Of a DNA stretch of 64,000 bases, positions 1 through 64,000 are shown in pieces (within the stretch, counting starts at the first letter, position 1; each line of letters begins with the position of its first letter). Position numbers and translations under genes: made by a program. This DNA is from Diprion similis (lineage: Eukaryota; Arthropoda; Insecta; Hymenoptera; Diprionidae). The DNA is taken from assembly GCF_021155765.1 (NCBI RefSeq), contig NC_060116.1, forward strand, positions 10,664,001-10,728,000, in the 5' to 3' direction. Under the pieces are notes generated by a model that saw nothing but the letters and a program-made list of their open reading frames with translations, made no database searches and was not told the origin of the DNA.

Positions 1-3000
1 ACCGTGGGATGAAAAAGTTCGCCTTACCGTTCTGCGAGTCTCGTTAAGCTATACTGTACCAGCCACTGTACCCAAACGCCGATAAAAGTTCACATTCTTC
101 AAATACTTTTCAAACTGTTGGAAAATAATTTCCAACTATATCTTTCGTCGCAGTTCTGTTCTACGAGACTATATGATAATACGAAACGAGACTGTAAAAA
201 TACGCGTAGATGTCTATAGTACAAGCATTGAAAAACAGTCTGCAAGAAACTACGGGATATAAATGTGAATTGACAATTGGAAAACTTTTTTTACCGGTAT
301 CGTCCTTGTTTTTACCGACCTCCTCCATCCACATTGATACAAATAAATCTATTTTTCACTGGCGCTATAAATCCTGGAATCACGAAATCGCCATGAAAGT
401 AATCAGGGCCGAGGGACTTTTGTTTACGAAATAAATAATTGCAGGGGAAACGTTATGGAACTTCCACCACCTATTGGCCAGGGTAGATCTCAAGGTGCAA
501 TTCGGCGCTCCTAAGTACGGCCTCAGGTTCTACATTAGGGCCAGATTATAGCCCGGGTTAGCCAGGAGCGTTTAAACATTTGGTACACCTTGTAGCAGGG
601 GCTGAAATACATTGTATCGCGACGTAGCTTTTCAAGTTTCCAGTTCCAAATCCCCAATTCGTCGTTCTTGGTTTCCACAGTTTCCAGACTCACCCTAAGA
701 ACGCCGAGAGTAGTTGAAACGACGACGACGAGGAGGAGGAGGAGGAGGAGGAGGAGGACTTTGCCGAGGTCCTGGAGGGCACTGAGGCGTCAGCTGTGGC
801 GGCAACTAATGAACTCGCAGTTGAAATAAGGAGTATGGCTCAGTAGTAATTTCTTAACTGCCGCAATCAAATTTAATCGACTGTTTAAGTTTACTGCACG
901 AAATAGGCAGCCCGGCACCCTATACGCAAGGTATAACTCGCGACGCCCAACCACCCCGAAGGACGTATATACATATACATATACGTGTGTATATTTCCGC
1001 TAATTCTGAACCTGTGTTGGAACCATCTATATCGCGAGGCACAATTGCAAACAATACAAGCGTTACGTGATTCTGGCTCCTTAGAGCAGACGATGAAACT
1101 TCTGCGATTGTATTTCTGAGAGTCTCTGTATGTACGTGTACGTACACTGCCGTATATTATCCCTTCTCAAGGACGACCCATTCTCTCTTCAGGATAAGTA
1201 GTCAATTTTATGAGCAGTTCCCGCAACCCCCTGGAGGAACTTCTCAACCGGAAGGACACGGTGAATTTGATACCCGCCTTCGCACAATTTCCGCGTAGTA
1301 TAATCGCCTCGCCTAGCTCATACGTACCGCATTCATGGCGATTGTACTCTACGTACGATGTGATATGTGTATACAACAATTTTATTTCGCAATAGAATAT
1401 TAGTATAAAATTTTGCAAATGATGTATGTACGCACCGAGAAATCGTGCTACGAATACGAATCGTTTAGCTGTATTAAATCAATTCGACACGTGCGAATAG
1501 CTACGATTTCGCCTGATAGAAATTGTGCAAAGTGCAGTACGAAGTGAAAATTTTTGAAGAATTTCTCATAGTTTATGGGTGGTATGACCAATATCAAGGG
1601 TAGCTCTTAGGGGATGGAATGATGGGAGAAGGAATCGTCGAATAGACGGGTAACTTACTTTCGCAGGAAAAGTCCTGCAGGTTTGATTGCGTGTTTGACT
1701 CGGCGAACACTTCCATTGAGGGAGGAAAAATACTCGGTATAAGATGGTAGAGGGATGAAGAGGGAAGTGAAGGAAAAGTACGTACGTGGTCTAGAATCGG
1801 TCCATAGTGTAGGAAGGAATATATGTATACGTGAGAGTAAGAAGGAACGGATATAAATCGAATTTCAGAACTGGTAATGGATGATACCGCTGGTTTCGCC
1901 AAGGAGAATCAACCCCTAAATTGGCCTGAATACAGCCCTTGAATAGGACTCGTTACAACGCGACGTTATATGTACCTACACCTACGCTTCACGCCTTCGG
2001 ATTCGCTAGGTGATTGGGACTCATTGGCGGACAGTTGGCAAACGAAATCTCGCCTCCGAGACGTCTTGTGAGTACATTTTTTCGGGAACAAATCCCATCC
2101 CGATATCCCGACGGTAGAAAACGGTGGTATTGGATTCTCGCCGAATTTAAGCGCGGGATTCTCCTCATCCAGTTCCTAGCTCGGAGGGTCCCCAAATATG
2201 ACGAGGAGATGGGTATACTTGACTACCTAAGGTGCGGTGCACCTGCGGCAAGAGAGAACCGCCGAGATATGTTCGTATGGGAAAGGATTCGGCGAGAACA
2301 GACAGAAGACAAATATTGGCTCGAAACGGTTCCCCGAGGTTTTCATCCCTCGTTGCCGCGTGTTCTGCGGAGAATAGCTGGGAGAGTGGTTCCGGGATGA
2401 TCTGATGCTAAGACGGCTCGCGGGATCCTCCGGTTCCTTGCTTATTCGCGAGGGAAGAATAAGGTGTAAGTGAGGAGCCCGAGAGACACCTTGACTGTAT
2501 CTTTCTTTTCCGCATAGGTATTCGTATAATATTTTAGATAAATCTGCGAACGTCGCGTCGAAATGTGCCGGATCTTTAAAAATCGGATAAAGTCTTTGAG
2601 AAGTGGTTTTCTGAAGAACTTTTGCCCCCTCCGCAGAAGGAACCGATCGCTCGGCGTAATTTGGACCTCGTATATGTATAATTCACCAGGAAATCAACAA
2701 TGGCCTCGCGTCACTTTCAACCGCGGGACGTGGTCTCGAAGAAATTCCACATGCCACGCACGCGGACTTTCCGGCTCGTAAGAGCAAACCGGAGTTCGGA
2801 AAATAATAAATTTCTACGATTTTCGACGTTTCGAACCGCATCAGCAGTCAAAAGGCACACGAGGAAAATGGGAGGAGGAAGATGAGGTACGAGGGCCGAA
2901 GCAGGAAACAGGATTCAGAGGTGTTGTGAAAGGAAAAAAATTATGGGATAATAATAATAATAATAACAAAAAAAAAAAAATAATAACCACAACAAAACAA

Positions 3001-6000
3001 TGATTATACGCGAACAGGTGCGATAATGCGAAACGGGATTAGGCCAGGCAAGTCCCAAACGGGAGGGATCAAGCGGGTCGGGATGGATTCCCCCCCTATG
3101 ACCCCCCGTCTTCCTGTGCCGCGGATCGGCTGAAGTGGATACGAAGTGGTAGAAAAGTGGTGAGAGCTGAAACGAAGTGGGCAGACCTCTTAGAGCGCGG
3201 AGGCGAAAACCCGGGAAAATAGCGAGGACCGTGAAAGTCTCCAGCTGATATACCCTTCGGCCCCCGCAGGGCATGGACGACTTGGAACGACCTCCTACGT
3301 ATATCTGTATCCTGATGTATACCTACGTACCTCCCAGACCCCAGGATTCGGATTTTTCCCGACTCAGATCTTTCCGAGATCCAGGATGCACGTCACCCGT
3401 TGCCTCCGCGACCCGCCATATTGATAAAAATATGTATTGAAACACGCCGAAGAGCCGGAACCAGATCTCTGATAATCCTAATGTTTTTACTTTTTTTGTG
3501 CGATTGGTGCGAGGAAATTTGCGGGTTAGTACATTTCGTTGATTGATTGATTGGTTTTGTTTCTTTCTCTTTGTGTGAAGTTAATCACTTAGCCGTTCGA
3601 TGTGACACAAAATCAATTTTTGACGATCACGAATTTTTTAAGATTCTTTGCAGGTGTTCTGATCCAAGGTTAAAATCAGTTTAAACCAGCCTTTAGATTT
3701 AACTGAATTATTGTTAATCATAAATTGTGAAATTGGAAATTATTTCCATACGTCAAACTACGACGAAGCTTGAGTTATTATTACAAAAAAACAAAAAACT
3801 CATTCTTAAGTAGATATATGATCTATACGAGTTATTCTACAATACTTAGTTGATGGTATTTTCTTTTTGAATTATCATGTATTTGTGAAAAAACAAAACA
3901 TAAAACTCGTAATCGAGTTTCTGCGCTGAGACTGCTTCCAAAAATAATTGAAAAATCAACGATCTCGTACACACTTTTCCACACTCTATGCGTATAATAA
4001 TTAGAAGGACCTCTTTACGACGTCTTACGTCTTACGTCTCTCATAACTTTGAAAGCTTAGACGCCTAGCGCGCTGCGACCCTAAAATACAGAAACTATAA
4101 CGCGCGCGCTCCTGGAAATCGGTTTGCCTAAGCAGGCGTGGTTTTACGAGCGAATCCAAATTCGGCACTTGTACAGTCTCTCGAAGGAGGCAATTCCTTG
4201 AGAAATCCTGTATATTACAACTGTTATATATGTACTTATGTACGACAGGTATATGTATATACGTATATACACATTCCGAGAGCTTGCGGGGTGTGTGGAG
4301 ACTCCGAATCCGATGCTGCGGGGGGTTGCGACGCAGAGTGAGGGGCGCAGGGTTCTGATTTGGAATCCCTTGTTACAGCGGCTTACAATCTTCAGCCAGC
4401 CCGACCATCCGGGCCCGAATTCGCCAACCCGTAGTCAGTCGTGCCTCCAGTTCTATCCTTTCTCTGTTCAGTGGCTCGTACCCTCCACCGAAAATTCGAA
4501 GACACTTCGATAAGCCGCGGGGGATACGCGGATACGCTCGGCCTCTTTCATTCCTGGTGTTGGTGGAGCCGAACGAACGAAAACGGCGCTCTCAAATTTC
4601 AAAGTTCCACTCTAAATCTGGCCGATTGTATGGCTTTTGCACAAACGATATAGTTTGCCGGGAATTACCGCTTGTACCGGAAATTAATAAAAGTTGAAAA
4701 CAAATTAACAATTTACCACGTTCTTTCAACGCTAAAGACAAGAAAATGCAGTCGTATAGTAGTAAAAGACTTTATATGTGGTTCACATATTCTTTTAACA
4801 AAAGTATATTTTAGTTTTGATTATAGACAAATTTAGTTACCTGTCAGAAATCGTCCCAAAATTAACCGTGTCATAAACTATTTTATTAAACTTTTCTTCC
4901 TTCCGAAATCAACTTCTAGCTTTACATATATGGATCATTTATTAGAAGGGGTGACTGCAGTTGTCGTCTTTGCCTGCTGAGAAATATAATATTACTGAAA
5001 AATATTTGATGTCGCGTAACCGGATCTGTATTCTTCCGACTTGTCAAATCTAGGCGATGCCTGTAGTTTATACCTAAGTGATAATCGTAGATTCAATTAA
5101 CAATTAAAGGTCCTATAATTCCCCAAAGTTTTTCTAACTAGCGGATATAAAGAGGTACTAAAAATTCAGAACCACATGCCAGTTTACGTTACCAACCAAT
5201 ATTAAAGGACGAAAGAATTTACTCTACCTAACTGAATTTATGGATCACGGTACTTTACGGCAGTTCGTGCTGCGCTCAAGGAGGGAACAGGATGTGTCGA
5301 TAACGTTCCTTTCTCGATAGCAGCGATGCTTTTTGGCTGCGGTTCGTCTCTCGTACGAAATAATGTCAAGTGTTTTTCTCTGTATGACCATCGATACTCG
5401 TAGAATCATAGCGACATGTATGAGTAATTCGCAGGCTTTGGCGTGTAGGTACCTGCTGCAAGTAAAAGGAATGAGAAAACAGTTCGGTGAAATGTTTTTC
5501 TTTCGCATGCAATATTATTTTTGTTTTATTGTTGGGTTCTTTTCCGGTGAAAAAAAAATACTCTCCGAATTTTTCCTCGCATCCTTTTCGCCTTTTTTCC
5601 AACCGGTAACTAAATGAGAACTCTGAATACCACCGTACTTCCGCAGTAGCTTGTTTCCTCCCTTTTCCTCGCACTCATCCCCGTCCATATACCCCCTTGG
5701 CCCTCTTTTCTGTTGAGTGAAGCGCACCGAAAAGCGTATACGCATAGCTCGAATATATGGAAACGCGAACACTTTGTTGTATTTTTATTTATCGTTGAGA
5801 TGTAATGTATTTTCAGTCAAAATATATCACGAGGTTTTTACAATTTCACCCGCGAATCTAGATCATATAGTTCCGTGCCAATTTCACACCGTTTGAAACA
5901 CTCTCCACGTATCGTTTGCCTTTGGAAATAAAGTCCAAAGAACTTACCAGGACTTCGATTTGAAAAATTATGTGTAACAATAAAAAAGAAACAGGCCAAG

Positions 6001-7607
6001 TGCATGTTAAGCTGTTACATATTTCCAGAATAATTTGGTAAATCGTTCAATTCGCCAACACATACAACGAACAGAAACTTCACCTGTGTAAGTAAGTAAG
6101 TAACTGCGAAATAGGTAATTGACGATGGCCTTAAACAATCGCAATATTTTTTTACTCAGCTGAGCTATGAGTGACGTTTTCCCTCGGTCCTTACGACACC
6201 TCGCGACGCTGCTCCATCAACGTTATTTATGCAGTACACCTTAAATTGTATTGCCTCGGATAACGTGCGCGCTTTTGTTCGAAATTTAAAAGCTTTTCGC
6301 GCTCTGAATAGAGCTCTGCCTGAAATATGACAGATCGCGGCGTCAGCCTCGCCAACTTCGTTGTGCAGTGCGGCACGGCACGGAGGCAAGGGTGGATTTT
6401 TCGCGGATCAAGGGATGGAAGTTCGACCGCTTGATCCTGCACGCCTGTTCGTATCCAACGCGGCAGGTACCAACGTAGTTCGCCGATTCACTCGCTCGTT
6501 CAAGCACTCTCTCGTCGCTTCCATTGTCTGCTGCTTGATTTCCGATAAACGCCTCTACGGCCTGCCACCTGCCCTAAACATTCAATTTTTCAACCTGCAC
6601 ATAAACACCAGGAAGTAATAGTGGCTTTAATAGCTGGCTGCAGTCTTCCATTATCATTATTATTTTACGCACAATTAACAAAGTTGGGGAAAGACTCTTT
6701 GGAATTTTTTTAAAACATATTCCAACGTTAAAAACGTTGTATAATAACACGCGGGAATACAATTTATATTCAACAAATTCACACAAATCATCTTGTGAGT
6801 AATTCCGAGTTCCGTATGCAGGAAATTAAGATTCGGATATGTAAAATAAAAGTATAATTCAATTCAAAACAAATCATAAAATATAGTTTAACGAAGAAAT
6901 AAGAATATAATATTTAAACGATGATAGTGAAATTATGTACTTATACGAGATTAGAGCAGTTCGACGATATTATAGGTATATGGAAAGGAGAGTGACTATA
7001 AATAGTTTATGTGCGTGATTTATTTGTTAAGAAAATTTTCATTTTTTTCACGATTTTATTTTATTCATTATATTTTGAGTCACTCTCTTTCTCTCTTTCT
7101 TCTTCTGCTATCCGTCTCAGCATTTATCTTGAAGATGGTACACCGTCACAACCTTACAACATTGATGGCGGTCCAATGAAGGAAAGAGCAGTAAACGGTT
7201 TGGTGATACGATTTGTGAAATCGAGTCTCACTCGGGTCTTTTATAAAGTAGAAACGTGCAGACTAGACGTAGACGTTGAACTAGAAATCCCAGAAAAACT
7301 ACACCTCACATTTTACGACTCTACTACGGAAGCATCGGCCCCTCGAAGGGAGAAATTTGCGGATTTTTCACAATACGCAGTATTGCGGAAAGAATTTATA
7401 ACTTCCGATTTCACATGAATTTCACGCAAATACAAGACGCGAAAGTACTAATTGCGCTTCAAAGGATTCGCAAACAGCTCTGACGAGATAGGTTCTCGAA
7501 AACTTTATTGATACGTCAAACCTTCGGAAAGAGTCCGTCGTTCAGGGTGTATATAGTTAAATACCAAGGTAAACATTCCTTATTAAGGGCTGATTAAATA
7601 CTTCCAG
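1..7607. other. Gene-poor 5' flank, probably upstream intron of the DIP-like gene
   Basis: I find no convincing complete gene here. The Ig gene that starts at 7608 begins in the middle of its first Ig domain, so its signal peptide and first exons must lie further left. This stretch is most simply read as one long intron. It contains simple repeats: a GAC/GAG triplet run at 721-759, an AAT/poly-A stretch near 2949-2990, and short alternating pyrimidine-purine TA/CA runs near 965-990 and 4230-4275. The open frames, for example 2014-2400 on the + strand and 2915-3274 on the - strand, show no recognisable domain, and several begin at non-ATG codons. An acidic open stretch at 721-843 is treated as a finding. 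Confidence 0.5.
721..759 (+). repeat. GAC/GAG trinucleotide repeat
   Basis: Three GAC units are followed by nine GAG units and one more GAC, uninterrupted. In one frame the run encodes an acidic Asp/Glu tract that continues as an open reading frame to a TAG at about 843. Confidence 0.9.
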
Positions 7608-10600
7608 GTTGCCTGGATAAAGTCAGACTCGAGGGCGATTCTGGCAATTCACACGCACATGGTGGCCCATAATCCACGGATCTCGGTCACCCACAATGGC
7701 CACAACACGTGGAAACTCCACGTGGATAATGTCCAACGAAACGACTCTGGAACTTACATGTGTCAGGTCAATACCGACCCGATGCGCAGCCAGGTAAGTT
7801 GGGGTAATACATTGCGGGGAACGAGACGTACGTGTTTGATTAAATCCAACCTACATCTGTGCTGTAACCGCGAATTATCGAGAAACACATCGGTGTTCAG
7901 TCGAGCGTATAACGCGAGTGACGTTCATCGTGATTAAGACGAAAATCGGTGTCGTAAAATTAGTTTCATCGAATTTCGCGACGTTCGTGATAGTTTCTTA
8001 TTGCGCTATATCCTCGTCATACTTAGTTTTTTTTTTTAATACGTGTTTCGGTCTTCCAGTAAACAGTAAAACAAACGTGTCCAAAAAACCTACGACACGT
8101 GTTATTTTTCAGGCTTCCTTTAACTCGGTAAACGGTTTTTTAATTCATTAATTTCAAGCCTTTGCGTTGAACGTTATGAGAGATGCTGGGATAAAATATC
8201 CTGGTAGCAAAAAACGTGGGAAATCCACTTTTTCAATGCTACAAACTTTTCAAGAGTACCTAAAGAAAAACTTGACAATTATTATTCGAAATATTAGTAG
8301 CTTCGTTTAAATTTCGGCCGAAACAGCAGAGTAAAGCTCTTTTCAAAATATCCAACCACGCGAAATTTGGTTCTTATTTTTTCGTCAACTGAGCAATGGT
8401 CATCCAGGGTCCATTCTGCAGTTTCAAAACCACCGCATCGAGCCGAGCAAAATCTCGATATTAACGTGACTTAACGTCCCTCGTACAACATTCGAAGGAT
8501 AGAGAAGCAGCTGGGTTGCATACCGCAGATTTTGCACCCTTCTATGTTCAAATAACACCCTGCACGCACGCGTGATGCGAGGACGAAATAAAAGCGAAGG
8601 TGGAACTGGCTGTGCAGCATAATGTGTCCACATATACTGAGAAGGAATTTGAAAATAGATGGGGTACATGGAGGTCGTGATTCCACCGGATATAATGGAC
8701 CTCGACGATTCGATGGACAGCCTAACCACCGAGGAGGGAGGCAGCGTGCGACTCAGGTGCGAAGCTACCGGAACTCCGACACCGAATGTCACCTGGCGTC
8801 GAGAGGACGGTCGCAACATCGTATTGCGAAACGAGCACGGCATCAAGCGGGGTAAGAGCGACATTTTGTTTTAATCGACTCGAGTCCTGATTACTAATTA
8901 GCGAGGGTCTAGAGCCGGAAGACCGTCCGATTCCGAGGGACGAGAGGCCCTTTTTCGACGAGGGCGTCCTACAATTAGCGCGCAGCTTTCATCCACTGGT
9001 TCTTGAAAAGAGTAAATTGGAGGTGTAGAGATTTAAAAAAAATGAGTAGAGTGAACGCAGGAGTTCTTTTTCTTGCTGTTATCCGTTTGTTTAAAATTTA
9101 TATTCTTTCATGGAAATTTATTGTAGGTAAGTTTTTGCACACGTCTAAAGCAATGGTTCTAACCCGCGGAATAACTGAACCCTTACCACCCTTTAGTTTC
9201 CATCTGGTAACGCGCTGTTTAGGATTTTTCGAAGAGGGACAACGAACTTTGACACTCTCCTTAATGCGGGTTATACTATAAGCTGGAGCAATCTTTCGGA
9301 GAGAGCAGCCAGCCTTTTTGACTATGAGTGATCGATGTTTACTTTACATACGGCTCACGCCTCTCCAGATCCAGCTATATCTATCCTTCTTTCTCTTTTC
9401 CTTCACCTTCGCTCTTCCGTGTTTTCATATACGGTATGCAATATTCATTGTGTACTCTTCGAATCACGGGGGTGAATATATATATATTAATATAATATAC
9501 TATATACACATACAATATATATATATGGTACATATATGTATGTTCTAATATTTTACGAAGGGATAGAAGTGCTGCACACGTTATTATGTACACCCCGGAG
9601 ATGCATCATCTGATTTTTGAAGGGTGTCGACGCCCGGAGAAACCTATTTAATAAATTGAACCGCGAAGTCGGTGAAACGTGCATCGGAATACCGTTATCA
9701 TCTCGGTAAGATTGAACATTTCCTAACTCAGCTGTGTCACGCGTACATAAAAAATCGATTCACACGTCGACCTCCTGCATCATAAATACCCTCCTTCACC
9801 GATCGGCACGCAAAACCGTCCTATAAACGATTCGACGGTATCACCGGAGAAGATCTCTTTATCGTACTTGCGTATTTATAGCCCCCGTTTCCCTTTGTGG
9901 GCAGTAAACTCGTCGTCAGTCAACAGCGTATATGAAAGTAAGAGTCGCAGGTAAAAATCAGCTCTTTCTCGTTATCCTTCCTAAAATATACCTGTCCTGA
10001 AGGAAGGACATTTCCTCTGATTGTGAGCAGAACTTAACGAATAGGGGCTTCTGTTCCAGCGGTGAAAATCTACGAGGGTGAAGAACTGCATCTAGTCGGT
10101 ATATTGCGCCAGGAGATGGGCTCGTACCTCTGCATCGCTTCGAACGGTGTTCCGCCTACGATCAGCAAACGATATTCGGTACGCGTGCACTGTAAGTACG
10201 TCATTTCGATTAATTCGACCCTCAAAGCGAGACCTCAACTCTTTTTTGCCTATTTTTCTAGTCCGACCGCTGATCAAAGTCGCTAGTCAGCTTGTAGCCG
10301 CTCCGGCAAACAGCGACGTCGTCATTCAATGCTACGTCGAAGCTTCTCCGAAAGCCATGAATTTCTGGTACAAGGATACGGGTATGATCATTTTTCTCTG
10401 CTTTTTATAACGAAATGCTTCAGGTGTGTACCTACGATACAGGATTAAACTTCGAGGAGTGTAATATTAATCTCTATTTCCGCTAGGCAAGCGCTAGATC
10501 GAGTGGAATTTCATTGCTGCATTGTAAGAAAATAGAAAGAAAGAAAAAAAAACAAACAACTTTCATTGTATTTTCCACCACCCGCTGAGAAAAGTTGTTT

Positions 10601-12071
10601 CTGCATTACTAGCTGAAACGCTTTCGTGGGTCCCGGGAGGCATAACTCGTTCGCAAACGATCGTTCCTCCAATAACCAATAACCGAACTGCAAGGAACTA
10701 GGAAACTATTTTTCTTCGAACCATCAAATGCAATTTCCGATCAACAGACGTTATTTCACCTACCTATGTAGCATGTAAACCGGAAACTGAAACAGTGTTT
10801 ACTCATTGTTAGCCGAGAGCGTTCCGGAGCTAGCACCGGAAGTCTCCGTCAATTTACATCCCTTATAGAAGCTGCTACATACCTATATTAATTGATCAAA
10901 CTTCCCTCCAACGTCACTCCAATAATAAATCGCATGGATTTATCTTTTTAGGTGAAAAAATCCTCCAGAGTGGCAAGTACCTCCTGTCGGAGGTGGCGAT
11001 CAGCGATTTCTCCTACCAGCTCAACATGACCATTCGAAGGCTCGAGAAATCGGATTTTGGAAGCTACGTGTGTTCCTCGGAAAACGCCTTTGGCAAGGCT
11101 GACGGCGCTGTGCGGCTACAAGGTTTTCGACTCGATCATTTATTACAATTTACGTTACCGCACGTGGCACTCCCTCTGAGAATTTCTCGCTGCCACTTGC
11201 TTACAATCAGAGAAATATGTCACTTCCTGTTATATTCAACTATATTTATTACCCAGAAATAATTCGACGTCGAGATGGTATACGGACGTTGCCCTCGAGG
11301 ATATTGAAGAGAAAACTCAACCCTCGTAGGGTGTTACGTCTGTTAAAATTATCAGTCCGTAGAAAATTTTCGGAAGATCTATCAAGTCGGTTAGGTTCAT
11401 TGGAAACTGAAATTTCACAATCCTCGATTCATCAAACAAGAAGCACACGGCGATCAGATTTAAGTTTGTCGTGATAAGAATTAGGTACATGACGATGCAG
11501 AAAATAGTCTGAATGACTTTGGGAGTAAAAGGCATTTCCGGTTGTTGTTTGGGGATAATCACAGCCTGTAACCCACATCCCGGAAGCCCTATTCCAAACC
11601 AGTATAAATTCGAAATTCCAATATCTATTCAAAGTTGTTATTCCAGCTTCCCAGTAACCATAAACCCTTTCAGAGCTGCACATTCTGACGAAGACGACGC
11701 TCCCGTCGATCCGAGATTCCGAGCAGAGTAACAAGTCCCGGAAAAAATCGGCAACGTCGAAATTGAACAAGAAGATGCGACCCAGATTGTCGGCCGAAGA
11801 GGACCTGGACGAGTCCTCGATGGACTTCGGAAGAGACGGGGAAACGCAACCGACGGTTGTCTCGTCGAAGTCCGGCCGCGGCGACGATGCCCGAGGGGTC
11901 CCAAGGCCCCCCATTGGTCCCCCTCAGGCCCCGGCACCTGCGCCTGCGCACTCGCCGCCGACGGAGGTGGCGTTGTTTAACGAGGCTTCCGCGTCGCCAC
12001 GCACTTGTCGGTTCGAAACCCTGACCATAACGGTAATCGCCATCGCCCTGATAATCCGCCTGATTCACTAG
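7608..12071 (+). CDS. DIP/lachesin-like immunoglobulin-superfamily protein (3' part, 5' truncated by window)
   Basis: This is the 3' part of a three-Ig-domain neuronal cell-surface protein of the Dpr-interacting protein/lachesin/neurotrimin group, which mediates homophilic or heterophilic recognition at insect synapses. I joined six exons: 7608-7793, 8659-8851, 10060-10191, 10262-10381, 10952-11122 and 11674-12071. The splice phases agree and the total is 400 codons including the stop. The first exon starts inside Ig1, at a VAWIK strand, and carries the family-typical TWKLHVDNV and DSGTYMCQVNTDP motifs. Ig2 opens with VVIPPDI and has LRCEATGTPTPNVTW and GSYLCIASNGVPP. Ig3 has VVIQCYVEASP, FWYKD and GSYVCSSENAFG. 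The tail is low-complexity and acidic/Pro-rich, and it ends in a hydrophobic segment (LTITVIAIALIIRL), consistent with a GPI anchor signal. The signal peptide and first half of Ig1 are missing to the left. Which DIP paralogue this is cannot be decided from the sequence alone. Confidence 0.9.
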
Positions 12072-12940
12072 ATCCAGGGGGATCGATACCACCGTCGAAT
12101 TATTGCTCGCGTGTAGGATCGTGAAATTCAGCGAATATCGCGCGTCCTATCGTCGGTAATTACATGAGACGTCACGTCGTGACTATTCACGCGGTTCAAA
12201 CGGCTCGCGGTAACTTGAACACTGTAAAATTGCCGAACCTTGGATATACTGTACAAAGTTTGTTCGATCCAGCGACTATTTAATATCGGGGTTTCTGGCA
12301 GCCTGTATTATAGCGGAACATCAGAAATATCACATTTTAATAAACAATACGCTCAACGGCGGGAACTTTACTTGTTTGAAAAAACTGAGTTTACATTCCA
12401 TGTCGGAAAACATTATGACCGCGTAACAAGCTAATATTTTTTAGAAAGACATTTCATTTCAATAACAGATCATTTTAATCTGGAAATATGTAATCCTGGA
12501 CATAATAGAGATTAATATTGATTCTGGATATAATCTTCAATATGTAAAGAACGCTTTCTTTTATCATCTAAAATTCATGTATAGTACGTATCGTGAACTC
12601 AGTTTTTGCGTAGACGCATTTTTTTATCCGAAAGCTGTGTGGAGCCTCCTCAGCTTTCCTGGGTAGGATTAGGATTACACACACATACACGTAGCAGACA
12701 AACGATTGTAGGTGTCAAAGAAAAAAGATTACCTTACATGACGCATTATTCGAATGACAATAATATGTAGTGAATATTATTCGTATCTTTTAACATAAAG
12801 TATTCGAATCTGACATAGAGTTTCATATTTTAACTGAAGTAAATGTGCCATTTTATGGAATATTGATCTAATCGAATAAATAATAATTATAATTATGATC
12901 ATAATGAAAAGAACCATCTGAATGAATAGCACGTATATTA
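12072..12940. other. 3' UTR and AT-rich intergenic DNA
   Basis: This is the 3' flank of the Ig gene followed by AT-rich sequence. I see no gene. Confidence 0.5.
12339..12344 (+). terminator. Possible polyadenylation signal of the DIP-like gene
   Basis: An AATAAA hexamer lies about 270 bases after the TAG stop. The region is AT-rich, so other sites further downstream are possible. Confidence 0.35.
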
Positions 12941-13385
12941 GACTGTATCAAAAAAATTAACTATTTTTTTTTTTAATGATATACTGAAAATATTGTTCAA
13001 GATGACGAAAAAGAAATACCATAAAAATTTCAGATTTTAATATTGATATTTAGCAAACATCAGCAAAGGACCTCAAATAACTTTTGAAGGAGTAGACTTA
13101 TCGTAAAATGACAAGAGACCTTTTTTGTAGAACGTTCAATTTCCTACAAAACCATGTTTATGAATTTTCTGTACGACGCGTCGTTATCTAGTTATAAAAA
13201 TCGCAAGGAGCAAGAACCATTTTTGCCATGTTATTCTTATGGAAAGTAGAAAATCGCAATGAGGCACCTCTAATAAATATCAATATTAAAATCTGAAATT
13301 TTTATGGTATTTCTTTTTCGTCATTTTGAACAATATTTTCAGTATACCATTAAAAAAAAAAATAGTCAATTTTTTTGATACAGTC
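12941..13385. mobile_element. Fold-back MITE with long terminal inverted repeats (Tc1/mariner-like)
   Basis: A 445-base element is bounded by TA dinucleotides at 12939-12940 and 13386-13387, which fits a TA target-site duplication. Its left arm (about 12941-13052) is repeated almost perfectly in inverted orientation as the right arm (about 13275-13385). Both ends begin with GACTGTATCAAAAAA. I see only single-base differences in the arms, such as one G/A change next to TGACGAAAAAG, plus poly-A/T length differences. The roughly 220-base centre has no open reading frame. TA duplication plus long inverted repeats and no coding capacity is typical of non-autonomous Tc1/mariner derivatives. The family name is inference. 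Confidence 0.85.
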
Positions 13386-13387
13386 TA

Positions 13388-15236
13388 ACGTATATATATA
13401 TTATCTGTATCATATAATAATACAATATGTAGTATATGAAATCTTATGTACAAATTTCAAAGAGTGGTATAGTTGGTGCCGTTCAAGCGATGGGGAAACA
13501 TAAAAATTTTGATTTTCTATAACCAATACCAAGGAATCAATATTTTTTATCGATCGCTGTGTGATACGTAATCACCTACAGCCATGTAAATTTAGATATA
13601 TAGACGTTTCGTTGTGCGGGCAGCGATATTAAAAACGATTTGTAAAGTTATTCGGACGATTATAAATGCCAAGTTTAAATTTAGGCTATCCTACCTCCTA
13701 CCTATTAATTAATTACCGTGATTATGATTTTTTGAATCTGTTTATGTTGCATGGAATTCATACATTCTATAAAATTCTAGTACAAGTAGCAAAAATACAT
13801 TTTTGATTAAATTTTACGAAACTGATTTCGTTGAAACGGTTTTTTTACCACTCAGGCATTATTGCTAAAATAAACCAGACAAGCGAATGTTTAAACTAAG
13901 AAATGAATGATGAGGGAACGGTTCAATACTTTTAGCCAGTCGAATTATTGCATTTTGTTGAGGTGATCTGCGGCTTCGGTGAAATTTACTGATCGGCAAC
14001 GTTGAAATTTTTCACGTTTGAATTTCAATCAGTAGTTTAATAATTATCGGTAAAAGCGACGGCAATTTTATAATGGGGAAATCTGAAAATATGGAAACAA
14101 AATTTAATTAGCTTGTGAACAAAGTGTTGTATAGACTGAATATTATACATATATTTCTATGATATGTATTGTTGTAAAATATAATGTGCATATATACACA
14201 ATTATGAATCACGCAATGCCAATGCTGTTACGTGAAAGGCCAACAAATGATTAAATCTTTATTGAATATAGTTATATCCGAATAATAATAATAATAGAGA
14301 GAAGTGAAATTTCAAAAACATTTCGACGCCTAAAATTAATTGTTACTCAAAACTCTCGGTTGTAAATTCAAGAATCAATTATTGAGTAAACCAGCTGAAT
14401 CAGAATGCCCTATCCCCTTATATCATAATCTAATATAATGTAAAAACATGTGACAATAAAACATTTCTTACTGTACGTAGTTTTCACGATGGTCGTAATA
14501 TAAATTTACCGTATATTGTCATAAATACAATTCATGGATAAAATGATACGGAATCCATGCAAAATGTTGATTTAAAAAATCCGAATCGACAATGGTTTAG
14601 TTGCGTGATACCTACTACGCAGCTGCATAACCGTCAAACAAACCGAAATCTCTTACAAGCGATTTAACGTTTAATGTGGCAAGCATAAAAAATAGATAGA
14701 AATAAATTTTCTTGAAGCTCAAGGGGAATGATAATGTCTCCATAAATTGAATCCCCGGTATATCGCGATCATAAGAAAAATGATACTGTCGTATTAAGAA
14801 CTCGTATCTCTTTTCAAATGAAAAATAACTTCCCATGCAGTCTACCCAGATTAGTCGAAGGAAAACAATAAAATTTCGATCTAATGAAAATCGCGTCGGT
14901 AAATGCATGCGAATTTCATCAAAGTCGTTTAACGAGGGTCTTCAAATATCGGAAACAGACTTCCGCAACGACGCAACTTGTCAATCACGTAAATCTTATT
15001 TAGATCCTCCATTAGCAATATGGTCGGTGCTGATAACAACGGGAAAAACATTCCGGCATTCGTCTGTTATCGACATCAGCAGGAAACTACTCACTGGGTC
15101 TGGTCTGTGTGGTCTTCGAGCGTCCACAAATCCGGAGTCAGAATACCGGGTTCAGTACTGGACCGAGTCCCGTTGAAACAGTATCTAGTCTCTGGATTTA
15201 GTGCATCGTGAGTAGACTATTTGTCGTTTGGCGACG
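13388..15236. other. AT-rich intergenic DNA
   Basis: I see no supported gene. Short tracts of AAT and TA repeats occur, for example 14281-14296. Open frames at 14615-14908 (-) and 14835-15176 (+) have no recognisable domain. The region just before 15237 is the likely promoter and 5' UTR of the LRR gene. Confidence 0.5.
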
Positions 15237-16729
15237 ATGTCACGATTCTGTGCTAATTTCGTGGCGATCGTAGCCTTTGCGTGCTACGTTGAACACGTTT
15301 CCGGTGAAACGTGGGAGACCAGCTGGAACATTCCAAACAGAGGACATCCAATTTTCGTGAGCTATGGTGTTTCAGATTTTACGAAACTCGACGGACTTTC
15401 TTCTTCGGCAAGTTCGATCACGTATTACAAGAGTAACTTACCGAATATCGAAGGGTGAGTACATCAAGTACATCATGTGTACGCAGCACACACAGGCAAT
15501 TGACTGATTTCATTCCAACTACCTCGCATCACGTTTCATCGAGTCGATTAAACAGAACGCGAAGAACCCCTGACTCATGCTTATTAATAATGTATGTTTA
15601 ATAAATTACTGGGAAAAATTAAGTATCAGAGGTAATCGGTATATATTTTCAGAGGTGGTAGAAACTTTTAGAACAAGGGCATCAGGCATGAAATGAATTC
15701 TCATTTGTAAGATTTGGAGAAATTTATATAATTACGAAAACAAGAGCTTTTAAAGTCTCGACAATTTTTTCTACCAAGCCTAATAACAGCTTGACCATAA
15801 CTGATGAAAACTTTTTCATACTGTGACAATCAATTGGAATTACCATTATTTGCAGAAACGTATTTTATCGCTTCCAAAAGACTCTGAAGAATTTAGACAT
15901 TCACGAGTCAAAGGTCCAGACTATAAGTTCAGATGCATTTTACAAGCTCAGTCACTTAAGGAACTTGACTCTTTGGGGAAACAAATTGAACGATGTTTTC
16001 GAAGCCTGGTTTAAGGATCTGGGTGAATTAAGAAATTTGGATCTATCCTTCAATCAAATTATTTACATCCAGGAAACAGCATTTACGAAAATGCCTAAAT
16101 TAGAAAATCTCTATATTGATCATAATCGCTTGAATACAATGAACCCGGCCGTCTTTACGTATTTGGGAAATCTGAAGACAATACGGCTCGGAAAGAATCC
16201 GTGGGACTGGTGGTGAGATTAAACGTTCTACCTTGGAACCTCAATTTCAGAAATGTACAGGTTCACGCATTTAGCGAAAATCTTTAACATGTTCTTGTTT
16301 TTAAATTCAAGGTACCGCACACTAATCATGCGACAGCTGGACGACCAGCGTATCTCCTATTCAAACGACTCGGAAGATTTCAAATGGTTAAACCACATTA
16401 TATGGAGTTGTATAGAAAAACAGCAAGCGAAAAATGACGACGATACGATACTGGATTGCGCGTCAGCTTATCTGCTGACAGAAACGTCAAACGTTTTTAA
16501 CAGCAGTCAAAAATACTGCAGCCAAGAAGCGCGAAATCTTTACTTCTGCGAAAAGACTCACGACGAAAAGAGAAACGTGTCAATGACACCAAAAGTTGCA
16601 GTGCGAAAAGTTTTCCAAGCATTTATTGGCGCTGTTAATACAATGCTGTTTGCAGACGCAGAGCTAAGTTATCGCAAAGGTGTAGTTCCAGAATCTACGA
16701 GGGACGATATTGCAGTCTTCGGAGATTGA
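15237..16729 (+). CDS. Secreted leucine-rich-repeat protein
   Basis: Three exons (15237-15454, 15856-16212, 16312-16729) join in phase to encode 330 residues. I chose the ATG at 15237 because it opens a clean signal peptide: a short basic start, a hydrophobic core (FVAIVAFACYV) and a likely cleavage near residue 23. Leucine-rich repeats occupy about residues 82-190, with classic units such as LRNLTLWGNKL, LRNLDLSFNQI and LENLYIDHNRL. A C-terminal domain rich in polar residues follows and contains four spaced cysteines. The usual LRR C-terminal cap begins NPWxC; here it reads NPWDWW, so the first cap cysteine is absent. No transmembrane segment is visible, so the protein is probably extracellular. 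Binding partner and function are unknown. It could be a lineage-specific relative of insect extracellular LRR proteins. Confidence 0.82.
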
Positions 16730-16948
16730 GTACACATAACTGGCCTGCCCTCTTTGGTACGATAATATTCTAGGAATTTCCAATAGGAGAAATGCGAATT
16801 ACTTATACGTGTTTTATTCATTCTGATTCTTTTCTTATCCAAAGTTTTTGCAATCCATCATTTTTATGTATAAACTTATATTTTATAACCGTATAACAAG
16901 TTTTTGTACATCTACTAGGTAAACACTTCGCAGTGTTTTTTTCTTATT

Positions 16949-16954
16949 AATAAA
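16949..16954 (+). terminator. Polyadenylation signal of the LRR gene
   Basis: An AATAAA hexamer lies about 220 bases past the stop codon, in AT-rich 3' sequence. Confidence 0.5.
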
Positions 16955-17603
16955 CATTTCGTATTCCACTTTAATTACAAATAAATTTCTAGCTATCAAC
17001 CCGCGCACCGGTGTGAAAAATAAACGAGATCCAACATTTAATCCAACTATCGATTTGATTCGATTCTGAAATAGTACCTACAAAGGAAGACGAACAAACA
17101 TACAAATTTCGTTGTTCTTTATTAATTAGACGGTGTTGTGTACGTGATTCAAAAATGTGAGACTAGGGGCTATCAGTCGTCCACCGATTTGTAGCCGGAA
17201 GCAGATTGTAATCGTCTCCACAGGAGAAGGATGTGGGCGTCGGGGACTTCCGGGTCTCTAAACGTGGTTCAGTGCGTATATTTGAAATGAATCGACAAAG
17301 CCGTTTTTTTTTACGGCAAACGCTATTCATTCACTGCCCGTCTATAGACCTTGCCTAATCGCGTCCCAATCGTCCTTCCGAGATGTCTCCTGTTCATTTT
17401 AAGGATCATCACCTAAATGGGATAGTTTTTGCGACTCGAAACAGTAAATTCGATGTCACATGCCGTTTCAATTATAAGCTCTAAACGATACCGTGCACCG
17501 TTAAGTTTTGAACCATGAAGATAGCTTCAGTTCACTTCGTTTGATCCATCACACTTCATGTTCGCTGAGTTTCTGATTGCTGGGTCTGAAAATTATTGCG
17601 AAG
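16955..17603. other. Intergenic DNA and likely promoter of the ubiquitin-like gene
   Basis: I see no gene in this stretch. It separates the LRR gene from the small ubiquitin-like gene on the same strand. Confidence 0.45.
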
Positions 17604-18231
17604 ATGTCCTGTGCTAGCTGCAGCAAACAACAAGGTATAACAGCGCCACGCGTATTGCGTTGCAAATTTATCACTCTGCTTCCGCTCATAATCAACATGA
17701 TAAAGTTTAACCGACTGGGCCTCTGTTATCTTCACCATAGAGTTTACAAACATGGATTGGATATGCTGACGTTTTCCTTCGACCTTTCAGGTCCCAGATT
17801 AGACTCTCTCCAATTTCCATGTATCTAAGCTCTATGATCTTCACGGGTTCCATGTTGGAACCAAATCTAAGATTTATGCTTGATTAAAATCTGCAGTCAG
17901 TAACGGTCAGGATCGTTTTAAATATTGATTTTAAGCTCATACATTAGCTTGCGGACAGTACGATGGAGTGACGATACGAATGATGGATGGGAGAAGAATT
18001 CGACTCGCGGATGTCTCTTTCTCCGATACCGTCGACGCGCTGAAGCGTAGAATTTTCACGACATTGCAAAGTCCTTGCAAAAATTTGGGTTTCGAAACGG
18101 GCGAGGCGTGGCCACCTGAAAAACAGAAATTATGGGCGTACGGATGTTATTTGGAGAACGGCCGTACACTTTCGGATTATCACCTAAAATCCGGAGATAG
18201 AATTCATCTGACTTTGCGTATCGACGAATGA
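17604..18231 (+). CDS. Small ubiquitin-like domain protein lacking C-terminal Gly-Gly
   Basis: I assembled two exons, 17604-17634 and 17948-18231, giving 104 residues. The second exon is a clear beta-grasp ubiquitin fold. It opens VTIRMMDGRRIRL, has the helix start SDTVDALKRRIF, and contains LENGRTLSDYHLKSGDRIHL, which closely matches the C-terminal half of ubiquitin. The loop between helix and following strand is longer than in ubiquitin. The protein ends LRIDE instead of the RLRGG of conjugatable ubiquitin, so it is unlikely to be conjugated and more likely acts as a binding or adaptor domain. The short first exon supplies a cysteine-rich start (MSCASCSKQQ). It is placed by phase using a TAG acceptor at 17946-17947. 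The in-frame CAG at 17957-17958 is a less consistent alternative. The first exon is less certain than the second. Confidence 0.7.
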
Positions 18232-18422
18232 TCAAGCAGGCCGAATACGTTGAAAATTGAAACGTTTCAAATTTTGGCATTATATTTATTCTTACTGCTA
18301 TTTTTTACGGAAAATTAAAATTGAGTGGGAAATAATTATAAATCAAGTCGTATGTGATTGATATTTTATTTTTTCTATCTAATATTTTTGTCTTTTTTTA
18401 TACATCGTTATATATTGCGAGA

Positions 18423-18428
18423 AATAAA
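18423..18428 (+). terminator. Polyadenylation signal of the ubiquitin-like gene
   Basis: An AATAAA hexamer lies about 190 bases after the stop codon. Confidence 0.45.
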
Positions 18429-19621
18429 TTAAAAATATAACAAGTCATGAAGTCATTATCATCATGCTATATTCATTTCTATATTTGTTACTTCTTTAAT
18501 TTATTACCTTAAGTACTATAGAGTATAAATATAAAACTTTTGACACGTGTTAAAACGAAATATATGTATATCGCCTACCCATAACCCTCGATTTTACGAT
18601 GAAGCTTCTATTTTTTCCTCGCAAAATCTACTCGAAGAGAGAAATAGTAACACCTCCATCGTTTGAATAAACATGCAAGAACGTGTTAGTTGGGCTGAGA
18701 TAAAAGGACTTTGAACATTAACGAACGCGGTACGATAAAAATGGTACGGGAACCTTGCGCTATAACGCGTATTATCTTTTTTATGCATTTTGTGTAGAAA
18801 ACGCACAGATATAAAAATTCATTATCCGTTTTTAGATATACCCTCTATCTTTATCTACCTCGTCACACTTATCATTATACATACGTACGGTCTTATGAAC
18901 AAATTTCCATTGATCAGAAAAGCGTCGGTAATAAGCGGCCAGCACAGTTCTAAGATATATAAATTTCTCCGAATTCACTAAAAATACTGAGTGAATCACG
19001 GTTTAATCGAACTGAAGGATTACACTATATAATGCTGACCAAATAAGTTGAAGGTTTCATTAACAATTGTTGTTGTTTTAATAGATTCTTGTCGGTTAAA
19101 TTTTTTTAGGGTCACGTACGCTTCGAACTCACTCATCATAAATTTCATGTTGTCTATCATAATATTAACGTAGCGTATACATTCGTGTAAGTAACAATAT
19201 TTACACAAAAGTAAGAAACAGTCGACTTTGAGCACTGGTTTATGAAGTTTTATAGTCCGATGTGTCTTATTTTCAGGTAAATAAGGTTGAATAAGGTGAG
19301 TATACGTTTTTTTTCACCACATATTAAATTCGATAAAATTTCACAAATATATATATTTATATCTACTCTTTTCGTTTGATGCTGTAATTGTATATGTATG
19401 TTCATTTCTCAATAATAATCTTTACACGATCATCATACAATTTAATATTTTTAAATGGCAACACTAAGTGGCACTGGACGGATTAAAATCATCCCACAAA
19501 TTGGGACTGCTTAATTTGGTGGAATGTGGCAGTTGAAGAGAACACAAAAGGAGCGAAAAAAATATACTTAAATATAAAAATAACACTGGATTGAGCGATA
19601 AAACGCAAGTGATGCTAAAGA
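18429..19621. other. Convergent 3' region between the ubiquitin-like and FBXL7-like genes
   Basis: This is AT-rich sequence with no supported gene. The right-hand part is the probable 3' UTR of the minus-strand F-box gene. Confidence 0.45.
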
Positions 19622-20939
19622 TCAACTGGAGAAGCCAGGATTGGTGTGCTCGATGACACAGCGTCGACAATAGCGTTTAACAGCACGATATCCAACACAA
19701 GTGACTCTTGGACAATCTCCGATATTCAATTGCCGCAAGCCACGGACATAGTAGGCAAGGGCCTCAAGGCCGACGTCAGATATACGTTCACAGCCCCGTA
19801 AAGAGAGCTTTTTCAAGTTTGGACAACCTGTCGACAGAGCCTCCAGGGTTGCATCACCAATGTCACACTTCCCGAGGTCAAAGGCACGCATGCGGGGGCA
19901 GCCCCTAGCCAATGCAAGGACTGCAGTATCGCTGAGTGCCTCGCATCCTCTGGCATTTAGGTATCTTAATTTGTAGCAATGCCGCGCGACAACTAGAAGT
20001 CCAGCGTCCGAAACACGATCACATTTCCCAACGGAAAGGTACCTCAAAGACGGACCCAAGCGCGCAGCCAACTCTCGCACACCAAAATCGGTTACTCTTG
20101 CACAATCTGATACGGAAAGTTGACGCAAAGTTCCACAGTACGAAGTCACAGCGACAAGACTGGCATCGGTGATTCGTGCACAACGTCGTAAATAAAGACA
20201 AGAGAGATGAGGCATGCGAGAGAGGGTGAGAGCAAGGCCAGCATCATCTACGCCATGGCAATCGCTCATATCCAATGATTGAAGCTGCAGAGCACCGCCG
20301 TGAGTATAGGCTCTTGTGACAGAGGCACATCCGGTTAAATCTAGTTCTCTCAAATGCATACAATTGTCCAGTATTGCTGCCACAGTGTCATCGTTAACAC
20401 GTCTCAGGTGACGCAAGGCCAGAGTCGTCAGTCTTGGCAAAGGAAGAGACGCCAGAACTCCAGGATGTCCACTGGCTCCTTCCAATATAAGACGATGGAT
20501 TCTGGAATGGTGACCGTGACGTGCTATTGCGTTCAGAGCTGTAGTCACACACTGTGTATGGTTGATCTCTACGTCGTGCCACAGGGAGGGATGCCACGCA
20601 ACGTCTCGCAGTCTACGACATGTTTGAGCTACTGTACATCGTTCCCTGGTTGTCAGCCAGTCAAAAATCTTCAATAACAAGTCGTCGTCCAAGTGGCACA
20701 GAGTCTTTTGCTGTTGATGCTGGTGTTGATGCTTGATGGGGGCCGTGGCGTTTGACGTAGACGACGAGGACCTGCAAGCACTATTGTCCAAGGTGTGGTA
20801 GCCCAAGTCGCTCGTGTCTGGGCTTGGCCTGTACAGCGGCAGCTTCTGCACCAGGTATCCAACTCCACGCTCCGAACCATCCTGTTCTCCAAAATTTGAG
20901 AGAAGTAGGGGGCACGATCCATCCATTCCATTCTCCACC
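19622..20939 (-). CDS. Fbxl7: F-box/leucine-rich-repeat protein, FBXL7 type
   Basis: This is a substrate-recognition subunit of an SCF (Skp1-Cul1-F-box) E3 ubiquitin ligase. Counting from the Met at 20926, the protein is 434 residues. A Ser- and His/Gln-rich N-terminal region is followed by an F-box at about residues 79-120 (HLDDDLLLKIFDWL through WHPSLWHDV). Cysteine-containing LRRs then run to the end, with units such as LRELDLTGCASVT, LRYLNARGCEALSD and LKKLSLRGCERISD. The terminus CVIEHTNPGF is almost the same as the C-terminus of vertebrate FBXL7, which makes the assignment firm. The frame stays open upstream to 21034. A good acceptor (TTTCAG) ends at 20940, just before a Val-Glu-Asn-Gly-Met stretch, so the Met at 20926 may be internal to a longer protein with an upstream exon I cannot place. 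All visible coding sequence is one exon. Confidence 0.92.
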
Positions 20940-22713
20940 CTGAAATCAGTAACATCCGTGTGAAAGAAGGAACCGAACTTGCTTTTCCATCCATAGTCTT
21001 GATTGATAAAATAGCAATACTGTATTGCATACAATCTTTTGTAGTATGGTAAAATAACTGGCTCTCGAGGAACAAGATTGACAATTTTTGCTCAGCAATG
21101 CTTCTTTGATCGGTAATGTTTGTCACATTGTGACAACATTATGGCAGTCGCTTGCTGTCGAAACATAACTGGTGATGATTGCGACTCAAACATTCAAGTT
21201 TGAGGTGCGGAGAAGCGCAAAGACATTTTTCAAGCACTTCTGAAATAATGTGCCAAAGAATTTGAGCAATTCGTAACTTTCAACAACGGGTTAAACAACG
21301 CTGACAGGTGGTTCACTAGTCGCGTTTTGATCCTAAGCGTGGGTTAGTTAACGATAAGTTTACAGCGTGCTCAATAATTACCTTGTTTACGCCACAGTAA
21401 CAATATCGAGTCGTTGGATCTTCACGAACAAGAAAAGGCTGTGGAGAATAGCAACGAATATTGTCGACCAGCTACGCGACCCTCCATTTTACGTTCCAAT
21501 TCATAAGTACACAGTTCGAGTTCGCGGATCCTTTTCCGCGGTGATCCTTTGTCCTTCCTTTCACTTTGGTACGGGCGGCCATCCACCGTACTTTTAACGC
21601 CTGATTGAAAACACGTGTTAATAACACTGAAGAGTACAAGCGGGCAAGAGTAATTGTCTTAAATCGTGACGACTACCTGTCGAAAAATTAAACGTTGATC
21701 AAACGGTCTACCGTAGGAACTGGAACTTGAAAGGTAAAATTACAAGTGGTTGACCGCCTGCGGCATTGGCCATTTTTAAATGCAGCGCTTAAAGGTACGC
21801 TTTCATGAAAGTCATGAAAGTTACACTCTACCTTGTTGGGTTGATCAAACCCTAGAATAGAAATTTAGATCAAACAGTAAAAGAACAGTAACCATCTGAC
21901 ATGTTCGTAAAATTTTCTCTCCACACGATAACAATTTTGGAACGTACCGACGGTTTCTTTCATGTTGTAGAACTGAAAGAAAATTATAATTCAGTCGCTG
22001 TACTACATTGACAAACTGCACAATGTCATCCATGTAGAAACGACTGTGATCCATCTGTGACGTCACAACGGCACACAAGGCCCGTCTCACGAATCTCACA
22101 ACTCCAAAAGTTAGACAGTAAACCCAAGTAAAACCCCAGCCTCCGTGGGTGGGAGGTATTACAAAGTACGAGTACCAAACAGCTCTAGCTCCTGTTACCT
22201 GACGTTTCGACGTGTTATTAATCGTTTATTGAACAATTGGCGATTGATATTAAGTTATCAACGCGTGTGAAGTAAATTGATAAAGTTAGGTATAACGAGT
22301 CCTCAATGGCAAACTAAATTTTCACTTGATGTGCTTGAAACTCATTGAGATTGAGTTTTTAACCTGTAACCTAAAAACCTGAGAGATGTAAATATTGCAT
22401 TTTTGAGTGCTTTCCACCCACAAGATCGGATATTGCTGCATTGTAAAACCCTGGGCCGAACTCGACGCAAATGTAATGTATTATTTACTCATATATTGAT
22501 CTCTATCTTTTCTATGGAACACGATCAAAATCTGTTCGTAAAACTGCAAGTCAACTATATCAATGCGATTTTTACCCATTTGTTACCAAGTAAGGGTAAA
22601 AGCAATGTTTGAAAAAGTTTTTAACAAGCACTGTAAATTAACAAGTTGATATTCAAGTGCTGTTCATTATCCTCGGTGACAAGCGAAATATATATTTTTT
22701 TTTTTTTAGCAAA
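20940..22713. other. Divergent intergenic region between FBXL7-like and SLU7 genes
   Basis: This head-to-head spacer should hold the promoters of both genes and any upstream exon of the F-box gene. A T-rich tract ending in TTTAG at 22697-22709, five bases before the SLU7 ATG, looks like a splice acceptor. SLU7 may therefore have a 5' UTR intron starting in this region. Confidence 0.45.
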
Positions 22714-24967
22714 ATGACAACTCCATCGGCTAACGTTCCTGTATCCGTGATACTTAAAAATAAGAGCGAGTTTGAGGATGAGCCAAGAAAAAAAAGTAGG
22801 GAAGATTGGCGCAAAGCAAAAGAGCTAGAAGAGGCTCGAAAAGCAGGTACTGCGCCTGCGGCTGTTGACGAGGAAGGGAAAGATATCAATCCACACATTC
22901 CTCAGTACATCAGCGCTACACCTTGGTATTTTGGTGCAGAGGTATTTTTCGCTGTGTTTTTTTTCTCCAAATAAATTAATCATTCCTGTAATCTTTAATA
23001 AAAAGTAAGTAACCTATCAATCTCACATTAACAGGGCCCAACGCTCAAACATCAAAGACCTCAACCTGAGAAACAAAGGCAGTTCAGCCACTTGGATGAA
23101 TGGTACAAACGTGGTGTAGATACGAGCAAAGTAGCAGTAAAGTATAGAAAAGGAGCTTGCGAAAATTGCGGAGCTGTTACTCATAAGAAAAAGGATTGTA
23201 TGGAAAGACCCCGAAAAATTGGGGCTAAATTTACTAACGCTAATATTGCGCCGGATGAATTTGTACAACCTGAATTGTCTGTGGATTACGATGGTAAAAG
23301 AGACAGGTGAGAGTGACGAAAACAGAAATGACAATTTTCCATTACATTTGCAAAGAAAAGCTTTTTTCAGCATAAAAATAACCATTTTTTTTTTTAATTC
23401 TCAAATTAGATGGGCAGGATATGACCCAGCAGAACACCGAGCTATTGTTGAGGAATATCAAAAGATAGAAGATGCCAAGAGACAAATGCGTGCTGACAAA
23501 TTAAACGCAGAAGAAAATGACGAGCAAGATTCGGACAAAGATGAAGACAAATATGTGGACGAAGTGGACATGCCTGGTACAAAAGTTGACTCGAAACAAC
23601 GAATTACTGTACGAAATTTGAGGATCAGAGAAGATACTGCTAAGTACTTGCGAAATTTGGATCCAAATTCAGCGTATTATGATCCCAAGACGAGGTCTAT
23701 GAGGGACAATCCTTACGCAGGGACGGATCAAGAGTGAGTTCTTATCCTAGTGTAATTTTTTCTCATACACTGATTTATTTAAAGTATTTTTCGTCTATTG
23801 TATGCTTTACGAAAATATGATATTATATAAATTTTCTGTTTCTTTTTTGGCAGGGTTGCTTACCGAGGGGAAAATTATGCACGCTTCTCTGGTGACACTC
23901 AGCAACATGCTGTTGCACAGCTGTTTGCATGGGATGCTCATGAACGCGGTGTAGATGTTCATCTTTTGGCCGAGCCCACCAAGCTTGAATTACTTAAACA
24001 GGAATACGATAAAAAACGAGACGAACTTAAAGACGAGGCACGTGGTGGTGTGATCAAGAGATACGGAGGTGCCGAACATCTCCAGGCACCACCTGCCGCT
24101 TTGCTACTTGCTCAGACTGAAGACTATGTCGAATACTCAAGATATGGAAAGGTGATGAATTCAGTTTTATAATATGACTATACCTGTTCAACGCTGACAA
24201 TTATAGTCGATAGTGCATTCGACTCATAGTGGTATTCAATATCATAGTCACTATTGCTCCAAAGATTTATTTAACTTAATAGTTCGCTTTTAAAAATTTT
24301 TTTACAGGTAATTAAAGGTCAAGAAAAGCAAGTGATACGTTCAAAGTATGAAGAAGATGTTTTTCCAAATAATCATACATCGGTATGGGGTTCCTACTGG
24401 GAGGGGGGCCATTGGGGATACAAGTGCTGTCATTCATTTGTCAAGAATTCCTATTGCACTGGTGATGCTGGAAAACAAGTGACAGATATACCAACTCCGG
24501 GACCTAGCTTAATAGAGGAACAGACTCACAAAGTAAGAGAGAACGATACACTAGAGACCAAAGAAGAACAAACGGTAGTTGCCAATCACGATATAAGAGA
24601 TGCTGAACAAAACAGCGATACCTCAGTCAATGACAAGGACTCAAGCGATTCTTCGAATGAGGAAGAGAATTGGAAGTCAAAAACAGAACGTAAATCAAAA
24701 TCCAAAAAGAAGAGTAAAAAACGAAAGCAAAGGGAAAAACGCAGGAATAAAAAGAAGGCAGGTAAAGATGAGGATAAATTGCAGGAAGCTTTAAGAAAAG
24801 AAGTGGAACATCAGAAGGAAGCAGACAGACTGCTAAAAATGGATGAACGAAAACGGCCTTACAACAGCATGTTCGAAGTTAAAGAACCAACTGCAGAGGA
24901 AATTGAAGCTTTCCAGATGAAACGAAAACGTGACGAGGATCCTATGGCACATTTTCTGAATAAATAA
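22714..24967 (+). CDS. Slu7: Pre-mRNA-splicing factor SLU7
   Basis: SLU7 acts in the second catalytic step of splicing and in 3' splice-site choice, in the nucleus. Five exons (22714-22941, 23035-23306, 23410-23733, 23854-24151, 24308-24967) join in phase to give 593 residues, close to the usual metazoan length. Near the N-terminus the conserved block [16 protein letters not shown] is present. A CCHC zinc knuckle (C-x2-C-x4-H-x4-C) lies at about residues 118-131. It is followed by conserved blocks including [44 protein letters not shown] and HTSVWGSYW. The C-terminus has a long Lys/Arg/Glu-rich region, probably a nuclear localisation segment, and ends near KRPYNSM. The ATG is close to a T-rich acceptor, so the 5' UTR may be spliced. 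The gene is intact, and all four introns are short, about 93-156 bases. Confidence 0.96.
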
Positions 24968-25764
24968 TCTTGATTTTTGATACTGACAAATCGAACTTTA
25001 TTTATCGATTGTTGATCAGAAACTTCGAAATCTGTACAAAGAACCTCCATTATTAATGTAAATCGTTCGTTAACGTAAACTGATCGCGTTGTTATATTTA
25101 TTAAAAAATAATATCTATCAACAATGCAAAATTCGCTACAAATATTTAGTTGCTCATAATTTATACAACATCGTAAGCACGATAGAAAAGATTGAAAACT
25201 ATTTTTTTCGCATTGTATCGTTTACTTGACTGGCAATATTATGTTTCACAAGGAAAACGCTACGATCCAAAAATGTAGTTTAATCCCATTTTTCATCATT
25301 AACAAAAGTCTTAGGCCTAAATAGTCTTGCAATAAATTTTATCGTAAATAACCGGTCGATCGTGCGTCCTGATTAACCTAGGCTAGATTAGTCTAGCGGA
25401 TTACAACACCGACAACAAGCAGCATGTGGACTGATTTATAACCTTAAAATTTCAGTTGGTATCCGACAAGCGGTATTTACCTGCCAATTCTTAATCTCTT
25501 CGTGTCAACAGTATAATATATTTTCGAATGTTGACTTTTTTTTCTCTATTAACAGCCATAGCGGCATTGAAATTAATTGTAAAAGTGCATTAGCGGGAAT
25601 ATTTTCCAAGATTCGTAACACGTCGTGTATTTTGAAATCTCGCATTTTCTGCCTCGAATCGGCGCTGTTCGTCTGAAATTGAATTCCGCTATGGCCGACC
25701 ATTAAACGTTGCTCGGGTGGCAGTGGGTCGAGCGATAAGTATTTGTTTCTGCTCTCGCGAGCAA
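24968..25764. other. Intergenic spacer between SLU7 and LAP3
   Basis: This holds the SLU7 3' UTR and the LAP3 promoter region. The SLU7 stop codon itself overlaps an AATAAA at 24959-24964; a further ATTAAA lies at 25100-25105. No gene is visible. Confidence 0.45.
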
Positions 25765-28700
25765 ATGATGGCATTGCTTCTTGTCAGGCCGAAAGGAGTA
25801 CGACAAGGAATAAATCAGTTGCGTTTCTTCGCACACCAATCGACCATGAAGGTAATTATTACCGTTGAAATAATTTAGGTTGAAAATAATCCTCCGTCTT
25901 TCTCATTTCTCTGTCGTTTTCTCTATCGTAAATCGTGTCATTCGATTTTTTTTTCTTTTTTTTCGCCTACATTTTGGCCTAATTGTAAAGTAAGTCACAC
26001 AGTTATGTCCGTTACTTTTTATATCATTCTATATTCGTGCAATGTCCTTCGATACAGGTTCTAATATTTTTCCGCAAATGAATATACGATATTAATGTTA
26101 TTCATTAGCTAGTAATCGTTTAGCTGCGTATTTGCAACACTTTTATTTCAATGATGTTGCGGAAATTATGAACCGAGACTAACCGAGAGTATATAATGCA
26201 TGTTGCTGATAAATCCTTTTATCAATACCCGTCTAATATGGATGAAATGATAAACTGGTATGACTCGCAACTATTTATACGCCTTTTTAATGTCATTCGT
26301 ACATTGATCAGTTAACCCAGTAAAACCGACGAGTGCATACAATGGTAGGAATGTATTAATTTTAAGTAATTGTTTGCCTATGAGACTCTTTTGTTTCGAT
26401 TTTCAAATTTCTACTGAGCATTATTGGTATTACAAATCAGTAAACATAGTAATGACGAATCATAGAGGACAAATCCGTACAGATTTGGAACTTTGTCCTG
26501 TTGAAAAACAAAACAGTGCTTGTCTGAAATCTTACCTATTTCGAAAAACAGACTGGTGACAATAATACAAATTTGTTCAATTATTCATTACAGAAAGGAT
26601 TAGTGCTTGGAGTATACGAGACAGAAGGCCAAGATGGTGTTCAGCTAACACCTGCAGCTGTACAATATAACAAACTTGTGAATGGAAAGTTACTGGAAAA
26701 CATTTCTCTGTAAGTATTACAAGATGACTAACAACATATGTAAATTTAGATTCAATACTAAGCTGCAATTTATGCTTTCGATGTGAATTCTTATATTTTC
26801 CATGTAGTTGAACTTAAGTTTCTGAACCCCAAAATTTCTGACAGTTTATGGTTAGTTTTTAGAACGAATGACCGTATCAGGTAAGAAAATCCTAGATCAT
26901 AGCTAAGTATATTTGCGTGTATCTTATTTTATTTATTGGGACAATAAACTTGGGTTCCTATACGTGAGTTTGTAAGAAAATATTTTAACATTATTATTTA
27001 TATCCAACAATTCTTGTTCGTTTAATTTTATTCCATGTGTTTTGCCATTTTTTACATTACATTACAGCCTGAAACAATTACTATAATGCTGCCTGAGCCC
27101 CACCCCAACGATAATTTTCATTATCTTATAGCCATCTTTTATCGATGTTATTCAAGTTTTTGTTTGTCTTAAATTCCTTTTTCAATTTTTCGTTACCTTA
27201 TCTATTGAAAACAATTTGCTAACTTGGATTGATTTTTTACATTTTTCACTCCCACGAGCTCACAGGCATTATTTTGATTGTTTCAGGAAAGGATAGGCTG
27301 TGTTGGCGTTTACCCAAAAAAAAAATGAGCTACGTCGATTCCTTATCGGATCAAGAATTAAAACAAATAGTAAAATTTTCATAATTGCTCGACATTTCAC
27401 TTCGTTATATCAAATTTTTCACGAATCGTTCGATTCGACATCTCTGCACAACTGTTAGAGATCAAATAAGAAGATACAAAGCACACTCACTCCAAATTCA
27501 CTGTAAGCGATAGATATTAGGCTCTATTGTATTGTTTAAGAGCAGAATACAACAATGTCTGTTGGTGGCAGTGGCGAACTTGAAAACAGCGGTGTGGGTG
27601 TTAGCTCAGGTAATGAGGGTTCGCCATTAACCACTAATCGAGGTGCACGGAGTGTTAAACGTTTATTGCACTCTGCGAGTATACTCCACGGTATCAGCGG
27701 TACCCTTGAAGACAAAAATAACGATTATCTATGTCCCATATGTTTCGAAGTGATAAATGAAGCACACATCACTCGATGCGGTCACACATTTTGCTACCAA
27801 TGTATTACCAACTCGCTCGAAGCCAATGGGCGCTGCCCGAAATGTAGTTTCACACTGACCCAGCAGGACATATTTCCGAATTTCGTATTGAACGAGTTGA
27901 TCTCAAAGTATAAAACGCGAATGAAAGGCCTTGCCGATTTGGGAGGTGGGACAGGAAGTAATAGAGTTGGAGGTATATCTGGAACAGAAATCGATATGCT
28001 TGTTCCAGTATGTGATGGACTGAGAGACTTTGTAGCAGCAGAAAGTGCTAATTTAACTTTACCAGATGTAAATGTAATGCTGGAGGTTCTTACGCAAAGG
28101 AAAAATTTACTCGAAGCTGAATCCTGTGCGACTCAAAATAAATTGCTTCATGAATTTCTGAGACACTTGCTCAGGCACAAAGAGGAGCAAAGAATTCAGT
28201 TGGTGAAGGAAGTCGCTTTGATCAAGCGTGACATGGAGGAAGTTGAAAATATTTTAAAAGAAGTTCAAAGCAAATGCCCTCGTGTTGAGGATTTGAAAAG
28301 ATCTAGCGAAACTGATACTGCACAAGTTTCGGCTATCAAGCAAGAAATGATAGAGCTAATCGATATCATAGACTCAAACATGGTCAAGACCGGAGACCCA
28401 AATCCACCAGGTTTAAGCAGTAACGATCTTTTTGCTTCAACAATGACACAGAAACAAAATAACTATGCCGCTTCAACTCTGGCAATTCGCCGGAAGAGAA
28501 TGCATGCACATTTTGACGATTTTGTTCAATGTTACATTGACTCTCGTGCCAAAGATCTACTTTTTGGACAGTCACCAAAGGTCCCCCACCAAACAGAAAC
28601 GGAACCAGGCACCAGTTCTGGATTAGATGTATTCAGGGAAAATTTAGTCAAATTTTTAAGGTATAACTCTCTGCAAACATTAGCTACATTGAATTATTCA

Positions 28701-31700
28701 TCGGATATGTTTAATAACTCTACCATCGTATCAAGTATAGAGTTTGACAAAGATAATGAATTCTTTGCTATCGCTGGTGTCACAAAACGCATCAAAGTGT
28801 TTGATTACGGAGCAGTGATACGAGATACTGTTGATATTCATTATCCGTGCACTGAAATGATATGTAGTTCAAAGATATCGTGCATCTCGTGGAATTCCTA
28901 TCATAAAGGAATGTTGGCTTCTTCAGATTACGAGGGAACAGTTACTGTATGGGATGCTATAACTGGTCAACGTACGAAATTATTTCAAGAACATGAGAAA
29001 CGTTGTTGGTCCGTTGACTTCAACGATGTTGACACAAGGCTGATAGCTTCAGGATCAGATGATGCAAGGGTTAAATTATGGTCTCTCAACACTGACCACT
29101 CTGTAGCTTCACTTGAGGCTAAGGCAAATGTTTGCTGTGTTAAATTTAATCCAAAAAGCTCTTGCCATTTAGCGTTTGGATCAGCGGATCATTGCGTGCA
29201 TTATTATGATTTGCGCAACATGAAAGAAGCATTATGTGTATTTAAAGGCCATCGCAAAGCTGTTTCCTATGTTAAATTCGTAAACAAAGAAGAAATTGTT
29301 TCTGCAAGTACAGATTCTCAGTTGAAAATGTGGAACATCGATAACCCCCACTGCCTTCGGTCTTTTGTGGGTCACATAAACGAGAAGAACTTTGTTGGCC
29401 TAGCAACTGACGGTGATTATGTCGCGTGTGGGTCAGAAAATAATGCACTCTATATTTATTACAAGGGATTAACGAAGCAATTGTTCTCCAGTAAGTTTGA
29501 TGCTGCGAGAAGTGTTTTAGAGTTGCAAGAAAAAAAGGAGGAAGAACTTAATGAATTTGTATCAGCTGTCTGTTGGAGACAAATGTCTAATGTTGTAGTA
29601 GCAGCTAATTCTCAGGGTATTATTAAAGTTTTGGAACTTGTTTGAACATAATTGAAAGAAACAAAAGATTGAAAGTAATTACTTAACGCATTTTTATGGA
29701 TCAAGTCAGTGAAACATTGCTAATAAAGTAATTTGAATAAAACGGAAATATACTAAAAGATCATTAAACTGCATACCAGTGATATTTGTTATCTGGATGC
29801 TGAATGATTTGATCCAACAAAAAAATATTGCACAAATTTAATTTACTGTAATTATACCGCATGTACCTACTGTATATATGTATAGGATTTCAGAATGTAT
29901 TTCACATTTTATTTCGTATTCGTGATGAATTTTGTGCACTTTTTATCCTGGCATGAATTATCACGCACACAATGTGCTGACACAGTTACAGTGTGCTGAC
30001 GATTTTACATCGTTAGTGAAAAGACTTCAAGTCTTATTAGCACGCACAATAATTGTATTACTGGTCTTGGAACACCATGGACAAAGGAGCATTATAGAAT
30101 TAGAATATTGTTATAGCATTAATGAATTTACTTCACCGGGTACCTAATAACTCTACATATTTTGCATATTATTCAATACTAGAATGCCACTAGTTGTTGT
30201 TTTAAAAGTTATCGTAAATGATCATAATGAAAGAAAAAAGTATTCAATACTGATGTTTATGGAAAGTCACAGGTATGTCTGTGAAAAAATCATTCAGACT
30301 GATTTAAATGAGTAAAAATCATATTCTAATTTTCGAATGTCACCACAAGTCTTTTGTAAATGGAACTACATATTCCACGTTCTTTGTTAAGTTTCAAATT
30401 CAAGGAAAAAATTGACCTGTACCATTGTCAATATTCGTATTACTAATAACAGGATATTTTTTGTAAAATAATTGCATAATCTTTCAAAATCAGTTCAATA
30501 ATAATGTCAAAATGTATGGCTTAAAGTAATGTAAATATAAACTTCACCTTCGCATGCTCAATTTAAGGGAATTTATAAATGGGTCAGATTTGAGTGTTAG
30601 ATAACACGATATGACTATTAGGAATTGATATACATTTATTAGGTATAGTTGTACTATTGCTATATTAGTAAATATAATTGTGTCAAACAAATGTTGCCAA
30701 CAATTAAATTCGGGCAAATTTGAGCCTGATGAATAAATGACTAATTGATAATAGCAATAAAACAGGTCATTGCAAATTTTGTGCCAACGTGAGCGATATA
30801 TATATATACTTGAATAAAATTTCAGGCTTTGTATAAAATATCAATGTTCCGTAATGTGATAATAGTTCATTGTCGTTCTTTATTCAAGCTGCTAGTTGCA
30901 ATATACAGAAATATCATACATCTATAATTGGACAATTATCAGGAAGTAAATTGTTCTGTATAAAAAAAATTAAATAAACACTGTACTTATATCTACCGAT
31001 ATTCTAAATATGAAACAGATAATTGAAAAACATAGTATATTTTTAGACTGTATTTTAAACAAATAAAAATTGTATCATATTTGATTGATCAATTGGTATC
31101 CAAGAAATATATAAATTTCCAATTCATGTCTATACATACATATTTTATAATATACATATACTTGAAAATGTTGTAAAATTAGAATTCTCGAAACTGTGAA
31201 TTGTTGGATAGAATTAGATATTAAACGCTGAAACGTAGATGCTGTTTTTCCTTTTACTGTATTCAGTTTTTCTGCGAAATTTAAATTCATGTGTTCATAG
31301 TTGTATGTCGACATTAAAAGTGTATTTATATTTCTGTGCTACCGTGGTAATATTGTTGTAAGAATAAAAAATCCATCAAGAGTATAAAGTTCATTATTGT
31401 TCTATTACTTGATTTTCATGTACTGTATTTTTTGTCAGATTGTATATTTTCAATGTGCGTACAAAATATTACGAATATACATAAACATAATTTTAACACC
31501 ACCAGCAATCACAACTATGTATTTTATAGGCTTTCTTTCAACAATTTATTAGGAAACTATAATATCGATCATAATAGCGTCCTTACTTATATTTTCTCAA
31601 GTACATACTCTCTTTATTCCTGTAGAATTGAAAAATTTGGTACATTTTTTTAAATAGCTTTCACATGTAAGTTTACCATGTCACAATTTGTATGTAGACA

Positions 31701-34134
31701 CATTATATTGGAACAAAATTTGTTAGCATTATTTTCAACTCATGATTTCTCTTAATATTCATTCAATCATATTTCTGAAGTCTCATTCATTTGTAACATC
31801 AAAATATTTCAAATTGAATTACTTATGAATGATGTGTAGTGAAAATTGTGATTATTTGCTGATATAAAAAGAGATTGGTAAACTGTGAATGAAACTAATC
31901 AAACCTAATCTAACTCGATGATATGGTAATTACCTTCAGTGAAATATAGTCTGCTACTTTGATATTGTTCAGTCATTTACTATAAAACCTATTGTCACAT
32001 GTTTTACAATATCAATTATTTTCGTTCCATCTAATAATTAGAATACAGATTAGAGAAATGAGACATTAATTGGAATTATTGCCAAGCAAAATCACTTAGC
32101 ATACCCTTGATTACAATCGACCAGTCCTGAGTTCTCAAATTTTTTCCACTTATGTTCCACTTATAATTATTATGGTATACAATTGTGGATAATTACAGAG
32201 CTGGGCCGAACTTGAAAAAGGCAGAGACTCGGGTATTCTGGGGTCTAGAACCTGCTGAGAGTAGGCAACACGTCGGAGTGGCAGTTGTTGGTTTGGGAAA
32301 GCCGAATCTTGGTTTCAACCAATTGGAAGAAATACACGAAGGCAAGGAAAATGTACGAGTAGCAGCTGCTGGTAGGTCACTTTTCACATGTCAGCGCGAA
32401 TGATATTGACTAAGATTTTATAAAAATATTTAATTAGGCTTATCCTGCTTTGTCTTTAAAATCAACACATTGTTTATGAAACAATGTGTCAACCATTTGC
32501 TAAATACTCGATAACATAAAATTTCAAATTACTGGTAGCTGGATGTCGAGCATTGGACGCCGTTGAAATAAAAAACATAAGCATCGAATCACTGGGAGAT
32601 GCTGAAGCAGCAGCTGAAGGAGCTGGTCTTGCATCATGGTTTTTCCAAGAATTCAAAAGCAAAGAAAAGCAAAAAGTTTTACCAGAGGTGTCTTTCTATG
32701 GTTCGGAAGGAAAGTAAGTTGAATAGGATTTCGAACACACGAGTTTTTCATGTGTAACGGAACATGAGACTTACAAAAATATAATGGTAATGCCAATAAT
32801 TATTCATAATATATGCATATTATTCAACACAGGGAAGAGTGGCGCAAAGGACTTATTAAAGCAGAAGCCCAAAACTGGGCCCGGAAGCTGGCTGATACAC
32901 CGGCAAACTTGATGACCCCAACAATCTTTGCTAACCAGGTATCTAACGAGCTTTCACAACTCGGGATCAAGGTTCAAGTACACGACAAGGCATGGGCAGA
33001 ACAAAAGGGCATGGGCTCATTTCTGAGCGTCGCTCGTGGCAGTGCCGAACCTCCTAAATTTCTTGAAATCAGCTATGAAGGAGCGGGTCAAGACACTCAG
33101 CCACCTATCGTCTTTGTTGGCAAAGGTGTTACCTTTGATTCTGGTGGCATCAGCATCAAGGTGATTATTTCCTTTTCATTGATGTACTAATGCAAATTTG
33201 TCCATACCAATATCTTGATGTAATCATTTCATGTTAACTAATAACATCGAATTTCACATATAATCAAACAATCTTTCAGCCCTCGGCTAATATGGACGAG
33301 ATGCGTGCAGATATGGGTGGTGCTGCTTGTGTTGTTGCTTCGATCAAGGCAGCTGCTCAACTGCAGTTAAAAGTTAATATTGTTGGGTTAATCCCACTGA
33401 CGGAAAATTTACCTTCCGGTACTGCTACAAAACCCGGTGATGTTGTCGTTGCGATGAATGGAAAAACTATTTGCGTTGATAATACAGATGCCGAAGGTCG
33501 ACTGATCTTAGCCGATGCATTATGCTATGCCCAGGAATTCAAACCAAGGTAATATTGTGAGAAAATTGTATTATTTTGAAATATTTTCACTTTACAGATT
33601 GATTATTTCTCTATGTTATCCCTATTAGATTGACTTTGGACATTGCTACATTGACCGGTGCAATGAGAATTGCATTAGGGGGAGTTGCTACAGGCGTATT
33701 TACAAACAGCTCTACATTATACGAAAATCTAAGAACTGCCGGAACATTTACTGGTGATCGAGTGTGGCGGTTTCCACTTTGGAAACATTTCAATGATGCA
33801 ATGACAAGTATGGAAAATTTATTCTCATACTAATTAAAAATTATTTCTCAAGGTGAAAGATGATTTAAGCATGAACTGAAACCTGTTGCACTTTTTAACA
33901 ATTACAGAAAAGACGAAAGCCGCGGATGTTAACAACCTTAGTAGGCTTAAGGGCGGTGGTTCATGTACTGCTGCAGGCTTCTTGCGAGAATTTGTCGAAA
34001 ATGACACTCCCTGGCTTCACTTGGACATTGCAGGTGTTATGGGTCCTGGCAACGATGAACTACCCTATCTTCAGGCTGGGATGACGGGTCGTCCAACGCG
34101 TACCCTTGTCCAATTTCTCGAGCAACTGTCATAA
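25765..34134 (+). CDS. Lap3: Cytosol (leucine) aminopeptidase LAP3, M17 family
   Basis: This is a two-metal M17 peptidase that removes N-terminal leucine and similar residues and hydrolyses Cys-Gly in glutathione turnover. I joined eight exons: 25765-25851, 26594-26709, 32199-32371, 32539-32713, 32833-33160, 33280-33548, 33629-33807 and 33908-34134. They agree in phase and give 517 residues; vertebrate LAP3 is about the same length. The metal and catalytic region is intact: [27 protein letters not shown], the M17 signature [13 protein letters not shown], and ATLTGAM. The ending [15 protein letters not shown] is also typical. I chose the ATG at 25765 because it adds a basic, mitochondrial-type leader of about 27 residues before [11 protein letters not shown], as in vertebrate LAP3. 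The internal Met at 25846 could give a cytosolic form. The 5.5 kb second intron contains the COP1 gene. Confidence 0.95.
25852..26593 (+). other. First intron of LAP3
   Basis: The intron runs from a GTAATT donor after MK to a TTACAG acceptor before KGLVLG. It is AT-rich and I see no other gene in it. Confidence 0.7.
27555..29645 (+). CDS. COP1: E3 ubiquitin-protein ligase COP1 (RFWD2), single exon, nested in a LAP3 intron
   Basis: COP1 ubiquitinates transcription factors such as Jun/ETS family members in animals and works in the nucleus and cytoplasm. One uninterrupted frame of 696 residues carries the full domain order. A Gly/Ser-rich start is followed by a C3HC4 RING finger at about residues 60-97 ([22 protein letters not shown]). 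A coiled-coil segment lies near residues 195-255. A WD40 propeller from about residue 380 to the end contains [30 protein letters not shown] and [15 protein letters not shown]. No internal stop or frameshift is seen. The start ATG is preceded by AACA, a reasonable insect initiation context. The gene lies on the same strand as LAP3, within its 26710-32198 intron, and has no introns of its own in the coding region. This suggests an old retroposed or intron-lost copy. It seems functional. Confidence 0.95.
29722..29741 (+). terminator. Polyadenylation signals of the nested COP1 gene
   Basis: Two AATAAA hexamers lie at 29722-29727 and 29736-29741, about 80-95 bases after the COP1 stop codon. If used, they end the COP1 transcript inside the LAP3 intron. 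Confidence 0.55.
29742..32198 (+). other. 3' half of the large LAP3 intron
   Basis: This is strongly AT-rich sequence with no supported gene. It ends at the TTACAG acceptor at 32193-32198. Confidence 0.6.
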
Positions 34135-36113
34135 GTATCAAACCGTACGTACAAAACTGCACATTTGATACTTTTACATTACCGTATACTTTTTAACATA
34201 ATTGATATAACAGATATAATTCTGTTGTTAATTAAATATTCATACTTGTTTTAAAATATTTCATATGATCAATCACTAGATAGTCGCTTGTACATCTAAA
34301 ACTTCTGGAGCATGTCATTATTTTGACTGTAATATGCAAAGTGAATTCGCGTTTGACGTATTCGGTAAAAATTTTGTCGTGAATAAGAAAACGTTTGCTT
34401 ACTGAAAATTGCGTATTACAATGATGATGTTATAATCATTTAAAAAAATGCAATGTCAGGAATTTCAATTTTTAAATATCAACTATGTATTGCCTTATTT
34501 TTCTGTTTTCTGCGACCAAAGGCACTTAGCGTAAACCTTTAGTTTATTATTCGTATCAATGTTTTTTTACTTAGGTCAAAGAGTCATGACCAAAAAGACA
34601 ACGGTTTAGCAAATAACTAAAAATATAAGTATTCATAATATGTACCATTCACGATGAATACTTTCTACTTATCATCATCATCCGTGAATCAACTGATGCA
34701 CCGTAGATTTTCTACATTCTGTAAAATTGAATATTATGACCTAATGAACGTCTTTTCATGCAGTAACAAAACAAGAGGTAGATTTGATCTCTTTCACAAG
34801 AGCAATGTATTATACGGCGATGTATAAACATATATATAGTAATCGTAATGTAACGTCAGATGCCATGTTTGTATCAATATGTAGAAGTAATCAATGTAAT
34901 TATCCGACGGAATTGAAATAAAAAGTACCTACTTGGTTCATAACAACGTATAATATGTATCTATATTTGGATTAACTATGAAGTCTCGATTTTATTCGTT
35001 ATAGAATGGATTATTTTCTACATGAGTCAATATTACATGTGATTTGATATACCATGGAATAAGATCGGTAGGAATATGATGTATTTATCTAATTCTATTT
35101 ACATCTCGATAACTAAGGATTATTTGATTATCATAGGTATGTACAAATTCTTTTACACAATACACATTGCCGATTCTTCGATCGCTTTCAAAGAACCATT
35201 AAGCATGTACTATTATAGTTGCATTTATTGCAGCTATCATATATTTCAAGCATATTTGTTTCAATTCACTAAATTTAAAACAATTTTTAAGTGAATGTGA
35301 CAGCAATAGAAACTGTAGAGCAAATAACAAAGCCGTTTACCAAATGATGTATAAGTGTCTACGAAATAGAGAAGCAATACAAAGTAAATCTCTGTACCTA
35401 ACAACAGATTTAAGAGATATAAAGTAACAATGGTACCCGTATGAAGTTGATCAATTTGGTTCGAAAAAACCCAAAAACTCGTCAACAGCATTACCAATCC
35501 ATGCTTGTATTGCTCAACAGCGTGTAATCTTTGCAATGCCTCAATGGCATCTTTCTTCTTTTTTTTTTTTTTATCAGAACAGATGCTCGTGTAGCTGCAG
35601 ATTGTGTTTGATTGATTTGTGGGTTGAAACTATGTGGAGTCGAGGATTAAAGAGAATTACAATATTAATGTTATATCTTAGGTACTTGCACTTTTGATAT
35701 TTAATAACTGACCATAAGTGCTATAGCATGTAGTAGGTGATTTACTATTATTTCCAATGAGAACGAATTGGTATTTAAGAAATATAATCTACATATTATT
35801 GCTTACTATTATTATTTGCATGTCAAAGTTTTCTATGCCAATGTGACATGGAAAACTTTGACATTCACGATTCGTATTACAAAACAAAAAAAAAAAAGTC
35901 TATTAAAAAGAATTACATACGATTCTAAACAGGTTTTGTACTTATTATTTAGTATCAAGGTAACAAAATTTGGATATTGAGACAAAAAAGTTTTATAGTT
36001 ATGAAAAAGAAACTAAATGTAATAACAGGAAAATATTGTTGGTAATTGTTACAATTACTAAATCCTCCAAGTAAAATCAACTGTAGACAACAAAGGCAGA
36101 AAGGAAAGGAATT
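34135..36113. other. Convergent 3' region between LAP3 and MED28
   Basis: This holds the LAP3 3' UTR and, on the right, the 3' UTR of the minus-strand MED28 gene. A candidate LAP3 polyadenylation signal, AATAAA, is at 34917-34922. I see no gene. Confidence 0.5.
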
Positions 36114-36281
36114 TTAAGTACATGGAGGAGGAGGCTGCTGTTGTTGAGAGGGAAGGGGCGCTGCGGCAGCAGCAGCATACGAAGAAGGGTCGGAAGGATC
36201 GAGGAGGGACGGTTGTGCCAAACCACGTCCCCTACCTCTGCCTCTTCCTCGACCTCTGCCTCGCCCCCTCCCTCGTCCGCG
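36114..36281 (-). other. In-frame open extension after the MED28 UGA stop (candidate readthrough tail)
   Basis: Directly after the MED28 UGA (36282-36284, minus strand) the same frame stays open for 55 codons (36281 down to 36117) and ends at a UAA (36114-36116). The first 20 residues are ten Arg-Gly pairs. LAQPSLLDPSDPSSY, six Ala, a short linker, four Gln and four Pro follow. Arg is written with CGC, CGA, CGT, AGG and AGA, and Gly with GGA, GGG, GGC and GGT, so the repeat is clean in protein but mixed in DNA. The DNA alone does not show whether it is translated. Alternatives are a 3' UTR purine-rich repeat, a UGA arising by sequence error or polymorphism, or an unseen splice form. Confidence 0.5.
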
Positions 36282-39200
36282 TCACCTTCGTCCTTCCGGC
36301 ATTCCTATATTGCTTGTAGTCTTCTCAAGGAATGCGAGTGGACCCTGTAAAGCACCACCTCCTACCCCAAAGCCTGCTCTTCCCCCACCCCCTTGTGACA
36401 TGAACATCCCTTGTTGTGCCACCGATACACCGACGCCTTGTAGACCCTGAGGTGGCGGAGCACCTGCACCTTGTTGCACCTGTAAGATTAAAATCAACAA
36501 GACTGTTTTTGAGTCCTGTTCTCAAAGTTTCGGACGAAATTGTCCTCACATATGGAGTTGAAGTTAATAACATTAACATAATGAAGCATGGAAACAAAAA
36601 TGAGTGTTTTGTAATCGTAGCATAATGTTAGATAAACCCATATTTTAAAATATGAGTATATTTTGCTTCATTATGATTTAATGAAATTTAGATAAAACTA
36701 AAAATCCTCAAGTTCAGAACAGCGATTTTTCTAACAAAAATGTAACGTTTCATTAATGTTACGAACTTCAACATCATCTTAAAATTAAACAAAAGAATGT
36801 GAACGTGTGCGGCACGGGTAAGTGAGGTGGACAGGTAGTACACCGCACACATTTTTCGTGACGTAAAATTAAAACAAGAATTTTTAAACTTTCAAGTTGA
36901 GAGCGTGTTACATTTGACTACACATTTTTTGTGGCGTAAGATTAAAACAAGAATTTTAAAACTTTCAAGTTGAGAGCGTGTTACATTTGACTACACATGC
37001 CCAAGTATAATGGAAGATGAGCATATGGTAAAACGGCACATAAAATAGAAATTGTTGCGATTTCATTTCGTTAATTCTGCGCATTTAAGATTGTTTGACG
37101 GATGTGTGATCTTTGATAACTGCACCTCTTGATTTAAGCGATAATGAAGATGAGTAAAAATACATTGCATGCATGTAGACAGACAGACAGACAGACTATG
37201 AAGCAGAGGGAACTTGGGAGCAGGCGATAGGTGGCAAGGTGAATGAAAGAAAGCACAACATTTCACCAGTAACAGAGCTTTTATTCTAAAAGATATCTAC
37301 TTGCGTGTGATGATGACATAACATAAGTAGGTAATCTATTTTCTGTTTTTATATAAAACAAATGATTTAGAGTCTACAATGAGCACAATTAGAAATTGTC
37401 AACTTTTGAAAATCGAAACAATATCAATATAGCAATTGCACAAAGATTCAATCTAATATTTCGGAAATCCTGAAGTTTCTTTTTATTCCTTGTGCAAATG
37501 CAAGTAATGTGCGTATGTACATGCAAATCGTACGTACCACCACTATCAAAACAAAGATACCTACAAATACAGATGTACGAAACTTAGATAATATTGAATA
37601 TCAACATATGAAATTACTGACATTAAAGAGCAATTATTATGGCGATGTGTAAATGATGAGACATGTGACACGAAAGAGAACATAAAAAAAAAGAAAAACA
37701 ACAATGAACAAAAACAAACAATGACTGTAAAAAGTAAACTATGAGAAACCCATATACCAAGACACAACCAGAACTAAAAAGTAAAAAGAAAGTTAACTAC
37801 TTTTTACGTGAATTGTTTACCGTCTAGTACATACTATTATAAATAATATCATGGAAGCATCATAATTTTTACTTATTCAACATTTACTTAGCTAGTATAG
37901 ATATGGAGTCACAATATATTAATAATTATTAAAATAGGGTATAATCTCTTTAGTAACAATAGGTATTGTTTTTCTGGTACAATCAACAATATCAGATAAA
38001 ATATTTCAAGAAATAAACCTTACTTTTTTAAAACACTTTATATACTGAATAATACTATTGTTCAATCTGTACTGTTTTAAATATTTCTTCACGTTATTGT
38101 TTTATTTGGCTAGATATTTGTACCTGTTTTACAACTTAATTTGGCACATATTTTCACATTTCTCTAATTATCTAATGTTATCGCTGTACATTACGATTCC
38201 GTAAATAACAATTTCTAAATTTCTTAGTTGTACCTACATTGATAGCGCTCACTCTATATCCTCATGTTTTCATTTCGTAAATTTGTAAATTTTAACTTTG
38301 TTATTAGAAAACCACCGCAGATTTACCAGTTATATATAGATGGCATACGTTTTTCATTTGGTAAAATAATAAGAGCACTTTGTGTTGGCATATAGTAAGA
38401 TTCAGGTAAGGCACTAATTCACCATGACGTGATAAAAAAAACATTTTTAATAGCCATCCCTGATCTCTCACTTGCATTTAGCCAAATTTATATGTCATAA
38501 CACTGGTAGGTAATATTCTGAATTCTTAGGCTCACATGAATGGCGTGGTGCATCTGACAGGTGAGAAATAAGGTCAGATGTTTCCCCATATTATATATTA
38601 GGTACTGATGATATTTGAATCGATCGTGTTTGTCAACAGTTCTATTATCGCGCCTATACATCACGCAATATACTACGCTTTGTGATTAGGGGGACGGAAT
38701 TAGATACTCGAGAGCAGGTAGGGAGGATCACTTCTAAGTAGATGATTCAATGTATCAGGGTTGCTAGTGTCAAAATTATTTCAAAGAAGTCAAATAAATG
38801 GATCACAAGGCCGATTGACGCGAATTAGTTATCACCTGTAAACTACAATAAAAAATGCACCGTGCCGAATGTCACAGCATTTTTGGATAGGTAAAATGGT
38901 TCCATAAATAATGACGAATTGCTTGAAAAGGTAGTATCTACTTGCAATATAGTACGCCACAATATTTTTAGGATATCTATTTTAGTACCTATCACCCGAA
39001 ACGTGATTATGATATATTTGGTAGGCACCTATTCAAAGTACTACCTATAACAATAACTAGTGGAAGAAATAAAGCATATTTGTAAAACGTCCCACAATCT
39101 TAGTAGTTTCCCAAATTCGCAGACCACGAAGCATCTAAATTGCAATAATTTTTGTGAACCTTAGATTTTTAGATTTTAGATTTAGATTTATTGACATCAT

Positions 39201-42200
39201 ATTTTTTTTTTTGTATTTACATATAATTCTCAGTTCTCCAAGCCTGAGCATCTTATTACGCTTGTGTGGCTGGAGTTGCTTTTTTTTACCTAGTGACAAC
39301 TTGTCACTCAATTTCCTAAATTACAATTTATTTGCGTGATTGTGTGCTTGCATTTGAGTCATTCTCATCCGCACCTGATAATTTACTGTATTACGCAGAT
39401 TAATTATTTCTACTTGTTATTCAATCATCACATTATACTTATTTCCAAATTTATACCTAATTAGTTATTGATACTTATTTATTTGTTTACACGTGTAACA
39501 AAAAACATTTAGAACCTCGAGAGTACTTCTATATTCCTATCGAGTCTTTTCATTCACTGTTTTTCTAGGTGTTAGTCAGTTCATTATAGTACATTCTTCC
39601 CTGCTGTAAGATCCAAGTACCAATACTTTTTTTGAAACCCTGTATACATTTTTGCTTTATTTTTAATGGAATTTCATTATACAGCTTGTTTATAATTACT
39701 TTTTCCTGTCTGTGCCCAATTGCTGTTTTAGTTTTTGGCAGTGTGAGGTTTCCTCGTGTCCTGGCTCTGGTGTCATGTTCGTGGGTGTGCTTTCTTTGTT
39801 TTATTTCTTCTGGATTCCGTTTAAGACGCACTAGTGCGTTCTTCATGTATGCCTGGCGTATGTCTGGTATCTTTGTGGTGGCAAACAGCATATCACTTGG
39901 GTAATACCTAGGTTTCCAAAAGGCTATTCGTAGTATCATTTTTTGTATTATTTCTAGTGGTTTTAAATTCTTTTGGTATGCATTTCCCCATGCTATTATT
40001 CCGTATTCGATAATGAAGTGTACTAGAGCATAATAGATTTTCCTCATCGTGTCCTGGGTTACAATGGATCTGATATTGAGCAGCGTGTGAATTGTTTGTC
40101 GTAGTCTGGCTGCTGTTTGTTTTATGTGTTCAGTCCACTTCATTCTTTCATCGATCGTGACACCCAGGTATTTGATGTGTTCCTTTATTTCTATTTCTTG
40201 GCAGCCGCATCCTGGTTCATCTTTTCCGCAGGTGTGTATTTTCAGATTCAGGAATTCACTGTCCTCAGGATCTTTGATTTTATTAATTTTATACCGCGTA
40301 TACTTTGTTTTGTTCCCATTCAGGGTTAGTTTGTGATTGTCTAGCCACTTCTTCATTTTTGCCATATCCGTGTTCGCTTTTCTATAAACCTCCTTCCAGT
40401 CATTTCCTGTCGTAATTATTACCGTGTCATCTGCGTAGGCTATCATTTCTGATTCTATCTTCATTTTGCAGAGATCGTTGGTGTACACAATATACAATAT
40501 TGCTCCAAGTACAGACCCTTGTGGGACGCCCGTTGTTATTACGCCTGCTTTGCTATTTCTGTCCCCGATCCTTGTTTTTTGTTGTCTGTTCCCGAGGTAG
40601 CTTCCAAACCATTTATTCGCTATTCCTCTGATGCCCATTTTCTCTAGTTTTCGGAGCAAGATGTTATGTTGTACTGTATCGAAGGCTTTCGATAGATCCA
40701 GGTATGTGGCAATGGTTTTGGTTCCTTGGTCGAGGTTGCTCGTAATACGATTCGTGAGTGTGTATATCGCATCCTGTGTACTCTTATTCACTCTGAATCC
40801 GTACTGGGTATTTAAGAGGATGTTGTTTTTTTCAAAGAACTCTATTAGCCTGTTTTTTATGCATTTTTCTAGGATCTTACTTATGCTGCTTATGAGCGAT
40901 ATAGGTCTGTAGTTTGTTACATCTGTTTTTTCACCGGCTTTATATACTGGTATTACTATGCTTGTTTTTAATTGCTCTGGGAAGGTTCCAATTGATATGC
41001 TTCGATTGAAGATGCATTCTAGTGGTTTCACAACGTATTCGATGGTTGATTTTAATAACTCCGCCTTTATTCCATCTTCTCCCGGTGCTGCGTGTGACTT
41101 CATCTGCGTTATATGTCTTCTTATTTCCGATTCCGTTATAGGTGATAGATATATCGATTTCTGTGCTTTCCCCTTTACTTTCTCGTCATTTCCAATCGGA
41201 TGGGTTGGTATTTCATTTGTTAAATGCTTTCCAATAGAGAGGAAGTAGTGATTGAAGGTGTTTGCTATTCGTTCCTCATTTGTTTCAATTTCTTGTTGGC
41301 CTTCGAGTTTTAACCTTATTTTGCTTGCTTCCTCCTTTTTTTGTTCTTGAATTTTGTTTTCTCTAATTACTTTCCATATTCGTTTTTGATGGTTTCCGGC
41401 TGCCTTTATTTGCTTCCTGTAATATTCAGTTTTTGTTTTGTCTATTAACTTTACTAGCGTTTTGCGGTACATTTTGTATTCCATTTGTAGATCCGAATTG
41501 AAAGGCTCTCTTCTTGCTTTTTTGGCGAGCTTGTTTCTTTGTCGTATTGCTCTGACGAGACCATTTGTTACCCACGGCTTCAACTTTGTCGTTCTATTAT
41601 TGGTCGTTATTGTTATTTTTTTGGTAGCCTCCTCGACCGCTTTCTGCAGAGTGGTAATTAGGTTTTTGGTAGCTTTTTCTAGGTCTTGTTCGTTCAGCAC
41701 ATTTTCCCATTTTTCTTTTTCAATTATTTCTGTTACTTTGTTGTAGTCGACTTTGTTCACATGTATTGTCCTTGTCCTATCCATACTTGTTTTTCCTATT
41801 TGTAGTATAGTTGTATAGTGGTCAGTAATTGTCGTTTTTATTACACATAGCTGCTACGTATCCATGCATGCTGAGAACATTGAGGTATTCTTCTCCATCG
41901 ATGGCATTACTGCCGGACTTGATATCTATGTTTATATCCCCTGCCATGATTGCCGTTTTTGTTGTGCCTTCTCCCAATTCCTGGTCCAAGCTTTCGATGA
42001 ATTTCTTCAGATTTCCGGATGGGGATCTGTAGATCGCGTAGATTTCAATGGTCTCTTGAGTGGTTTTCAAAATTAATCTGATTCCATTGGCTTCTTCGAT
42101 GTTCAGTTGTGCGTCATAAGCTTCTAAATTTTTGTGAACCAGTACAACAATTCCGTCATTATCAGATATCCTACTGTTGGCCCAAAAAGCTGTGTAATCT

Positions 42201-45200
42201 TTGTATTTCCACAAATCTTGTTTAGAGTTGATCCATGTTTCTGTAAAAATTATTAGGTCCATTTGTATTCTTATATCTTGTAACATCAAATGAATTTCGT
42301 CCATGTGTCTCCGCAGGCTTCTTGTGTTCATTTGGAGTACATTTATACCTTGTTCTTCTGTTATTATTTTTCGAAGAGATTCAGTGTCTTCACATGTGTA
42401 ATTTTTTATCTGTTTAATTTCCTGTATATATTCGTTCCACGTAGCCATATTTATCATTTCTAGTGTTTTGTATTGTTTGCTGTGTACTTTGGTGTTCATA
42501 GATCCTATTCTGCGGTGTTTTCTATCGGCTGCGCTAAGTTCGCCAAGTCTATGTGGTGTTTTATCTGAAGAGTTTTTTCGCCCTCATCTTTGCGCATAAG
42601 TACATTTCCATCTTTGATCCATACATATTTATAACGTTTTTCCCTCGCAAACATCTTGGCCAAGTACAGTAGTCGTTTTTTTGCAGGTGTAAGCGCTTCG
42701 TTTATATACACTGCTGTCTCCGGAAAGCCCGTATATACGTCCTTGGCTTTAATCCCCCTTTTCACTTTGGCGCGCTCTAGCCAGGTATTTCGAGCATTGA
42801 CGGTGTTGAGTTTAATTATTATCGGCCGAGCTCCAGTTGTTTTTGGTGGTCGATAGATGTCCTGTATTGTCTTGGTATCCAGCTCGATATCTATTAGCTT
42901 TGCGACGTTGCAGACTATCGCTTGTAGATTTTCATTCCTGGTTACAGGCACTCCGCAAATTTCGATCTCTGACAGCTTGAGTTTCTGTTCCAGTTCTTCT
43001 AGTTTAGCTTCCATGAAGTCCAGCTTATCGTCGGCCTCTTTTGATTTTTTCTGCAGCTTGTGAACTTCTTTCTGTAATAGTGCGTTCTCCTTGCTTAGAT
43101 TGGCAGTTGTTTTGAAGAATTCGTCAATTTTGTTAGAGCAAAAATTCATAGCTTCCTCGATAGTTGCTATACTATTTTTGAGCTTCTTAACTTCCTGGCT
43201 GTTGTTATCTAAAGCCTTGTTGTTGGTGTCCAGTGCTTCTTTAATTGGTTGTAATTCATCAATCTTTTTATTGATGCCAGCTACATACGTTCGAATGTCG
43301 TGTTGATCGGTGACAGTTTGTCTGCTTCTTGGAGCAATGTTGACAGCTCCTTCTTCACCACTCGACGGTTGATCGCCAGCACTGACATAATGTTCTTCAC
43401 ATTTCTCACATGTGAATTTCAAGAGTTTTTTGGCCGGATCCTGTATATTCATGTTCTTTTTGGCACATGTAACATGAAACACACGTTTACATTTTTGGTC
43501 GCAGTTAAGAAAATCGCTTGTTTTGTTCACTAAATTTTTGCACAAACCACACTGTTTCGCCATCGTGGTTAGCCTTAATGAATTACTTATTGTGAACATG
43601 TAGCCACAAAATATTTTTCATGTAATCAATCTTTAGTCTGACATTGAAATAGAGTCAAGATATCATACGACTCAGTTGCTGACAATAGCTATAATATAAA
43701 TAAAAGTATTTCTAGGTGGTAAAACTATTCTTTGTTACAAAATCGAGTAAAAAAAAAAAAAACATAGTTGCCTTTATAAATATAATGCCAAAGCCAAAGC
43801 TTGGAGATGATACTGAGTAATACAAACCTAAGCAAATAATACTCTCCAAATATTTGTGAAATAAATTCCTATTTACAAAAACTAGATTAGGTAATAAATG
43901 AAGGCCTCATCAAGTGACAAGAGATATTAACAGTCGTGCAGCCTGTACTTGAAACAGTTGATCTTTGCGCAAATTTCATACAATATACATAATAGCACTC
44001 ACATTCTACGGAATGCCCATGTTTAAAAACTTCGGCAGTATTAAAATACTAAAATGTTTCTTTTTAAATAAATGTTATCTAAAATACTCGTTTGTGATCA
44101 AATGTACAGGTAACGTTCAGCCACAAATAATTGATAGTAATGTGTCGTGTCGACATCAAATCAAGATGTTGGAAAGTCTCACTGTCAAAATTTTCTGACT
44201 TGCATCCAGTGTTGACTCGGCATCAATGTGATACGCTCATTATTACTGTTTGTAATAATATACACAATACTCAATATTGTACCGTTAAAAACAAACAATA
44301 TCAGTCAGTTATTTGGTGCTTAATATATATATTTTCCATCAGAAGTGTGTAAACTTGAGTCGCATTAACAATATATTAACGTTACTTAAATACCTGTTGT
44401 TGATGGAGTTGTTGCTGCTGCAGTTGATGCTGCTGTATCTGTTGCAGTTGCTGTTGTTGCTGGAGTTGTTGTTGATGCTGTAACAACTGTTGCTGCTGCT
44501 GTTGCTGCTGCTGTTGCTGTTGTTGTTGCTGCTGCTGTTGCAATACGGGCCCTCCACTTCCATTACCAGGTGGTTGGGGCTGAACTCCACTGCCATTTGC
44601 CAGTCCTACGATATTAATAAGAAATCAGCTCTTTTAAATGTCAATGTGGATATGAAATAATGAAAGGTAACACTGAGGTTTGAATTTATTTTGCTATTCA
44701 GATTTATCAAGAGATAATAATGAAGAAATTTCTATTTTTTTTTTTTTTTTTTTTTCTATTCTTTCAGAGCTCGAGGGTATGCATAATATATTTCAGTGTC
44801 AGAAAAAAATTATTACTCATCAATTTCATATCTCATTTCAGTAGAACTACACGAAGTTTTGTAAACTCACCATTGGGCGCAGGTCCTTGTACCGGCGATT
44901 TGGCCCAGCCTTGTAAATCCGCTAGCAAATTTTGCCATATGGCAATTTTATCATAATGCCTCTTGATCAGTTCATCTTTCCTAACAAGTTCTACTTTCAG
45001 GTCATTTATGTCTTCCTTGACAACCAACTCAGGCTTCAAAGCGGACAGCAAGAAACGTTTTTGTAAGAAAAATGCTTCCATTTGCCGAGCGAGGTCTATG
45101 AATCTCAAAGTAACTTGTTCAACTTCTCCTCGTGCCTCGTCTTTGTCAACAGCTAGACCTGCGCCTACGCTGTTATTCCCGAGGCTTTCATCCTTTGTCA

Positions 45201-45521
45201 AGATATTCAGACATTGCTGAAAGCGAATTCGAAATTATGCACAAATGCCAAGACATACATTTTTAGTGAGCATTGAGGTTGTTCGATAAATTTTGGTTCA
45301 AATTTTGTTTGCATTTTTTGCCACTTTTCATCATGACTTAGTAATGCGTGAACAGATAGTGCATTATTTGTGAATATATCCTAAGAGAATGAATAGCAGT
45401 TTTTAGAGTGGATAGACTTTTGTAGGTTGGAATAATGACAATTAAATGTTATTGCAATAACCTGAAATGCTTCTTCGAATTCGTCGACCAGATTTCCATT
45501 GCCGTTTGTCGGAGTAGCCAT
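36282..45521 (-). CDS. MED28: Mediator complex subunit 28 (MED28) with Q-rich insertion
   Basis: MED28 is a head-module-associated subunit of the Mediator transcription co-activator in the nucleus. Reading on the minus strand, four exons (45521-45462, 45216-44871, 44605-44394, 36479-36282) join in phase to give 271 residues. The start NGNLVDEFEEAFQQCL and the helical core FIDLARQMEAFFLQKRFLL with LIKRHYDKIAIWQNLLADL are family signatures. The ending QGPLAFLEKTTSNIGMPE corresponds to QGSLAYLEQASANI near the human C-terminus, so the UGA here matches the expected end of the protein. Between core and end lies a Q-rich insertion of about 70 residues, including 18 consecutive Gln (44487-44540), which vertebrate MED28 (about 178 residues) lacks. 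The last intron is 7.9 kb and contains a LINE. The frame continues after the UGA. The neighbour at 46370 is divergent. Confidence 0.93.
36847..36999. repeat. Two-copy tandem repeat of 73 bases in the MED28 intron
   Basis: A unit of 73 bases starting ACACATTTTT at 36847 is repeated from 36920 to 36992 with a few changes, and a third copy begins (ACACATG) before homology stops. Both units contain GTGACG/GTGGCG, AAAACAAGAATTTT and TTCAAGTTGAGAGCGTGTTA. Part of the unit may be transposon-derived, but I see no coding content. Confidence 0.85.
37177..37196 (+). repeat. (AGAC)5 microsatellite
   Basis: Five perfect AGAC units sit in the MED28 intron. Confidence 0.9.
39565..41784 (-). pseudogene. LINE ORF2, reverse transcriptase part
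   Basis: This open stretch of 739 codons carries a complete non-LTR reverse transcriptase. It has NYRPISLISSISKILEK, QYGFRVNKSTQDAI, ATYLDLSKAFDTV, TGVPQGSVLGAILY and the catalytic YADDTV box. The downstream thumb region (KYLGVTIDERMKW) and a C-terminal tail follow. The frame itself has no internal stop, so the damage is confined to the junction with the endonuclease. The intact RT frame suggests a fairly recent insertion. Confidence 0.88.
41822..42499 (-). pseudogene. LINE ORF2, apurinic/apyrimidinic endonuclease part (truncated by frame break)
   Basis: This is the 225-residue N-terminal section of ORF2. Endonuclease motifs are visible in order: LQMNTRSL (metal-binding Asn region), FTETWIN (catalytic Glu), IYRSPSG and AGDINID (Asp and Asn). 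It ends abruptly at a TGA after NKNDNY. The final endonuclease motif (T/S-D-H, here ITDHYTT) appears only in the neighbouring frame, right at the break. The section normally holding the CIDHI-type motif seems to be missing, so a deletion with a frame change has inactivated ORF2. Confidence 0.8.
42505..43563 (-). CDS. LINE ORF1 protein: PHD-like zinc finger, coiled coil, FP-like C-terminal domain
   Basis: This is the nucleic-acid-binding ORF1 of the LINE. I start it at the Met beginning MAKQCGLC, because an upstream in-frame Met at 43599 adds only twelve residues with no motif. An N-terminal Cys/His cluster (CGLC, NCDQKC, FHVTC, FTCEKC) is arranged like a PHD finger. A long Lys/Glu-rich coiled coil follows. 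A C-terminal part (IYRPPKTTGARPIIIKLN through KKRLLYLAKMFAREKRYKYVW) resembles the FP/L1-type RNA-binding domain seen in many insect retroelement ORF1 proteins. The frame is intact at about 352 residues. It stops five bases before the ORF2 ATG, so ORF2 was probably translated by reinitiation. Confidence 0.8.
   Translation of the reverse strand: MAKQCGLCKNLVNKTSDFLNCDQKCKRVFHVTCAKKNMNIQDPAKKLLKFTCEKCEEHYVSAGDQPSSGEEGAVNIAPRSRQTVTDQHDIRTYVAGINKKIDELQPIKEALDTNNKALDNNSQEVKKLKNSIATIEEAMNFCSNKIDEFFKTTANLSKENALLQKEVHKLQKKSKEADDKLDFMEAKLEELEQKLKLSEIEICGVPVTRNENLQAIVCNVAKLIDIELDTKTIQDIYRPPKTTGARPIIIKLNTVNARNTWLERAKVKRGIKAKDVYTGFPETAVYINEALTPAKKRLLYLAKMFAREKRYKYVWIKDGNVLMRKDEGEKTLQIKHHIDLANLAQPIENTAE
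43611..44393 (-). other. MED28 last intron, portion 5' of the LINE
   Basis: This is AT-rich intron sequence between the Q-rich exon donor and the LINE 5' region. No gene is visible. Confidence 0.6.
44487..44540 (-). repeat. CAG/CAA repeat encoding 18 glutamines in MED28
   Basis: Eighteen consecutive Gln codons, mixed CAG and CAA, lie in the third coding exon and are followed by further Q-rich sequence. Codon mixing makes slippage less likely than in a pure CAG run. Confidence 0.9.
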
Positions 45522-46369
45522 GCTTCAAATTAGATAGTAAAAATTCACCGAATTTCAGACATTTGGCAAGAATATCGACTTGGCTCGTCAAATCGCCATC
45601 ATAATTATTAAGCCCAATGCTTACGCCGACTAAATGAAATCTTCTGACGAACGCAAGCGCGTTTGTCGAGAAGTTACAATTTATGAAACTAGAGTTTATT
45701 CTTTAAATATAATTGAGATAAAATGTTCTTAGCTAGGCATCGAATGCCCTCCAAACTGCTCCAAACTTGTGTTATTAACTACCATCCATAGGCTTAATAG
45801 AGATAAGTCTATGCCACTGAAATATAACTATGCTAAGGCAACGCTACCGTCAGCCAACGCCGTTTACGATGAAAGGACATAGACTGTTGACTAGAACCTC
45901 AGAGTTGAATACAGATTCGGCCCAAACCACCCAAGCTATATAGAAATAAATATCTCCATAAATCGTTGGTCGGATTGAATTTTTTATTTGCTCGATTTTG
46001 AGATCTGTAACATCCTATGTGACGGATTTATTACAAAATTTAATACTGTATTTTTATATTTATTTTTTTGCTTTACCAAAACTCGTATGGAGTTACAATT
46101 TTCAGATTGCAGATGGCGCGCGCGTGCGTGGTGGGTTGGGGCAAAGTCCAGCTGCGCGAGGAGCGTTTTGCGTCATTTGGCTAAGATGAGCGCGCGGGGA
46201 ACAACGAGTGCGGCATAACACCGTTTAAATTACGCTACTCGGAGTGCTTTGTGATAAACCTGATGGTTTGAAAAACAAAAAAACAAAAAAAAAGTGCTTT
46301 GTGTAATATTGTGAGTGCATTTTTATCGAAAGGAAATTCGGTATATTTGTGTGATCCTATGGAACTACA
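45522..46369. promoter_or_regulatory. Divergent promoter region between MED28 and the gene starting at 46370
   Basis: The two start codons are 848 bases apart and point away from each other. A GC-rich patch with CGCGCGCG-type sequence at about 46113-46200 contrasts with the AT-rich surroundings and includes AGATGGCGCGC, similar to a YY1-type core promoter motif. I infer a shared or adjacent promoter. No element was tested. Confidence 0.45.
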
Positions 46370-46412
46370 ATGACAGTACCAGACTACTTCGACAACTTCT
46401 CGGAAGTATCAC
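46370..46412 (+). CDS. Probable first coding exon of an unidentified gene running right
   Basis: An ATG at 46370 opens a 14-codon peptide, MTVPDYFDNFSEVS, that reaches a strong donor (C followed by GTAAGT) in phase 1. An in-frame TGA lies seven codons upstream, and a four-codon upstream ORF (MELQ) overlaps the start, as is common in regulated 5' UTRs. A GC-rich promoter-like patch lies about 200 bases upstream. I do not recognise the protein and could not place the next exon, so the gene may have very large introns extending beyond the window. The call rests on the start, donor and promoter context only. Confidence 0.4.
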
Positions 46413-49222
46413 GTAAGTACATGAATTTTTGACTGAAAAGACTTTGACTGACTAGACTGAAATTTTTTATAATTATAAGTGTTGACGTTTTTGTATTATG
46501 ACTGTTGTGTTGAATTTCTTGTCTTTTCCTAATTGACCATTCACGCTCAACGACTAGCTGCAAGTTGTCGACGAAGCATTGAAGGTCCATGTTTATTTGT
46601 ATTGTCTGTTCTCGCTATTTTTAGAATACCGATTCAAAACAAATTCGTGCGTTCCTCATCGCTAATATTTTTTTGTGTATTACACTTTCAATACTGTAAT
46701 CATTTCAATTTCTTCTTGCGGATTGGGGCTCTATTATTCAAATACAACGTGACTTCTGCACCCCATAAAAACGCGACAAAGTTACGATGAGAATTTTACT
46801 GTATTGCGTGGTACTGCACATTTTCGAACGTTGATTATTTATTCCTCCCAAATTATCCCCAAAAGCCACTCTTTTGATTATACATAAAGGTCATTTGTTT
46901 CGTATTGAAATTATATTTTTCGAATTGATGATATTGTTGCAAGACTATCTGTCTTCCCTTGAAAATAAACCTCGGAAAAATCTTTATCGTCGAATGAAGC
47001 ATTGTGTATTAGGTATACAAAACGGAGTTCATTTAGTAGACTAAATTTTTAAATTTCAAACCTGTAGACGATAAAACAATACGTTGGATATTCTTGTTCC
47101 TATTTTACCTGCGGTGAAATCGCGTTGAAACCAATCAAGAAGCACTAATAAAAGTACGAGTGATCAATCGCAACATTGTTCTCATGAGAAGCTAACACGT
47201 GGGTATGTGCAAATTCGATGTCTCACTATCATGGTCGTGACTGCATTTTCTGAATTAGAATATATTCTTCTAAAATTCCCGATTAGAGCCAGAGTTTCCA
47301 CTTTTCGTCATTCGACTCCACGTGCTTTGAATTATTTTTGTACGATTGCTTCGGTTGACATTTGGTCGCAAAATTTTGAAGCTAAAATATGATTTTAGTT
47401 AAGAAATCGTATCACGTCAATGACTATTCATTTTTACCATCATTTTCGTCAATTACCAACCAACACCTAACCTGCTCTCACTGTTACCGGCAATCGCTTA
47501 GCCCGCGTTGCAGGTTACCGACGTATGATTTTTCCACTCGAATCGAAACCAATTGGCCCACTATTTTCTCACAATCGACCTCTAAAACTGCCACAAAAAC
47601 TTACCTCAGATTGGCTGCAATTATAGCGCAGTTCATATAAGATATCCTCGATGGCGCCACCGGGTACATCGATTGGATTTTTCATTTTGAAAAATGTACT
47701 AAACTTAACTTAGAAAATTATTTTCGCACCGTTTGTAAACTGCCGATAATTTCCAATAATCGGTGACAGAGTTGCTACACCAAATAATGAAACTTTTTTA
47801 TATTTTGTATAGAAAATATAAAAACTCTAAATTAGGTGTATAATATTTATCATTACGTGATCATCAACAATCACATTACTTATCATGAAACCCGTGATAA
47901 CGCCATAAAAAATATGAACTCATCACACATTAAGAACGTAACGCAACAAGTTTTGTACGTTCAGCTACACTAATCGTGACCCACCGATCGTAATTCATCA
48001 TCGCGTTGTTCTGCTCTATTATCTTAGAATACATTTCCACCCTGCAAAACAATATGTTAAAGCCGATGATATACTTTTGGTTAATTCAGAGTCGATAAAA
48101 TCTTACTTTGAAATAAATGGTTTCAATCGGAACACTTAATTGTATTTCGAAAACATGTTTCATTATTGTGTTAGGTAATTAATGAAGAATCTAAAATCAT
48201 AAAATAGCTGCTAATACTACTATTAACAGATATTTCAATAAAAATATTTCTAGGAACTTAACATTATTCAACTGTTTACGTATGTGTTAATAGCTAAGGT
48301 TTTATAAATCTATAGTACTGAATTTAGTGTGTATTAATTGCTTCTGCAGTCTATTTAATATGGTCTGAATAGAATTTGGCATTACAAGGAAGCGCTAACA
48401 GCTGGTTTACATGAATAAAGCTGAGCCCGAAGCACAACAAAAATTACACTAAGAAATATATTTAGTTTTGCCAGTCAACTTTGTACTATCATGAGAATAA
48501 TTTTCACGCAACCGCAAAACAAAAAATAAACCTTTTTGTACACGGAAGAAAAATATTTTAGTCTTTTCTACGAAAAACTTTTATACCGCAACCTGTGAGA
48601 TATTCTCTTGCGATGTCGAACTCAAATCTGCACAGTAAGATCATTTTTTCGAGTTGTCAAGATGATTTTCAAATCAGGCGGACAAGCTTGGTTCATATCT
48701 ATTCAAAACACTAAGACCAACCCGTTTGATTCTTTTCTAAAATTTTGAAAAGATGCTGAAATCAAGTTTTGATTAGTTGTATTTCAGTTGTGCTGATTGG
48801 ACTAAACTAGCCCATTCTACTAAAAGCCTAATTAACTGCAAGTGAAGTGAAGTTGTACGAATCAACGTATTCAAATCTATCAGAGCTGGTGCAGCTTCAT
48901 TATTTTGATAACATAAAAGTATTATTCCGCGAAATTTATGTCAGGAAATCTCTCAATTCCGATATATTATAGTCAATTATTTCCCATAAACGTTTGCAAG
49001 ACGATTACTGCGAATTACTGCGCAAGTAGTGCGGATCAGCGAAAAGCGACTGCAATTTTTGCGGTAGTAGTAACGGTCAAGCAATGGTCAGACACCGGAC
49101 GGGCTGCCTGCAAGTAGAACAAATCCTTCCGCGTTCTGTTGGGTTACGACTTGCGGCTGTCAACTGTTACCAAGTATAAGTTGCGTACTCTATGCCGTAG
49201 TCACGACGGCTGAAACAGCGGC

Positions 49223-49336
49223 TATTTAAACCGCCTATACATAAAGTAACAACTTTCCATCGCTGCGGCTACACAGCTACCAGCTACCAGCTACTACCGT
49301 TCGGTGAAATCGGGGCAACTGGGACAACGTTTTCAG
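49223..49336 (+). promoter_or_regulatory. Candidate TATA promoter with non-coding first exon
   Basis: A TATTTAAA box at 49223-49230 sits in locally GC-richer DNA. About 100 bases later TTTTCAG meets a strong donor, GTACGAG, with GT at 49337-49338. Between them are three perfect copies of CAGCTAC (49274-49294) and no ATG. This is what a TATA-driven non-coding first exon would look like, for example an alternative start for the 46370 gene. The transcription start is not defined. Confidence 0.3.
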
Positions 49337-52300
49337 GTACGAGTTACTGAGGGTGGCGCGGTGTGGAACCGCGTTGGGTTGTCGGGCGCGGAATCAGGGG
49401 CGAGGATATTTTCATTGATCCGTCCGCGGTGCGGAGGCGTACTTGGGTGGGTCGTTTCCGTATCCTGAGTGTCTTAAAAATTGAAACTCCCTAAGGATTC
49501 ATCGAAAATCACATAGCCTAAATAATTCGGTTTACTGACTAAGCGTGACGGTCATTTTCGATGCTATGATGAAAAATTGTGGGATTCAAAGATCATAAAT
49601 TAAAAGCCTAAGCTTATGTATCGAATAAACTTTTCAACATTTTCCCCAATCAGATTATTGTCTGTAATATGTATAATGTATTCGGTCATAGGACTTGTAT
49701 TCCTCGCTCGAATCGCTACGTTAGATCGAGTTTCATGCTCAACTCACGCGAAGTTTTTGCGCTGCTGATGTCACTTGATTAGACAGGGTAATTGAGCATA
49801 TAGTGAATATACTTAATGGTGTTTGAATTTTTGTTTAAACGAGGATATAACAGGGGAAAGAGAAAGAATGAAAGGCAAGAGCTGTAAGGATTGGTTTTAA
49901 TTCCTTCCTTTCAAAGAACTTGAAGAAGAACTTTTGACCCGATGATAACTAGGCATTGTCGTCGCAAGAGGCTCGAGGCTTGCAAGCTACTGCGAAGAAA
50001 GGGGCAATCTGTGTCGCGTTTGAGCGGACTGGTCATTTTGCGTCAAAGAAATTGGGTCACGTGGCGCGGTTAGAGTCAAGAAAAGAAATTAAAGAATCGT
50101 TGAAAAAATAGCGAGATTTTTTTTAAACGCTAAATGATCTGTAGACGCCAAAATTTCGGGGTGAACCGCTGTATAACAGAAAAGCATCGGTTAACCAACG
50201 CCTTCAGGCTTTTTCTCTCTGTATAATACCAGAGATGGAATGCCAGGGTAAAAACCCTGCAGGATATTTTTAATACTCGATCGTAAAGGAAGCCCAACGA
50301 AAACTTGGAAGAATAATGTTTTTCCTTGGCCACGTCATCGGCAACGCGAGTTCTTTGAGTTGGTGCCCACTTGATCAATAATCCAAACCGCTTATTTCGG
50401 CCCCAGTGACCGCGTCGAATCAACCCTTAAAACCGAAATCTGACGTTATACCTGCTGCTGCTTGGAAAACAAGATAACTGCTGAACAAGCTTCGCTGCCG
50501 AGGCGAATACATCCCCATTTAATTTCTCTTAAACTACACCCGATGCCCGGTGGCTCGGGGGCAGGTGAGGGTTTGGAATCGGGCGCACGTTGGCGTCGAA
50601 GGGTTCCGCGGCGTAGTTCTCGAAAGTTCCGCAGGGGGTGGCTGGCGTCGTGCCGATGCAGTAACAAGCGCGCTGGTCCGACCGCCCCCCGCGACTCGGA
50701 CGACTCGGACACCGAGCTTTCAACCGAATCTTCAAGACTGCCTTCGGAAAGCGTATAATATCGAATGCGGTTATTCGAGTACGTTTAAATAAGACGACGC
50801 GAGGATACCTTAGGCTAGCGGTAGCGCCTAAGGGACGATCACACGTATACAAGCCAGAATTTAATATATAGATGTAACTATAATAATATACGAATGTAAA
50901 AAAGTAACAAGAAAAAAAAAATAAATCACGTGTAGTTGATATTAAAATTAGAGTCGAAAGGTAAGGAGACAAGAAGGAAACAAACAACGCACTGTTCTGA
51001 CGTACGTCGATTCGATTGACGACTCGCGTGATTTTTTGACGGTACGGGATAAAGGGTGACGAAAAATCGTAAATACGGGTTGGACTCGATTAGTGTACAG
51101 TTGATAATATGTTGTCGCAAAGCAAGTTCTACGCACTTTTTATCCACTATACTTTCGTGTAGTGTGACACGGGGCCGGTATAATAAAAAGGTGGATTCCT
51201 TAGAGGAATATAGTGACTAATCGACGGAGGCGACAGGAGACAAAGATAAAAGGAAAAGGGTACAAATTGAAGGCAGGAAAAGGCGAGGCGAAAAAAATAG
51301 GAAACAAAAGTCACGTATAATCGGTCGGGATTGTAAGAGTGCTTTTTGGTTTCTCCAAGTATCAGTGTGCCCTGTGCCAGTGTACTCGTGTACCAAGGAG
51401 GCGGAAAATAAGAACAAAATTCAAGATACTGAAACGAAAGCCAGGTCCGTGGAGGTGCCTCGACACCCGCCCCCTCCTCGCCCTCCGATCCTGTCGCAGT
51501 GCCTCTTCCTCGTCTGTACAATCGCTTTGACCGTACATATATAGTTGGTACTTGCTGTTGGTGAGTCTAATCCTTACGTCAAAAATATGCTAACATTCCT
51601 TTGAAATTCATTTTCTTCTTCTTGTTTTTTTTTTTTTAATTTTATAATTTTACGCAAGCATGTAGGAGCAAAGATTTTTTAACTTTATTACACACGCCTG
51701 ATATGCGTCTTTTTAGCTACAAGCACAACTTTATGATAGGATATGTAAATCATCGTGAGTACAGTGGCTCTAGTTACAATAAGGCTACGAAGATGAACCT
51801 TCTACGATGTTGGCAATTAAAGATGTTTCGAACAATTGTTCGTGTAAAATTTTACTGCACGCATAGATCAGTTCATACGCTGAGAGATAATATTCGTAAT
51901 ATTCATAATAATCTGTTCTTTATTTGTGCTTTGTTGCTTTTTTCACTTGAATTAAATTTCTTTTCAATCTTATCTTTGCAATGCACGTTGAAATAGAATA
52001 GAAGCCCGCTTGATAACTTTTTAAATGTTATTTCGATAACGAGGAGAAGATAAAGAACAAAGAATATGTACTACACTATATTGTGTAATACAAGAACAAA
52101 TGTGAACAGGAAAAGGTCAAGTAATAATATTCGAGAAGCGAAGTATGCCATGGAAAACTGTCGACAATTGAGTTTCGATGTATTATCTGACCTTTCGGAT
52201 AAAATTTTATATGGTGAAACAATTACACATGGTGCAAAATAGCTCAAAATATCAACTTGGCAATATTCAGTATTGCCTTCTCTGATCTTGTAACTTATTT

Positions 52301-53032
52301 GATAGTTGTATAGACATAGTACATGGATTCATTCCGGCTCCTCGAATATATCTAAGCGATTCTTATCGCGTTTGATCGTTTTCCAATCGTTCGGTCTCAA
52401 GCTTCGTCTATTCACGGTACGTAGCTTGTTGCCAAAGGAAAAGAATGCGATAATGTATCTCCAAGATTCGTATGAATATCGACAAAAGTAGACGAGAAAA
52501 TAACGCTGACACTCTGTTTTGCTATTGGACTAAATTCCGTTCATGCTCACAGCAGTTTTCAATCGATTTTCGGAAGTATCGAGAGATGATCAATTAATTT
52601 CCTGCACCAATCTACATTGCGGAAAATGGAATCACAATCAGGGAATTAATCGAGGTTTCGTTTGTCTAAATCATATATGTTATATAACATATACGTTTAC
52701 CACAGAATCCCAACACTCAATATAGTTACCGATTTTTTCTTCGCGATGTTGAAACAAGTAAAACGGAGTAAACAATGCCTAGAGAAGTGTGAAATTTAAA
52801 TTAGAAGTAAGATCGAGAAGTGAATGATAAATGAATTATTCGAAGTTAGTCAGCTATCTGCTGTAGGTGAATTCAATTTGGGTTATCAACTCGGTGCATC
52901 AGTCTCAGCAAGCCTATGACGTGGGACGACATAAGGGTGAGGTTTGGTAAAGTGCAGAATGGCAACGATGTTTCAATTAACGTCGTGCGCGCCGACAGAA
53001 TTATGTAATAGAATTTATAGAGGAAAACTATT

Positions 53033-53080
53033 GGAGAGAGAGAGAGAGAGATAGATAGAGAAGAAGAAGAAGAAGAAGAA
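53033..53080 (+). repeat. Compound GA/GATA/GAA microsatellite
   Basis: A GA run is followed by two GATA-like units and then about seven GAA units. Confidence 0.9.
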
Positions 53081-56000
53081 CCGTACTCTGTCGGTGTGTA
53101 AACGAAACAGCTCTGAGGACACGGCGAAGCTCCACTTTCTGAGCTCAAGCTCCGAAATACGCCACTGCGACACTTTCATCTCTACCTCTCTCTCAACTTC
53201 TTTACCTTTCGGTATTCCCCCTCACACGCCTCTCTTCATCGGCACTTCAGGTCGACGCGGGGTCCTGTGATGGCCTCCATTATCCAGTCTCTTTAAAAAA
53301 TGATTCGCCAGCATCAGGGATGACGGAGACGCGAGGTACGGCTATTGATTGGTAAATTCTGAAATTGTTTTTCGGGAATTTCACGTACAGGGGAGCAGAT
53401 TTTATTTTCTTCGAAGAAAGATCCGCGAGATGTGATACGGGAATCCATTATTCTTTTTATCTCGACAAATCATCGGGGAGACGTTTTCACCCAAGACTAA
53501 AGTTATCAATCGTATGAAAATACTTCAAGTCAGATGGTCGGATTGCTTCGATTCTAAATAATCTTAGAAATAAAATTCTTTCAACAATTGTATCTGGCTA
53601 GTCGCTTACCGAGTATTGGTAAAAGTTTGAAACTCTGTCGTGTCTATTGTTTTACCGAATATCTCAAATTTAATTTAATTTTAAGATTATTGGATACGTT
53701 TGTGATTTCTTCTCAAATACCGAGCACACGGTTAATTAACACTTTTTCTAAATCGTATCGATTTAAGTATTCGAAAAAGTACATTGAATACGCCTCCTCG
53801 TGGTAATAAAGAATCGTATTCGCGGAGTAGAGTGAAAATACATACGTATATGTATACGAAGAAGAAATGCGTGGGCACAAGGTAGGCACTCGCCCCGCAG
53901 GATGAAAGTACGGTGTAAAAATTCTTTTTACGTAAGTTGACATTTATTTTCAACGTCGAAACTTTCGGAGCCTCTTGCACGTTTCGCACTGGGGTCATAA
54001 ATAATAAATATTCTAACCTTACTGTAGAAATGATCAATACTACTCTAGTTCGGATGATATTCCGGGCTGCTTGCTGCCTGGGTAAACCTCACGCACGCGA
54101 ATACTTTCAACGGTTGAACTATAGTTGGTCGTTGGGCTGCGCCTCAACGACGACGTAGGACTATCGGCAGACTTATTGTTATAGAACATGTGGTTGATGT
54201 TTGGATTATTCGTCGATAAAAAATTCACCCAAAAGCGATAGAATCACGAGTCAAGAGATAAAGTTTCCAAGATTCGATTATCGGTTTTGCGTTTCTGGTC
54301 GTAATACGCGATGTGGGAATTAGTATTAGGTTTTTAAAATGACAGTAGCGTTCGATTAACAATAATTTTTTATCTATTATCGATTATTAACCGACTACTC
54401 CCATAACTTTGAAAATCTTATTCAAATTTCCGCATCACGAATTATGACCAGAAACTCAAAACTGGTAATTCCTTTCGAAGCAATTTAATCGTTTGTGCAT
54501 TACTAATACTTTTCATAATTGTGCAGCGGTATTTTTGAGTAAAAAAATTTATTCCCCCTCTACGACGAATCTACATTCCGTCTACATTCATGGTTCAACG
54601 AACAATCCAAACATTAAAAACATGACTAAGACCCAAGAATTCTGCACTCCAAGTTACTGTCAAATCATTCCTACAGAACGGCTAAAAGTATGTGAAAAAA
54701 AAAAAGGAAAATGGGATCGATCAATAAAAGGACGGATAGAAAAAAGGCTAGAATTACTGGAAGTGAGAGAGAACGCGTTGAATTATTTCCGTCACGTTTT
54801 TCAACGCTGTAAATAAGTCAAGGTATTAGCCATGCGAAGTTTGGTTATAGCTGCTGAGTTTTTGCCAGTTTTGCAAGGCACGATACGAAACGTATTTATT
54901 TGCTCGCGTCTGCGCCATTCAACTTCGTGCAGCCTTTTGACGTGTGGCATGTTCACCGCTGCCACAAATTGGTCACGCTGGAGTCTCTGTTGAAACAAAA
55001 TATTTTTGTTCTACTCGAACCGAAAGTGTGAAATGGAAAATTTTGGGCACAGAAACTTGGCCGTGGTACGTGGCTGTTGAGCGAAAATCATAGTCTATAA
55101 AGTTGCTCAGCGATTATGCCTGAGATTATGAAACTAGCCGGAAGGGACTACGTGTTATCGACCCGATCAGTGATTTTTCTTTTATTTTTACTTTTTACTT
55201 CCTTTTCTCTCCCCCTATTTTTTTAATTTTTTTTCCTCTTTCTTTTTGTATTGTAAAAGTCGGCAATCAGCCGTGTACTGCGCTGCCGGTTTGTATCGTG
55301 ACGAACACGCCAGCATAATTATAATGGAAATATTCAGGTCAGCTTGGTTAACTACTGGCAATGCTGGGCACAGTAACTAAAGGAAATATAAACTTCAACT
55401 TACAAAATTCTAGTAGAACTTAGGTTGAACGTAAATATTCCTCACTTTATTTCTTAACTTGAAGACTAACTCTTGGAGTGGACAGTGTTTTCAGATGGGT
55501 ATATATAATACTCAGGTTCAAGTGAACACGGAATTTCACGTAGATGATATTGCTGAAAAGTTGAAATTTTTTTTTCGTATATTCTTTTAATGGATTTCTG
55601 ATATCTTTCCTTTGTACATATATATATATATATTTACGATATAATTTCACTGTTCGATAGCAGGCGTTGAGCCCAAGAATTTGCGAGACGAATTTTTGAG
55701 TTATGAAATACGGAGAGGGTGAGAACTGAGGATATATTCAAATCAATTTAGTGGACGAACTTGCCCAGACAGACAAGACGCAGCAATTCCAAGTCTTGAC
55801 GAAATACGATACGATATAAGACACGAAAATTGGTAAAATCTACGTCCTACCTTTTATCAGATCCCTGTAACTTTTCTATGGGTTTCAATGTTGATTTTGA
55901 GTTTTTGCGTTTCATTACCTGCACTCTACAAAATCATCGTGATTAAAACATGTGAAAACAGGTTTTGTCTCTTTTTTTCTTCGAGTGGCATAACGTACAG

Positions 56001-57485
56001 CGAAATGCGATAATCAAGATAAAACTCGAAAGGGTCGGGGTGGGGTATACACAGAAGGTCCCATATTCAACCTACTTTACTATGCAAACATTAAACCTTC
56101 ACATTACCATAAATAACTATGCCTCGCTATGCACGGTGACGATACTTATCCTTGTATGGCTCATGAAATTAAAAAATTCAACAAATACCCAGTGAAAATG
56201 CTTGCCGGAAGTCGGTCGACAAGGGTGTCATACATAACATAAAGTACTGGAGCGCGTGTAATAACAGTAACGAGAAATCTGATCTATCTACTGTATAAAA
56301 TGGTTATACGAGACACTCTTGCCCAAAAACGAATATTTATCTGTCCGAGAGGAAAATTCTCTCGATGTTGTCTCCAGTGTCGTCAAAATTTTCACCACTT
56401 CCACTGGCGTTTTTCCACCCTCATCCCGCTATCATTGTGTCTAGGCTTCCGGGCGACGAGGTTAAAACCTAGGAACGGTCGACGCCTCATATTCGGGTTC
56501 GCAATTCTTTCTCCACCTCGACGATACTTCGAACCGTTTCGATATTTTATCGCAATGAAAGCTCAGCTAGTCGTGCGAATGAAATTTCCAGTTCATACCT
56601 TTAGCCACGTTGATGCATCGAATTTGATTGTCGGATCTGTGATAAATACACGAAATAAGATTCATACTTGAGCTTTGGGAATCTGGCGAGACTTTGGGAA
56701 GTTTCGTTACATCGAGACGTTGTAATTCAATGAAATTAACACTTCAAAATGAGCAAAAAAATCTATTGATCAGTGATCTATGTATGGCCACGTGCAATTT
56801 ATTTTATCGAGAATCAATGCATGTATTATGTCCATATTATGCTACTAAAGCTCTCCAAATACTCAAAGGGAATTTATTTGCTGGGAATTGCAGAGCGGGG
56901 ATCGTATATAAGCTCCATGATAATACCTAGATATAGGGATTTGCTGTGATGAAATAGTAATAATCTGGAAGTATGAGCGTCAATGGCATCAAGGTATCAT
57001 CGAGCTGTGTCTTCGTGACAATGAACGTTAAATTCTGTTAGTATGACATACGCAGAGTATGTAAGAGACAAAATGAATTATTATTGGCTCGAAATTAGGG
57101 CCTCAACTTCGTACTGTTTCTGAATTCAATTACTCGAGCCTCTCTTTGTCGTCTTAGATAATATTCTCAGAGGGAAACGTTCGACGGCCCTTGCAAAACG
57201 CTTTACTCCGGGAGAAAGATAGACGTCGTCATTGAATGGTGTAAGGTTTATCTCCGCGAGGTAATTCTGGAAAATCAATTGTCACGAGTTATCTTTTAAT
57301 TAATTTTGGCTCAGCATCTGCGTCCTAATCAATTTTATTGTTATACCTATACGTAACTCTCAGGTATAATATTTTCAACATTCTTGCGACAGTAAACAAG
57401 CATGCAAATAAGATCACAATCAAAGTAAAACGTGCGACATTGAGAAACTCCATAGAAAAAGATCTCGCGATAAAATTATCATCAT

Positions 57486-57507
57486 CCCCCCCCCCCCCCC
57501 CCCCCCC
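57486..57507 (+). repeat. Homopolymer of 22 C
   Basis: This is an uninterrupted run of 22 cytosines, unusual in an AT-rich genome, and is a likely spot for assembly length error. Confidence 0.9.
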
Positions 57508-60500
57508 TTTAATTCTTCTCTACCTTCTTTGTCAATTCCTAGTCATCGGAACAAAGTGGATCCATCACAACCCTCAGAGCCCATCTCATTACTTCTAACT
57601 GCCCCCATCACGCGAATTAAATAGTATGAAAATGAATACCTCACACGCAGAAGAGATCAGTTAGATAAGTCTTCCCTAACATGTTTTCCCTTTATACCAT
57701 ATTCTTGCATATATAATATGTCGGATACGTAACTCTCGTATATAATATTTGATAATTAAATTCGTTGATCAAAGTTGCAAAATTTAAGGTTTTCTGTTTG
57801 AGAATCTAATTGTCGCCAATCGTAAGTAAATCAGCTAATGTCACTGCGCTGAGCAAAATATTTATAATTGTAATGACTACACAGTCCTTAACTATCCTCA
57901 TTTTTTTACCATAACTGAAAGATATGATTCCACGGAGTACAAAGAGAACATGAACGTGGTAACTGATAACTTGCAGATTATTTAGTATTTCAATATGTGG
58001 TATACTGTTCTTTTTCGGATTTAGTCACTTTTACTACCTAAGCTCAACGTAATAACATCATTGATTATGACAATGTTCGAAACTCCGATTATACCACATC
58101 TGTGGGTTTAAGAATCAAAAAAATTTTCGATTTGGCGAAAGACTGAGGTGGAACTAACCGACTGTATAATATACCATCCGCAATGGAGAATGAAACTGAC
58201 GGTTTTTTATACGCTTTCCACGGTGAACCGTCTTGCTCGACAATATCAATTTCGTAAGAAGTTTCAATAAAGCAGAAAAATGACTCGATAACGCTTTCAG
58301 GCATTCCACGCACATGCCCATACGCTTATATACATATATACTTGATATACCCAAAAAACCTCTTCGAACAAAATGGCATCAATATCTTCCCGCACCTTAT
58401 GCAACAGCTGCCTTCGCTGCTTTTCTTTGATACTATAACTACCCGGGGTCCTAGGGTGTGTACATATTTAACCCTCGAAGCACAGGGTGGTCGACGTTTT
58501 GCGCTGAGGCTTAGAGAAGCGCAGGGATCGCACATACTTGTTGAAGTGAAAGATCGTCACGTTGCTTAGGGAGTCGGGCGACTGCCTTTATACTTACGGG
58601 CAAGTTGGATGCCTACAACAGCGCAAGGGAAGCCCTCGTGCCGTAAACTTAACCGGAATTATCCCGCGTCCATTACATGTCCATTATACTCTTGCAACTC
58701 AATCGTCCGTGCTTTAGACCGGCTGGTTACGCCTCGGGGTTTCTTAATATCGTCGTATGTGGAGACTTGAGCTCTGATTGTCTCAGACGAAGTGGTCAAG
58801 TAAAGTTCCGTCGATCGGACTTCCGTGTAACAAGTGGATAATAAAGACGAAGGGAAGGGTAACATGAACGATTCACGAGAATGACTTGTACTTATTGTTA
58901 GATATGTATTCAAATTAAAAATACATCAACTATTATTCGGTGTTATTTTTACGGAACTAGGTGGCGTTGAAATTCTACTCGTTATCGAGAGGTTACATTA
59001 ATCATCTTTCTTCGCTCTTTACAACTTTAGATATTATTATATTCATAACATTTAATTTCTATAGGTGGTATAATTTTTTCACATTAGCTATGTAGAAGCT
59101 TGGGGCTTGACGTAAATTCAAATTTTATTAAGCTTCAGTGGCTGCTGATTAATTTACAGAGAGTACATGGATCAGGATTTACTGTTGCATAACGGGAGTA
59201 GATAAAAGATTGATGACGTATAGACGTCCAAGTGTCGTCGCCTGCAGTGTCGTCACGTCTCAAGTAACGATTCTCTTCACAAATCCGATTTAGATTGCAC
59301 CTATAGCAAAGCGTAGAAACGTCCATTGATTTTCGCGTAAGTATTTTAGGATTATTTGTGTAGACAATTAGATGTAGAACTAGGTGACAGAATTTACGAT
59401 TTGCAATTGATGAGGAACGCGTTCGTCTCGTTTACCTGTAAAATAAATTATTGCAGGGATTTAAATTTTCACAGTGCACGTAGCGTTATCTTCACTTTAT
59501 ATTTTGCTTTCGAATGCGTGTTTATTTTGAGGAAATATATAATACACATGTAGCTCGTGGCTTTTTTGATAACGCCTAATTGGTAATCGCTAACCTTTAT
59601 AGTTGGCTCCCAAGAGAGCGAGCGTGTAAAGATTCTTAAAGAAGATTGCTGCATTGTGATTCTACGGAGGTTTTTATTGTTATTTTTTTATTACTATTGG
59701 ATTTGTAGCCTGCTGGTGAGGAACCTTTACGGAGAATCAGTGCCTGGTTACTCGAGTGAAGCTCAATAATACATCGATTTATCGAATAGAGTGAATTGCG
59801 ACAATGCCAGCTCTTTATAAATTGCAAACGTATCAGCCAGTTGTTGTACAAACTAGAAATACCGATGGTTGTGTTAAGGTGTTACATGGATTTAGAAAAA
59901 AAGTAAAAAAAAAGATATTTTCTCTCATTTCTTTTTCTATTTTTCAAATATAATAAATGAATTATTTCATTCGAACTTAAGCTACGTGAAAGAACAGTAT
60001 TTTAACGATATTTCATAAAATCTTCGTACAAAAATTTTGAAAATTCAAATGTTCAGAACTGGTTTTCGGAAAGTCAGTATTTTCGTGGTGGACATATTGA
60101 CGCCTGCTAGCTTTATTTGCAATCAAAAAACCAAATATTTTGTGGTAGTAGGTGACTATAGCTTGTACTTGAATGAAGGATTAAAAAAACAAAAAGAAAA
60201 TTGAAATTTGAATTTTTGCCAGAGTTTTTGGCTGATCGAAGAGAAAAAAAAACCTTCGTCCAAGTTCTAGTTGATTTTATTTAGAAGAATTGTGCAAAAT
60301 TTCAATAAGATCGGTGCATTAGATTCTGCGAAATCGTGACCATCGAATTCAAAAATTTTGTTTTGCGAAAAGAAATGTGTACCAGCGACGCTTCTGACCG
60401 GTTCAACCTAATAAGAGGAATTTCCAAGGGCTCTCTCTCCGAGACTTTTATTCCAATTGACTTAAATCTTTGGGAAAATAATCTTGAAATGTTGTACTAT

Positions 60501-62544
60501 TAGATAAAGAAAATTACGAAAAATGTATTTCTTGTAATTTCCAAACCCATGTAACCCCTAAATTCGAGATATGCTTATACACTTGAAGAAATTGAGGTTC
60601 TTCGGATCTTCAGAAACTATGTACAACGTAAGTACGTAATATTTTCGTGAAAATTTTTCACTTACGGAGTTTTTCCTGTTGGAACACCGTTGAATCTTTA
60701 TTTCGGTAATAATAATGAAAAACTTGTAGTTTGGATACAGTATTCGAACGAATCTCTGTGTCTTTTTGTCGATTAAAGAAAAAGAGGGAATAACAATTTA
60801 ACTCTTCGAAAATAGATATAGCCTTATGATTTCCTTTCATGAAGTTTACATATTCCTTGAAAGGCGGCTAATTCATTCTCTACTCGATTGCGTTTCTACG
60901 TATGTATGAATTGTCCGAGATATTCACGTACAACCAACACCTTATACCATTCGAACAGACCCAACTAGATCGTGACACGTGACAGCTGCATTCTCTTTCC
61001 GTTGATTGCGAACTTGCAGCCTGTCAAATGCTGGAATGAATTCGCTCAAACTCTTCAGCTTTATCGAAGGTCGAACACGGACACAAATAGCGAATATTGG
61101 ACATCAGTCACTGCGGAAACGGGTGGAATGCAAGTTTGCAGTACGCGAGTAGGTATCGTTTCAAATTAGATGCAGCTCCAGTTTCCAGCCAACACGCGCA
61201 TCTGTAAACGAACTATTAATTACCCTGAGCAAATTTAATAACTAGGCTGGATAACAAATGTCACTTATATTTCCGACGCAGAGATTCACCGTGTCAAAAT
61301 GGCAACGGGAAATTCCGCGGTAACCGAAGGTTAGGTCAAAGCTGAAACTTGGGTACAGGAGTCCAGAGATCCCGATACGGAGTAACGTGACACCGCAACC
61401 ACGCCCTCGAGTTACCTGGAATATACACTCGAGACACTCCAGATTAACGCTTGCGTTTCAAATTTTGAATTTCTTTTTGTCCGCCGCGACTGGTCTTGAG
61501 GCCTCAAAAGCCCTGCAGAGCCGTTCTCGAAGAGTATATATCCAAATCCCGCACGAGGACTTACTTGCTGCAGCCACGCCGTCGACGTATATGCGACGTT
61601 TTCCTTCCATTCAGCCTCACCCCAACACGTTCTCTTCTCCAGGTGTCGTGAGAAACGATATTATGCATGTTCACGGTTAGTTATTCCGCGACCTGATTTT
61701 CACTCGCCCCTTCACCTCATTTTCATAATTCGTTTTCTTGTTCTCGCTCTCGTGAACATGTCGCTGCTTCCGCTAAGAAGGTGAAACACTCTTGGAAATA
61801 GTTGACTTCAGTTTCTTTATCGAATGAAAAACGATGCGTTACGTTTGCGGTGGAGAGAAATTTAATAAAATGAATAGCTAAGCCAGTTTTACAATTAAAC
61901 GTATCTAAATTTTGTTTATTGACACAATGTACAAGCAAATTCCGAACGTAAAGGAGTCAATTGATGCATGTGGCAGTTCAGTCCTTAAACGATATCGACA
62001 GGTCTCAGTCCGCTGCAAGTTCGTTGCATAAGAATCCCCGGCGAGGGAATAAAATCTTCATGGATATCGAGGGGGAGGTAGTCGATGAGCGATGAAACGG
62101 TCAGGTGGGTTAGTGGCCTGCTACGCGGACAGGAGTGACAGGGTTGCATGTCAATAACGAGGAATCAGATTTCGACGCCATACGTGTAAGTTATATATGG
62201 TACATGCCTATGTCCATACGTATCGCCTCATGATACACGAATACATTTGCTGGCAGCGAGCCTGTATAATGGTTTGTCCGTTTCCCTCGCACACCATATT
62301 ACGCAGTCGTCGAAGACAAGGTCGCATGAATGATTGTAGGCTGATAGCATGCATGTGTAGAACACACTCACTCACACACCGAGATGAGGGAGGCTCGATA
62401 TTTGTTTGAATGGTGTGCGTGGGACCCCCGCGTCGAAGACGCACACTCACAGACGCGTGCAGGCAGGACGAGGGTAAGAGGTAGGGGCGCTGCCCCCCGT
62501 TCGTGTTCATCCCTTCGGCGCTTTTCCCACCCCCGACACGATCC

Positions 62545-62870
62545 GCGGCGCGGCGCGGCGCGGCGTCGAGCCGCCCGTCACCATGACGACGCTTTTCCGC
62601 AACGTTGTACCCCGGCCTGAATCGTGACGTCACACGACGTCGGCGTCGCGTCGGCGTCGACGGCGCCATCCTCCACCCTACCCTTCGGCGCCCCCGCGTT
62701 GATCGCCTCGCGCCCCCGTCAGCGGCGCCACAAAGCTCGCTATCCGAGCTTTTCCAAGATGGCAGACAATAGTTGGGCCAGCGAAGTACCGAGGCCATGA
62801 GCCACCGCGTCGCCTCCTGACGTGGTGACGTTTCCGCGTTTTCGCGTTATCGCGTCTTCGCGTTCATCGC
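62545..62870 (+). promoter_or_regulatory. CpG-rich promoter-like block with CRE and CGCG array
   Basis: This block is very GC-rich next to AT-rich flanks. It has a CGGCG run at about 62545-62565 and a perfect palindromic CRE, TGACGTCA, at 62625-62632. It also has a YY1-like CCAAGATGGC at 62754-62763 whose ATG begins a 13-codon frame (MADNSWASEVPRP, stop at 62800). Finally, CGCG recurs at exact 8-base spacing four times at 62831-62862. Such composition fits a broad promoter on the + strand. No coding exon could be tied to it. Confidence 0.4.
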
Positions 62871-63464
62871 TGGCTGGCTTCAAGCAATCGCAATCATTTT
62901 CTTGTACATCTTCTTCCTGACGTGCGGATACCCCGAGGCTAGAAAATCGGGGTGAGCTCTATCCAGTGATCGTTTACCTACCCCCGCAGTCTGCACAGTT
63001 CAAATTCATACGTTTCGTAATCTCCGAACTCGACCTCGACGTTCTCGACAGCCATAAGCAGGAAGCTGCACTAAGGAATTGTGAAACATGCAAAGCAACG
63101 TCGAGGAACGATTGTTTGAAGAATAGAAAGAATAAAAATCTTATCTCTACGGTGAAGTGAGTGCTGCAAAAGGGCTTCGAGTTCCCTTTCCGGTTACTTC
63201 TGTCTCCTCTATTATTCATATTCATATCTGTCGTTGTCCTGCTACCGCAATCGTTCGGCATCTAATCGAGAGGTTCCAAATACTCAGCACCCTTCCACCT
63301 CTTCACCCCCATTTCGATCCTTCCTTTACCCGCCACTCGAGTCGATAGAGAAAACGCCGCGTTATTACGCGCGGTACACTGATTACATGTTATAAACACA
63401 AACTATAAGCACAATAATATTATAGAGCAGCATTATCGGTTTCGGCTCAGTTGAACGACACATG

Positions 63465-63505
<41 letters not shown>
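63465..63505 (+). repeat. (TA)n microsatellite
   Basis: A long alternating TA run has one interruption near its start. Confidence 0.9.
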
Positions 63506-63510
<5 letters not shown>

Positions 63511-64000
63511 TGCATATACATTTGTATATAATACAGTTTTAACTTTACGCTGCTGTTATACTGTTTTATGCGGCAGAGATATCGATTGCATCTGATAAAA
63601 GTTGACCCGGAGTCGAAACCTTTTTCACTGCAGGTTACACGCAATCCGATGCGTGTTTTTTCACGCTCGAATCAATCCATGTTATAGCAATTACACACAC
63701 GGCTGTGCCCGTACGTTGTCAGATGGATAAACTGCGGAAGAAATTAGAAAAGAAGGAAGATGTTGGATAAGATCTAGTCAAAAATAAAGTATTAGTTACT
63801 TATTCGAGCATAAATATTCCCTCTGACGATAGACATAAGCTATCGCCGATTATTCGGTGTATATCTAAATCTAATCTTTCAACCCCTTAGCTGTGCCTAA
63901 ATCCTGCAGGATCTAAAAACAACCAACCCACTTCACAATGAAACACAGTGACAAAAACTGACTTGAGATGACGAGTCCGTGATATTAGGACGATTTATGA

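Follow-up and report, generated by a model that had tools for sequence, protein, structure and literature searches.

The MED28 gene of the hymenopteran Diprion similis carries, directly behind its UGA stop codon, a second open frame of 55 codons in the same register, and we think it rather probable that this gene undergoes functional UGA readthrough and produces a minor isoform with an Arg-Gly-rich tail. The gene is located in a 64,000-nucleotide stretch of contig NC_060116.1 (positions 10,664,001 to 10,728,000), here called the window, to which all coordinates refer unless a genome contig is given (Table 1). Both the passage of ribosomes through the UGA and a function of the tail are inferred from the DNA sequence, and the specific role suggested below from the composition of the tail is a guess.

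Table 1. Features of the MED28 locus in window coordinates
Feature	Position	Strand	Basis
MED28 exon 1, coding part (MATPTNGNGNLVDEFEEAFQ)	45462..45521	-	gene model, donor CAG/gttatt
MED28 exon 2, conserved Med28 domain	44871..45216	-	Pfam PF11594, E 3e-30; splice sites
MED28 exon 3, Gln-rich	44394..44605	-	splice sites and frame; codons
MED28 exon 4, coding part including TGA, ending LQGPLAFLEKTTSNIGMPEGRR before the stop	36282..36479	-	gene model; C-terminus match to two mammalian MED28 chains
MED28 first stop TGA, then C (UGA-C)	36282..36284	-	C at 36281
(Arg-Gly)10 array, ten units comprising nine distinct hexamers	36222..36281	-	codon tally
Remainder of second open frame, 35 codons: LAQPSLLDPSDPSSYAAAAAAPLPSQQQQPPPPCT	36117..36221	-	GC by codon position
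Second stop TAA	36114..36116	-	end of 55-codon open frame
LINE-type retrotransposon in last MED28 intron	39565-43617	-	separate open frames
Retrotransposon ORF1, PHD and Baculo_FP-like domains	42505-43617	-	open frame
Retrotransposon endonuclease part	41822-42583	-	open frame
Retrotransposon reverse transcriptase part	39565-41853	-	open frame

MED28 is encoded on the minus strand by four coding exons with GT-AG borders, which together form a single continuous frame of 271 residues. Its identity is established by a match to PF11594 (105 bits; cut-off, 29) and by matches to MED28 chains in the PDB, and the locus is the sole Med28-family match reported in our genome search. The acceptor of exon 4 reads tcttacag, with the exon starting at position 36479. 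Scanning the exon 4 protein, taken without the tail, against viral and genome contig collections returned no relative. Exon 3 contains a long Gln tract, and the whole coding sequence has 57 Gln codons (33 CAA, 24 CAG). The last intron spans ~7.9 kb and harbors a LINE-type retrotransposon on the same strand as MED28. On the other side of the extension, about 245-300 nt past the TAA, the minus strand forms a near-perfect short hairpin (35812-35870; MFE -24.5 kcal/mol, z -6.3), for which no further genome match and only sub-threshold Rfam miRNA hits were found.

We compared the end of the window protein to mammalian MED28. Its C-terminus aligns to the PDB chains 7emf_1 and 8t1i_W (178 residues each), which we take to be the human and mouse proteins, the listing giving the subunit name only. 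The last aligned residue in both chains is Pro-174, located four residues from their end, and the window protein likewise ends four residues past the matching proline. The alignment covers 18 residues without gaps, with 9/18 identities to 7emf_1 and 10/18 to 8t1i_W, and was equalled by none of 20,000 shuffles of the window C-terminus for either chain. This match appears only with a query joined to exon 2 and thus rests on the joined query and the shuffle test; the 25-residue C-terminus alone matched no PDB sequence at E values up to 10. A published survey found that the termini of MED28 lack conservation across Metazoa (PMC5464003), so the C-terminal end has been retained in some lineages only. 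Because the UGA coincides with the mammalian C-terminus, it is most simply seen as an inherited, old stop.

Downstream of the UGA, the frame stays open from position 36281 to 36117 and translates into (RG)10-LAQPSLLDPSDPSSY-A6-PLPS-Q4-P4-CT. These features agree with the original prediction, which had placed a UGA followed by C at the human C-terminus and described 55 in-frame codons up to a UAA, ten Arg-Gly pairs followed by Ala6, Gln4 and Pro4 tracts, and a mixture of five Arg and four Gly codons; our tally returned the same codon count. The predicted range of 36114..36484 contains the feature, as stated, and at its upper end extends five bases into the intron. The stop context was also said to be comparatively leaky, and TGA followed by C is the context described as favored for readthrough in PMC5100048. 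No Pfam family scored above its cut-off on the tail. The word CAGCAGCA is reported in PMC5100048 to be enriched near readthrough stops. It occurs twice within 250 nt upstream of the MED28 stop and not in the tail, and we gave it no weight because the upstream copies lie in the exon 3 Gln tract.

We next asked whether the second frame looks coding. Its openness is uninformative, as dinucleotide shuffling of the extension left the frame open in 1376 of 5000 cases and 399 of 6747 stop triplets, counted on both strands of the whole window, precede at least 55 open codons. An open frame is too common in this GC-rich stretch, and we rejected it as evidence. The ten RG hexamers deviate from the majority base of their column 16 times (5, 0, 4, 0, 0 and 7 at positions 1-6), and every one of these deviations preserves Arg-Gly. 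In simple models of neutral decay, with uniform sites and transitions at half weight, pure hexamer arrays taken to the same divergence retained all ten RG units in 0 of 20,000 runs, the number of units kept ranging from 0 to 7 and the maximum of 7 being reached in 18 runs. A conservative count, which lets the array grow by duplication of units that had diverged before, places the nine distinct units on a minimum spanning tree and requires 10 changes, all of which would keep Arg-Gly with a probability of ~1e-5. Read in all six frames, the array is most uniform in the RG frame and less so in the antisense frames, which speaks against an antisense gene as the source of the pattern; four of the other five frames contain no stop.

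The coding-like pattern continues past the array, where the remaining 35 codons have GC contents of 0.74, 0.66 and 0.40 at the three codon positions, a contrast reached in 45 of 20,000 shuffles. Measured along the strand in 50-nt steps, GC content rises from 0.32 in the intron to 0.46-0.62 within exon 4 and 0.60-0.70 over the initial 150 nt past the UGA; it is 0.40 in the step spanning the TAA and 0.18-0.36 in steps starting ~30 nt beyond it. The drop is thus located at the TAA and not at the UGA. In the 150 nt past the stop, GC content is 0.65 for MED28 versus 0.24-0.36 for four other window genes, whose stops were taken from open reading frames and whose second frames measure 1, 1, 39 and 17 codons. 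These single-genome tests reveal a coding signature between the first and the second stop. Protein-level constraint on the downstream frame holds as judged from one genome, and with it the earlier suggestion that selection acts on the protein more than on a DNA repeat, given the synonymous-only variation of the RG units and the codon-position bias.

Arg-Gly repeats elsewhere in the genome provide a comparison. Searching the genome with the tail peptide yielded 14 matches including the window itself; nine other loci were scanned and four were left out. Five of the nine carry at least four in-frame RG units, each locus with one or two distinct units, and four have none that long. By sequence, whether coding or not, the five are nearly pure DNA repeats, in which a single hexamer recurs up to 45 times. 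One of them, L005 (near genome C5:3798877-3798978), consists of 45 identical AGAGGG units that read Arg-Gly in one frame, and serves as a control repeat. In the LSM family, 4 of 13 loci have frames with at least four RG or GR; three were tallied, all of them codon-mixed, with Arg codon entropies of 1.52-2.12 bits compared to 2.17 for MED28, and the fourth (L014), which has scattered Arg-Gly only, was left out of the tally. Two of the LSM-family loci are presumably SmD3 and LSM4, and we read the RG stretches as their coding tails. A fibrillarin Gly-Arg domain is also present, viewed at the protein level only. Like the MED28 tail, the Sm/LSM tails are Arg-Gly-rich, with mixed codons at the three LSM-family matches, but they lie in the main frame, whereas the MED28 tail lies past a UGA. 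The RG repeats of Sm proteins are known for arginine methylation and for Tudor binding. Synonymous-only variation inside an amino-acid repeat is a test that can be applied to a single genome, without relatives, and helps to distinguish coding tails from DNA repeats.

The strongest rival to readthrough holds that the stop is of recent or allelic origin or reflects an error. Here, the tail would once have become ordinary coding sequence by ancestral stop loss, the UGA would have arisen lately by nonsense mutation or would be an allelic variant or an error of the assembly, and readthrough would not be needed; the coding signature would be a relic, or real in other individuals. The TGA is indeed a single base change away from GGA, which would extend the Arg-Gly array in register, and a recent nonsense change leaves the same signature, such cases being excluded with the help of relatives in PMC5100048. 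The weak point is that this new stop would have to fall by chance exactly on the old C-terminus shared with the mammalian chains, for which we estimate ~1/56 over about 56 codons. In addition, the region was matched once in the assembly, and no second haplotype was seen. We regard a new stop as rather unlikely. A non-coding origin, with the extension being a 3'UTR repeat of GC-rich hexamers whose frame is open by chance, would be compatible with the frequent openness of shuffled extensions, with the stop-free alternative frames over the array and with the nearly pure RG-type hexamer repeats found elsewhere in the genome. It appears highly improbable, as every departure within the RG units keeps Arg-Gly, the codon-position bias is also seen outside the RG part, and the GC block and the open frame both end at the TAA.

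The UGA could also be removed at the RNA level, either by A-to-I editing to UGG or by a splice form that skips it, and we consider this route improbable. Editing would replace the stop by Trp in the same frame, but a G immediately 5' of the A, as found here, is a poor context for A-to-I editing. A donor-like sequence (AAG/gtgacg) does overlap the MED28 stop, but a same-frame tail lacking the UGA requires a splice acceptor inside the RG array. We found no plausible one there: all 11 AGs are located in purine-rich runs with upstream pyrimidine fractions of 0.12-0.25, compared to 0.62-0.69 for the three real MED28 acceptors, and the three pyrimidine-rich AGs past the TGA sit beyond the array. The 55-codon extension contains no Met codon and hence no in-frame AUG. 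Insertion of selenocysteine at the UGA would find some support in the SepSecS gene present in the genome, but the nine tRNA-Sec hits are all below the cut-off, with a tRNA-Ser gene at the matching position in the six hit loci examined, and Rfam detects no SECIS element in 35500-36600, so that both elements of a selenoprotein search were negative. The honey bee likewise retains SecS and is described as being without tRNA-Sec, EFsec and pstk (PMC2500217). We give selenocysteine next to no credence at this stop. Alternative splicing, initiation at a downstream AUG and selenocysteine insertion are, on these sequence features, all unlikely routes to the tail.

We also considered RNA structure as a stimulator of readthrough. 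The region past the stop folds with a z score of -2.0, 6 of 200 dinucleotide shuffles being as stable. With the protein fixed, the folding is unexceptional (836, 789 and 234 of 1000 synonymous permutations are as stable for the first 60, 100 and 165 nt, respectively), and we make no claim for downstream structure as a stimulator, since the signal vanishes when codons are permuted within the protein. Stimulatory structures are predicted in about 9-10% of insect readthrough candidates and are not required.

Readthrough stops are well documented in insects. Flies and mosquitoes are reported to have hundreds of them (PMC5100048). Bumblebees have 851 candidates, of which at least 306 were judged functional (PMC7826183), while the honey bee failed the single-genome abundance test of PMC5100048. 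The functional readthrough genes of Drosophila, Anopheles and bumblebees described in these two papers share with MED28 the TGA-C context and a coding-like second frame; in contrast, the evidence for MED28 comes from one genome and its stop has been compared with mammals only. Drosophila Dfr/Vvl (PMC8417969) is, like MED28, a transcription regulator with a disordered, low-complexity readthrough tail, but its stop is UAG and its tail has 286 residues and was demonstrated by antibodies and mass spectrometry, whereas the MED28 tail follows a UGA, has 55 residues, is RG-rich and is predicted. In Hymenoptera, and in two paraneopteran species with a retained Sec machinery, SPS1 genes with a UGA followed by GGGUGY are known, and the hymenopteran SPS1-UGA is argued to undergo readthrough without Sec (PMC4561486), similar to what we propose for MED28. 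Our genome has such an SPS1 gene, with an in-frame TGA followed by GGGTGY (locus L033, genome C10, minus-strand position 940 of the locus). The two cases differ in that the SPS1 UGA is located inside the main protein, precedes GGGUGY and overlaps an RNA structure, whereas MED28 has UGA-CGC at its end and an unexceptional structure. A second SelD-like gene (L030, genome C9:7381159-7381860) forms a single 414-codon open frame in which RGKGMK replaces the UGA motif, and looks like an intronless SPS1 copy that lost the UGA.

Literature searches returned no report of MED28 readthrough, as judged by title and start of abstract, and did not find the C-terminus peptide strings; queries combining Mediator with readthrough, or readthrough with RGG and arginine methylation, gave no title on a Mediator tail. 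Functional readthrough of MED28 would explain the position of the stop, its leaky context, the coding pattern behind it and why the GC-rich block stops at the TAA. In such a mechanism, ribosomes would in a fraction of cases decode the UGA-C stop of the MED28 mRNA with a near-cognate tRNA, and the resulting minor isoform would end in 55 additional residues of low complexity, in which ten Arg-Gly repeats are followed by a Pro/Ser/Ala/Gln-rich end. The RG tail would likely allow for RNA binding and/or arginine methylation, as in the RG repeats of Sm proteins, and may provide Mediator or free MED28 with an RNA- or condensate-binding handle. More tentatively, and as a less likely possibility, two forms of this core Mediator subunit could exist in these insects, the long one being made by regulated UGA readthrough, with an uninterrupted, methylated (RG)10 array tying Mediator or cytoplasmic MED28 to RNA and termination efficiency tuning the contact between Mediator and RNA.

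The MED28 case is probably a further example of insect readthrough, a known phenomenon. For most readthrough tails of flies, mosquitoes and bumblebees no function is, in our judgement, apparent; here, a Mediator subunit would acquire an unbroken run of ten Arg-Gly repeats, which suggests a role in RNA binding and arginine methylation.
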